This document shows, in pieces, positions 1-42,499 of a stretch of DNA of 42,499 nucleotides. Source of the stretch: a virus. Position 1 is the first letter of the stretch. Every line of letters begins with the position of its first letter. The position numbers and the translations under genes are program-made. The stretch covers positions 1-42,499 of IMG/VR virus record IMGVR_UViG_3300010400_000031; one strand, written 5' to 3'. The notes beneath the pieces are model-generated. The model ran no database searches, had not been told where the DNA came from, and saw nothing but the letters and a program-made list of their open reading frames with translations.

Positions 1-297
1 ACCGTGAACCTTCTCGGCGATCTTCTGTACCGTGCCGACAGCGGCGTCGATCTTATCCCTGATACCAGCGAGCAATTTCGCCTCGCTCGTGGTCAACGTC
101 CAGGGGTACGGTTTGTTCGGCGATCCGGCGTCCTCGATCGGTGCGAGGGTTGATAGCTCGGGATCGGTCAGCGTTACCTTGTCCAGTGCGTCGAGGCGGA
201 TCACCAGACGCTTGCCGCCTTGCGGCGAGACGACAGTCAGCGTCTCGCGGTTGCGGGTTACGGTGCAGTGGAAGACGGTTTCGGTAGCGGTTGCCAT
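1..297 (-). CDS. Hypothetical protein, 3' end outside window
   Basis: An open frame starts with ATG at 297 and runs leftward without a stop to the window edge, giving 99 codons. The N terminus reads MATATETVFHCTVTRN and the frame continues as ordinary soluble protein, ending in VQKIAEKV. A GAGGTG ribosome site lies just upstream of the ATG, and a near-consensus sigma70 promoter sits at 330-357. I recognise no domain. Its strong promoter suggests an early gene. It is truncated by the window, so its size and function are unknown. Confidence 0.75.
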   Translation of the reverse strand, partial: MATATETVFHCTVTRNRETLTVVSPQGGKRLVIRLDALDKVTLTDPELSTLAPIEDAGSPNKPYPWTLTTSEAKLLAGIRDKIDAAVGTVQKIAEKVHG

Positions 298-329
298 TGG
301 ACACCTCATGAAGTTAGCGTTACACCGGT

Positions 330-357
330 ATTATAACAGTGGGGCGAAGTTCGTCAA
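330..357 (-). promoter_or_regulatory. Sigma70-like promoter
   Basis: On the minus strand TTGACG (357-352) and a perfect TATAAT (335-330) are separated by 16 bp. It lies about 33 bp upstream of the gene starting at 297 and in the gap after the gene ending at 383. It is among the closest matches to consensus in the window. Confidence 0.75.
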
Positions 358-382
358 CGATTATTTCGTCAAGGATCGAGAG

Positions 383-619
383 TCACGACGTTCCCTCGAA
401 ATCGTGAGTGATCGATCCCCACCAATTGCGTTGCCCGCCGTTCTCTTCTATCCAGTCGCGAGTGATCTCTCTGATGTGGTATTTATCGACATCACCCATT
501 GCCATCGACCAAGCATGATCGAGCGCGCCCAGTTCGCGCCGCTGCTCCAGGGTGAGACTCTCCAACCAATCGCGGAAATCGTCCGGTACGCAGTGAAACG
601 GTACTGCTATGTAGCTCAT
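383..619 (-). CDS. Small hypothetical protein, tandem paralogue A
   Basis: This 78-residue protein starts with MSYIAVPFH and contains the block LEQRRELGALD followed by an REITRDWIEENGG segment and a WWG motif. It is clearly paralogous to the next gene upstream (616-858), sharing LEQRRELGALD, REIT.DWIEE and the ending EGTS. The start at 619 is chosen because an AGAGGGA ribosome site precedes it and because it overlaps the upstream stop as ATGA, implying coupled translation. The family is not recognised. Confidence 0.8.
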   Translation of the reverse strand: MSYIAVPFHCVPDDFRDWLESLTLEQRRELGALDHAWSMAMGDVDKYHIREITRDWIEENGGQRNWWGSITHDFEGTS

Positions 620-858
620 GACGTTCCCTCTTGCTCGTGACTGACGACACCCCACCAACCGCGCCTTCCGCCATGCTCCTCGATCCAGTCCTTCGTTATC
701 TCTCTCATGATCTCATGCCCGTCGTTGTCCGGATTCTCTATCGACCATTGGCGGTCGAGCGCGCCCAGTTCGCGCCGCTGTTCCAGGCTGAGGCTATCGA
801 GCCACGCGAGGAACTGCGGGTTTGCGTCATGGCATGGGACCGCGACATAGTAGCTCAT
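616..858 (-). CDS. Small hypothetical protein, tandem paralogue B
   Basis: This 80-residue protein starts MSYYVAVPCH and carries the LEQRRELGALD, REITKDWIEE and WWG blocks shared with its downstream neighbour. A perfect GGAGG ribosome site lies 6 bp before ATG 858. Its stop overlaps the next start, and its start overlaps the stop of the gene at 855-1349, so the three are probably translated together. The pair looks like a recent tandem duplication in the leftward early operon. The function is unknown. Confidence 0.8.
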   Translation of the reverse strand: MSYYVAVPCHDANPQFLAWLDSLSLEQRRELGALDRQWSIENPDNDGHEIMREITKDWIEEHGGRRGWWGVVSHEQEGTS

Positions 859-1349
859 GGTTCCTCCTCGTATTCGTCCTCGACGAACTCGGGCGTTTCG
901 TCCCACTTGATTACCGCTTTGCGGTAATCCAACTCGTTCGGGTACACTTCCTTGATCGTGTAGTCGTCGGCACCCGGGGCGTTGTCGTTGCCGAACGATC
1001 CGTAGTAGATTACCCTCGCCACGTCATCGGCCCAGAACCATTGGCCTTGCAGGTAATCACCGTGATCCTGTTGGTTGACGAACGTTATCCGCTCGCTGTA
1101 CTCGTGGAACTCCTTGTACCCTCCCGACTCCGCAAACATGTGAACGTAACGCAGTTCTTCGCACAACTCCTCGGTTGTCATGTGGTATGTCGAGACGCCG
1201 TGCTCTTCGATGTAATCGGCGAGGACGAGTAGACGGTCCGTCTCGGTCGGATGATCGAGCCAACCGTCATAGATGTCGTTCTCGAATCCTTTGAGTGATA
1301 GGCGGATCATCCTGCTGACATGATCCAGCCCGGGGATTACCTCTCTCAT
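855..1349 (-). CDS. Hypothetical acidic protein
   Basis: The 164-residue product starts MREVIPGLDHVSRM and ends in the very acidic tail FVEDEYEEEP. The start at 1349 has a GGGGAG ribosome site and an ATGA overlap with the gene upstream; the longer open frame to 1472 overlaps that gene and has out-of-frame-like composition. The segment DRLLVLADYIEEHG resembles short helical segments in other small phage proteins, but I cannot name the family. It is rich in Asp, Glu and Tyr and has no membrane segment. Function unknown. Confidence 0.75.
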   Translation of the reverse strand: MREVIPGLDHVSRMIRLSLKGFENDIYDGWLDHPTETDRLLVLADYIEEHGVSTYHMTTEELCEELRYVHMFAESGGYKEFHEYSERITFVNQQDHGDYLQGQWFWADDVARVIYYGSFGNDNAPGADDYTIKEVYPNELDYRKAVIKWDETPEFVEDEYEEEP

Positions 1350-1576
1350 CGCATGCTCCCCATCCTCGTGGTCTTCCTCATGTTCGCGCCTCTGTGGAAC
1401 GCTTCGGCGTAGATTCCATCCGCCTCGGTGGCGAACAACAGCAGCGAGCGTGGGGTATGGTTGGTCCCCCAATAGCTCGGGGGATAGTACTCTATCCCAT
1501 CATGTCCGTGTCTCATCGCGATCTCGCGGATCTCATCGGCGGTGAACAGCCGTTGTCCGTACCGGTACGTCTTCAT
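1346..1576 (-). CDS. Hypothetical protein
   Basis: This 76-residue protein starts MKTYRYGQRLFTADEIREIA. The phrase 'TADEIREIAMRHG' looks like a short amphipathic helix and the middle has YYPPSYWG. A GGGA element lies upstream of ATG 1576, 4 bp after the previous stop, and its own stop overlaps the next start as ATGA. It belongs to the leftward run of small early genes. No family recognised. Confidence 0.7.
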   Translation of the reverse strand: MKTYRYGQRLFTADEIREIAMRHGHDGIEYYPPSYWGTNHTPRSLLLFATEADGIYAEAFHRGANMRKTTRMGSMR

Positions 1577-1580
1577 GAAG

Positions 1581-1787
1581 TTATTCCCATGCGTCGGGGA
1601 TCAAGCCTAACTCGATCAGTTCATCACGGGCGATCAAGTAGACCGCCCTTCGTGATTCGTGTATGCCGTTGAGGATTTCTGGGTCGTTCATGTGGACGAA
1701 GGGCAGGAAGTAACCCTGATCGGACGTGTCCCCGTCGCGGATGGCGATAACACGCTCTTGATCGAACCGGATTAGGTATGTCCACAT
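1581..1787 (-). CDS. Hypothetical protein
   Basis: The 68-residue product starts MWTYLIRFDQERVIAIRDGD and ends ELIELGLIPDAWE. It is compact, has a beta-rich N terminus and no membrane segment. An AAGGG element precedes ATG 1787. It is flanked closely by genes on the same strand (4 bp to the next, 10 bp from the previous), so it is probably cotranscribed. Function unknown. Confidence 0.7.
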   Translation of the reverse strand: MWTYLIRFDQERVIAIRDGDTSDQGYFLPFVHMNDPEILNGIHESRRAVYLIARDELIELGLIPDAWE

Positions 1788-1797
1788 TGCATTGCCC

Positions 1798-2145
1798 TTA
1801 CGAAAGCGTACCGTCGCACGTCATCGTGAACACCGAATCGAAGAGCGAACGCGCGACCGCCCTCGGCATCGCGTTGTAACGGACGACGGAGTAACACAAG
1901 CGGTTGCCCTCGTTGAGCCAATACGCTTCTTTCGCGTCGTCGCCCTTGCGCCTGGCCGCACCGGCCACCGATGCGGCGCTTACGATACCGCGAACGTACG
2001 ACGCTTGCTCGCTGGTCAACCCCGTGATCCCGGGATACTTGCCGTGTCCTTCCATGTGAAGGATCCACCGGGTTGCATAGGCGTGAATCGCGGAGACGAG
2101 GTGAATCAAGTCCCCGGTGACCATATCGAACGTCTGATCGTTCAT
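1798..2145 (-). CDS. Hypothetical protein, mostly helical
   Basis: The 115-residue product starts MNDQTFDMVTGDLIHLVSAI. The start at 2145 has a GGGAG site; a longer frame to 2220 would run through the terminator hairpin at 2180-2203 and is rejected. The body contains LTSEQASYVRGIVSAASVAGAARR, split here by description as an Ala-rich helix. It lies just downstream of that terminator, so it may be read by leakage or by an unseen promoter. No family recognised. Confidence 0.75.
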   Translation of the reverse strand: MNDQTFDMVTGDLIHLVSAIHAYATRWILHMEGHGKYPGITGLTSEQASYVRGIVSAASVAGAARRKGDDAKEAYWLNEGNRLCYSVVRYNAMPRAVARSLFDSVFTMTCDGTLS

Positions 2146-2179
2146 TGCTCTACTCCCTTGCTTGCTTGCTTGAATGAAA

Positions 2180-2203
2180 GGGCCGGTTGATTGCAACCGG
2201 CCC
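2180..2203 (-). terminator. Rho-independent terminator after gene 2217-2942
   Basis: A perfect 10-bp stem (GGGCCGGTTG / CAACCGGCCC) with a 4-base loop lies 14 bp past the stop of the upstream leftward gene. On the minus strand it is followed by CTTTCATT, a short T-rich tail. Confidence 0.75.
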
Positions 2204-2216
2204 TGGTGCGATGCGA

Positions 2217-2942
2217 TCAAACCATCGACAGCGCGATACGCTTGCCACTACGTCCGTGCGGCCGGATCACGATATCCTTCGCCTGACGTTCGGCCCCTGC
2301 ACACAGTCCGCAGCGCTCGCACGTCGTCTTCTTCCCGGCTTCCTCGCTCGCCGGGCATGCGATCTCACCGTCGATCGGATCCTGTCCGATCCGGAAGGTG
2401 CGCCACCCGTGCGAGGCTGCGTTCTCCCTCTCCCGCACGCTATCGACTGATGCCATGAAGTAATCACGGTACGCGGGGGACGTCGTCCAAGCGTGAGTGT
2501 AGCCGCTCCATTTCTTTGACTTGCTCGCGATCCGGGCCACTAGGTCAACCGGGATCAACACCGGATCCCCGTACGCTCCGAACCGGGTTGCACGACCGCT
2601 GAACATCCATTCGAGCTGCGCGTCCGTACCATCCCACATGGGGTAATTCCCATTCTTGTACGCTCGCCAGATTGCCCCGGGAGCCTGTCCCACGTTGACG
2701 TAGCAGGTGCCCGCGCCACCCGATGCCTTGGATCGGTGGGGGCATGTGCCGCAGATGACGACGTCGAACCCCTCGTTCGTGCCGGTCACGGGATCGATGT
2801 TCTCGATCAAGATCCAGATTTGGACCATGTCGCCGGTCTTCACGTTCTCGCTATGCAGCGTGGCGATTACCACGATCGGTTTACCGTTGAACCCCTTGCC
2901 CTTGTACAGGATGTAACCGGCGGGCTTGCTCGTCTTGCTCAT
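2217..2942 (-). CDS. Conserved phage protein with cysteine clusters
   Basis: This 241-residue protein has a pattern I associate with a widespread but functionally unassigned phage protein family: TLHSENVKTGDMVQ near residue 28, CGTCPHR near 64, a CYVNVG segment, FGAYGDP near 122, SGYTHAW, GWRTFR near 180, then CPAS and CERCGLCAG near 200-215. The spaced cysteines suggest a metal site, possibly zinc or iron-sulfur. It has its own promoter (3000-3038) and terminator (2180-2203), so it is a single-gene unit. Start ATG 2942. I do not assign a reaction. Confidence 0.8.
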   Translation of the reverse strand: MSKTSKPAGYILYKGKGFNGKPIVVIATLHSENVKTGDMVQIWILIENIDPVTGTNEGFDVVICGTCPHRSKASGGAGTCYVNVGQAPGAIWRAYKNGNYPMWDGTDAQLEWMFSGRATRFGAYGDPVLIPVDLVARIASKSKKWSGYTHAWTTSPAYRDYFMASVDSVRERENAASHGWRTFRIGQDPIDGEIACPASEEAGKKTTCERCGLCAGAERQAKDIVIRPHGRSGKRIALSMV

Positions 2943-2999
2943 GTCTTGCTCCCATGAATGTGGCTGATCATCTAGTTCGCGGTTCGTTCGGGCTTACAC

Positions 3000-3038
3000 T
3001 AGTTAGACGTTGCTGGCGATCAAAAGTTTCGCGGAATC
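3000..3038 (-). promoter_or_regulatory. Early promoter, copy 1 of a conserved block
   Basis: A 23-bp block at 3016-3038 is identical to 4810-4832. In both copies the minus-strand CTTTTG is followed 15 bp later by a TAAYTA-like box (TAACTA at 3005-3000; TAATAC at 4799-4794). Both lie 40-60 bp before a leftward gene start. This looks like a paired early promoter with an activator or alternative -35 element. Confidence 0.6.
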
Positions 3039-3042
3039 TAGT

Positions 3043-3369
3043 TTATTTCGCGAACACGCCGTGTTTCTTGCAGAGACGGTAGAAGGCGCTTTTCTGCTGA
3101 ACGGACCATTCGGAGATACACTCCCGGAGGTGTTCCTTGACACGCGGCAGACGCTGCGCCTTTGCTTCCATCCCGTGTTCTAGGTAGAGATCGGTGAGAG
3201 CCAGTTCCGCGACGTCGTCGCCCGATGCCAGCGCGGCCAGTAGCGAGTAGCACAGTCGCTCTTGCCCCTTGACCAGATACCCATGCTTCTCCGCGCCTTG
3301 CATGAAGCAATTGAACTGGTGCCGGGCCGGATTCTTGTGAGCGGACGGTTTCACTGTCGTTGCTGCCAC
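3043..3369 (-). CDS. Hypothetical protein
   Basis: The 108-residue product starts with GTG at 3369, preceded by a GGGAG site. It contains CFMQGAEKHGYLVKGQERLC and ends KSAFYRLCKKHGVFAK, with several basic residues. Four cysteines are spread rather than paired. It is transcribed leftward with the 58-residue gene upstream (3435-3611) and is followed by the promoter block at 3000-3038. A small regulatory or nucleic-acid-binding protein is possible but not shown. Function unknown. Confidence 0.7.
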   Translation of the reverse strand: MAATTVKPSAHKNPARHQFNCFMQGAEKHGYLVKGQERLCYSLLAALASGDDVAELALTDLYLEHGMEAKAQRLPRVKEHLRECISEWSVQQKSAFYRLCKKHGVFAK

Positions 3370-3434
3370 GTTTCTACTCCCATCAAGATAATTATTCTGG
3401 TGTTTTTGGGCGATTCGCGTTGACTACCGTACAG

Positions 3435-3611
3435 TTATTTGCCCTTGTTTTGTATCATCGTGATGGCGGTTTGTTCAGCATCATCGCGGTCCGGGGTGAA
3501 GTAATCGGCTTCCGGCCAGCGCTCCCCGTGTTGGTCGTATGCCCTCACGACCCATTCCCCGAAAGCGTTCTTTCGGCTGGAGATCAGAGCCGTCTGTACG
3601 ATGCGTTCCAT
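3435..3611 (-). CDS. Small hypothetical protein (58 aa)
   Basis: Reading leftward from ATG 3611 gives a 58-residue protein starting MERIVQTALISSRKNAFGEW and ending in TMIQNKGK, with stop TAA at 3437-3435. An AAGGAG ribosome site lies 9 bp upstream. The phrase 'GEWVVRAYDQHGERWPEADY' is typical of small phage proteins with a WYL-like or Arc-like beta strand, though the family is not recognised. It is preceded by a roughly 350-base untranslated leader with strong inverted repeats (3701-3923) starting at the promoter 3967-3995. Confidence 0.75.
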   Translation of the reverse strand: MERIVQTALISSRKNAFGEWVVRAYDQHGERWPEADYFTPDRDDAEQTAITMIQNKGK

Positions 3612-3700
3612 AGCCTTGCTCCTTTCACTCGGTGAAGATCAGAGGGACGATCGGCATCGAATCCGATAGGTGTCATTGCCTGATTCCGTCTCCGGCCCTC

Positions 3701-3923
3701 TTGCTGCCCTACGCTCTCGCTCGCCGTATGCAGCAACCCCGTTAGTCGTTCGGACTGTCCGTTTTCTTTGCCTCTTGTCGTCCTCGTGAGCCAGCGGTCG
3801 GCCGGTTGCAATCTAGCCCTTGCGAGCCAATGCAACCCCGGAACCCATCACGAGGACGGTGCAACCTTACGGTCGGGGGAAAGTGAGTTGTCAAAGAGCG
3901 GTTGTAGCCGTGTCAGGCTCTAC
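3701..3923 (-). ncRNA. Candidate structured leader RNA
   Basis: No convincing coding frame is visible between 3612 and 3991, and the translated frames are arginine-rich out-of-frame type. Three inverted repeats line up: GTAG-CC/GG-CTAC (3904-3909 with 3916-3923), a perfect 11-bp stem CGTCCTCGTGA/TCACGAGGACG (3779-3789 with 3848-3858) enclosing a 7-bp stem GGTTGCA/TGCAACC (3804-3810 with 3831-3837), and TTGCTGC/GCAGCAA (3701-3707 with 3730-3736) with an inner TACG/CGTA. A promoter lies upstream at 3967-3995 and the gene at 3435-3611 lies downstream. It may be a cis-acting leader or a free small RNA. It lacks a T-arm and acceptor layout, so it is not a tRNA. Confidence 0.45.
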
Positions 3924-3966
3924 ACATCACGGGGGCTTGGTCGCCCGATTCATCCGTCATGACAGT

Positions 3967-3995
3967 ATGGTAGCACTGTCACGAGTGAAGGTCAA
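3967..3995 (-). promoter_or_regulatory. Sigma70-like promoter
   Basis: On the minus strand TTGACC (3995-3990) and TACCAT (3972-3967) are spaced by 17 bp. The -35 box overlaps the stop codon of the gene ending at 3992. It would start the transcript carrying the structured leader and the gene at 3435-3611. Confidence 0.55.
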
Positions 3996-4753
3996 GCTTG
4001 AATCCGCCGGATCAAATCGGCGGGGTTGACCCCCAGACGCGCGGCCAGTTCTCCAATCAAGTCGTTGCTCGTGTAGCGTGCCAGTTTGGGGTTAGTCTTA
4101 GGCGTCGGGCTAATGCGGGTTGCATCGAGCACCGGCTTGATCGGTTCGACAACGGGTGCGTCCTTCTGACGCATGACGCGACTGGTGCGCGGCTTACGCA
4201 CCTTTGGTTGCGCCTTGAACAGGGCAACGTGCGCGTCATGCTTCACCGATTTCTTCGGCTTGGCACGGGATTTGCTAGGGGCCTCAACCGGGGCCTTCAC
4301 TTCACTGAGTGAAGTCTCGTCGGTGGTGTCGATGACCTCCCCGAACGCCGCATCGTTGGTCTTGTCCAGTTCCGTCGGCATGGGCGCAACCGGGACGCTA
4401 ACCGTCGCCTCTCGCGTGAGTTCCGCTTCAACCGCGTTGGCCTTCTCTTGCCACGACGCTTCGATGATAGCGGGCTTGACGTCCGGGACGTACGGGACGT
4501 TCAATTGCTCTGCGGGAGTGAGGGTGCGCGTTTGGGTGATGCTCGCCGTCGGAGTGTAGTCGGTCGCCTTCTCCGGCCGCACCATGTTGCCCTCCACATA
4601 ATCGATGATGTCCTGAATCATGGACGACAGACGGTGTTCGTGGCCGCACGCATCACGTTCGGCGTTGAACTGGGCCGATCGTAGGCTAGCGAGGATGAAG
4701 GTAGCGTTGTCGGTCCGGAGGTAGCGGGTCGGGGAAACGGTTGTCGTCGTCAT
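3992..4753 (-). CDS. Hypothetical protein with disordered basic middle
   Basis: The 253-residue product has an N-terminal helical region (residues 10-55, including FILASLRSAQFNAERDA), a long Pro/Thr/Lys-rich linker containing KSRAKPKKSVKHD, and a short C-terminal helical motif ending NDLIGELAARLGVNPADLI that resembles a small DNA-binding or Lsr2-type tail. The basic linker plus C-terminal helix suggests nucleic acid binding, but this is inference. A variant of the dispersed 17-bp repeat lies inside the gene at 4299-4315 and is read T-S-L-S-E-V. ATG 4753 is preceded by AGGGAG and by the conserved promoter block at 4794-4832. Confidence 0.75.
   Translation of the reverse strand: MTTTTVSPTRYLRTDNATFILASLRSAQFNAERDACGHEHRLSSMIQDIIDYVEGNMVRPEKATDYTPTASITQTRTLTPAEQLNVPYVPDVKPAIIEASWQEKANAVEAELTREATVSVPVAPMPTELDKTNDAAFGEVIDTTDETSLSEVKAPVEAPSKSRAKPKKSVKHDAHVALFKAQPKVRKPRTSRVMRQKDAPVVEPIKPVLDATRISPTPKTNPKLARYTSNDLIGELAARLGVNPADLIRRIQA
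4299..4315 (-). repeat. Dispersed 17-bp quasi-palindrome, intragenic variant
   Basis: The sequence is ACTTCACTGAGTGAAGT, a perfect 8-bp inverted repeat around one base. It differs from the common copy by one base and encodes T-S-L-S-E-V within the leftward gene. Confidence 0.7.
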
Positions 4754-4793
4754 CGGTCAATCTCCCTTGCTTGAATGAATTTCCGGCCACACT

Positions 4794-4832
4794 GTATTAG
4801 ACTCCGCTCGCGATCAAAAGTTTCGCGGAATC
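4794..4832 (-). promoter_or_regulatory. Early promoter, copy 2 of a conserved block
   Basis: The 23-bp block at 4810-4832 is identical to 3016-3038, and a TAATAC box (4799-4794) sits at the same 15-bp distance from CTTTTG as in the other copy. It precedes the gene starting at 4753 by 41 bp. Confidence 0.6.
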
Positions 4833-4844
4833 CGAAAAACTTTT

Positions 4845-5063
4845 TCACTTCCCCATCGACCGCAGGTTGAGAAGAATCTCGCCGCCGATGACGACCAGCG
4901 AGATACGCCACCAGCAGTCAAGCGCCTTGAACATCACCTGTCGTTCGTCGGTCGTGTAGATCTCTTCAACGGCTCGCTGACACGCGCCGGTCTTGCCGAC
5001 CGGGGTCAGACTCAACTCCTCGCGAGTCATCGTCGTTTTGTTCCTGATCGCTGTCTTCTTCAT
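4845..5063 (-). CDS. Hypothetical small protein
   Basis: This 72-residue product starts MKKTAIRNKTTMTREELSLT and contains CWWRISLVVIGGEILLNL at its C-terminal end, a moderately hydrophobic stretch that may be a single membrane segment. An AAGGAG site lies 8 bp before ATG 5063. Its stop is followed within 60 bp by the promoter block for the next leftward gene. The family is not recognised. Confidence 0.7.
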   Translation of the reverse strand: MKKTAIRNKTTMTREELSLTPVGKTGACQRAVEEIYTTDERQVMFKALDCWWRISLVVIGGEILLNLRSMGK

Positions 5064-5102
5064 CGGTCATGCTCCTTGGTTCACGGAATGAAGTGTACGC
5101 TG

Positions 5103-5348
5103 TTAGTTCGTCGGTTCCGGGCAGGGGTCACTAAACCCGTTGCACGCCGAACTTAGGTAGTGAGTCAGGATCACGTTTCCCCTTGTCGGGGTCAGGATAG
5201 AGCAGCCGTCTACGACCTTCACCTCTCCCGCATGCGGCCCGGTGCAATACCGCGCCGTGTAGAGAAAGACCCCGACCCGACGCATGACGTACATCACCTC
5301 ACTCGTGTCTAGCTCCACACACAATCGCCCGATCCTGTTGTCACTCAT
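5103..5348 (-). CDS. Hypothetical protein
   Basis: The 81-residue product starts MSDNRIGRLCVELDTSEVMY and ends NGFSDPCPEPTN. It has a beta-rich N-terminal half, four cysteines and no clear membrane helix. ATG 5348 has a CAGGAG site; a longer frame to 5438 overlaps the upstream gene and is rejected. It lies 14 bp downstream of the 51-residue gene at 5363-5518. Function unknown. Confidence 0.7.
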   Translation of the reverse strand: MSDNRIGRLCVELDTSEVMYVMRRVGVFLYTARYCTGPHAGEVKVVDGCSILTPTRGNVILTHYLSSACNGFSDPCPEPTN

Positions 5349-5362
5349 CGCTGCTACTCCTG

Positions 5363-5518
5363 TTACTGACGTACCGTATAGAACCCATCGGCCCGACGCA
5401 TGATGACCACAGTCACCCCATGTCGCACACACTGCCACACTACCGCACTACCCGTACCCATTAGTGATACCGCACCGGGGTAACCTGCTTCGATCTCCGA
5501 CCGTGTCCACAGTGCCAT
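5363..5518 (-). CDS. Small hypothetical protein (51 aa)
   Basis: Reading leftward from ATG 5518 gives MALWTRSEIEAGYPGAVSLM and then 31 more residues ending FYTVRQ, with TAA at 5365-5363. An AGGGTAGG element precedes the ATG. The tight spacing to the next gene (14 bp) and the protein-like composition support it. The N-terminal WTRSEIEAG phrase resembles short helical starts in phage proteins. Function unknown. Confidence 0.6.
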   Translation of the reverse strand: MALWTRSEIEAGYPGAVSLMGTGSAVVWQCVRHGVTVVIMRRADGFYTVRQ

Positions 5519-5571
5519 GATCCTACCCTCTGTCGTACCGCTGTCCTATCACAGTCACGGCCCTAGTCGAT

Positions 5572-5844
5572 TCAGAAGCCCTCATTGATGCACATGTTGC
5601 GGTATCCGGCGAGCCTAGCGTTGAGCACACGGTCGCATTCCGTCAAATCGTCCGGCAAACCGTCGTAAAGGGCCGTATTTGCGGCATCCCAGACCGGATC
5701 GGTGTATGCCCTGCCGTCCGTCGTATGCCTGCATTCCTCCCGCCCCTGCACCCCGATTCGGGCCGTATGGTTGAGCGCCCAGCCGGTGCCGCGCCCCCAG
5801 TTCCCCGCCCTCGCTGCCACCACCGTTACGCTGCTGTCGCCCAT
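5572..5844 (-). CDS. Hypothetical protein, first leftward gene
   Basis: The 90-residue product starts MGDSSVTVVAARAGNWGRGT and ends GYRNMCINEGF. It is the first gene after the strong leftward promoter at 5902-5929, so it should be among the earliest expressed. The start at 5844 has a GGGTGGGG element upstream. The N-terminal half is Gly-rich and the C-terminal half helical, with DDLTECDRVLNARLAGY. Family and function are not recognised; takeover proteins often occupy this position, but nothing specific is visible. Confidence 0.65.
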   Translation of the reverse strand: MGDSSVTVVAARAGNWGRGTGWALNHTARIGVQGREECRHTTDGRAYTDPVWDAANTALYDGLPDDLTECDRVLNARLAGYRNMCINEGF

Positions 5845-5901
5845 CGCCCCACCCCCTGTCAGCCCCTGCCCTGTCGGCCCCTTCCGTCTCCCGGTACTAC
5901 C

Positions 5902-5929
5902 ATTATACCCGATTGCGCGGCGGTTGCAA
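5902..5929 (-). promoter_or_regulatory. Strong leftward sigma70-like promoter
   Basis: On the minus strand TTGCAA (5929-5924) and a perfect TATAAT (5907-5902) are spaced by 16 bp. An A-tract on the same strand lies just upstream, at about 5941-5951. It heads the leftward early genes. Confidence 0.75.
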
Positions 5930-6291
5930 GAGAAATCGCGAATTTTTTTTTCGCCCTCTCAGGGGCCGGATCGGCACCCCCTCCCCCGGTTGCCGCGTGC
6001 CGACGGGGGCGCGGTTCCGATTGCAGCCAGGGACGCGCGCATGCGGCCGGATGGGCGGGGCCTTAACAGCCTGCCTTCGCGGACCTATTTGGTGAGTAGG
6101 GTGTAGTAAGTAGGGCGGGGATGGTTGGATTCACTAAATGAAAACGATCACATAGGGAACGTGTGGTATAGGGGGGGGGGGTAACGTGTATGGGAGTAGT
6201 GGTATATAGTAAGGAGGATTCCGGCGTTGGAATTCTTCGGGCTGTTTCTGCAAGTAGTAGCAATTCATTCAGTGAAGTAGGGGAGTGGGCG
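5930..6291. other. Noncoding divergent region with 11-G tract; possible packaging site
   Basis: No gene is supported here. The stretch holds a T-tract (5943-5951), a GC-rich segment with a CGCATGCG-type palindrome near 6037-6044, a G-rich direct-repeat-like stretch (6091-6125), a variant of the 17-bp repeat (TTCACTAAATGAA at about 6130-6142), and a homopolymer of 11 G at 6171-6181. Two TGGTATA boxes (about 6165 and 6200) could be -10 elements for the late strand. Its place just before the terminase small subunit fits a cos or pac site, which is inference only. Confidence 0.4.
6262..6278 (-). repeat. Dispersed 17-bp quasi-palindrome
   Basis: AATTCATTCAGTGAAGT matches the reverse form of the repeat except at the second base. 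It ends 13 bp before the chosen terminase small subunit start. Confidence 0.75.
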
Positions 6292-7053
6292 ATGCGGGAG
6301 AGAAAGTGGAAAGACGAGTTCTACGTCCGTGCGTACGAACTGGCGAAACAGGGGATGAAAGATAAAGCTATCGCCGACGCTTTCGACGTCGCGATTAGCT
6401 CGTTCATGGAGTGGGTGGAAAAGAAGCCGGCGCTGAAAGAGGCGCTGGAGAGAGGTAGAAAAAGCGGTGGAGGTGTAGCGGAGTTCAAGAAGTTCGTCGT
6501 AGGTAGACTCGATGCGGAAATGAAGGAGATGTTCGAGCGGATGGATTCCGACGACCCCCAGGTGCAAATAAAGGCGCTGGAGGCGACCCGGGATGCGACG
6601 ACGCGGCAGCGTCAGTACATGTTCCTGCACGCTTTCATCGCCAGTAACTTCGTCCTGACGGAGGCGGCCCGGAAGGCGGGGATCGAGTGGCACACGGTCA
6701 ACATGTGGTGCATCAGGGATAGGAAGTTCCGCAAGCTGATGGCTTCACTCCATCAAGCCAAGAAGGATTTCTTCGAGAGCGCTTTGATGGATCTCGTGAA
6801 GGCGCGGGACCCGGCGACGGTCCGGTTCGTGAACTCCACCGTCAACAGGGATAGGGGGTACGGGAAAGCGGTAGACGTTAACATCACCGGGAACGTCACC
6901 GTACAAAACACCATCTCGGCGGACGACCTGACGTACGAGCAGAAGAGGGAACTTCTCCACAAGTTACGCGAGCGCAAGACGCCCCGGCTGGAAGACAGGA
7001 CTTCACTAAATGAAGTTCAAGATGCGGAGGTCATCTCCGAACCGGTAGGGTAG
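6292..7053 (+). CDS. terS: Terminase small subunit-like DNA-binding protein
   Basis: This 253-residue protein carries two helix-turn-helix-like segments: residues near 10-45 (YELAKQGMKDKAIADAF, then ISSFMEWVEKKPALKEAL) and near 110-150 (ASNFVLTEAARKAGIEWHTV). The first pattern, 'G...DKAIADAFDV...F..W', is typical of phage terminase small subunits that recognise packaging DNA. The start at 6292 is preferred because AGGGGAG precedes it; an upstream ATG at 6190 has no good ribosome site. The C-terminal tail is charged and carries a copy of the 17-bp repeat read T-S-L-N-E-V. The large subunit is 4.1 kb downstream, an unusually large gap. Confidence 0.7.
   Translation: MRERKWKDEFYVRAYELAKQGMKDKAIADAFDVAISSFMEWVEKKPALKEALERGRKSGGGVAEFKKFVVGRLDAEMKEMFERMDSDDPQVQIKALEATRDATTRQRQYMFLHAFIASNFVLTEAARKAGIEWHTVNMWCIRDRKFRKLMASLHQAKKDFFESALMDLVKARDPATVRFVNSTVNRDRGYGKAVDVNITGNVTVQNTISADDLTYEQKRELLHKLRERKTPRLEDRTSLNEVQDAEVISEPVG
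7000..7016 (+). repeat. Dispersed 17-bp quasi-palindrome, intragenic
   Basis: ACTTCACTAAATGAAGT lies inside the end of the terminase small subunit gene and is read T-S-L-N-E-V. One base differs from the main form. Confidence 0.75.
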
Positions 7054-7055
7054 AA

Positions 7056-7098
7056 ACTTCACTGAATGAAGTCGGCGGGGGACTTCATTCAGTGAAGT
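7056..7098. repeat. Perfect inverted pair of the 17-bp repeat
   Basis: ACTTCACTGAATGAAGT (7056-7072) and its exact reverse complement (7082-7098) flank a 9-base GC-rich spacer. The RNA would form a 17-bp hairpin 3 bp after the upstream stop codon. It may terminate the upstream gene, bind a repressor as two operators, or both. Confidence 0.85.
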
Positions 7099-7133
7099 TC
7101 ATCTGGACTGTTGTTCACGGTATTCTTCATTCG

Positions 7134-7150
7134 ACTTCACTGAATGAAGT
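7134..7150 (+). repeat. Dispersed 17-bp quasi-palindrome
   Basis: A perfect copy of ACTTCACTGAATGAAGT lies in the gap before the DUF1559 gene. With the preceding CTTCATTC (7125-7132) it can form a further 8-bp hairpin. Confidence 0.8.
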
Positions 7151-7210
7151 ACATGAGTAAGATTATCGTGATTCGATATTTCTTCACGGGATCTTCACGA
7201 CATCAACACA

Positions 7211-7231
7211 TGTCACCCTGGTAGGATGACA
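7211..7231 (+). promoter_or_regulatory. Imperfect dyad before DUF1559 gene
   Basis: TGTCA-C-CCT and AGG-A-TGACA form an imperfect dyad around GGT, 30 bp before the ATG at 7261. It could be an operator or a leader hairpin. Together with the repeats at 7056-7150 it fills the 207-bp gap, and no gene is seen there. Confidence 0.4.
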
Positions 7232-7260
7232 CCTCGCCTAACAAATGCGGGGTGAATCCC

Positions 7261-8226
7261 ATGAAACGCAAGGCTTTTACGCTGATCGAACTCTTGGTGG
7301 TGATCGCCATCATCGCCATTTTGATCGGGCTACTTTTGCCCGCCATCCAGAAGGTAAGAGAAGCGGCCAGCCGGATGCGGTGCTTGAACAACATGCGGCA
7401 GGTGGGTTTGGCGCTGCACAACTACCACGACGCCAACATGAAGTTCCCCACCTCCGGGGAGGGCGTCACCAACGGCGTAAGCGTGTTCGCCACCAACTCG
7501 ACCTACACCTACCTCTTGCCGTACATCGAACAAGGTAATATAGCTAACGGGTTCAATTTGAACTTTGCCTACAACGATTCAAGAGCGCCCGGCAACCAGA
7601 CGGCCGCCAAGAACTCGGTTAACATCTTCCTGTGCCCCAGTAACCCCTACGCCTTTATCGACCCCCAAGGGTACGGCCGGGCCGACTACATGCCCATCGT
7701 CTCCACTAACATCGACCCCGCGACCGGCAAGCCGACCGCCGTCAAGGTCGAGGCCGGCATGCTCCGGTTGAACGGCTCGACCCTCACCGAATGCAGCGAC
7801 GGCACCAGCAACACCCTCGCCTTCGTGGAGGACGCCGGCAAGGTCCCCGAAGGGGTTACGGGAGGGATGCTCTCCAACTACATGGACACCAACTCGTTCG
7901 GGGTGGATAAATCCCCGACCGGGCGCAGGGTCCACACGCGCTGGGCGGAACCCGACATCGCCAATGGGATCTCCGGCCCTCCCAGCGGTCCCGACTACGG
8001 TTTGAAGGTCATCAACAACCACGCTTCACCCAAGGGCGGCCCCACCACCTGCCCCTGGACCGATAACAACTGCGGACCCAACGACGAGCCGTTCGGGTTC
8101 CACACCGGGGGGTGTTTGGGGGTGTGGGGAGATGGACACGCCTCCTTCATCCGTGATACGATCTCACCGGCGCTCATGCGCGCCCTGATCACCCCCAACG
8201 GAGGGGAGGTCGCCTCGATCGACTGA
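7261..8226 (+). CDS. DUF1559-type pseudopilin-like protein
   Basis: The 321-residue protein has a type IV pilin-like N terminus: basic KRKA, then the [14 protein letters not shown] core with Glu at mature position 5 and a 20-residue hydrophobic helix. Residues 36-60 ([17 protein letters not shown]) match the DUF1559 consensus, and the C terminus has H281-X9-D291-G292, the H-X9-DG motif of planctomycete prepilin-processing-associated proteins. These families are hugely expanded in Planctomycetes, where they are probably processed by a prepilin peptidase and surface-exposed. The ATG at 7261 has GGGGTGA before it. It is an independent unit behind three copies of the 17-bp repeat. A cellular origin is likely. 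Confidence 0.9.
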
Positions 8227-8239
8227 ACCGGAGGTCGCC

Positions 8240-8665
8240 GTGATAGTAGCGCAGGTGGAGGCCGTCGCGGGTAAGGCGACGGACAAGATGCTGGAGTACG
8301 GCGGCTTGGGCGTCGTCGTACTGATCCTGTTCGTGGTGCTGATCTTCATCTTCTACCTGTGCGCCAAGTACATGATCCCCTCTCTGATGGAGAAGTTCGC
8401 CGCCGACCAGAAGTGGTTTCAGGAGGAGATCAGGAGGCAGAGTCTGGACGCCGCCGTCCGCGAGGCCAAGCTCTACGAGGCGTTCGAGCTACGCTTCAGG
8501 GAGCAATCCGGGGCGTTCCTTGAAACCTTGCGCGAGAGCCACAAGAGGTTCTCCGAAGACCTCGCGGAGGTCAGGGATCAGGGGCGTGGCAACCTGACGC
8601 GGATCGAGGAGAGGATAACCTCGATCCACATGGCGATTACAAAAGGCATGCCTCCTCCGGTCTGA
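8240..8665 (+). CDS. Membrane-anchored coiled-coil protein
   Basis: The 141-residue product starts with GTG at 8240 (GGAGG upstream) and has one strong membrane helix at residues 22-43, followed by a charged helical region likely to form a coiled coil (residues 50-130). It lacks lysis-enzyme motifs. It lies 13 bp after the DUF1559 gene and probably shares its transcript. A holin-like or envelope-tethered role is possible but unproven. It resembles in layout the membrane/coiled-coil gene at 14294-14836. Confidence 0.75.
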   Translation: MIVAQVEAVAGKATDKMLEYGGLGVVVLILFVVLIFIFYLCAKYMIPSLMEKFAADQKWFQEEIRRQSLDAAVREAKLYEAFELRFREQSGAFLETLRESHKRFSEDLAEVRDQGRGNLTRIEERITSIHMAITKGMPPPV

Positions 8666-8671
8666 TAGGAT
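8657..8671 (+). promoter_or_regulatory. Late promoter candidate, paired motif copy 1
   Basis: CCGGTCTGATAGGAT contains an extended -10 form (TGA-TAGGAT, -10 at 8666-8671). The same 11-base core recurs at 10577, and in both places the -10 ends 28 bp before the start codon. No -35 box is evident. Confidence 0.45.
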
Positions 8672-8698
8672 GGTGGCAACTCTTGTAAGGAGAACCCC

Positions 8699-9226
8699 GT
8701 GGTCCCCGTACTCTACCGACAGATCACCAGCCTGGGCACGGCGCGCCCGCTGGGTTACCTGTGCTCGACCGTCACCTCCGAAACTATAGCCGCCGCCGGA
8801 TCCGGCTACCATCAGAACGACGTCATCACGGTGGCCGGCGGCACCTTCCTTATCCCGGCCACTTACAGGGTCACCTCGGTAGGCCCCAACGGCTCGGTCG
8901 CCTCCCTGGTGCGCACCAACTCCGGCAGCGCTACCACCAAGCCCTCAAACGCGGCGGCCACCACGGTAGCGCCCTCGGGCGGCACGGGGTTGACCCTCAC
9001 CTTGACTTGGGCCGATAACGTCGCCCCCGAAGGGGTCAGCGGCGCTGTCATCCAGGCCGAAGCGCAAGCGATCCGGTGGCGTGACGACGGCGGCACCCCG
9101 ACCGCCTCGGTCGGTCAGGTGATCGCGGCCGGCGACTCCATCACCTACGAGGGCGTCGGGCTATCGGCCATGCGGCTGATTGAAGCGGCCTCCGGCGGCA
9201 TCGCCAACATCACGTTCTACCGGTGA
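8699..9226 (+). CDS. Putative virion structural protein
   Basis: The 175-residue product starts with GTG 8699 (AAGGAG site). It is rich in Ser, Thr, Ala and Gly. The N-terminal part contains a GSGYHQNDVITVAGGTF repeat-like unit found in many phage tail and decoration proteins, followed by a low-complexity linker. The C-terminal part (QAIRWRDDGGTPTASVGQVI) resembles the capsid or tail decoration domain seen beside structural genes. It immediately precedes the SGNH esterase and may be an adaptor or decoration protein. The exact role is not settled. Confidence 0.65.
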   Translation: MVPVLYRQITSLGTARPLGYLCSTVTSETIAAAGSGYHQNDVITVAGGTFLIPATYRVTSVGPNGSVASLVRTNSGSATTKPSNAAATTVAPSGGTGLTLTLTWADNVAPEGVSGAVIQAEAQAIRWRDDGGTPTASVGQVIAAGDSITYEGVGLSAMRLIEAASGGIANITFYR

Positions 9227-9246
9227 TCCTCTAGCGGAGCCTCCTC

Positions 9247-10575
9247 ATGGGAATCTTCGGGAAGAAAATACGTCGATCGCTGCGGCCCGGAGGGGCGCTT
9301 GTCCCGTCCCGCTCCGGGGTATCTCTAGCCGGCGGTTTGCGGTTGGACATCAACCACCGCTCCGGCGGCGGCGCGGCCGTCTACACCCCGCCCTCCATCC
9401 CCGGTCTGCTGGCGCTGTACCGCTTCAACGAAGGGTCGGGATCTTCTCTGGTGGACTGGAGCGGTAACGCCCGCCACGGCACCCTGGTCGGCTCGCCCGC
9501 CTGGGGTACTCCGGGCGGACTGACCTGCACCGGCTCCCAGCGCGTGACGCTCCCCAACGCCGTGATGGCGACCTCCAAGACTCACATCTTCGTCTCCGGG
9601 CAGATGGGCGGGTCCTACCACACGTTCGCCGGCAGCAACGACGGCGGGGAACTTCTCCTCTTCCAGGCCACCGGAGCGCCGACCATTTTCAAGGCCGGCG
9701 TCGGCGCGACGACCGACACGACCGCGCCGGTCAAAGGCATCCAGATGGTCACGCTGATCACGTCGGCCACCGCCGCCAGTGATCGTCTTTATCAGCACAC
9801 CCAGGAGATGACCTACTCGAATCGGGGGTCAAGCTACGCCCACACGCGCACCACGCCGACGATCGGTAACGGCCTGACCTCCTTGTTTCCCGCCGCCGTG
9901 GCGCTCTACTACGCCGCGTTCTTCAGTATCGAGTTGGACACAACGCAACTAGCTACCTTGCAGGCGTCGATCCAATCGGACCTATCATCGTTCTGGGGTA
10001 TGGGGCGGCAGGTGATCGTGGACGGCAACTCCCTCTTGGAAGGCAGCGCCAACCCATCGACGCCGGACAAGCTCATCACCAAGTTGACGGCGCTCCTGCC
10101 GGTGAACGTCACCGTCACCCTCGTGGCGGCTTCGGGGCAGCAGACCTCTTCGATGGTGACGACCGGCCCCCGTAACGAGTATGACATCCGCCGCCCCAAG
10201 AACGTCTACATCTGCTGGGAGGGGACCAACGACCTGGCGCTGGGGAGCGTCTCCACCGCTACCGCTCACAATAACATCGCCGCCGTCTGCGCGGCGCAGC
10301 GCAACCGGGGCTGCAAGGTCGTGGTCGGCACCATCCTCCCGCGTACGGACGCCGGTACTTTTACGGAGGCCAACCGGCAGACCGTGAACACCTTGATCCG
10401 TAACAACTGGACGACCTACGCCGACGCGATTGCCGACTTCGATCTGGCCCCGACGATCGGCGCAGCGGGGGCGAATCTGACGGGAACCTACATCAACGAC
10501 AACGTCCATTTGGGGGCGACCGGCAACGACGCGGCGGCACCGATCCTGGGCACCGCCGTTAACTCCTTGTTGTGA
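9247..10575 (+). CDS. LamG-like plus SGNH/GDSL hydrolase, virion esterase
   Basis: The 442-residue protein has an N-terminal LamG-like beta-sandwich (residues 50-235, starting LLALYRFNEGSGSSLVDWSG) and a C-terminal SGNH hydrolase domain. The conserved blocks are visible: VDGNSLLEG with catalytic Ser262, Gly297 in SGQQTS, EGTNDLALG with Asn328, and DNVH with Asp418 and His421. The block I Asp of GDS is Asn261 here. Such domains deacetylate or cleave esters of surface polysaccharides, so this probably acts on host capsule or glycan during adsorption. GGAG precedes ATG 9247. Its position upstream of terminase is away from the fibres. Confidence 0.8.
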   Translation: MGIFGKKIRRSLRPGGALVPSRSGVSLAGGLRLDINHRSGGGAAVYTPPSIPGLLALYRFNEGSGSSLVDWSGNARHGTLVGSPAWGTPGGLTCTGSQRVTLPNAVMATSKTHIFVSGQMGGSYHTFAGSNDGGELLLFQATGAPTIFKAGVGATTDTTAPVKGIQMVTLITSATAASDRLYQHTQEMTYSNRGSSYAHTRTTPTIGNGLTSLFPAAVALYYAAFFSIELDTTQLATLQASIQSDLSSFWGMGRQVIVDGNSLLEGSANPSTPDKLITKLTALLPVNVTVTLVAASGQQTSSMVTTGPRNEYDIRRPKNVYICWEGTNDLALGSVSTATAHNNIAAVCAAQRNRGCKVVVGTILPRTDAGTFTEANRQTVNTLIRNNWTTYADAIADFDLAPTIGAAGANLTGTYINDNVHLGATGNDAAAPILGTAVNSLL

Positions 10576-10576
10576 C

Positions 10577-10591
10577 CCGGTCTGATAAAAT
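10577..10591 (+). promoter_or_regulatory. Late promoter candidate, paired motif copy 2
   Basis: CCGGTCTGATAAAAT carries TGA-TAAAAT as an extended -10 (10586-10591), 28 bp before the ATG at 10619. It matches the 8657 copy in 13 of 15 bases. Confidence 0.5.
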
Positions 10592-10618
10592 GCACGGTCA
10601 GGCCCCTGGAGGCTGATC

Positions 10619-10903
10619 ATGCGAAAGCCGCTGCCGTACGACCCCAACAAGCCCGAAGAGTTCCGCAACCCGGCGACCGAAACCGAACGAATCTACTCTG
10701 CCGAAGAGGCGGAGTTTTTGAAGGCGATGGACGCCTACCAACGGGCCAACGATAGATCGTTCCCCACCTGTAGCGAGGTGCTCGCCGTGGTGCGTGCGTT
10801 GGGCTACCGGAAGACCGCCGCGCCCGGACCCCTACCGATTTTCCGCCGCCACGATTACAGCGGCGACAAGGACGAGGAGGCGCGCGACGAGGCCGAAGGA
10901 TGA
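10619..10903 (+). CDS. Hypothetical helical protein
   Basis: The 94-residue product starts MRKPLPYDPNKPEEFRNPAT and contains the segment FPTCSEVLAVVRALGYRKTA, a pattern of a short winged or helical domain seen in small planctomycete proteins. A GGAGG site lies 6 bp before ATG 10619 and a candidate promoter at 10577-10591. It is followed by the 10942 membrane protein. No reaction or domain can be named. The SEV.AVVRALGYRK motif could bind nucleic acid or a partner protein, but that is speculation. Confidence 0.7.
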   Translation: MRKPLPYDPNKPEEFRNPATETERIYSAEEAEFLKAMDAYQRANDRSFPTCSEVLAVVRALGYRKTAAPGPLPIFRRHDYSGDKDEEARDEAEG

Positions 10904-10910
10904 CCTGCTA

Positions 10911-10923
10911 CACTGAATGAAGT
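10911..10923 (+). repeat. Dispersed 17-bp quasi-palindrome, partial
   Basis: CACTGAATGAAGT, 13 bases of the repeat, is followed by CGCCCGGG, the same flank found after the copy at 18703. It lies 19 bp before the next gene. Confidence 0.65.
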
Positions 10924-10941
10924 CGCCCGGGAGGTAGCGTC

Positions 10942-11148
10942 ATGCCGGGTATCGAAACGGTCCTACGAGTCCTGTTGCTTCTGGCCGGCTGCGGCCTGAT
11001 CTTCTGGATCATCTGGTGGGGTTGGACCAAGATCAACCCTCCGGAGCCGTTCAAGAAGGTAGGCGACGTGATCCTGATCATCGCGGCGGTCATCGTCCTC
11101 GTCAACATCGTGCTTATACTGATGGGGACGCATCCGATGAGGTTCTGA
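10942..11148 (+). CDS. Small membrane protein, two helices (holin-like)
   Basis: The 68-residue product has two hydrophobic helices at about residues 8-28 and 43-62, joined by a charged loop (KINPPEPFKK), and a short tail ending PMRF. Size and two-helix layout resemble class II holins, which time lysis by forming membrane lesions. No lysin gene lies beside it, so the call is by shape only. GGGAGG precedes the ATG. It ends 20 bp before the terminase large subunit. Confidence 0.65.
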   Translation: MPGIETVLRVLLLLAGCGLIFWIIWWGWTKINPPEPFKKVGDVILIIAAVIVLVNIVLILMGTHPMRF

Positions 11149-11167
11149 CGGAAACAGGAAAAAAGCC

Positions 11168-12694
11168 GTGACAATCCTCGAAAAATCGGGAAAAATCACC
11201 AGAAAGATCGAAAAAGCCGAGATGAAGGCATCTCGGCTCCCTCCGGCCGAATTCACCGAAGAGCAACTGTGTTCGGCGCTGTGCCGCGAATCGTTCTACG
11301 ATTTCGTACAGGAATTCTGGAGCGTGATCGTCCCCGAAGAGGCCGTGTGGAACTGGCACATCAAGTTCATCTGCGACGAACTCCAGCAAATGGCCGAAAG
11401 GGTCTTCAAAGGGCTGCCCAAGGAGCATGATTTAACCGTCAACGTCTCCCCGGGTTCCTCCAAGACCCTGATCCTCTCCATCATGTTCCCCGCCTGGGTG
11501 TGGACGCGGATGCGCACCGCGCGCATCATCACCGCCTCCTACTCCTATGACATTGCGGTCGCCTCCTCGCTCAAGTCACGCGACTTGATCGAGAGCGAAA
11601 AGTACCGCGCTCTGTTCCCGGAGGTGCAACTCCGCGAGGATCAGAACGCCAAGAACCACTACATGACCAAGATGGGCGGCGAGCGCTACGCCTTCGGCAT
11701 CGGCGGCGCTGTCACCGGTAAGCACGCCCACTTCATCATCGTCGATGACCCCTTGAACCCCTCGCAAGCGTTCTCGTCGGCCGAACTCCAGGCGACCAAC
11801 CGCTGGATGGAGGAAACCCTCCCGTCGCGTAAGGTCAACAAACTGGTCACCCCGACCATCCTCATCATGCAACGCCTCGCCGAGAACGACCCCACGGGCG
11901 TCCGGCTGGAGAAGGCGCATAAACTGCCGCACCGGCTGATCTGCCTGCCGGCCGAACTGGCCGAGAACATCTCCCCGCCGGAGTGCCGCCGCTACTACGT
12001 TGACGGTTTGATGGACCCCGTGCGACTGCCCTACGAGGTCTTGCAGGAGATCGAGGAGACGCAGGGGTCCTTCGTCCTGGCCAGCCAGTACGGGCAGAGT
12101 CCGATCCCTCGCGGCGGCTTGATGTTCATGACCCACAAGTTGATCATCGAGAAGCCGCCCAAGCGGTTCAAGAAACTCATCCGCGCCTGGGATAAGGCCG
12201 GCACGGCCGGAGGCGGCAACTACACCGTCGGCGTCAAGATGGGTGAGGACTACGACGGTCACTACTGGGTGCTCCACGTCGTCAGGGGACAGTGGGATTC
12301 GGGCGCTCGCGAGCGCATCATCCGCGAGACGGCGAAAGAGGACGGACGCGGCGTCGAGATCGTGGTCGAGGAAGAACCCGGCTCCGGCGGCAAGCAGAGC
12401 GCCCAGGGGTCGGTCCGCAACTTGGCCGGCTTCCGCGTCCGCGCCCACAAGGTCGGCAAATCCGACGGCGACAAGGAGCAGCGCGCCGACGCCTTTTCCG
12501 CCCAGGTCAACGTCGGCAACGTCTACCTCGCCAAGGCCCCGTGGAACGAGGCGTTCATTCACGAAATGAAGTTCTTCCCGCGCTCCAAGCACAAGGATCA
12601 GGTGGACGCCGCCTCCTCCGCGTTCAACCACGTCGCCGTCGTCAAGCGCATCGCGGGCGGTCGCAGCGTCCGCAACAAGCTGACCGGCCTGTAG
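11168..12694 (+). CDS. terL: Terminase large subunit
   Basis: The 508-residue protein has the ATPase then nuclease layout of phage packaging motors. A Walker A-like loop occurs at residues 93-100 (VSPGSSKT), where the usual G before K is Ser, and Walker B is FIIVDD (189-194). Motif III-like residues follow in the segment with TPTILIMQRL. The C-terminal nuclease begins near AWDKAGTAGG, with the first metal-binding Asp. It cuts and pumps DNA into proheads together with the portal. GTG 11168 is taken as start (CAGGA upstream); ATG 11222 is an alternative. The portal gene follows after 52 bp. Confidence 0.9.
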   Translation: MTILEKSGKITRKIEKAEMKASRLPPAEFTEEQLCSALCRESFYDFVQEFWSVIVPEEAVWNWHIKFICDELQQMAERVFKGLPKEHDLTVNVSPGSSKTLILSIMFPAWVWTRMRTARIITASYSYDIAVASSLKSRDLIESEKYRALFPEVQLREDQNAKNHYMTKMGGERYAFGIGGAVTGKHAHFIIVDDPLNPSQAFSSAELQATNRWMEETLPSRKVNKLVTPTILIMQRLAENDPTGVRLEKAHKLPHRLICLPAELAENISPPECRRYYVDGLMDPVRLPYEVLQEIEETQGSFVLASQYGQSPIPRGGLMFMTHKLIIEKPPKRFKKLIRAWDKAGTAGGGNYTVGVKMGEDYDGHYWVLHVVRGQWDSGARERIIRETAKEDGRGVEIVVEEEPGSGGKQSAQGSVRNLAGFRVRAHKVGKSDGDKEQRADAFSAQVNVGNVYLAKAPWNEAFIHEMKFFPRSKHKDQVDAASSAFNHVAVVKRIAGGRSVRNKLTGL

Positions 12695-12746
12695 CGTCAT
12701 GTCGGCGTTTTGGCTACGATGAGGCAACCTTCGAGAAACGTCGAAA

Positions 12747-14282
12747 ATGAAGAGAAAACTCACGACGAATCAGGCGAAATACCTCATCAACGAGGCATTA
12801 TCGATTATTTCCCGTCAGGCGTACCTTTCGGGACGTCGCGACGACCCGCGCTACGACCTCGATAAGGAGTGCGGTTACAACCCCCAACCCGACATCACGG
12901 ACTTCTGCGAGAAGTACCGCCGCAGCGGGTTGGCGCGCCGCGTCGTCAACATCTTCCCGTACGAATGTTTCGCTGTTGATCCGATCATTTACGAGACGGA
13001 GCGGCCCCGTGATACGTTGTTCGAGAAGGGCTACAAGGCGCTGATCGAGCGCCCCGGCTGCAACCCCAACCACTACTACCAGCGGATCGACGCGCTGTCG
13101 GGCAAGGGGACGTTCGGCGCGCTCCTCTACGGCTTCGACGACTCCAAACCGCTCGACACCATCGTGGACGGGCTGGACGAGTCGGGCGCATCGGTAGGCA
13201 GCCCCAAGGGTCGCAAGCTCCTCTACCTCCGCGCCTTCGACGAATCGGCCGCTGCCGTCAGTCAGATCCAGAGCGACCCCAGCAACCCCCGCTTCGGCTA
13301 CCCCCAGTTCTATGAGCTAACCTTTCAGGACGTGACCAACACCAACCTGACCAGGGTCCGCCAATCCAAGGTCCACTGGTCGCGGGTGCTGCACGTCGCC
13401 GAGACGGAGGAGATGTCGGAGATCTACGCGACCCCGCGCCTTGAGCCGGTGTTCGACCGGATCACCGACGACCGCAAGTTGCTGGGGTCCGACGCGGAGG
13501 GCTACCGCAAGCAGGCGTTTCCGGGCATCGCCATCAAGACCGACCCGCGCTGGATCGAGGCGGGCGGCTCCGAAGTCGATCAGGACTCGATTGATGAAGA
13601 GATGTTGAAATTCATGGATGGACTCCAGCATTACATCTCGCTCGTCGGGTTGGAAGCTGATACCCTGACTACACAGGTGTCGGACCCCACACCACACCTG
13701 ATGGTCCAGTGGACTTCCATCTCGATCGCACTGGGGATCCCGCTACGAATCCTCATGGGCAGCGAGCAGGCCAAGCTGGCCTCTGGTCAAGACATGAAGT
13801 CTTGGAACCGCCGTCTATCGCGGCGGCAGACCAAGTATCTCACCCCCAAGCTGATCCGGCCCTTCGTGGACCGTCTTATTGCTGTCGGAGTCATCCCACC
13901 GCCGAAGCTCAGGAACGCCGACGGGACTTACAAGTACGAGGTGTTCTGGCCGGACATCAACATGCCGGACGAGGACGAGAGGTCGGTCATCGCCGACCGC
14001 AACGCCGCCTGCTTCCAGAAGTACGTCCAGTCGGAGGCGTACAAGTTCGTGCAGTTCTCCGACTGGCTGCGGTTCTTCATGGGCCGCACCGAAGCCGAAA
14101 TCCTTCAGATCATGGAGAACATCAAGAAGCCGCCGGAGATCGAGTTCGAGGCCCAGGCGGTCAGGATCGCCAAGATGGCTCCGAAAGTCCCGCCCGGGGG
14201 TACTCCAAAAGTCAAAAAATCCGGCGACAGTGGCGTTGCCGGGAAGCCGCCGTCGGACGTCAGGGCGAGCGCCGGCAAATAA
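12747..14282 (+). CDS. Portal protein (DUF1073-like)
   Basis: The 511-residue protein follows the terminase and has the hallmarks of a phage portal of the DUF1073 type: FCEKYRRSGLARRVVNIFP near residue 52, the segment QWTSISIALGIPLRILMG near 325, then ASGQDMKSWNRRL, and a C-terminal helical region ending in a Pro/Gly/Lys-rich tail. The portal forms the dodecameric ring at one capsid vertex. The ribosome site is weak (GAGAAACG). It is followed by a membrane/coiled-coil gene and the two receiver genes rather than by the usual capsid gene cluster. Confidence 0.85.
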   Translation: MKRKLTTNQAKYLINEALSIISRQAYLSGRRDDPRYDLDKECGYNPQPDITDFCEKYRRSGLARRVVNIFPYECFAVDPIIYETERPRDTLFEKGYKALIERPGCNPNHYYQRIDALSGKGTFGALLYGFDDSKPLDTIVDGLDESGASVGSPKGRKLLYLRAFDESAAAVSQIQSDPSNPRFGYPQFYELTFQDVTNTNLTRVRQSKVHWSRVLHVAETEEMSEIYATPRLEPVFDRITDDRKLLGSDAEGYRKQAFPGIAIKTDPRWIEAGGSEVDQDSIDEEMLKFMDGLQHYISLVGLEADTLTTQVSDPTPHLMVQWTSISIALGIPLRILMGSEQAKLASGQDMKSWNRRLSRRQTKYLTPKLIRPFVDRLIAVGVIPPPKLRNADGTYKYEVFWPDINMPDEDERSVIADRNAACFQKYVQSEAYKFVQFSDWLRFFMGRTEAEILQIMENIKKPPEIEFEAQAVRIAKMAPKVPPGGTPKVKKSGDSGVAGKPPSDVRASAGK

Positions 14283-14293
14283 GGAGCTACCTC

Positions 14294-14836
14294 ATGGGCG
14301 AAGGCGGGATCACCTTCACTCCAGCCGGCATCGTGGTGATCGGCACCCTGCTCGTGGCCCTCGTCAGCGCCATCGGCGTGCTGTTCCGCGAACTGATGAA
14401 GGCCAAGGATGACCGCCACCAGGCGCTCATGGTTGATAAGGACAAGCGGATCGCCGAACTGGAGAACATGGAGGGCAAGGGTCACACGGCGACGGAGAGC
14501 CTCCAGGCGCAGGCCATCGCCAAGCTCGAACGCAAGGTGGACGAATTGGAGGCGATGATCCATTTTTTGCAAGAAGAGTACACTTCTGCACTCGAAGAGT
14601 TCGCTGAGATATGGGGTTGGATGACCCGTTTCGCCGACATCGCGAAACGTAACGCGGCCAAGTTGGAGGAGATTGGCCATCAAGCCGAGTACGTTCCCGA
14701 CCTCCCTATGCGTAGGGACCGGAAGCGCCCCGACAGAGGGTTCCAGCGCCGCACGGAGGCGCAGAACGATATCCTGATCGGTAAGGCCGCTGAAGTGGTC
14801 CAGAAAGGGATCGAGGGCCGGAAAGAGGGGACGTGA
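14294..14836 (+). CDS. Membrane/coiled-coil protein
   Basis: The 180-residue product starts MGEGGITFTPAGIVVIGTLL and has one N-terminal membrane helix (about residues 12-32), then a long charged helix (35-110) likely to coil, and a basic C terminus. ATG 14294 has an AAGGAG site. Its stop overlaps the first receiver start as TGATG, so all three genes are probably coupled. The layout recalls holin-like or spanin-like proteins but no lipobox is seen. Function unknown. Confidence 0.75.
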   Translation: MGEGGITFTPAGIVVIGTLLVALVSAIGVLFRELMKAKDDRHQALMVDKDKRIAELENMEGKGHTATESLQAQAIAKLERKVDELEAMIHFLQEEYTSALEEFAEIWGWMTRFADIAKRNAAKLEEIGHQAEYVPDLPMRRDRKRPDRGFQRRTEAQNDILIGKAAEVVQKGIEGRKEGT

Positions 14837-15201
14837 TGGCACTTCATGTACTCGTCGTTGAAGACAGCAAAACGACCGCCGACTCGTTGGAGATCATCCT
14901 CCGGGCCAAGAACTACTGGGTGAAGACCGTCGCCTCCGTACCGGAGGCTCTTAACTGGCTCACTGTCGGCCCACTGCCGGATAGGGTTCTGGTAGACTAT
15001 TATCTGGTAGCGGGGGACGGGATCGAACTGGTCAAATCCCTGCGGTCCATGAAAGGGGCAGAGAACATCCCGGTGGTCGTCATGACCGCCGCCGACACCA
15101 CCAAGGTGTGCGAACTGAGGAAGATCACCGCCAAGATGGGTCCGATATCGGTGATCGAGAAGCCCTTCGAGGCCGACACGTTGCTGGAGGCGATTGCATG
15201 A
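14836..15201 (+). CDS. Stand-alone CheY-like receiver 1
   Basis: This 121-residue protein is a single receiver domain with all phosphorylation residues: acidic pair E9-D10 after VLVV, phospho-acceptor D54 in VLVDYYL, T84 in VVMTAAD, and K109 in VIEKPF. No output domain follows. Receivers accept phosphate from a histidine kinase, here probably a host kinase because none is visible in the phage. The gene starts in the stop of the upstream gene (TGATG) and ends in an ATGA overlap with receiver 2. Such genes in a structural operon are unusual and suggest capture from a host. Confidence 0.92.
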   Translation: MALHVLVVEDSKTTADSLEIILRAKNYWVKTVASVPEALNWLTVGPLPDRVLVDYYLVAGDGIELVKSLRSMKGAENIPVVVMTAADTTKVCELRKITAKMGPISVIEKPFEADTLLEAIA

Positions 15202-15578
15202 AGATCCTGTTCGTAGAGGACAATGCAGTAACCGCTGCACACCTACGGCAGAGGGCAGGGGTCCACCAGATCCACGTCGCCACGACTTCCCTGGAAGGCG
15301 CGGCGGCGATCATGAACACGGATTACGACTTCGCCGTCGTTGACTGGTTCTTGGATGAGAAAGAACCGACCGGACTTGCCCTTATTCAAGCGGCCCGCCG
15401 CGTCGGCGTTGACAAGCCTATGATCCTGGTTACGGCGGTGGACGGACCTCCTTTCCACCGCCTCGTAGGGGAGTGCGCCAAACTGGAGAAAGTGGGAATA
15501 CTCCCCAAACCGTACACGATCGATAGCCTCATTGCGGTAGCGAACCGCCTTGGTGGTGAAACGCCCCCGAGTCCGTAA
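15198..15578 (+). CDS. Stand-alone CheY-like receiver 2
   Basis: This 126-residue receiver has the acidic pair E7-D8, acceptor D49 in AVVDWFL, T79 in ILVTA and K104 in ILPKPY. It resembles receiver 1 in fold but is clearly diverged, so the pair is not a fresh duplication. The start at 15198 overlaps the previous stop as ATGA. It ends 18 bp before a membrane protein gene. Tandem single receivers may compete for host kinases or bind partner proteins. The target is unknown. Confidence 0.92.
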   Translation: MKILFVEDNAVTAAHLRQRAGVHQIHVATTSLEGAAAIMNTDYDFAVVDWFLDEKEPTGLALIQAARRVGVDKPMILVTAVDGPPFHRLVGECAKLEKVGILPKPYTIDSLIAVANRLGGETPPSP

Positions 15579-15596
15579 ACTCGAACGGAGACATCC

Positions 15597-16112
15597 ATGT
15601 TCAACGACGCCTACGAGTTTCTTACGTCGGACGCCGGCAAGCAATGCTGCTCGTATCTGTGGAACGCACTCATGCTCCTGACCGGAGGGACCGGCCTCGC
15701 CGTCTCCCAGTGGTTCCTCACCGTCGTGTTCGGCAAGCACAAGCAGGAGGTCAAGCGACTGATCGAGGCGATCCGCGAGGGCGACGTGACCCCGCACGAG
15801 ATCACCCGCTACGACATCCAGAGGCAGATCGGGGTCAAGGACACCGTGCTGCGTGTCGTCGGCACCAAGCTGTGCATCGACGACTCCGTCAAGGTGCCGT
15901 GGGGCGGCGAAATCTCCGGCGTCGTCACCTTCGACGGCGTAGATCAGTCCAACGTCTACACCCGTGATGAACTGAAGAGGATCCTGGCGGCGGCGAAGTG
16001 GCGGCGCAAGCAGTTGGTGGTCCGCGACCGCGAGGCGCAGCGGAAACTCCTGGCCGACCACATCCCCAACCCGAAGATGCCGCAATCGGACAAACCCACC
16101 CTCAAGGCGTGA
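15597..16112 (+). CDS. Membrane-associated hypothetical protein
   Basis: The 171-residue product has one hydrophobic helix at about residues 25-46 (MLLTGGTGLAVSQWFLTVVF) and a charged, basic C-terminal half with DKPTLKA at the end. The middle (GTKLCIDDSVKVPWGGEISG) has a beta-strand pattern. ACGGAG precedes ATG 15597. It sits directly after the receivers and before the secreted protein at 16121. A membrane partner for the receivers is conceivable but not shown. Confidence 0.7.
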   Translation: MFNDAYEFLTSDAGKQCCSYLWNALMLLTGGTGLAVSQWFLTVVFGKHKQEVKRLIEAIREGDVTPHEITRYDIQRQIGVKDTVLRVVGTKLCIDDSVKVPWGGEISGVVTFDGVDQSNVYTRDELKRILAAAKWRRKQLVVRDREAQRKLLADHIPNPKMPQSDKPTLKA

Positions 16113-16120
16113 GAGGAAGA

Positions 16121-16951
16121 ATGAAGTACCTGCGTGCGGTTGCGCTCGCCCTGGCACTGGCTGGGGCGGGCTTCGCGGACGAAACCCCCAAGAGGAACGT
16201 CCCGCTGACGGTAAGCGGCGACACGGTAACGGTCGTGAAGACCCTGCCGTGCAAGATCACCGCAGCCCCGGGCGCTTCCATCTACATCTGGAACGTCCCG
16301 GACGCGGTCAAGGCGACCAAGGAAACCAAGGGCAACGTGTTGACGGTGATGGAAGCCCCCAAGGGGAGCTACAAGATCACCGTCTTCTCCATGACGATTG
16401 ATTTCGACAAGAAGACAGTCACCGAAGATGCCGGCGAGATCACCCTGGTGGTCGGCGACGTAGCGCCGCCCAAGCCGCCGGAACCGCCGAACCCCCCGAA
16501 GCCACCCGATCCACCTCCCCCGGCTGGCGCGATGCGGGTGTTGATCGTATACGAGACGGCTGACCTCCCGAAGATGACCTCGGCGCAGCGGACCATACTC
16601 TATGATCCGGTGGTCAAAGGCGCGCTCAAGGACAGGACCGACAAGGCGGCCCCTGACGGCAGAGGCTGGAACATCTGGGATAAGGACATGGACGTCACCG
16701 ATGCCGACAAGTTCTGGCAGAACGGTTTGAAGAGGACCCGTCCATCGACACCTTACATTCACATCTGGAAGGGTGATACCATTGCGTACGAGGGTCCTCT
16801 GCCGGCCGATAGCAAGGCGACCGTGGATCTTATCACCAAGTATGCGGGCGATACGTCGCTGCACGAAGAGCCGGGTTCATGGACGGAAATTCGTGCAACC
16901 TCGAAGAGGTCGCCGGTCTTCTCCCGCCCGTCCGCCCACGGAGGTAAGTAA
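16121..16951 (+). CDS. Secreted proline-rich linker protein
   Basis: The 276-residue product starts with a Sec signal-like peptide (MKYLRAVALALALAGAGFAD, cleavage probably after GFA). A beta-rich domain follows (residues 25-115), then a Pro-Lys linker (about 120-140), then a C-terminal domain with RVLIVYETADLP and HIWKGDTIAYEG segments. This architecture is common in planctomycete exported proteins, hinting at host origin. The first ATG at 15998 overlaps upstream coding sequence in a shadow frame; 16121 has GAGAGGAAGA. Its stop overlaps the papain-like gene start. An extracytoplasmic role is inferred. Confidence 0.75.
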   Translation: MKYLRAVALALALAGAGFADETPKRNVPLTVSGDTVTVVKTLPCKITAAPGASIYIWNVPDAVKATKETKGNVLTVMEAPKGSYKITVFSMTIDFDKKTVTEDAGEITLVVGDVAPPKPPEPPNPPKPPDPPPPAGAMRVLIVYETADLPKMTSAQRTILYDPVVKGALKDRTDKAAPDGRGWNIWDKDMDVTDADKFWQNGLKRTRPSTPYIHIWKGDTIAYEGPLPADSKATVDLITKYAGDTSLHEEPGSWTEIRATSKRSPVFSRPSAHGGK

Positions 16952-17883
16952 TGCTGTACCCCGATGAACTGGTAATTGGTGACACCAACTACCAAGAACA
17001 TATCGCCCCGCACGTCGATTCCGAAGGGCCGCGCAAAACCGGGATGGTGCCGCGTAACTGGGACGACTACCCGCAAGGGTACTTCCCGGGCGAGATCGGC
17101 ATGCACGCCGTGCAGGATCTTACCGCGTTCGACCCGTCTGACTTCCCCAAGTTCATCAAGGAGTTGGAGGAATCCCAGACCCGGCTGTCGGACTTCCGGA
17201 TGAAGGGCAAGGACGGCGGGATGATCCCCAGCCTCGATCAAAATGGTCGAGGATATTGTTGGCGACACAGTCCCGTCTCGGCGCACCAACTGCTGCGGGC
17301 GCGCGACGACATGCCATTCGTTGACCTCAGCCCCTACGCGGGCGCTTGCCGTATCAAGAACTACCGCGACGAAGGCGGCTGGGGCGCGCAGGGTCTGGAC
17401 GACGAGATGACGTTCGGCTCGCCGTCGTCGAAGTTCTGGCCGCAGCGCTCCGTTAACCGGGCCAATGACAACGAGGCGACGTGGGCGGACGCCAAGAAGC
17501 ACCGCATCACCGAAGGCTTCATCGACATGGGTTCGCCCCAGTACGACCGAAACCTCACTTTCAACCAGATGATCACCTGCCTCCTGTGCCGGATCCCGGT
17601 GGTGATCGATCTGAACTGGTGGTCACACAGTATCTGCGCCTGCGATGCGGTCAACGGCGTCTCGCAGTGGAAGATCACGCGGGCCGCTTCCGGAAAGCTC
17701 ATGACGCTCAGGGTCTTCGAGTCGTTCTGGGGGGTGAACACCGTGACCGGCGGGATCTGCCCGCGTATTTGGAACAGTTGGGGCGACTCCTACGGTTCCA
17801 ACGGCATGGCCGTTTTGACGGGAACCAAGGGCGTCCCGGACGGCGCTACCGCCCCGAGAGCCGCCCGCTGGTCTATCAGCTAA
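16951..17883 (+). CDS. Papain-like cysteine peptidase (C1A fold)
   Basis: The 310-residue protein has the order of papain catalytic residues: Q97 with C103 in QNGRGYCWRHS, H226 in WWSHSICA, and N275 in WNSWGDSYG. These match the Gln-Cys-His-Asn set of family C1A, which cleaves peptide bonds. The N-terminal 90 residues could be a propeptide or binding region. No signal peptide is seen at its own N terminus. GGAGG precedes ATG 16951. It could act in virion maturation, cell-wall entry or host manipulation, and the sequence alone does not say which. Confidence 0.85.
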   Translation: MLYPDELVIGDTNYQEHIAPHVDSEGPRKTGMVPRNWDDYPQGYFPGEIGMHAVQDLTAFDPSDFPKFIKELEESQTRLSDFRMKGKDGGMIPSLDQNGRGYCWRHSPVSAHQLLRARDDMPFVDLSPYAGACRIKNYRDEGGWGAQGLDDEMTFGSPSSKFWPQRSVNRANDNEATWADAKKHRITEGFIDMGSPQYDRNLTFNQMITCLLCRIPVVIDLNWWSHSICACDAVNGVSQWKITRAASGKLMTLRVFESFWGVNTVTGGICPRIWNSWGDSYGSNGMAVLTGTKGVPDGATAPRAARWSIS

Positions 17884-17892
17884 GGAGAACCG

Positions 17893-18246
17893 ATGCAAAC
17901 GCTTCTGGTCTTGTGCGTGATCGCGATGCCGCCGCAGGCACCAAGGAGTCTACCCCCGCAGGCACCCACCAAGGTGATCCTGCCGGCGCAATGCCCCGAG
18001 TGCTATTATCCCCCGCAGCTACCCACGGTCACCGTCATTTCCCGGGGCGTTACGGCCGCCCCTGCGGTGACCTACGCGCCGGCGGTGACCTACCAGTCTG
18101 CCGCCGTATTCACGGCACCGCCGGCGCAACACATTATCTACGGTCAGCCGGTTATGTACTCCGGCGGCTCGTCATGTGCAGGAGGCAACTGTTCGTCGGC
18201 CCCGGTGTCTCGATCCTTCTTCGGTGGGTTCTTCGGCCGACGTTGA
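17893..18246 (+). CDS. Secreted Pro/Cys-rich small protein
   Basis: The 117-residue product starts with a short hydrophobic stretch (MQTLLVLCVIAMPP) that may be an export signal, and is rich in Pro, Ala and Thr. It has CPEC and CAGGNC cysteine pairs and ends FFGGFFGRR. Small Cys-paired, Arg-ending proteins of this style are typical of planctomycete exported proteins. AAGGAG precedes ATG 17893. It is 9 bp after the peptidase, so the two are probably coexpressed. Function unknown. Confidence 0.7.
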   Translation: MQTLLVLCVIAMPPQAPRSLPPQAPTKVILPAQCPECYYPPQLPTVTVISRGVTAAPAVTYAPAVTYQSAAVFTAPPAQHIIYGQPVMYSGGSSCAGGNCSSAPVSRSFFGGFFGRR

Positions 18247-18256
18247 CCGATAGATG

Positions 18257-18272
18257 ACTTCATTCAGTGAAC
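18257..18272 (-). repeat. Dispersed 17-bp quasi-palindrome
   Basis: ACTTCATTCAGTGAAC is the reverse form with the last bases changed. It ends 16 bp before the start at 18288. Confidence 0.7.
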
Positions 18273-18287
18273 AAGAGGAGCTATCAG

Positions 18288-18695
18288 ATGGCGAAGAAGA
18301 CGACGAAAAAGGCCGCCGTGGGTGCCGGCGACTTCGGCAAGGCTTTGAAGGCGCTGCGTGCCGCCGCCGAAGCGGCACGGGCCGGCAACTGGTCCGAAGT
18401 GATGACCCAGGTATTTACGTTCTTCGACGAGTACCGCCAGACCCTGGCCGGCGAGCCGATGGTCATGGGCGCAGCGCCCGTGTCGTTCAAGTGCCCGACC
18501 GACGAAGAGTGCGAAGACGTCGATGTCGAGGAGTGCTGCGACAAGATCGATGAGTTCTGCGACAAGCACAACAAGGCGAAGACGTCTTCGGAAGAAGCCG
18601 TCAACGAGAGTGTCGGCGTCGGCGCAGGTGGCCTCGACTGGGCAACCCTGATCCCGCTCCTGCTTCAGTTGATCGCCGCTTGGCGCAGCAAGTAA
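18288..18695 (+). CDS. Hypothetical protein with acidic Cys-rich middle
   Basis: The 135-residue product starts MAKKTTKKAAVGAGDFGKAL. It has a helical N-terminal half, a central acidic stretch with four cysteines (DEECEDVDVEECCDKIDEFC), and a hydrophobic C-terminal end (LIPLLLQLIAAWRSK) that could touch a membrane. The ATG at 18288 has GAGGAG; a GTG at 18267 inside the repeat is a weaker choice. A strong hairpin follows at 18703-18769. Family not recognised. Confidence 0.7.
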   Translation: MAKKTTKKAAVGAGDFGKALKALRAAAEAARAGNWSEVMTQVFTFFDEYRQTLAGEPMVMGAAPVSFKCPTDEECEDVDVEECCDKIDEFCDKHNKAKTSSEEAVNESVGVGAGGLDWATLIPLLLQLIAAWRSK

Positions 18696-18702
18696 GCCCA
18701 GG

Positions 18703-18769
18703 ACTTGTCTAAATGAAGTCGCCCGGGTGGTGCTTGAGGTGCCTCCCGGGCGACTTTATTCAGTGAAAT
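18703..18769. terminator. Repeat-flanked hairpin, probable terminator
   Basis: Two degenerate copies of the 17-bp repeat (18703-18719 and 18753-18769) lie inverted around GC arms. AAATGAAGTCGCCCGGG pairs with CCCGGGCGACTTTATT with one G-T pair, over about 16 bp. No long U-run follows. It lies between the 18695 stop and the promoter at 18772. Confidence 0.65.
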
Positions 18770-18771
18770 CG

Positions 18772-18800
18772 TTGACACGCAAGTTGGCATCCAATAGAGT
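18772..18800 (+). promoter_or_regulatory. Promoter for capsid genes
   Basis: TTGACA (18772-18777) and TAGAGT (18795-18800) are spaced by 17 bp, 20 bp before the ATG at 18821. It follows directly on the hairpin and repeat. Confidence 0.65.
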
Positions 18801-18820
18801 CAAAACGATCGGAGGCGCTG

Positions 18821-19930
18821 ATGTCGGCGACAATGCAAAGGATGGTCTTCAACCTAGCGGCACGAATCCGCAGGGAGACGCACGAAGGTCGCAGCTACCT
18901 CGTCGCCCCGGTTGTCCTCCTCACCGAAGGCGTCCACGAAGGCTCCGGCGGTCCCCTCCTGTACTCGGCCGACAAGCTCAAAGCCAACCCCGCCGTGTGG
19001 AATCATATGCCTTTGGTGGTTTACCACCCTGAGGCCAACGGCGAGCCGGTCAGCGCACGCTCCCCCGGCGTGCTTGATTCACGCAAGGTCGGACTCGTCT
19101 TCAACGCCTCTTACGACACCAAACTCCGCGCCGAAGCTTGGTTTGACGAACTGAAGACCAAAGAGGTAGACGTTCGCGTGTACAATGCCCTGGTGAAGGG
19201 CGAGCAGATGGAGGTATCCACCGGCCTGTACACCAACGCCACCGACAAGGTCGGGGAATTCGGCGGACTGAAGTACCAAGGTGAAGTCAACGACATCATC
19301 CCCGACCACCTCGCCGTGTTGCCTGATAAGAAAGGCGCTTGCTCTCTTGATAGGGGATGCGGCCTTTTACAGAATGAAGCCCCCGTCGTAACCAACTGCA
19401 ACTGCAAGGAGTCGAACGTGGACAAGAAGGCGCTGATCGATAACCTCCTGACCCTCAACAGTGACTGGACGGCGGCCGACCGACCGGTGCTGGAGTTGAT
19501 GACCCCGGAGCGGATCCAGAAAGAGATCGACAAGATCAAGAAGCCGGCACCGGCCCCGGTGGCCAACGCCGCGCCTCCCCCGCCGCCGGCCCCGCAGACC
19601 GGCACGACCCTGGAGAGCTACCTCGCGGCGGCCCCGGTCGAGATCGCCGGACCGCTGGCCGAACTGGTCGCCAACGCCGCAGCCGCCAAGGCCGAACTGA
19701 TCGCCAAGATCAAGCTGAACCAGACCGGCCAGGAGCAGATGCTCTCCGACTCGTACCTCGCGGCGCAGCCCCTGGCGGCGCTCAAGGTCATCGCCAACAT
19801 CTCCTCGCCTCGGGGCGTTACCGCACCGGCAGCGCAGCCCAACTACGGCGGTCAGGCCACCGTGCCGGGCGTCGTGACCAACACCAAGCAGCAGGCTCTG
19901 GAACCGGTCGAGTACGACTGGAGCAAGTGA
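18821..19930 (+). CDS. Capsid maturation protease/scaffold (DUF2213-like)
   Basis: The 369-residue product has the DUF2213 pattern: GVLDSRKVGLVFNASYD, then EAWFDELK, then ALVKGEQMEVSTGLYTN, and DHLAVLPDKKGACS with a Cys-rich GCGLL. This type is often encoded just before the major capsid protein. The C-terminal half is Pro/Ala-rich and helical, as in scaffolds. It is expected to guide prohead assembly and be cleaved during maturation. Start ATG 18821 (GGAGG). The catalytic residues cannot be assigned from sequence alone. Confidence 0.8.
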   Translation: MSATMQRMVFNLAARIRRETHEGRSYLVAPVVLLTEGVHEGSGGPLLYSADKLKANPAVWNHMPLVVYHPEANGEPVSARSPGVLDSRKVGLVFNASYDTKLRAEAWFDELKTKEVDVRVYNALVKGEQMEVSTGLYTNATDKVGEFGGLKYQGEVNDIIPDHLAVLPDKKGACSLDRGCGLLQNEAPVVTNCNCKESNVDKKALIDNLLTLNSDWTAADRPVLELMTPERIQKEIDKIKKPAPAPVANAAPPPPPAPQTGTTLESYLAAAPVEIAGPLAELVANAAAAKAELIAKIKLNQTGQEQMLSDSYLAAQPLAALKVIANISSPRGVTAPAAQPNYGGQATVPGVVTNTKQQALEPVEYDWSK

Positions 19931-19939
19931 CCTTCACCG

Positions 19940-19956
19940 ACTTCACTGAATGAAGT
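19940..19956 (+). repeat. Dispersed 17-bp quasi-palindrome
   Basis: A perfect ACTTCACTGAATGAAGT lies between the scaffold stop and the next gene, 22 bp before its start. Confidence 0.8.
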
Positions 19957-19978
19957 TCCCCGATAAGGAGACACCAAG

Positions 19979-20431
19979 ATGCCGACTCAGCCGGCCGTCA
20001 CCCCACACACGATCCTCCTCAAGGGCCGGCAGGGCCAGCGTTACGAGGAGGCCCGCGCCGCCGCTGCGCTCAAGCCGGGGCACCTGATCACCAAGAACTC
20101 CTCCGGGCAGGTTCTCAAGCACGCCACCGCCAACGGCGGGACCCAGGTATGGGTGGCGCTTGAAGACGAACTGGCTGCGGGGAACATCGACACGGCGTAC
20201 GCATCCAACGACGTGGTGCCGTATCACATCCCGCTGCCGGGCGACATGCTGTACTGCCGCTGCGCTGCGGCAGCCACGGCGATCCCGATGAACGGCCCGC
20301 TCACCAGCGACGGCGCTGGCGGGGTCCGTAACGGCACCGTCGGCACGCACGTCATCATCGGCTACGCCGTCGAGGCCGTGGACAATAGCGCCGGCGCTAG
20401 CGAGGCGATGGTCAAGGTCGAGTGGATCTAA
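19979..20431 (+). CDS. Putative head decoration protein
   Basis: The 150-residue product starts MPTQPAVTPHTILLKGRQGQ and lies between the scaffold-type gene and the major capsid gene, the usual place of a decoration protein. Its composition is beta-rich with Gly and Val and a RYEEARAAAALKPG segment near the N terminus. AAGGAG precedes ATG 19979. It probably coats the expanded capsid. Homology is not certain. Confidence 0.7.
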   Translation: MPTQPAVTPHTILLKGRQGQRYEEARAAAALKPGHLITKNSSGQVLKHATANGGTQVWVALEDELAAGNIDTAYASNDVVPYHIPLPGDMLYCRCAAAATAIPMNGPLTSDGAGGVRNGTVGTHVIIGYAVEAVDNSAGASEAMVKVEWI

Positions 20432-20435
20432 CACA

Positions 20436-20456
20436 CCGGGCCGTTTAACCCGGCCC
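20436..20456 (+). terminator. Hairpin after decoration gene
   Basis: GGGCCG/CGGCCC (20438-20443 with 20451-20456) around TTTAACC is followed by TTCTTCATT. It lies 5 bp past the stop at 20431. A fragment of the 17-bp repeat (TTCATTCAG) overlaps its tail, and it may attenuate rather than stop transcription. Confidence 0.6.
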
Positions 20457-20498
20457 TTCTTCATTCAGACAAACTCAAAAGAGAGGGCGGGAGCCGGT

Positions 20499-21584
20499 AT
20501 GGACGACGTGATGGTCGATTTCGGACGGGGCAGTGGCAGCGGCGGTGACGCGGTTCTTCGCATGATCCGCAACAACGGCGACTACAACGCCTTCCGCCCG
20601 TACATCGGTGACGACGGCCGCAGCTACGTCACCAAGAACGTAGCCCCCAAGGGGCAGAAGCCGGTCTACGAGGCCCGGCTTACCAACAACACCGCGTTCT
20701 TGCGCCGCGACGACTGGCTGCGCATCGACCGCGACGTGATGCAGATCGCCAAGCCGACCTTGAAGGCGGTTAGCGATCTGCGCAGCCGTGGTCTGACCAA
20801 GAACATCGACGGCATGGCTACGCCGATCCTGGCGTACGAGACGATGTCGGATATCACGGGCGCGACCGTGAGCATGAACGGCCTCCGCGAGAGCGAGCGG
20901 GACCGGCCGGTCATGGACATCGCAACCCTGCCCATCCCGATCATCCACAAGGATCTGTCGTTCTCCGCGCGCGGCCTCGCGGTCGCCGAGCGGGGCGCTA
21001 ACCCGATCCCGCTGTCGAGCGCCACCATCGCCCGCGCCACCCGGCGCTGCGCTGAAAAAGCCGAAGACATGGTGATCGGCAACGGCACGCCGTACTACTA
21101 CGGCGGCGGCTACGTCTACGGTTACACCAACCAGCCCAACCGCGTCACCAAGGCGATGACGCTGCCCACGGCGGTCGGCTGGACCCCGGAGACGTTCACC
21201 GACGAGATCAGCGACCTCAAGCAGTTGCTGGTCGATGACTTCCACCCCGGCCCGTACGTCATGTACATCAGTTCCAACTGGGGCAAGTACCTCGACCGCG
21301 ATTACAGCGCTGTCTACCCGGGCGTCACGCTGCGCGACCGGACCCTCAAGTTCGATGGCATCACTAGCATCCAGACGCTGGACTACCTCACCGGTTATCA
21401 GGTGCTCCTGATCCAGATGACGGCGGACGTCGTCGAACTGGTCGTCGGCATGGACTTCCGCGTGATCCAGTGGGAAGGCATGGGCGGCATGGAGGTCAAC
21501 TGGAAGGTGCTGGGCATCCTCGTGCCCTGGCTCAAGAATGACATGGACCTGAACTCCGGCATCGGGCACGGGACCGCGTCGTAA
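20499..21584 (+). CDS. Major capsid protein (HK97 fold)
   Basis: The 361-residue product starts MDDVMVDFGRGSGSGGDAVL. Position after the scaffold and decoration genes, length and motifs fit an HK97-fold capsid protein. Visible are a long basic N-arm, DWLRIDRDVMQIAKPTLKAV, an AEKAEDMVIGNG segment near residue 190, and the GYTNQPN loop near 210 seen in encapsulin-like capsid proteins. It assembles the icosahedral shell. The start is preceded by GAGAGGGCGGGAG. Confidence in the class is good, the subfamily less so. Confidence 0.85.
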   Translation: MDDVMVDFGRGSGSGGDAVLRMIRNNGDYNAFRPYIGDDGRSYVTKNVAPKGQKPVYEARLTNNTAFLRRDDWLRIDRDVMQIAKPTLKAVSDLRSRGLTKNIDGMATPILAYETMSDITGATVSMNGLRESERDRPVMDIATLPIPIIHKDLSFSARGLAVAERGANPIPLSSATIARATRRCAEKAEDMVIGNGTPYYYGGGYVYGYTNQPNRVTKAMTLPTAVGWTPETFTDEISDLKQLLVDDFHPGPYVMYISSNWGKYLDRDYSAVYPGVTLRDRTLKFDGITSIQTLDYLTGYQVLLIQMTADVVELVVGMDFRVIQWEGMGGMEVNWKVLGILVPWLKNDMDLNSGIGHGTAS

Positions 21585-21614
21585 CCAATAACCTCCTCTA
21601 TGGAGTGCCTGACA

Positions 21615-22106
21615 ATGAAGTTTGAACTCGTGGCCGGTAAGCACCAGGACGAAAAAGGTCAGGTGTTCCAGGCCGCAGCCGCTGGCGCTAAGCCGTGCGT
21701 CATCGAGAGCGATAAGCGCCTCGATGAGATCTTCCGTGGTAAGTTCAAGTGGCTGGACAAGCCCATGACGGCCGAAGAGGACACCCCCTCCAAGCCGGTC
21801 AAGACGTTCAAGTCCGGCACGATCTTGCCGAATACCAACCCCAAGGGTACGGAGGAGGAAAACGAGGACGACAACCTCGAAGCCTCCGGGCACCCGACGA
21901 CCGCCAAGTCCGCCACCGCCGTGGACGAGGAGGACGTGACGGAGGAGTTCGAGGAAGCGGTCGCCAACGACCTCAAGATCAGCAAGGTCAAGGGTCACGG
22001 CTACACCGTCCGTGACGGCGATAAGAAGCTCACGGAAGAGCCGCTGCGGACCTCGACCCAGGTCAAGAGCTTCCTGGCCCGTCACTGCGGCGAAGAGAAG
22101 GAGTGA
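21615..22106 (+). CDS. Acidic capsid-associated or head protein
   Basis: The 163-residue product starts MKFELVAGKHQDEKGQVFQA and has a highly acidic middle. ATG 21615 has GGAG upstream; the ATG at 21600 has no ribosome site. It follows the capsid gene. Its TGA stop (22104-22106) is in the same reading frame as the next gene, see the 22110 entry. Role in head completion is inferred from position only. Confidence 0.7.
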   Translation: MKFELVAGKHQDEKGQVFQAAAAGAKPCVIESDKRLDEIFRGKFKWLDKPMTAEEDTPSKPVKTFKSGTILPNTNPKGTEEENEDDNLEASGHPTTAKSATAVDEEDVTEEFEEAVANDLKISKVKGHGYTVRDGDKKLTEEPLRTSTQVKSFLARHCGEEKE

Positions 22107-22109
22107 GCC

Positions 22110-22574
22110 ATCGCTCTACCAGGACGCACCGTTGCCACTTCGGTCAGAGGCATCGTAGATACGGATCTCGATGTCTCTCTGGACCCGTTCATTGATGCAG
22201 CCAATGAACTGGTGACCGAAGTCTGCTCCCTGGTAGAGGACTCCGACGGTAACCTGCGCTACACCTCCTCGCGCCTGGAGTTGATCGAACGCTGGCTCGC
22301 CGCGCACTTCTACTGCATCTTGGACGCGCGTAGCAGGCGCGAGCGGATCAGTTCGCTGACCTACGAATCCCAGACCAAGGTCGATTTGGGGTTGGACGTG
22401 ACGCACTACGGTCAGCAGGCCAAGCGCCTGGACACGGCGGGCGGTCTGGCTGCCCTGGACGCAAGGATGAAGGCGGGCACGTCCGGCAGTACGTTCGCCA
22501 CCAGCCTTGTTGCTCGAATGAAGTTCCTGGGACACAAATACGACGAGTGGCCTACCTACCCGCCGGTTAACTGA
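22110..22574 (+). CDS. Head-tail connector-like protein, non-standard start
   Basis: The frame is open after the TGA at 22104 and continues to 22574 as IALPGRTVATSVRGIVDTDL, and so on. A head-tail adaptor pattern is visible (DPFIDAANELVTEVCS, then LIERWLAAHFYCILDARS). No ATG, GTG or TTG lies early; the first is GTG 22212, which would remove 34 residues that look conserved in style. AAGGAG sits 6 bp before ATC 22110, so ATC initiation fits. Readthrough of the TGA, a sequencing error in ATG, or start at 22212 are alternatives. The product is 154 residues from 22110. Confidence 0.7.
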   Translation: MALPGRTVATSVRGIVDTDLDVSLDPFIDAANELVTEVCSLVEDSDGNLRYTSSRLELIERWLAAHFYCILDARSRRERISSLTYESQTKVDLGLDVTHYGQQAKRLDTAGGLAALDARMKAGTSGSTFATSLVARMKFLGHKYDEWPTYPPVN

Positions 22575-22588
22575 AGGAGAGGCAAACA

Positions 22589-22987
22589 ATGGTTCGGACA
22601 ATCGCCGACAAGCGAAACCCTTTCGGGCAGAAGAAGGTCGGCACCGTCAGCTTCACGATCGGCGCTGAAACGTCCAATGCCATTACGGTCAACGTGGTGG
22701 TCAAGGACGCCAGCGGCGTTGCGTCAACCGTGCGCACCTGGGTTAACTGGTTCCTGTCCTCCGACGCCAACGGCGATACCAAGGCCGCAGCCGCGTCCGG
22801 AGGCGTTGCCATCGGCACCAACGGCCACCTGACCGCGCTGGTGACCGGCGTGTCCGGTTGGGCCTTTAGCGAGGCCAACGGGACGATCGATTTCGTCATC
22901 ACCGATACGACGACACGCAACGTGTACCTGAACATTCTTCTGCCCGACGGAACGGTGGCTACCAGTTCCATCATTGCCTTCGCGTGA
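22589..22987 (+). CDS. Putative structural protein
   Basis: The 132-residue product starts MVRTIADKRNPFGQKKVGTV. It is beta-rich with an Ig-like repeat pattern (VVVKDASGVASTVRTWVNWF, then GGVAIGTNGHLTALVTG). GAAGGAG precedes the ATG. It lies in the head-tail connector cluster and probably decorates or joins the virion. An Ig-like fold is a guess. Confidence 0.7.
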   Translation: MVRTIADKRNPFGQKKVGTVSFTIGAETSNAITVNVVVKDASGVASTVRTWVNWFLSSDANGDTKAAAASGGVAIGTNGHLTALVTGVSGWAFSEANGTIDFVITDTTTRNVYLNILLPDGTVATSSIIAFA

Positions 22988-22997
22988 GAGGTGGTCG

Positions 22998-23357
22998 GTG
23001 GGGATCAGGCTCAAGAAGTACCTGAAGCAGGACTGCCTCTACTGGGCCAAGACCGGCGTGACGACGGCTGGTAAGGTTACCTACGCGCCGGTCGTCGCCC
23101 TCAAGTGCCGGTGGGAAGACGGGATGCAAGACCACTTGATGGACGACGGGCGGATCATCACATCCAAGGCGCACATCCTGCTAAGTACCAACGTCACGCA
23201 AGGGAGCTTGATCTACCTGGGAACGATGGCGACCTGGAAGTTGCTGCCTAACTACCCGGCCGTGCCGACGCCCCAGCAAGGTGGGTTCGAGATCATCATG
23301 GTCGGCAAGACGCCCGACATGAAAGGCAGGGATCTGCTCGTCGAGGCGTGGTTGTGA
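22998..23357 (+). CDS. Head-tail adaptor/minor capsid protein
   Basis: The 119-residue product starts with GTG 22998 (VGIRLKKYLKQDCLYW); a longer ATG frame to 22974 overlaps the upstream gene and lacks support. The body has a beta-rich pattern including ALKCRWEDGMQDHLMDD and a conserved-looking GRIITSKAHILL segment typical of minor head-closure proteins. Stop at 23357, 9 bp before the next gene. The role is assigned by position and pattern. Confidence 0.75.
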   Translation: MGIRLKKYLKQDCLYWAKTGVTTAGKVTYAPVVALKCRWEDGMQDHLMDDGRIITSKAHILLSTNVTQGSLIYLGTMATWKLLPNYPAVPTPQQGGFEIIMVGKTPDMKGRDLLVEAWL

Positions 23358-23366
23358 GGAACGCTG

Positions 23367-23798
23367 ATGCGAATCTCCATGAACACTAGGCGTAAGGGGA
23401 CCGCTCAGGCGGTCTTCGATCGCATGCAGAGGCTGACCGGAGCCGACGTCGAGAAGGGACTAGTGGCGGCCGGACAACTGCTCAAGGAAGAGTCACTGAA
23501 ACTGGTCCCGCGCGACACCGACGAACTGGCCAAATCGTGCCGGCTCTCCAAGTTCGACAGTGGGTTCAAGACGGTCGTCCGCGTCGAGTACGGCGGCGAC
23601 CCCAACTACTCCAAGATCGTCTTCAGCCCGGCCGAGAACCGCATCGTCCTCCGCATCCCCGCCAAGTACGCCTGGATGCAGCACCAGAACGTCACCTACA
23701 AGCACAAGGTCGGGCAGGCTAACTTCCTCGGCGAGCCGCTCAAAACCAAGCTGAACGCGATGCGCATAAAATTCATTCAAGCAATTAGGAAGCCCTGA
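23367..23798 (+). CDS. HK97 gp10-like tail-component/neck protein
   Basis: The 143-residue product starts MRISMNTRRKGTAQAVFDRM. The pattern GADVEKGLVAAGQLLKEES and then PRDTDELAKSCRLS is a good match to the HK97 gp10 neck family, which closes the head-tail joint. GAGGAACG precedes the ATG. Its stop overlaps the next start as TGATG, implying coupling. Confidence 0.75.
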   Translation: MRISMNTRRKGTAQAVFDRMQRLTGADVEKGLVAAGQLLKEESLKLVPRDTDELAKSCRLSKFDSGFKTVVRVEYGGDPNYSKIVFSPAENRIVLRIPAKYAWMQHQNVTYKHKVGQANFLGEPLKTKLNAMRIKFIQAIRKP

Positions 23799-24301
23799 TG
23801 GACCCGCGTATCTCCAGCCCGGCCGAAGTGGTTCAAGCCGTCCTCGTCGAGGCGGGGCTGGGGGCGATGCCGGGCAACGATGAACTTCTGCCGCTGGACG
23901 AGATCGTTGACGACTGGACGTTGGACGTCGATACGCCGCAGATCTTCGCCGGGTCCATGCCTGACGGGGTCAACGTCGGCGTTCTGGTCTATGACATCGC
24001 GGGCGACGTCCACGGGCGCTGTATGGATGATGGGCAGACCTGGGAACACCACGGACTGTTGATCAACGTCCGCCACGTCAACGCCTCCGGGTACGATCTG
24101 GCGCATCGAATCGCTAGGTATTTCGACACTGACTGGAAGCAAACAGTAGCGGTCAACGGATACTACTGCTACATTCACTGTATCAACCGCACGTCCACGA
24201 TCATGAGTCATGGCGAGGAGATCGAAACCAAGCGGCAGTTGTGGTCGTTTAATGCGGAAGTAGCCTACAGGGACATACAACGGGAACTGATCGAGGGATG
24301 A
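23798..24301 (+). CDS. Tail completion protein
   Basis: The 167-residue product starts MDPRISSPAEVVQAVLVEAG and overlaps the previous stop. The position after a gp10-like protein and before the tail tube, with a compact alpha/beta sequence and RLARYF-type features (HRIARYFDTDW), fits a tail terminator or completion protein. Sequence support is moderate. It lies 3 bp before the next start region. Confidence 0.7.
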   Translation: MDPRISSPAEVVQAVLVEAGLGAMPGNDELLPLDEIVDDWTLDVDTPQIFAGSMPDGVNVGVLVYDIAGDVHGRCMDDGQTWEHHGLLINVRHVNASGYDLAHRIARYFDTDWKQTVAVNGYYCYIHCINRTSTIMSHGEEIETKRQLWSFNAEVAYRDIQRELIEG

Positions 24302-24304
24302 CCT

Positions 24305-24916
24305 ATGACCGTGAGCATAAATTTCACGACCAGCATCTCGGCCAATGGTCTTTCGATCTCTGGTCAGACGAGCGTGACCGCCGAAGGCGAAGGCGGGAGC
24401 CTCGCCAACCCGACGGTACTCCAGGCGCGCCCCGGTGCCCTGACGGTACGAACCAGCGGCACGGTCGGCTCCCTGACGATGGAAACCGGCCACGGGATCA
24501 CGACCGGTCAGAGGATTGACCTCTACTGGGAAGGCGGTAAGGCGTACGGCTGCACCGTCGGCACCGTATCCGGTCTGGTCGTTCCTATCACCGCGACGGA
24601 GGGAGGTGACGCCTTCCCCTCTGCCGCCACCGCGATCATCGCTGGCATCGCCAATCAGGTGCCGTTCGACATCGTCGGTGACAACATGCTGGCTCTGGTG
24701 GCCACGTCCGGCGTTGCGCCTAACTGCCAGATCGTCCTCCATGACGGGACCGATGACCACCTCCGGATCCCCCTGGCGGTAGGAGAAACCTACGCTTGGT
24801 ACACGGGACTCTCGACCAACCCCATCGCCGGAGACACGCCGACCAAGGTGTGGATCAGCCATGACGACGTAAGCCGTGATATCACGGACATCCGTGTCGC
24901 TTTCGTGGTGTCGTGA
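24305..24916 (+). CDS. Structural protein, tail-associated
   Basis: The 203-residue product starts MTVSINFTTSISANGLSISG. It is Gly/Thr/Val-rich and beta-rich, ending TDIRVAFVVS. It lies between the tail completion gene and the tail tube gene, so it is probably a minor tail or virion decoration protein. GGGATGA lies just upstream. No motif is specific. Confidence 0.7.
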   Translation: MTVSINFTTSISANGLSISGQTSVTAEGEGGSLANPTVLQARPGALTVRTSGTVGSLTMETGHGITTGQRIDLYWEGGKAYGCTVGTVSGLVVPITATEGGDAFPSAATAIIAGIANQVPFDIVGDNMLALVATSGVAPNCQIVLHDGTDDHLRIPLAVGETYAWYTGLSTNPIAGDTPTKVWISHDDVSRDITDIRVAFVVS

Positions 24917-24955
24917 ACGAGGCTTTACGCGGTACTAACAAGAAAGAGGTGTTAC

Positions 24956-25483
24956 GTGTACCTCGTTGACGGCTTCCAAACGCTCATCAGTTTCAGCTTC
25001 TCCGGCGTGCTATTCATCCGCGCCCGTGAGGTGAAACCGCCCGAACTCGATCTGGGTGGCGAAATCGATACGACCGTGATGAACAACACCAAGTTCAGAA
25101 CGTCGGCCCCCAAGAGCCTGATCAAGGTCGGGGCGATCTCGGCGCAGTGCCAGTGGGATCCGTTCGTCTACCAGCAACTGCTGTTACAGCTAGGCATCAG
25201 GCAGACGATCACGGTAAGATTCCCCGACAGTTCCACGATAGCCTTCTCCGGTTTCGTGAATAAATTCACGCCGGCTTCCATGAAGGAAGGGGATTTCCCG
25301 CTCGCCGAACTGGAGATGATGGTCACGTCCCGTAATGTGGCCGGGCTGGAGATCCGTCCCGTCTCGACGGTCGGCGTTGCCATTGCGGCCGGCGTCAACG
25401 GAGCGGCGGCGGCGGGCAACGGGCCTACGCAGCTTGGAGGCGCGGCGATTCAGAACTTCCGCGAAGGGCAAGTCATATTCTGA
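24956..25483 (+). CDS. Major tail tube protein
   Basis: The 175-residue product starts with GTG 24956, preceded by AAGAGGTG. It has a tail-tube-like pattern with an N-terminal strand FQTLISFSFSGVLFIRAREV, a middle VNKFTPASMKEGD loop, and a glycine-rich tail (AAAAGNGPTQLGGAA). Size and location directly upstream of a terminator and the tail chaperone genes agree with siphovirus tube proteins. It polymerises into the tail tube. Confidence 0.75.
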   Translation: MYLVDGFQTLISFSFSGVLFIRAREVKPPELDLGGEIDTTVMNNTKFRTSAPKSLIKVGAISAQCQWDPFVYQQLLLQLGIRQTITVRFPDSSTIAFSGFVNKFTPASMKEGDFPLAELEMMVTSRNVAGLEIRPVSTVGVAIAAGVNGAAAAGNGPTQLGGAAIQNFREGQVIF

Positions 25484-25518
25484 TCCAACGTACGGTGACG
25501 GTAGATGTACGTCGGGAA

Positions 25519-25546
25519 GGGAGGCGGACGTTCCGCCTCCCTGTTT
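25519..25546 (+). terminator. Strong terminator between tail tube and chaperone
   Basis: A perfect 9-bp stem (GGGAGGCGG/CCGCCTCCC) with a 5-base loop is followed by TGTTTTG. It lies 36 bp past the tail tube stop. It could let the tube be expressed far above the genes that follow. Confidence 0.75.
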
Positions 25547-25567
25547 TGTCGGTAGGGAGTGTTTTCA

Positions 25568-25912
25568 ATGGCCGGTCGTTACTCGCTGAAGTTGAAGACC
25601 ATCGAGATCCCGATCGAGGTGGAGGAAGGGCAAGAAGTCACCTTCACCATCAAGGAACTCACGGGCAAGCAGAGGGACGAATTCCTCAACGATCAAAGCA
25701 AGAGGGCGGGCAAAGAGGGCGGCATGCCCAAGAACTTCACCGGGGTGTTCTCCTCGCTCCTGAAGTTGTGCCTCTACGATCCAACCGGTAATCTTGTCCC
25801 TGTCGCCGTCATCGACTCCTGGCCGTCGGAACTGTCTACGGAATTGTTCATGCAAGCCGTGGCGCTGTCGGGGCTGAACAAGAAAGCGGAGGAGTTGGAA
25901 AAAAACTCTTGA
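25568..25912 (+). CDS. Tail-assembly chaperone, short form (G-like)
   Basis: The 114-residue product starts MAGRYSLKLKTIEIPIEVEE and ends KAEELEKNS. It sits just upstream of the tape measure gene and ends in a slippery A-AAA-AAC site, the classic layout of lambda G/GT. It is needed for tail assembly and not kept in the virion. The ATG 25568 has GGGAG; a GTG at 25559 is possible but less likely. The stop TGA (25910-25912) is 3 bases past the slippery heptamer. Confidence 0.85.
   Translation: MAGRYSLKLKTIEIPIEVEEGQEVTFTIKELTGKQRDEFLNDQSKRAGKEGGMPKNFTGVFSSLLKLCLYDPTGNLVPVAVIDSWPSELSTELFMQAVALSGLNKKAEELEKNS
25900..25906 (+). promoter_or_regulatory. Programmed -1 frameshift site A-AAA-AAC
   Basis: In the zero frame the codons are AAA and AAC with the preceding A, matching the X-XXY-YYZ rule. 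A -1 slip changes reading to CTC-TTG-AAC and enters the open frame that runs to 26400. A TGA follows at 25910-25912. Confidence 0.85.
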
Positions 25913-26400
25913 ACGAGGGCGAGACGTACCTCTGGCACCGCCTCGCCCACCGCCTTAAACAGCCGCTGTACGAGTGCCAGGAGGAGACGTCCTCGACCGA
26001 TTTCATCCGCTGGAACGAGTTCCTCAACCGCGAGGAGTGGGAGACTCACACCAAGGACCAGCACCAGATGGCGATGGTCGCCTACGAGGTCCATAGACTT
26101 ACCCATGTCGTGGCCTCGATGTTCGTCAAGAAGGGCACGCGGTTACCGGAAATCCCACCATTCGAGGAGTTCTTGATCAAGTTCGGTACGAAAGGGGAGC
26201 CGAAAGAGGAGGAGATCAAAGCGGTCATCGTGAACCCCGAGTACGCCGACCCGCACGTCCCCGGTAACTTCGAGAAGGGTTACGGGCTTTCAGGGATAGA
26301 GGTTGGTCAGCCCCTTGACGAGAAGTGGCAGAAGGTCAACGACAGGGCCAAGGCGACGTGGACCGCAATCATCCCGCCCGATTGCATTGTTACGGAGTGA
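25906..26400 (+). CDS. Frameshift extension of tail chaperone (GT-like)
   Basis: The frame has no ATG start and is open from 25906 to the TGA at 26398-26400, about 164 codons. After a -1 slip the product would read ELEKNLLNEGETYLWHR and so on, fusing to the short form. Pfam-like features are not recognised, but the region is charged and helical with TFM-binding style as in other GT extensions. The tape measure starts 3 bp later, so the ratio of long to short form probably sets its loading. A TTG at 25909 is an alternative, less likely start. Confidence 0.8.
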   Translation, partial: LLNEGETYLWHRLAHRLKQPLYECQEETSSTDFIRWNEFLNREEWETHTKDQHQMAMVAYEVHRLTHVVASMFVKKGTRLPEIPPFEEFLIKFGTKGEPKEEEIKAVIVNPEYADPHVPGNFEKGYGLSGIEVGQPLDEKWQKVNDRAKATWTAIIPPDCIVTE

Positions 26401-26403
26401 GTG

Positions 26404-29361
26404 ATGCCGACGAAACTGGATTCGCTCTACGCCGACATCACGTTCAACGCGGATGACTTCTTCAATAAGTCCGCCAAGATTATGGCGACTCTTGACAGCA
26501 TCCAGGCACGCTTCAAGAGCTTCTCGATCGGGGGTATACTGGGCGGGGCTTTGCTAGGTGTCAATGCAGCTATTGCAGGCATGGCCGGCATTACCGCCTA
26601 CGCCACCGCCAAGTTCGGCGAACTGGACACCACGCTCAGGCGCACCGCCGCGCACATGCGCGACTTCAATCAGGAGAACCGCCCCGAACTTCAGCGCGGC
26701 GTCTTCGACCTGAGCGGACGGTCCACGTCTTCAGCGAATGAACTCGCCAAGGCGTTGGACGTCCTCACGTCGAGCGGGCTGAGCGCTTCGATGGCAGTCA
26801 AGATGTTGGAGCACGCCGAGAACATCGCGGCGGTTTCCGGCATGCACGCCTCCAAGGCCGCACAGCGTCTGATCGACATCCAAACCGGGTTCGGTCAGGT
26901 GGACGTAGGCCCGAAGAAATTCGGCGAGAACATGAAGGATCTCGCCGACATGGTCGTCGGCACTGCCTCGCTGGTGGGGTCCAGCGAGGAGCAGTTGCTG
27001 GACGCATTTACCGGGCGGTTCATGTCTGCCGCCCGCATCGCCAAACTATCGTCCGAAGAAGCGGCGATGATTCTTGGCCTGTACTCCAAGATGGGGGACA
27101 GCTTCCGGGGTTCCCACGGAGGTAACCTCGCCGCCCAGGCCATCGAGAACATCTACAAGGGGGCACAAACCGGCGACGTCAACTGGCGGAACATGCTGGG
27201 CGAGGGCGCTTACGACAAGGCCACCGGTAAGCTGCGTAACTTCATCGACGTACTTGAATCGATGAAGGCCAAGATGAGTGATCCGAATAACGTCAAATAC
27301 TTGGCCGAATTGCGGATCATGGACATCGGGGGCAACCGGGCGATCAGCGCCATCGAGCCTCTGCTCAACGCGATCGGTGGCGTCAAAAACCTGCGCGAAG
27401 AAATGGCGCGCATGGCCGACTTCGCCAAGAAGGCGGCCGACGTGGTCCGTGGAAGCCTCCAGAACCAGATGAGGATTCTCTGGAACGACGCTAACAACGC
27501 CGCATCGGTCATCGGCTTTCACCTTGCGCCCGCGCTGTACTTGGTGACCAAGCCGCTCATGGACATGATCCACGGCTTCGTGATGCTGAACCCGGCGCTT
27601 CAGAACCTGATCGTCATGACCGGGGCCTTCCTCCTGGCGTTGATCCCGCTGTGGTTTATCTCCAAGGCGATCGTCGCCACCATGATCGGTTGGTATACGG
27701 TGATGGCCGCCTGGGTGTCATACCTTGCCGTCGCCACGGGTCTTGTTTGGGCATTCAACGTCGCGTTGGTCATGGCCCGTTTGAGCTTGGGGGTGTTTCT
27801 CATCACCTGGGCGCTGGCCGCCATCGGCATTCACGCCGCAGCAACGGCGCTGTACTCTTTGGCGACCAGCGGGAAGATGTTCGAGAAGGTGTTCTGGGCT
27901 GCAATCGATGCCTTCGAGTTCCTTGTCAAGGTAGCCTTCGGCTTCATGGACGCGGTGTTCAACGCGATGGAGTTCCTCGTCAAGGCTGCCGTGAACGGCA
28001 TATCCACCATCATTGATGCTTTCAAGAATCTTGGCACCATAGCTATGTCGGTAGCGGCTAACATTATCGCCGGGGCGTTGAATATCCTCATGGCTATCGC
28101 GTCCGCCCTGGTAGCCTACATCGTCCTGTCTCCTTTGATCGTAGCGGCTTTCGCCATGTTGGCGTCGGTGGTACTCACCGCAGGCTTGGCGATCTACCAA
28201 CTGATCGGCGTTACCTTGATAGGCGCTCTGACAGCGCTCAAGAACGCGGCAATAGGCACCCTCGGTTGGATCGCAGATAAGCTGAAGGAGATCAATACCG
28301 AGTTCGGTGGCGTGTGGAAGGCGATCAGCCAAACGGGTATGGCTGCGCTGGCTACGCTTGGTGAGCAGATCCAGACCGTTGCCGGGTTCCTGTGGAACTT
28401 CCGTCAGAACATGGCGGTCCTTGCCCGATTCTTCGAGGAGTTCGGGGCCAAGCCACTGGAGGATTTGATCAACGCCTTCTACAAGCTGGCCATGATCATC
28501 GGAGGTAACCTGAACCTCATCGTCGGCGCGATCGGGAGGACTATCGTCGAGGTGTTGATGGCGGCCTGGAACACGGTCTGGCACTTCATAGGGCAGGGGT
28601 TGTCATGGGTCCGTGATCAATGGGCTAACATGGCGATCGACATGGCTTCGATCATAAGGGGGTTGATGTCAACGATCCTCTACAACTGGAACGTCTTGAA
28701 CAAGGCGATGTCGCGAATATCCACGGCTTATCGTCATGAATTCTTGATATCCATGCAGTCGGAGGCCGCCGCCGGTCCTGCGAGAAAATGGGCGGCTAAA
28801 GAGCGGCAGGAAGCTATGGACGAGATGTTCAAGGATCTGAAAGGCCCGGCTGAGTTCACGCCGAAGATGTTAACCAACTTCGGACTGCTCCAGACCATGA
28901 TGGGCGCTGCGGCGCTACAGTCGGAGATCAGTTGGAAGATCGCCGGGCTGCAAGCCGCCAAGGCGTTCGGTCAGGCGTTCAAGGGGGCCAAGCCGCTGTC
29001 GGATGCGTTCGAGGATATCCTGGCTTCGCCCATGTGGCAGGATCTCTTCCACAACCTGAACTTCGCCGTACCGACCTTCAAGGAGGGTCTGGATCTTATC
29101 AGGAACATCATCAGCCCGACCAAGCCGACCGATGAAACCGGAGGCGCTGCCGGCGGTCACGGGCCGGGTTTCTCGCTCAAGCAGGGCAGTCTGTCGAGGT
29201 TCGTGTATGATGGTGAACTGAACGCATCGATCGACTACCAGCAACTTGTCGAAATGAAGTTGCTCAACAGGAACGTCCAGACGCTGGTCGATCAGGGCAA
29301 CAGGCGTGGCGTTCCCGGAGCGGTCGCGGGAGACGTAATCCAGCCGGCACTGGGGGACTGA
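26404..29361 (+). CDS. Tail tape measure protein
   Basis: The 985-residue product starts MPTKLDSLYADITFNADDFF. It is by far the longest protein beside the chaperone, has Ala-rich helical stretches and a hydrophobic core of several membrane-like helices around residues 400-620, as in other tape measure proteins that set tail length and help DNA cross the cell envelope. GGAG lies before ATG 26404; a GTG at 26401 is adjacent. The C-terminal part is charged. The chaperone precedes and the distal tail gene follows. Confidence 0.9.
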   Translation: MPTKLDSLYADITFNADDFFNKSAKIMATLDSIQARFKSFSIGGILGGALLGVNAAIAGMAGITAYATAKFGELDTTLRRTAAHMRDFNQENRPELQRGVFDLSGRSTSSANELAKALDVLTSSGLSASMAVKMLEHAENIAAVSGMHASKAAQRLIDIQTGFGQVDVGPKKFGENMKDLADMVVGTASLVGSSEEQLLDAFTGRFMSAARIAKLSSEEAAMILGLYSKMGDSFRGSHGGNLAAQAIENIYKGAQTGDVNWRNMLGEGAYDKATGKLRNFIDVLESMKAKMSDPNNVKYLAELRIMDIGGNRAISAIEPLLNAIGGVKNLREEMARMADFAKKAADVVRGSLQNQMRILWNDANNAASVIGFHLAPALYLVTKPLMDMIHGFVMLNPALQNLIVMTGAFLLALIPLWFISKAIVATMIGWYTVMAAWVSYLAVATGLVWAFNVALVMARLSLGVFLITWALAAIGIHAAATALYSLATSGKMFEKVFWAAIDAFEFLVKVAFGFMDAVFNAMEFLVKAAVNGISTIIDAFKNLGTIAMSVAANIIAGALNILMAIASALVAYIVLSPLIVAAFAMLASVVLTAGLAIYQLIGVTLIGALTALKNAAIGTLGWIADKLKEINTEFGGVWKAISQTGMAALATLGEQIQTVAGFLWNFRQNMAVLARFFEEFGAKPLEDLINAFYKLAMIIGGNLNLIVGAIGRTIVEVLMAAWNTVWHFIGQGLSWVRDQWANMAIDMASIIRGLMSTILYNWNVLNKAMSRISTAYRHEFLISMQSEAAAGPARKWAAKERQEAMDEMFKDLKGPAEFTPKMLTNFGLLQTMMGAAALQSEISWKIAGLQAAKAFGQAFKGAKPLSDAFEDILASPMWQDLFHNLNFAVPTFKEGLDLIRNIISPTKPTDETGGAAGGHGPGFSLKQGSLSRFVYDGELNASIDYQQLVEMKLLNRNVQTLVDQGNRRGVPGAVAGDVIQPALGD

Positions 29362-29362
29362 C

Positions 29363-30385
29363 GTGGCAGAACTGTGGATCGACCGGGTTTCCGGACTGAG
29401 CGGCGTCGAGAAACACGGGGCGTTCCGCTCGCTCAACCGCACCGCTCGGGTCATCTTCACGGAGGCTGAACTGGCCGGTAACCGTGGCCCCAGAGCCTTG
29501 TCCCAGGCGTTGGGCGTGCTCGACGTCAACGGGATCACCGTCCTGTCGTCTCTGGGAACCATCCGCACCGGTGACTCCGCGTTCAACCCTATGGTCCTCG
29601 TCGAGCGTGCCCCTTCGATATCGGAGAACGACCCGTCCTGCGTCGATATCGCGCTCAAGTACGAGCACATCTTGGACGGCCCCAACCAGATCCTGATGAG
29701 TCCGCCCAGCGGCGTGCTGTTCGTCAAGATGCGCTCCTCGATCATGGATAAGGAAACCAACTTCTTCTACCCGTACGGCGACAAGAACTACCCCCGGATA
29801 CAACTCGCCGTCTCGCACACCTTTCCGGAGAACTACAAGGGGCTGCCCAACCACTCCTTCGACACCGCTCTGCCCCGCACGGTCAAGCAGAGCGGCGTCA
29901 TCAACTCGCCGTTCCCGGCGCACAACGCCTCCCTGTCGGGGATCGTTTACACGGCGAACCCGATTACCATAGCCAAGAACCTGCTGGCGCACATCAACGA
30001 GACGCCGTTCTTGGGCCAGGACCCATTAACGTGGCTCTGCACGGAGGTGTCATACTCCGTGTGCAACCCGAACAAGGTGCCCGGCCCGATCGGCCAGAAC
30101 AGACCGTCCTACTACATGAACATCGAGTGGCAATACAACTTCGACACCTGGGATCCGTTGGTCATCTTCAACGACCAGAGCACCGGGAGGCCGCCGGCCG
30201 ACGTTCGTGCCGCCGACATCACCGACCCCGATCCGGATAACCCGGCGTTACTGCGGTACAACCTGAACCCGTACAATAGCGCCTTTCAGCCGGCCGGGTA
30301 CTGGTCGGCCCCGACGCTGCCCCGACGTGATTTCGAGACGTACTTCAACGCGAAGTTCGAGAATAACTTCCCGCCGGTGCCCTGA
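29363..30385 (+). CDS. Distal tail/baseplate protein
   Basis: The 340-residue product starts with GTG 29363, 1 bp after the tape measure stop. It lies where distal tail protein or first baseplate proteins are usually found. The sequence includes LMSPPSGVLFVKMRSSIMDK, FPENYKGLPNHSFDT, and a C-terminal FETYFNAKFENNFPPVP. It is beta-rich and has no enzyme motif. The exact baseplate position is not certain. Confidence 0.7.
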   Translation: MAELWIDRVSGLSGVEKHGAFRSLNRTARVIFTEAELAGNRGPRALSQALGVLDVNGITVLSSLGTIRTGDSAFNPMVLVERAPSISENDPSCVDIALKYEHILDGPNQILMSPPSGVLFVKMRSSIMDKETNFFYPYGDKNYPRIQLAVSHTFPENYKGLPNHSFDTALPRTVKQSGVINSPFPAHNASLSGIVYTANPITIAKNLLAHINETPFLGQDPLTWLCTEVSYSVCNPNKVPGPIGQNRPSYYMNIEWQYNFDTWDPLVIFNDQSTGRPPADVRAADITDPDPDNPALLRYNLNPYNSAFQPAGYWSAPTLPRRDFETYFNAKFENNFPPVP

Positions 30386-33336
30386 TGCCGTACCGAAACC
30401 CCGTGCCCGGTCCGTACAGAAAAGGCGACCGACCGCCGGGCGCGCGGGACCTTAACGCCATCATCGCCGCCATCCCTACTCAGTTGCGTGGGGGCGGCGG
30501 CGTCGAGGTGTCCCAGTTCGGCAGCAAGACGACGATCAACCGGGTCACGCCTAGCCAGGACGTGCCGGAACACTTCACCTTCTTTGACAAGTTCGTCGTC
30601 GTGGAGGAGTTCGACGACTACCTGAAATGCGCCCCGTTCGACCCACCGCCTAACGAAACTACGGGTTGGTGGGACCCGCAAGCCTACCTCAGTACATTGG
30701 GTGCCGACGCGCTCGTTTTTACCTACGTCGCCAAGCCTACCCTGCTCCAGAAATCCTACTGGAACGGGAGGACGATCTCGTACGGTAGTACCGTTAGAGC
30801 GTATACCCACGTCTCGACCGGCGTGCGAACATCGACCGAACTGGAGGTCGATACGATCGAGACGATCCAGGTCCCCTACTTCCCCGGCGACATCATCCTG
30901 GCGTTCCGTGGCGTCACCGGGATCACGGCGACCTACGAGAACTTGGAAGAGGAGATAGTCGAAGAGCCGATCTTCTGGATCGACGGCAACTTCGCCGCGC
31001 GTGCCTGGGCGGTCACGGGGTCCGGGAGCAGCGGCAGCAGCGAGACGATGGTCAAGGTCACCGACCATCTCCGCGATGAGAACGACTACTACCCCGGTGT
31101 CATAACGACGTGGAGCGAAACCGGGCCGGCTTGGGTTGACGGCACCACGCCGATCAAACTCCATCAGGCCAACAACGGCCCGCTCGAAGAGGACATCCGC
31201 TACCGCGCCACCTTTGCCTATGTGGACGATGACGGCGTCAGCGTCTTCACGGTCTTCGTCGATGATCAGGCATACGCTCTCATCACGTCGGTCGATAAGG
31301 ATGTAGACGGGTGCGTCCCCGCGATCTTGGTAAACGGCGGCTTCGACCGTCCAACGGACGGTATGGTCATCCGCGTCTACGCGCTCAACGACAACGACTT
31401 CCAGTTGCGGAAGTACCCCGTCTGGCCCACGACGGTAATGGCAACGGCGACACCCGAAGCCAGCGCAGGCGTGGACTCCTTCCGGATGCGCATGGGCTGG
31501 TTGTCTTCCCCGGAGGAGGTCGAAGGTAGTTCCGGCATTGACGCCTACCGGATGCGCGCCGGGTGGCTGTCCTCGCCGGTCATGGCAAGCGCTAGGACGT
31601 TCGGCGAGGCCCCAAGGACGTTCGGCGACGGCCCGACCGTTCCCGTCTACATCGCCGACCCGGTCGATCCCGCTGCCATCACCGACATCTTCAACTACTA
31701 CGATTCGACGATTAACTACTACGACGATACCGTCGTCAACTACTACAACTCGACGATCGTCAACTTCTATGACATGACGGTGAACTACACCGGCACGACG
31801 ATCAATTACACCAACGTCACGTTCGTCTTGCTCGGTCCGGTTCACGTCACTGGAATCTACAACTGGTACTTCGACACCTACGTCGTCTTCACCTATGGGC
31901 TGCAATTGTGCGGCTGGCTGTGGTACTGCTACGAGAACTTCACGGTCACCACGGGTACGATCAACCCGGCTAGCCAACCCAACCACGTTGTCGAGAGGCT
32001 CTTCCCCAGCGGCTCTCCGACCGTCACCACGGTCATTCCGGTCGCCGCCATCGAAGGAGGTAACGCCGGCCAGTTCTTGTATTGGAGCAACGTCACGTCC
32101 GGGTTGATGACGGTCAACGGCGCGGGTGGCAACATCAGAATGCCAGGGAACGCCCAACTGCCTCACAAGATGCGGTTGGGCGACGGGGCCGCGATCTGGT
32201 ACGACACGGCGTTTTCGGAGTGGACGTTCCTGGGCATGACGTACGGGGACTTCCGTTTCGGTGCATCCGCCGCAGAGGTCGTTTGTACGTTCGATGCATC
32301 GCGTGAACTGAATTACGTCCCGCGAGGCAACGAAGGCGACGTCCTGATGTCGCGCGGCACGGGCGCGGGAGGTCAGCAGAAGCCGGTCTGGGAGGCGATC
32401 CAGGGTGGTGCTGAACACTTCATGACGGAGTGTGTAGATGGGGTTAACTACCGGTACAAGTCCACCACGACGTTTATCGAGGGCGTGTACACGCAAGGTG
32501 CGGTCGTAGACGGCGCGTTCGTCGTTGGTGCATGGGTGTTCGACTCGTTCCAGGGGTGCTGCGACTGCGGCCCCCCGCCGATCGGGATTACCACCCCATG
32601 CTGTGAAGTGCCAGTCCCCTCGACCCTGTGCGTCAGGATCACGGAAAAGACCGGCGACTGTGTTTGTCTGCCGGACTCTTTCACGGTCACTTGGAACGGC
32701 TCGGAGTGGGCCGCTTCGGACGTCGCCCCCGGCTGCGAAGCCCTCGACCCCCTCGGCTTTACCGTATCCTGCGGCGGGGAAGCGGATCTCTTTATCCTCA
32801 CGGGCATGGACCCCGAAGTCGGCGATGTAAATCTCGGGAACTTCGTCGATTCCGTCGATTGCGGTCCTCCGTTTATCGCCGTGTGGGGCGGCCGGGCCTT
32901 CCAATCCGGGTCACCCTGCACGGGTACGTTTACCGTTACCGTTACCGCACCGGAAGAGGGCGGCGAGTGCGCTACTGACCCGCCCCCGCCCCCACCACCC
33001 CCGCCCGGATGTCCGTGCGGTTGCCCTTGCACCAACACCTACGGCTTTACAATCACTGGCGTGTCGGATTGTCCGGATGTCAACGGGACCTACACGCTGA
33101 CATGGGAGGCCGGGTGCCGGTGGATCGGAACCAATGGTAGCGTTAACGCAGCGATGGTTATGTACCCCGGAGGGACGACGGTCCTAACTATCGAGGAGCC
33201 GGGCGTCGGTCACGCTGTCTATCTGGCCACCGTAGTTTACGATGGGGCATTCACCTGCGCCAACGGCGGGGCTATGTACGCCGTTGAAACCGAAGGTTGT
33301 GAATGGCCGCAACCCCTCAACCTGACGTTAGCCTGA
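30385..33336 (+). CDS. Large tail-tip or fibre protein with Cys-rich end
   Basis: The 983-residue product starts MPYRNPVPGPYRKGDRPPGA and overlaps the previous stop. Its first 420 residues are beta-rich, followed by two DxxRMRxGWLSSP motifs. A Tyr/Asn/Thr repeat region follows (about residues 430-480; NYYDSTINYYDDTVVNYY), typical of an elongated beta-fibre. The last 250 residues contain many cysteines, a run of nine prolines, then CPCGCPC, and two similar C-rich domains. It is probably the central tip or receptor fibre. Disulfides would be unusual in an exposed tail protein. Confidence 0.75.
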   Translation: MPYRNPVPGPYRKGDRPPGARDLNAIIAAIPTQLRGGGGVEVSQFGSKTTINRVTPSQDVPEHFTFFDKFVVVEEFDDYLKCAPFDPPPNETTGWWDPQAYLSTLGADALVFTYVAKPTLLQKSYWNGRTISYGSTVRAYTHVSTGVRTSTELEVDTIETIQVPYFPGDIILAFRGVTGITATYENLEEEIVEEPIFWIDGNFAARAWAVTGSGSSGSSETMVKVTDHLRDENDYYPGVITTWSETGPAWVDGTTPIKLHQANNGPLEEDIRYRATFAYVDDDGVSVFTVFVDDQAYALITSVDKDVDGCVPAILVNGGFDRPTDGMVIRVYALNDNDFQLRKYPVWPTTVMATATPEASAGVDSFRMRMGWLSSPEEVEGSSGIDAYRMRAGWLSSPVMASARTFGEAPRTFGDGPTVPVYIADPVDPAAITDIFNYYDSTINYYDDTVVNYYNSTIVNFYDMTVNYTGTTINYTNVTFVLLGPVHVTGIYNWYFDTYVVFTYGLQLCGWLWYCYENFTVTTGTINPASQPNHVVERLFPSGSPTVTTVIPVAAIEGGNAGQFLYWSNVTSGLMTVNGAGGNIRMPGNAQLPHKMRLGDGAAIWYDTAFSEWTFLGMTYGDFRFGASAAEVVCTFDASRELNYVPRGNEGDVLMSRGTGAGGQQKPVWEAIQGGAEHFMTECVDGVNYRYKSTTTFIEGVYTQGAVVDGAFVVGAWVFDSFQGCCDCGPPPIGITTPCCEVPVPSTLCVRITEKTGDCVCLPDSFTVTWNGSEWAASDVAPGCEALDPLGFTVSCGGEADLFILTGMDPEVGDVNLGNFVDSVDCGPPFIAVWGGRAFQSGSPCTGTFTVTVTAPEEGGECATDPPPPPPPPPGCPCGCPCTNTYGFTITGVSDCPDVNGTYTLTWEAGCRWIGTNGSVNAAMVMYPGGTTVLTIEEPGVGHAVYLATVVYDGAFTCANGGAMYAVETEGCEWPQPLNLTLA

Positions 33337-33767
33337 TGAAAAATACCGTTCCCATCCGGCCGGAATGCGGCCACCTGTTGATCTCGTCCCACGGTGACCG
33401 CTGTGTCACCTGCGAGGTCATTAAGCGCGCCGGCAGGGAGCATGAGATCCAACCCGAACCAGCAGTGAAAGCTACTACACCAAAGCCCCTCCCACCGTCC
33501 TTTACGATACCCGCGCCCGCTTGCATTCATCGCGGCCGTCCCGTGCGCGAGGGGGCATGCGATCTGTGCGGCCGGCGCGATCAGACCGTCGAGGTCAGAT
33601 CTTGCGCAATATTTGGCGAATGCACGTCGGAACAAAACGGACGGGTCCGTGGCGTCAGGCGCTGCCAGGGATGCCCCGATGCAACAACCGATCCGAACAC
33701 ACCGCTGAAGCTAAACAAGTCCAAGAACCCACAGCGGCGTCCCGGGAAAGGACCGGTGGGCGCATGA
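33303..33767 (+). CDS. Cys-rich zinc-ribbon-like protein
   Basis: The 154-residue product starts with ATG 33303 (GAAGG before it) and overlaps the end of the previous gene by 34 bp; the ATG at 33336 is an alternative. Cysteines occur as CGH..C..C near residues 22-37, C near 74 with CDLCG near 85, and CAIFGEC..CQGC near 100-122, consistent with zinc binding. The middle is a Pro/Lys linker and the C terminus is basic. It overlaps the glycosyltransferase gene as ATGA, suggesting a joint function. Confidence 0.7.
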   Translation: MAATPQPDVSLMKNTVPIRPECGHLLISSHGDRCVTCEVIKRAGREHEIQPEPAVKATTPKPLPPSFTIPAPACIHRGRPVREGACDLCGRRDQTVEVRSCAIFGECTSEQNGRVRGVRRCQGCPDATTDPNTPLKLNKSKNPQRRPGKGPVGA

Positions 33768-34522
33768 AGCCGATGATCTGCCGCATGGCGATCGGGTCGT
33801 GGGAGCGTGCCGAACTGGCCTCGTGGACGATCCAGGCGACCATGCGGGCACTCAAGATGCCGGGGATCTCCGACGTCGTCAATGGGTTCTTGGATGTGTG
33901 CCCTACCCCGGTGGCGCGCAACCGTGCGGTCCTCCTGGCGCGAGCCAACAAGTGCGACGTACTGTGCTGCGTGGACGCCGACACGCTGCCCCATCCTGAT
34001 TTCCTTGAAGCCGCTCTGCTGGAGTTGCGCACCGGCCAGGAGGATAAGGTAGTCGTCTGTCCCTGCGTCTGCACGGGCGATACCAACCACGTCCAGGTGT
34101 TCCGCTGGGGCACGCGCCAGGACGCTACCGATGACGACCAACTGGGGCGGTTGGAGTACGTCTCCCGCGAGGAGTCGGCGAGGCTACAGGGACGCGAAGA
34201 GGTGGCCTGTGCCGGTGCCGGGGCGTTCGTCTGCCACACCAGGGTCTTCGACCGAATAGCACCGCCCTGGTTCGATTACGAGTACACCGATGACTTCCGT
34301 GCCACCCTGGCCAGTACCGAAGACATCCGCTGCTTCCGCGACCTATCGCTAGCCGGGGTCAAGTTCGTGTGCCTATGGTCGCACTGGGCGACCCACTACA
34401 AGACCATCGCGCTGGTCCGCCCGGTCGCCCTGACGGTCGGAGACGTGAACGAAAGATACCGCCGGTTCATGCTGCAAGAGGCTGCAAGAAAAGCCCCGAC
34501 TTCACTGAATGAAACTTCGTAG
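33764..34522 (+). CDS. GT-A-fold glycosyltransferase-like protein
   Basis: The 252-residue product starts MKPMICRMAIGSWERAELAS. The features are an ARNRAVLLARA helix, a DADTLPHPDF motif near residue 71 (the Asp-X-Asp metal site of GT-A enzymes), an GAGAFVCHTRVFDRI segment near 150, and PPWFDYEYTDD. It would transfer a sugar from a nucleotide donor. Its target may be phage structural protein or host glycan. The gene ends with the 17-bp repeat (T-S-L-N-E). Start ATG 33764 overlaps the stop upstream. Confidence 0.75.
   Translation: MKPMICRMAIGSWERAELASWTIQATMRALKMPGISDVVNGFLDVCPTPVARNRAVLLARANKCDVLCCVDADTLPHPDFLEAALLELRTGQEDKVVVCPCVCTGDTNHVQVFRWGTRQDATDDDQLGRLEYVSREESARLQGREEVACAGAGAFVCHTRVFDRIAPPWFDYEYTDDFRATLASTEDIRCFRDLSLAGVKFVCLWSHWATHYKTIALVRPVALTVGDVNERYRRFMLQEAARKAPTSLNETS
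34499..34515 (+). repeat. Dispersed 17-bp quasi-palindrome at gene end
   Basis: ACTTCACTGAATGAAAC lies at the very end of the glycosyltransferase gene, coding for T-S-L-N-E. It is 56 bp before the next start. Confidence 0.75.
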
Positions 34523-34549
34523 CCGTAGCGGACGGCTGTCCGGTATAGT
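34520..34549 (+). promoter_or_regulatory. Promoter candidate with upstream hairpin
   Basis: A 6-bp hairpin (AGCCGT/ACGGCT, 34520-34536) is followed by CCGGTATAGT, whose TATAGT (34544-34549) is a good -10. No clear -35 is seen. The gene starts with GTG at 34571. Confidence 0.45.
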
Positions 34550-34570
34550 AGACGGGACGAGGAGGTAGAC

Positions 34571-36421
34571 GTGTACGAGTTCATTTTCATAACTCAAGCC
34601 GGCCGCGCTTTGGTCGCCGACGCCAACGCCGCAGCGATGCGGGATACGCTCGGCCTGGGCACGGCCGCCGTGGCCGACGCCGACGACTTCGAGGCGGCCG
34701 GAGGAGGATCGTCGGCACCCTACGTCCTTGAGTTCGACGGGGAGAAGAAGCAAGTCTCTCACCCCGGATTCTGGCCGGACGCCGTCCAACTCCCCAACAA
34801 GTTCTACTGGGAGGCGTGGTTGATGCCCAACGACGCCGACTCCTGTTACTGGTTGATCGACGGTTTCGGCGGCGCGCACGCTTTCGGTGGCGGCTTTGCA
34901 GGCGGATCCGGCGGGCTTAACCTGCTGTCACTGCTGTTGTGGGACGGCACCAGCGCAAGCGTCCATACCGCTGACGACGGCCTTTACGATAACGAATGGG
35001 GACACGTCGCATGGGCCTGGGACGGGGCCAATCTCTGGGCCTACGCACAGGGCATCCCCGTCGCCAAGATCGCGTGGACCGACCCCCGCAAGTCCGTTGC
35101 TCGTAGCGCCGGCGGTGGCGGTGATCTCTTTATCGGCGGCAGTGACCATAACAACTTCAAAGGTCGAATCGCCGCCGCGCGTGGTTGGGATGGCTACTTC
35201 CCGGGTTCTACTTTCGCCCAGTGGCCCTTCGGCGCGCAGTGGCCCTTCAGCCCCAACGCCCGCCCTTCGGCCACCGTCTCCGTGCCGTGCGACTTCCTCG
35301 CCGAATTCGTCGTACCGGGGCGATGGCTCATCCCCGATCTGTCCCCCAGCGGTTGCCTTTCCGATGCGGCGGCGATCTCCGGCACCGTAGCGGTGACCAA
35401 CGCTTCCAAGTCGGTTGTCGGTACGTCCACGACGTTTAGCCTCCTGGCTCCGGGGCAGACGGTGACGTTCGCCGCCGACCTTACGGGAACACGTTACATC
35501 GTCGGGCTAGTCACCGATGAAACGCACTTGACCTTGCGCGACGTTTACGCCGGCTCGACCAACGCATCGACGACGCTGGTGGCCTACGAACCGAAGATCC
35601 GTCACTCGGGCTACCTGTTCGGCTCCGGTAGGTCGTGCGGCCGTGGGTTCATTTACGACGGCGCTTCCACGGCAACCCCGGAGTACGTTCAGGACGCGAC
35701 GTTCCCCTTTCAGACGCCGGGCGGTGCAGCCACCCCTCCAACCTGGGCACCGACGGCACCGTCCACCCCAGGCGGTGCCAAGATCTTCGACTCCTTCTCC
35801 AGGCGAAACAAGACGCTCTGTTACGATGAAGACGGCGGTTTGGGGACCACCGAAGCGGGGTCGCTGGGTCCGCTGACTTGGTCCTACGGAGCGCTCGACG
35901 GCCCCACCGTAAGTAAGTGGGGCGTGTTCCACGGTCGTGCTGTCTATCTGGAACCGCAGGCGCGTGGCGCAGCCTGGGTCACGAACAACTCGGCCAACAT
36001 GGATGTGAGGGTCAAGCGCAACGTCGGAACGGCGGGAGTCGGCTACCACATCGGGATCGCGTTCCGCGTGGTTGACCGTGCCAACTTCTGGTACGCCTTC
36101 AGTTGGGGGGCCGATCCGCTCTCGCAGTCGATGCGCTGCGGAGCCTGGGTCGCCGGGGCGGATGTCGGAGCGCCCAGCGTGGGGGATTGGTATAACATCG
36201 ACCCCACCGCTAACTTCACCACCATGCGGGTCGTCACCAGCGGCACTACGATCACGTTCTACACCGACCCGTCGGGCGACGGCGTTACTTTCGTCCAATG
36301 CGGACAACTGACCGGCGAGACGCAGTTCCAATCGGCGACCGGCGTCGGGCTGTACTCCGGAGGCACCGCCGGAGCCGGAACCAGCGGCCTGGACCGGTGG
36401 GACGATTTCACCGTTTTTTGA
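34571..36421 (+). CDS. Tail fibre with LamG-like domain
   Basis: The 616-residue product starts with GTG 34571 (GGAGG upstream). The N terminus, ITQAGRALVADANAAAMRDT, has the same virion-anchor type motif as the fibre at 37248 (TTAGRQFVRQVDAAAMRTYL). A LamG/concanavalin-like domain follows (residues 60-220; WEAWLMPNDADSCYWLIDGF, then WGHVAWAWDGANLW). The C-terminal part is beta-rich with RWDDFTVF at the end, like a second carbohydrate-binding fold. It probably binds host surface glycan. Confidence 0.8.
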   Translation: MYEFIFITQAGRALVADANAAAMRDTLGLGTAAVADADDFEAAGGGSSAPYVLEFDGEKKQVSHPGFWPDAVQLPNKFYWEAWLMPNDADSCYWLIDGFGGAHAFGGGFAGGSGGLNLLSLLLWDGTSASVHTADDGLYDNEWGHVAWAWDGANLWAYAQGIPVAKIAWTDPRKSVARSAGGGGDLFIGGSDHNNFKGRIAAARGWDGYFPGSTFAQWPFGAQWPFSPNARPSATVSVPCDFLAEFVVPGRWLIPDLSPSGCLSDAAAISGTVAVTNASKSVVGTSTTFSLLAPGQTVTFAADLTGTRYIVGLVTDETHLTLRDVYAGSTNASTTLVAYEPKIRHSGYLFGSGRSCGRGFIYDGASTATPEYVQDATFPFQTPGGAATPPTWAPTAPSTPGGAKIFDSFSRRNKTLCYDEDGGLGTTEAGSLGPLTWSYGALDGPTVSKWGVFHGRAVYLEPQARGAAWVTNNSANMDVRVKRNVGTAGVGYHIGIAFRVVDRANFWYAFSWGADPLSQSMRCGAWVAGADVGAPSVGDWYNIDPTANFTTMRVVTSGTTITFYTDPSGDGVTFVQCGQLTGETQFQSATGVGLYSGGTAGAGTSGLDRWDDFTVF

Positions 36422-36433
36422 GGAGTCAACGTC

Positions 36434-37015
36434 GTGGGTAAACTGCTCGGCCGGGACGTAACCGGCAACACCACCATGAAGTTCGTCCGCTACCGCGACT
36501 CCGACGGCGCGTTCTGGAACACCTCCGGCAGCGCCTTCGAGGCGTACAACGTCTCGAACATCGCGCAGTACGGAATAGCCGCCACGGAGATCGGCGCTAC
36601 CGGACTCTATCAGGCGACCGACCCGGCACCGACCGTGCTGGGGGACTACGAATTCATTCGAGCAACTACCTCGACGCTGGCGGTCGCCGACCTCCAGACG
36701 AACGTCTACGGCGGCGGCCGGGTCGATCCGTTCGCGGTCCTGACGACCGATACGATCACCGCCGCGTCGGTCAGTAGCGCCGCCGCTGCCAAGATCGCCG
36801 ACGTGGTGCTCAGGCGTACGATGGCCAACGTGGAAGCATCCTCCTTCGGTGATACGCTCGACCTTCATTCCGTGTACGGTAGCATCCAGCAGTTGCAGAA
36901 GGCGTCGGTATCCGGGTCAACGCTCACCATCAAGAAGACCGACGGTTCAACGACTCTGGGTACGCTGACGCTCACGGTCAGCGCCGGAGCCAGCCCGGTC
37001 ACCGGAGTCACTTGA
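36434..37015 (+). CDS. Baseplate or fibre-associated protein, module copy 1
   Basis: The 193-residue product starts with GTG 36434 (MGKLLGRDVTGNTTMKFVRY). It is clearly paralogous to the gene at 40274-40849 with shared blocks YRDSD.AF, EAYNV..IA.Y.I.ATE.GATG.Y, RRTM.NVEASS.GDTL and TIKKTDGS. Their function is unknown; the position suggests a baseplate or fibre-joint component. GGAG precedes GTG. Confidence 0.75.
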   Translation: MGKLLGRDVTGNTTMKFVRYRDSDGAFWNTSGSAFEAYNVSNIAQYGIAATEIGATGLYQATDPAPTVLGDYEFIRATTSTLAVADLQTNVYGGGRVDPFAVLTTDTITAASVSSAAAAKIADVVLRRTMANVEASSFGDTLDLHSVYGSIQQLQKASVSGSTLTIKKTDGSTTLGTLTLTVSAGASPVTGVT

Positions 37016-37016
37016 C

Positions 37017-37235
37017 GTGGCCAAGAAACGTGCAACCAAGAAGGAGCCAGCGCTGGCGGCAGAGGATGTCTCGAACTCCCTGGACCGCCCTGTCGCCAGC
37101 GCCGCGACTTCACTGAATGAAGTCCGACCCACGGTCGGGGACACGCCCGGCGTGGGACTGCCGCTGACTTGGTATAGCAGGACCAACTTGGTGGTATCAT
37201 GGCGCGGGCGTACCCTGGTCCCTCCATCGGAATGA
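37017..37235 (+). CDS. Small protein with repeat-encoded TSLNEV, module copy 1
   Basis: The 72-residue product starts with GTG 37017. Its middle contains the perfect 17-bp repeat, read T-S-L-N-E-V. Its C-terminal half (TWYSRTNLVVSWRGR) resembles residues 25-40 of the 40849 protein (TWYGRTNLVVRW). It therefore looks like a short relative of that gene's N-terminal part. Function unknown. Confidence 0.6.
   Translation: MAKKRATKKEPALAAEDVSNSLDRPVASAATSLNEVRPTVGDTPGVGLPLTWYSRTNLVVSWRGRTLVPPSE
37107..37123 (+). repeat. Dispersed 17-bp quasi-palindrome, intragenic
   Basis: A perfect copy within the 72-residue gene, read T-S-L-N-E-V. It is 125 bp before the fibre start at 37248. Confidence 0.8.
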
Positions 37236-37247
37236 CGCGAGGTCCAC

Positions 37248-39737
37248 TTGAACCAGTACATTCGGATCACGACCGCCGGCCGCCAATTCGTCCGTCAGGT
37301 CGATGCTGCGGCCATGCGGACCTACCTGGGGCTGGACGGGACGTACGCGGAACTGGACGAAGTCAACGCCTTCACGGAGGATAACACGTTCGCCGGCAAG
37401 GTCGGCATCGGCACGGACACCCCGATCAAGCCACTGCACATCTACAACGCGACCAACGGTCTGGCGTACCTCGACACCGCCGCCAACAAGAACTCCGGCC
37501 TCATCATCGCGTCGGGCGGTCACAACGGGTCGGCCGGTAACGGGTTCTACGGCCTCTTCATCGACGGCAACGATACGTCGTCCGGTTATCTGCCCGGCGA
37601 CGGGACCGGCGTCCTGCGCCTGACAAGCTACCACGGCGGTGACTTCTTCGATGTCTTCACCGTCCCAGCCGTCTCGCATGATATTCAATTCGGCGGCTCG
37701 GTTGCGATAGGTGGTGCAGTGTTGTCCGGAAAAGCCCTAACGGTCAACGGTGATGTCGCCGTACGCATTTCAGGGTCTTCCGGGAATCAATTCACGCTCT
37801 ATGACGATGCGGCATCCTTTATCTACTTTCAGGTGGGGAAAAATAGTTTCCAGGCTTTCTCGTTCGAGTACTACGTCTCGCTCGGCACGACGACGTTAAT
37901 GTCCAACGGCATGTTGGCATGTCGTGGATCGGAATTCGCCTTTCAGCACAATGGTTACGGCAACACCGGAGCTACCGTAAGCGCCAGCGGCGGTTGGACG
38001 ATACCGGCCCTTGCGACCACCACGGTGCCGCTGACGGTCAAGGGTGCCCCCCTTCAATCCGCTAACCTCTTGGAGGCGCAAGACAACAACGGTAACCCGA
38101 AAGTTTACGTCTCCCCGGCAACCGTCTACACGGGGATGGATAACTACTTCCTCGCCTTGAAGCCGGGTAACCGCGCGTATCGGATCGGCACGTTCGACGC
38201 CAACGGATCCTTCGCGTTCACCTGCGAAGGCATCGACAGTTCGATGATGGTGCAGATGGCGAGCGGCAGCGTTTCCTTCATCGCCTACTCGGCGTCCGGC
38301 CCCAGTGCTTACATCTTGAGGAGCTATCTGGCTCCGATCGTGCTGTCTGCGGCCGATGCGGGCGGTACGGGGCAGATACAACTGGGTAAACGCTTCAGCG
38401 ACGGTTACTCGGGTTGCGGTGCCAGCGTGGAGGTGTGGACCAACACCGGGCAGACGCTGCCGGCGCTGACTATCTTGGCTCCGGGGGGCGGCTCGTCCGT
38501 CGCATCAATCAGCCCAGCCGGTGCCGGGACCTTTACCAACATCACCGACTCTGCTCTGACCGCAGGTCGGATCCCGTTTGCCACGACCGGCGGTCAGTTA
38601 ACGGATAACGCCTCGCTCCGGTTCGACTCTTCGACCAAGACAACAAAGTTTGGTCCTCCCGTCGCCAACGAGGCCCTGTTCGAGTTTACCGGTGAAACCG
38701 GTATGACAGTCGGGGTCGGACTTGATTCCATCAATTTCCTGACCTGGGGTAAGGGCGCAAGCACCACGTTCTCGCACATCTTCGCGACCGGCGGTGGGAC
38801 CAACAACCTGTTTCTCTCCTACCTCTACTTCGGCGCGAAGATCGAGACGCCGTACAGTTCGTCCCCGGTCTTGATACTGCAAGCCAAGTCAGGCCAGTCC
38901 GAAGGCTTCTTGGAGGCGCGAGATAGCAGCAACATCGTACTGGCTTCGCTGAACGCCAACGCGACCATCCTGACGATGCCGTCTAGCTTTGCCATCGGCT
39001 CCGGAACCCACGCCCTCGGCGGCGTCGGTAACACGATACTGGGCCGGAACGCGACATGCAATTCGACTGGTGAATCCAACGTCATCATCGGCGACGGGGC
39101 TAACGTGGCCTCGGGTGGGACGCTGGGCACGCTGAACGTGGTGATTGGAAACGGTAGCAGTTCCAAGGACTACCGCAACGTCGCGATCGGGGATACCTGC
39201 GTCTCCACGGCGGGCAACTCGACGGTCCTGATCGGCTACAGCCTGTCGAGCAGTGTGTCGAGGCAGGTCAACATCGGCACGGTGATCACTAACGCCGGCG
39301 GCCTGGGCGTGGCCATCGGGGCCGATCACGTCATCGGTGCCCTCCATACCTTCGCTTGCGCGATCGGCACCGGCGTCATAACCGAAGCGGCGGGTGAACT
39401 GGGATTCGGGACGAACACCACGAACCCACACATCCGCCTGCGGCGTCATGATAGCACGACCGAAGGTGTCGCAACGTGCTGCATAAAGGGCGAGTTCGCA
39501 GATGATACGCACGCGACCCGTAAGGGCCGTATAACCATCCAGGCCACCGACTATAATGGGGACCGTGAGGGTATTCGCGTCGAGGGCGACGGCAGTGCTC
39601 CTTTGCTTAGTTTTTTTGGAGGTACGGCAGCCGCCAAGCCGACTGTTACCGGATCCCGGGGCGGTAATGCGGCGCTCGCGAGTTTGTTAACCGCCTTGGC
39701 CGCCTTGGGACTTATTACCGATTCCACGACAGCCTAA
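37248..39737 (+). CDS. Large tail fibre with YadA-like beta-roll repeats
   Basis: The 829-residue product starts with TTG at 37248 (GAGGT upstream). The N terminus has the anchor-like AGRQFVRQVDAAAMRTYLGL. The middle is beta-rich with phrases such as LLEAQDNNGNPKVYVSPAT and a similar FLEARDSSNIVLASLNANAT. The C-terminal third has repeated I-G-x-G/A units (SNVIIGDGANVASGG, VAIGDTCVST, NSTVLIGYSL, VNIGTV, VAIGADHV), like the beta-roll head of trimeric adhesins. It probably forms a trimeric receptor fibre. Confidence 0.8.
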   Translation: MNQYIRITTAGRQFVRQVDAAAMRTYLGLDGTYAELDEVNAFTEDNTFAGKVGIGTDTPIKPLHIYNATNGLAYLDTAANKNSGLIIASGGHNGSAGNGFYGLFIDGNDTSSGYLPGDGTGVLRLTSYHGGDFFDVFTVPAVSHDIQFGGSVAIGGAVLSGKALTVNGDVAVRISGSSGNQFTLYDDAASFIYFQVGKNSFQAFSFEYYVSLGTTTLMSNGMLACRGSEFAFQHNGYGNTGATVSASGGWTIPALATTTVPLTVKGAPLQSANLLEAQDNNGNPKVYVSPATVYTGMDNYFLALKPGNRAYRIGTFDANGSFAFTCEGIDSSMMVQMASGSVSFIAYSASGPSAYILRSYLAPIVLSAADAGGTGQIQLGKRFSDGYSGCGASVEVWTNTGQTLPALTILAPGGGSSVASISPAGAGTFTNITDSALTAGRIPFATTGGQLTDNASLRFDSSTKTTKFGPPVANEALFEFTGETGMTVGVGLDSINFLTWGKGASTTFSHIFATGGGTNNLFLSYLYFGAKIETPYSSSPVLILQAKSGQSEGFLEARDSSNIVLASLNANATILTMPSSFAIGSGTHALGGVGNTILGRNATCNSTGESNVIIGDGANVASGGTLGTLNVVIGNGSSSKDYRNVAIGDTCVSTAGNSTVLIGYSLSSSVSRQVNIGTVITNAGGLGVAIGADHVIGALHTFACAIGTGVITEAAGELGFGTNTTNPHIRLRRHDSTTEGVATCCIKGEFADDTHATRKGRITIQATDYNGDREGIRVEGDGSAPLLSFFGGTAAAKPTVTGSRGGNAALASLLTALAALGLITDSTTA

Positions 39738-39753
39738 CGAAGGGAGTTATCCG

Positions 39754-40053
39754 ATGCCGGTCACGATCAGCTACACGTTCCCCGACGCCTTCGCCCCGCG
39801 AATCATCGAGGCGTTCTGCGTCACCTACGGCTACCAACAGAACGTACTTGATCCGGATAACCCGGGTCAGACGATCCCCAACCCGGAGACGGCTGCGGAG
39901 TTCGCCCGCCGCAAGGTCGCCGAATACACCAAGGAGGTCATCACCGCCTACGAGACGAAGAAGACACAGCAGACGCTCGCCACCGCAGCCGTCGAAGCAG
40001 TCAAGCAGGAGATCCAGACCGCCGAAGTCGTCATCGACGCAGTACAGGAGTGA
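39754..40053 (+). CDS. Small helical phage protein
   Basis: The 99-residue product starts MPVTISYTFPDAFAPRIIEA and is mostly helical (ETAAEFARRKVAEYTKEVIT, then VEAVKQEIQTAEVV). The N-terminal YTFPDAFAPRIIEAFC pattern occurs in small phage proteins near fibre genes. It is placed between a fibre and module copy 2. GGGAG precedes ATG 39754. The role is unknown; a chaperone-like helper is possible but not shown. Confidence 0.7.
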   Translation: MPVTISYTFPDAFAPRIIEAFCVTYGYQQNVLDPDNPGQTIPNPETAAEFARRKVAEYTKEVITAYETKKTQQTLATAAVEAVKQEIQTAEVVIDAVQE

Positions 40054-40057
40054 GACG

Positions 40058-40270
40058 ATGACCATCCCCTACAACGGCGCTGGTGCTTACGGGCGGCAAC
40101 CTAGCGATGTGCAACTTATCAACATCGCACAGACCTTCAAACCGAAGGCGGAACTGACCATCGTCCCGCCGCCCGGGGCGTACGTCTTCGTGACCTCGAC
40201 GCCGATGCCCAACGCCTGGGTGCGGTTCTGGCAATGGTTCTTCCTGGGCTGGACGTGGAAGGAGTTATGA
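40058..40270 (+). CDS. Small hydrophobic-ended protein
   Basis: The 70-residue product starts MTIPYNGAGAYGRQPSDVQL. Its C terminus is tryptophan-rich (WVRFWQWFFLGWTWKEL), which may bind membrane or a partner. CAGGAG precedes the ATG, 4 bp after the previous stop. The longer frame from 39848 overlaps another gene and is rejected. Function unknown. Confidence 0.65.
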   Translation: MTIPYNGAGAYGRQPSDVQLINIAQTFKPKAELTIVPPPGAYVFVTSTPMPNAWVRFWQWFFLGWTWKEL

Positions 40271-40273
40271 CCC

Positions 40274-40849
40274 GTGGGTAAGCTTCTGGGGCGAGCCGAC
40301 ACCGGTTTGACGATGGCCTTCACGCGCTACCGCGATTCCGATAGCGCGTTCTACAACGTCGCGCTATCGGCTTACGAGGCGTACAACGTCGCCCACATCG
40401 CCGACTACGCGATCCCCGCGACGGAGGTAGGCGCTACCGGCGTGTACGAAGCGGTAGACCCGACCCCTACGGTCGCCGGCTCGTTCGAGTTCATCAACCT
40501 GCTGGGCGTCACCATGACGCTGGGGGACATTCAAGACGGCGTCTGGGGCGGCGGCCACGTCGATATCATCGAGCCGATCGGGACCGAATGGATCTCTGCC
40601 GATTCACTCAGTAACGAGGCCACCCAAAAGATCACCGACATCTTCCACAGGAGGACGATGGAGAATGTCGAGGCGTCCTCCTACGGTGATACCTTGAACG
40701 TTCACTCGTTGTACGGCTTCATCCAGCAGGCGCAGAAGTTCTCGGCGACACCGACGGAGTGGACCATCAAGAAGACCGACGGTAGCGACCTGGGCGTCCT
40801 GACCCTGACGGTCAGCGCCGGCGACTCACTCATCAGAGGCGTCTCCTGA
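40274..40849 (+). CDS. Baseplate or fibre-associated protein, module copy 2
   Basis: The 191-residue product starts with GTG 40274 (MGKLLGRADTGLTMAFTRYR) and is the paralogue of 36434-37015, sharing the blocks named there, with a diverged middle. Its stop overlaps the next start as TGATG. The duplication of gene pairs suggests two baseplate layers or two fibre sockets. Function is inferred from position. Confidence 0.75.
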   Translation: MGKLLGRADTGLTMAFTRYRDSDSAFYNVALSAYEAYNVAHIADYAIPATEVGATGVYEAVDPTPTVAGSFEFINLLGVTMTLGDIQDGVWGGGHVDIIEPIGTEWISADSLSNEATQKITDIFHRRTMENVEASSYGDTLNVHSLYGFIQQAQKFSATPTEWTIKKTDGSDLGVLTLTVSAGDSLIRGVS

Positions 40850-41328
40850 TGCCAGGACATGTTGACTGCCTCCGGATGCGGCTGGGGTGGCTGCCCATTC
40901 CGTCCTCGACGGGGAGCAGGATAACGTGGTACGGCAGGACCAACCTCGTGGTCCGCTGGGCGTACGCAGGACAGGGGTACGGCATGATTCAGTACAGATA
41001 CCCGGTGCGGATGGAAACCCCGCAAGACCTCGAATGCTTCATGCGCAACCGGGCCGGCACGGCGCTGGACCTGACGGGCTACACCGCCGTCACCGTCCAC
41101 ATCAAGAAGCAGGGCGACGACGAGGAGGTTCTCGACGCCAGTTTCGGGACGCCGACAACCTCGGGGCGGGTTTACTATAATGGCTACCAGTTCGCCTCGG
41201 AGGGGACTTGGTTCGTCCAGTTCTACGTCGTTAACTCCAGCGGCGCTACGATCCACGGCGAGCCGGTCCGGCTGAAGGTCGTCAAGAACGTGGACGATCT
41301 GGATACGGAAGAACTTCTGGAACTCTAA
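40849..41328 (+). CDS. Baseplate protein, BppU-like domain
   Basis: The 159-residue product starts MPGHVDCLRMRLGWLPIPSS. A DCLRMRLGWLP segment echoes the DxxRMRxGWLSSP motifs in the 983-residue protein. The C-terminal half (LDLTGYTAVTVHIKKQG, then EGTWFVQFYVVNSSGATIHG) fits the BppU-type N-terminal domain seen in lactococcal phage baseplates. It probably joins fibres to the baseplate. TWYGRTNLVVRW near residue 25 is shared with the 37017 protein. Confidence 0.7.
   Translation: MPGHVDCLRMRLGWLPIPSSTGSRITWYGRTNLVVRWAYAGQGYGMIQYRYPVRMETPQDLECFMRNRAGTALDLTGYTAVTVHIKKQGDDEEVLDASFGTPTTSGRVYYNGYQFASEGTWFVQFYVVNSSGATIHGEPVRLKVVKNVDDLDTEELLEL
41152..41180 (+). promoter_or_regulatory. Possible promoter inside the BppU-like gene
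   Basis: CCGACA (41152-41157) and a perfect TATAAT (41175-41180) are spaced by 17 bp. ATTACTATAATGG-like context also occurs at 39550-39559. It could fire the gene at 41342, but being inside a gene it may be chance. Confidence 0.35.
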
Positions 41329-41341
41329 GGGAGTCAAGGCG

Positions 41342-41677
41342 ATGGAAGAGTTGGTCAAGTTGGGCGAGGCGGAAGGCGTCAACTCCGGCGACATCGCCAA
41401 GTTGTTCCGCCACGGCATGTCGGTCGAACTGTTCGAGAAGGCCAAGAAGTGCGGCGGCTGGACGCTGAAGGATCACGTTGACATGCTCCACCAGTTCGGC
41501 CCGCAGCACGTCGCCCTCTTGCAGGCGCTGATGATGCGAGGTCACGGCAAGGAGCAGGACAACACCCCGGAACCCGCCCCGACGCCAGCACCGCATCCGG
41601 ACCACCCGCCGGCGCACGCCGCTCCAGCGCGGAATCAGACCAAGCAGGAGGCGAAAGTCCCGCCGCAAGCCAAGTGA
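41342..41677 (+). CDS. Last late gene, hypothetical
   Basis: The 111-residue product starts MEELVKLGEAEGVNSGDIAK, with a helical N-terminal domain (about residues 1-65) and a Pro/Ala/His-rich disordered tail (EPAPTPAPHPDHPPAHAAPA). It ends just before the bidirectional terminator. AAGGGAG precedes the ATG. No family is recognised. Confidence 0.7.
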   Translation: MEELVKLGEAEGVNSGDIAKLFRHGMSVELFEKAKKCGGWTLKDHVDMLHQFGPQHVALLQALMMRGHGKEQDNTPEPAPTPAPHPDHPPAHAAPARNQTKQEAKVPPQAK

Positions 41678-41702
41678 GTCGGCGTCGGAGGGGGATGCCG
41701 GG

Positions 41703-41733
41703 AAAGGGGAGGGCCGGGTGGTCCCTCCCCTTT
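41703..41733. terminator. Bidirectional terminator at convergent junction
   Basis: AAAGGGGAGGG (41703-41713) pairs perfectly with CCCTCCCCTTT (41723-41733) over 11 bp with a 9-base loop. A T-run follows on the plus strand and an A-run precedes it, so it can stop the late rightward transcript and the leftward genes that end at 41742. Confidence 0.8.
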
Positions 41734-41741
41734 TCATTTAG

Positions 41742-41978
41742 TCAATCATCCGGCGAGAAAGGACGATCGCACTTCTTCCGCCAATACCGTTCGTACTCCT
41801 CATCGGTGACTACGAAGTAGCGTGAGTAGCATCCGGTCCTGTTCAGGTCATCGGCTGTACTCACTAAATTCTCCAACGTATCCTCACCCTCGAAGCCGTA
41901 CAGCGCTGACTTGTAGTAGATGGGATTTTGAACCTCTACACCCTCGGGGACCATAGCTATCAAGTGGAAGTCAGCCAA
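41742..41978 (-). CDS. Small hypothetical protein
   Basis: The 78-residue product starts with TTG 41978 (GGAGGTGG upstream) and reads LADFHLIAMVPEGVEVQNPI. Its start overlaps the end of the ATPase gene by 8 bp, so translation is probably coupled. An ATG at 41954 is an alternative. The C terminus is charged with EYERYWRKKCDRPF. Function unknown; it may regulate or partner the ATPase. Confidence 0.65.
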   Translation of the reverse strand: MADFHLIAMVPEGVEVQNPIYYKSALYGFEGEDTLENLVSTADDLNRTGCYSRYFVVTDEEYERYWRKKCDRPFSPDD

Positions 41979-42499
41979 TTTCCACCACCTCCCCGATGTG
42001 CAACTCCGGCGAGTGAGTGACCAAGATGAACTGGATCCCCGTCTCCTCGGCCAGTTGCTCGATCAGCTTGGCGACCCTCTTCATGTTGATCCTGTCAACG
42101 AACTTGAACGGTTCATCCATCACCAGCACCGGCGCTACGGGCGGCTGATGTAGCCGCAGACACGCCAGACGTAGCGCAAATGACGCTACGTCAACCACGC
42201 CCAGACCACTTGCCTCTACCGGATCGACCTCCATGCCGTCGCGCCTGAAGTAGAGCCGCGCATCCGTACGCCCCCGCTTGCGCTCGAACTCGATGCAGAA
42301 CTCGTAGGGGTCGTCGAAGACCGCCCGCAAACAGCGGGTGACCACGTCGGCTATCCTGGCGTGGACCGCCGTCTGGACCGGCCCCTCGTCGTCCCAGGCG
42401 GAGGAGCCCATCTCGTCCTTGCGGTCGGGGATGCCGAAGAGCAGGAACGCGCGCAGGCCCTCCTCACGAGCCGCCGCGACCTCCTCGAGGAGACGATCG
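41971..42499 (-). CDS. Rad50/SMC-like ATPase, C-terminal part, 5' end outside window
   Basis: The frame is open from the window edge at 42499 down to the TGA at 41973-41971, so the N terminus is missing. It ends with an ABC-type ATPase C half: an SGLGVVDVASFALRLACLRL signature-like segment, VLVMDEPF (Walker B with the catalytic Glu next to Asp), a D-loop-like FVD, and FILVTHS (switch His). Upstream residues RLLEEVAAAREEGLRAF look like the end of a coiled coil. Such phage ATPases (gp46/Rad50-like) process DNA ends for recombination and replication. It belongs to the leftward early genes. Confidence 0.8.
   Translation of the reverse strand, partial: DRLLEEVAAAREEGLRAFLLFGIPDRKDEMGSSAWDDEGPVQTAVHARIADVVTRCLRAVFDDPYEFCIEFERKRGRTDARLYFRRDGMEVDPVEASGLGVVDVASFALRLACLRLHQPPVAPVLVMDEPFKFVDRINMKRVAKLIEQLAEETGIQFILVTHSPELHIGEVVEIG

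Follow-up and report, generated by a model that had tools for sequence, protein, structure and literature searches.

What would a phage do with two response-regulator receivers that are encoded in its late operon, overlapping each other and the membrane gene in front of them? The arrangement is found in a 42,499-base linear IMG/VR virus record (IMGVR_UViG_3300010400_000031), which is referred to as the window throughout. The window comes from an uncultured phage and is assigned to a large environmental siphovirus clade. Its gene set includes a terminase, a Phage_portal_3 portal, a phrog_760-type gene (prot760), and a DUF6260/encapsulin-like capsid protein, with a small conserved protein encoded just upstream of the capsid gene. 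The slot between portal and prot760 carries, in this order, a small membrane protein (mem180), the two receivers (RecA and RecB), a protein of 171 aa, one with a signal-peptide-like N-terminus, and a candidate papain-like peptidase (Table 1).

Table 1. Positions of the features discussed, in window coordinates unless another locus is named.
Feature	Position	Strand	Basis or remark
DUF1559 (SBP_bac_10), pilin-like, N-methylation pilin motif	7252-8226		between small and large terminase genes
Portal protein (Phage_portal_3)	12747..14282	+	E 3e-22; left border of variable slot
mem180, 180 aa, one N-terminal TM (residues 13-31) and charged coiled coil	14294..14836	+	TM and heptad scores
RecA, 121-aa stand-alone receiver, acceptor D54	14836-15201	+	Pfam E 4e-16; AlphaFold2 and PDB match; residues
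RecB, 126-aa stand-alone receiver, acceptor D49	15198-15578	+	Pfam E 8e-7; AlphaFold2 and PDB match; residues
171-aa protein, weak hydrophobic segment, possible coiled coil	15597..16112	+	heuristic scores; no Pfam or PHROG match
276-aa protein, signal-peptide-like N-terminus, Pro-rich linker	16121..16951	+	sequence; no Pfam or PHROG match
Papain-like cysteine peptidase candidate (GYCW, SH, NSWG motifs)	16951..17883	+	weak PDB sequence match to papain family, E 0.12
phrog_760-type protein (prot760)	18821..19930	+	E 6e-17; right border of variable slot
Rec-HisKA-HATPase_c kinase of relative G106	L116:712-1815, L263:9382-10485	-	overlaps small membrane gene
Pseudo-receivers without acceptor Asp	L272:3498-3950, L262:7679-8113		small membrane neighbour kept

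Two receivers and their membrane neighbour

The original prediction, made from the letters of the window, described two coupled stand-alone CheY-like receivers, which is confirmed by Pfam, by the AlphaFold2 fold, and by PDB matches. RecA scores 59.6 bits against Pfam Response_reg (PF00072), above the cut-off of 30.2, and RecB scores 29.6 bits, just below it; RecB also matches a solved receiver in sequence over the whole domain, in addition to the fold match. Structure prediction, which had been proposed as a check, returned confident receivers in both cases (pLDDT 92.5 for RecA and 89.6 for RecB), with the PhoB receiver (E 7e-9, TM ~0.85) and the PhoP receiver (E 1.4e-7, TM ~0.72-0.75) as the top PDB matches, respectively. 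The acidic pair, acceptor Asp, Thr, and Lys are kept in both proteins as claimed, and the phospho-site is complete in RecA (E9, D10, D54, T84, K109-P) and in RecB (E7, D8, D49, T79, K104-P). An output domain is absent from both, which was also correctly noted, and the reported overlaps were borne out: in TGATG, the last base of the mem180 stop TGA is also the first base of the RecA ATG, this start being the ATG within GTGATG, and in ATGA the RecB start runs into the RecA stop. The possibility that RecB is a recent duplicate of RecA was rejected, since the two share 24% identity. The G+C content of the receiver block (0.58, 0.59) and its tetranucleotide composition are ordinary for the contig and thus give no sign of an assembly artefact.

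Among known proteins, bacterial CheY, Spo0F, and DivK, which are among the PDB matches, have the same receiver fold and phosphorylation site and likewise no output domain. RecA and RecB differ from them in being phage-encoded, in having a membrane-anchored coiled-coil partner, and in sharing only ~20-30% identity. The cyclic-phosphate processing Rec (cRec) of jumbo phages is also a receiver-like phage fold, but a divergent version placed with NAD/ADP-ribose genes (PMC7824862). RecA is nearer to canonical receivers (PhoB E 7e-9 vs 1.8e-3 for the cRec type), and no NAD/ADP-ribose processing genes were found by Pfam among the slot neighbours. Direct searches of viral contigs with RecA and RecB found no close relative, and the portal alone likewise found none. 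As for the PADLOC defence models, no family matched over most of either protein, the receiver part of RecA giving a partial match to SduA (E 9e-5).

mem180 has no Pfam match. Its coiled-coil score is 1.18 and the coiled coil is predicted to be cytoplasmic, for which reason mem180 was rejected as a spanin. With the TGATG overlap, RecA is coupled directly to a small coiled-coil protein that has a membrane anchor, and mem180 is proposed to be the membrane partner of RecA and RecB. The statement that no kinase is visible also held: no HATPase_c kinase was found in the window, so that the cognate histidine kinase of a complete two-component system is absent within it. Genes at both contig ends, however, run off; the genome is therefore incomplete, and the missing part could encode a kinase. 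Pfam and PHROG reveal no recognisable holin, spanin, or endolysin beside the window receivers. The papain-like peptidase candidate a few genes further on may be a lysis enzyme. L006:6426-7445 is perhaps a second papain-like peptidase candidate in the same slot, sequence-unrelated to the first.

The pairing in relatives and in unrelated phages

Searches based on the MCP and the portal yielded several hundred environmental phages as relatives, of which the best were fetched. The PF00072 scan covered the records of 207 relatives and found receivers in 7; many of these records are fragments, so absence of a receiver is not proof. Five receivers are above the PF00072 cut-off (G106, G184, G185, G189, and G205) and two are below it (G176 and G197), while a weak 12-bit match in G032 was dropped. 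The interval from portal to phrog_760 is variable, ranging from 0.3 to 8.8 kb at 109 loci of relatives, and its cargo is mixed, usually consisting of other genes such as Mu F-like, glycosyltransferase, and methyltransferase genes. A general lysis role for this slot is thus unsupported. The window receivers are inserted in this slot, and those of other relatives have different positions in the late region.

Nearly every clade receiver adjoins a small membrane or coiled-coil gene. In G184 and G185, an N-anchored coiled-coil protein of 192-193 aa overlaps the receiver by 4 nt. The receiver of G189 and G176 has its overlap with a small membrane protein that is C-anchored and contains a charged helix; a holin-like and a lipoprotein-like gene come next. 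A small membrane/coiled-coil gene adjoins the receiver in G205 and G197 as well. The late operon of G106 (42,458 b) has a 119-aa membrane gene with a 4-nt overlap with a 367-aa Rec-HisKA-HATPase_c protein. The coiled coil is absent from the G106 partner, and the partners in G189 and phage V19 are below the coiled-coil threshold. mem180 has no clear homology to the other partners, its match to that of G184 (E 0.001) lying over a low-complexity stretch.

The same pairing recurs in unrelated phages. In the Alteromonas phages H4/4, R8W, R9Y, XX1924, PB15, V22, and A5, a receiver lies beside a TM/coiled-coil protein together with holin, spanin, or endolysin genes. V22 and A5 have the order TM/coiled coil, receiver, Rz-like spanin (phrog_4297, E 7e-6 and 3e-8, respectively), and holin-like gene, with an endolysin as the next gene in A5. 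H4/4 and R8W share the order holin (phrog_1356, E 3e-14), TM/coiled coil, receiver, 2-TM protein, and terminase. The receiver is followed by a GH108 endolysin in R9Y2, where a TM/coiled-coil gene precedes it, by an M15 peptidase and a GTA holin in PB15, and by DUF5675 and a GTA holin in XX1924, the gene before it in the latter two being coiled coil/TM. In V19, a pseudo-receiver without the Asp accompanies a TM protein whose tail is charged. Microcoleus phage My-WqHQDG (L264:3352-6442) encodes a kinase, two receivers, and a coiled coil/TM protein in consecutive overlapping genes amid replication genes. According to the positive-inside pattern, the coiled coil is cytoplasmic in most partners. 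H4/4 and R9Y2 have homologous TM partners (E 5e-11), and a conserved L..L..HL.NQR C-terminus is present in the H4/4 and R9Y partners. Most receiver matches in the phage collection were excluded as short unannotated or very large records resembling bacterial DNA. The match in Stenotrophomonas phage Bhz63 was also set aside: it is a PhoP-like regulator of 239 aa rather than a stand-alone receiver, and the next gene is annotated as kinase-like.

The pairing of a receiver with a membrane coiled-coil protein is well supported. A small TM plus coiled-coil gene directly adjoins the receiver in 10 of 12 lineages, compared with 13% of background genes, the background being drawn from environmental clade genes only and not from Alteromonas phages. 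The corresponding binomial P is ~1e-7 at the middle threshold and at most 4e-4 at all twenty threshold combinations, for lineages that are not fully independent and a crude rule (hydropathy plus heptad heuristic) whose thresholds were first set after the partners had been seen. For proximity to lysis genes in the cultured Alteromonas phages, a rough estimate assuming a 10-gene lysis neighbourhood per genome gives ~4e-5; since V22 and A5 have the module in common, true independence is below that assumed in this estimate.

Single receivers in phages are already known (PMC7289586, PMC10579305, PMC8228385). The original prediction knew of no standard siphovirus module of this kind, which agrees with their rarity among related siphoviruses, but stand-alone CheY-like proteins have been published in Alteromonas phages V22 (gp30) and A5 (gp11), as auxiliary metabolic genes of a host-recognition module rather than as lysis genes (PMC7289586, PMC10579305). 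Like the window, V22 and A5 have a late-region single receiver with a small TM/coiled-coil neighbour (gp29 and gp10, respectively) and no adjacent kinase; unlike the window, they have one receiver instead of two, and the Rz-like spanin and holin-like gene that follow are absent from the window slot. In R8W (Autographiviridae), gp48 is a 153-aa receiver-only protein directly after the TM/coiled-coil protein, which is itself after the holin. R8W gp48 (L267:20436-20897) is labelled 'PhoB' and V22 gp30 (L117:5750-6199) 'hybrid sensor histidine kinase - response regulator'; both hold a receiver domain only, so these published or database labels overstate the sequences.

Possible functions of the module

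As a tentative reading, which we favour while giving it slightly less credence than doubt, RecA and RecB together with mem180 form a membrane regulator that responds to phosphorylation and most likely controls the timing of lysis. RecA and RecB would then be phosphorylatable single-domain response regulators working with the co-translated, membrane-anchored mem180, which would hold its coiled coil at the inner membrane on the cytoplasmic side; the receivers, likewise predicted to be cytoplasmic, would bind this coiled coil or act through mem180. Host histidine kinases, a phage kinase encoded beyond the contig, or small phosphodonors such as acetyl phosphate could serve as phosphodonors. Phosphorylation would alter the mem180 complex and thereby report the state of the host to a membrane event late in infection. 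This event would most likely be lysis timing, with the module acting as a lysis-inhibition or antiholin-like brake, or as a trigger.

Physical interaction between the receivers and mem180, phosphorylation in the host, and control of lysis in the window phage are what we infer here, the last of them by analogy because holin, spanin, and endolysin are unrecognised in the window. The original suggestion that such receivers gate virion release fares similarly: it gains support, by analogy, from the same pair lying inside the lysis cassettes of several unrelated cultured phages. Counting against the lysis reading, the Microcoleus module sits among replication genes, and two receivers (G197 and V19) have lost the acceptor Asp, so that phosphorylation is not essential everywhere. 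Both of these pseudo-receivers retain the membrane neighbour, which suggests that partner binding is the more conserved function of the receivers.

The Microcoleus location, together with the kinase encoded there, fits a host-reprogramming auxiliary module. In this case mem180 and the receivers would act at the membrane to take over a host kinase or a chemoreceptor-like array, and what changes would be motility, adhesion, stress response, or superinfection instead of lysis. The mixed cargo in the slots of the window and its relatives points the same way, as does the publication of the V22, A5, and R8W receivers as auxiliary metabolic genes (PMC7289586, PMC10579305, PMC8228385). However, the module is found within lysis cassettes in Alteromonas phages, and this, together with the late gene order, makes reprogramming unlikely, if still a serious contender.

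It is improbable that RecA and RecB are phosphate sinks or decoys that silence a host pathway by taking up phosphoryl groups from one or several of the host's histidine kinases. Such a drain, also put forward in the original prediction, found no positive support, even though it would suit intact catalytic residues, the missing output domain, and a window with no kinase, and two receivers would raise its capacity. It leaves unexplained why translational coupling to a membrane coiled-coil gene recurs and why the location is in lysis cassettes; the late region would correspond to an odd time for host takeover, and both G106 and the Microcoleus phage encode a kinase themselves. Furthermore, the pseudo-receivers without the Asp retain the same neighbour.

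The latter observation leads to another proposal, a receiver fold used for binding or structure: an adaptor that works independently of phosphorylation in a complex at the membrane or in virion assembly. The neighbour is kept by the pseudo-receivers G197 and V19 and also by G176, in which the acidic pair is lost. Loss of the acceptor Asp in relatives, named beforehand as an outcome that would speak against phosphorylatable receivers, is confined to a minority, however: the Asp is retained in 15 of the 17 other phage receivers compared and lost in these 2 pseudo-receivers. With both window copies fully intact as well, we see little chance for a pure adaptor. Chance cargo or an assembly artefact without function in the phage, for which the rarity of receivers in the clade could be cited, is very improbable and already largely refuted by the intact reading frames and sites, overlapping starts, ordinary composition, and the same arrangement in independent phages.

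For a lytic phage, when to lyse is a central life-history decision, and no case is known to us of its being linked to two-component signalling. In N4 (gp62/gp63) and in T4 lysis inhibition, small membrane proteins also set lysis time, but no receiver fold is reported for them, the 'Receiver domain' of the N4 paper being a coined name for a pinholin region (PMC12642591). No report of phage receivers as lysis-cassette genes was found in the literature searched, most subscription journals being outside its scope. The occurrence in lysis cassettes suggests that some phages time their release by host signalling. A broader claim, that the regulator of lysis timing favoured here belongs to a widespread and unrecognised class, in which receivers (sometimes with a kinase) would act via membrane-anchored coiled-coil partners and the host phosphorylation state would set the moment of lysis, is conceivable, although we doubt it more than we believe it. 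If the lysis-cassette receivers are phospho-switches, phages would read host physiology via the host's own signalling chemistry, and the labels 'PhoB', 'hybrid sensor histidine kinase', and auxiliary metabolic gene would need correction. Since R8W, R9Y1-3, V22, A5, H4/4, PB15, and XX1924 were isolated on Alteromonas hosts, the idea is directly testable.

Host and other cargo of the window

Among plasmid records, the DUF1559 gene has matches in Planctomycetota plasmids only, so that the host of the window phage is probably a member of the Planctomycetota; DUF1559 was not found in the Bacillota relatives tried. The gene is odd cargo for a phage, and a partial match to it lies in the portal-prot760 slot of the relative L033. 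A host search across genome contigs gave one Dethiobacter MAG contig as the sole match. This Dethiobacter alkaliphilus contig (L112) carries relatives of the window capsid, phrog_760, and portal genes and is either a prophage of the clade or a co-binned phage of the clade. Other genes of the window include a protein with a GDSL lipase C-terminal domain upstream of the large terminase (9247-10575), a glycosyltransferase-2-like gene amid the tail and late genes (33521-34522), and an AAA/RecF-SMC-like ATPase gene that runs off the right end (41971-42499).
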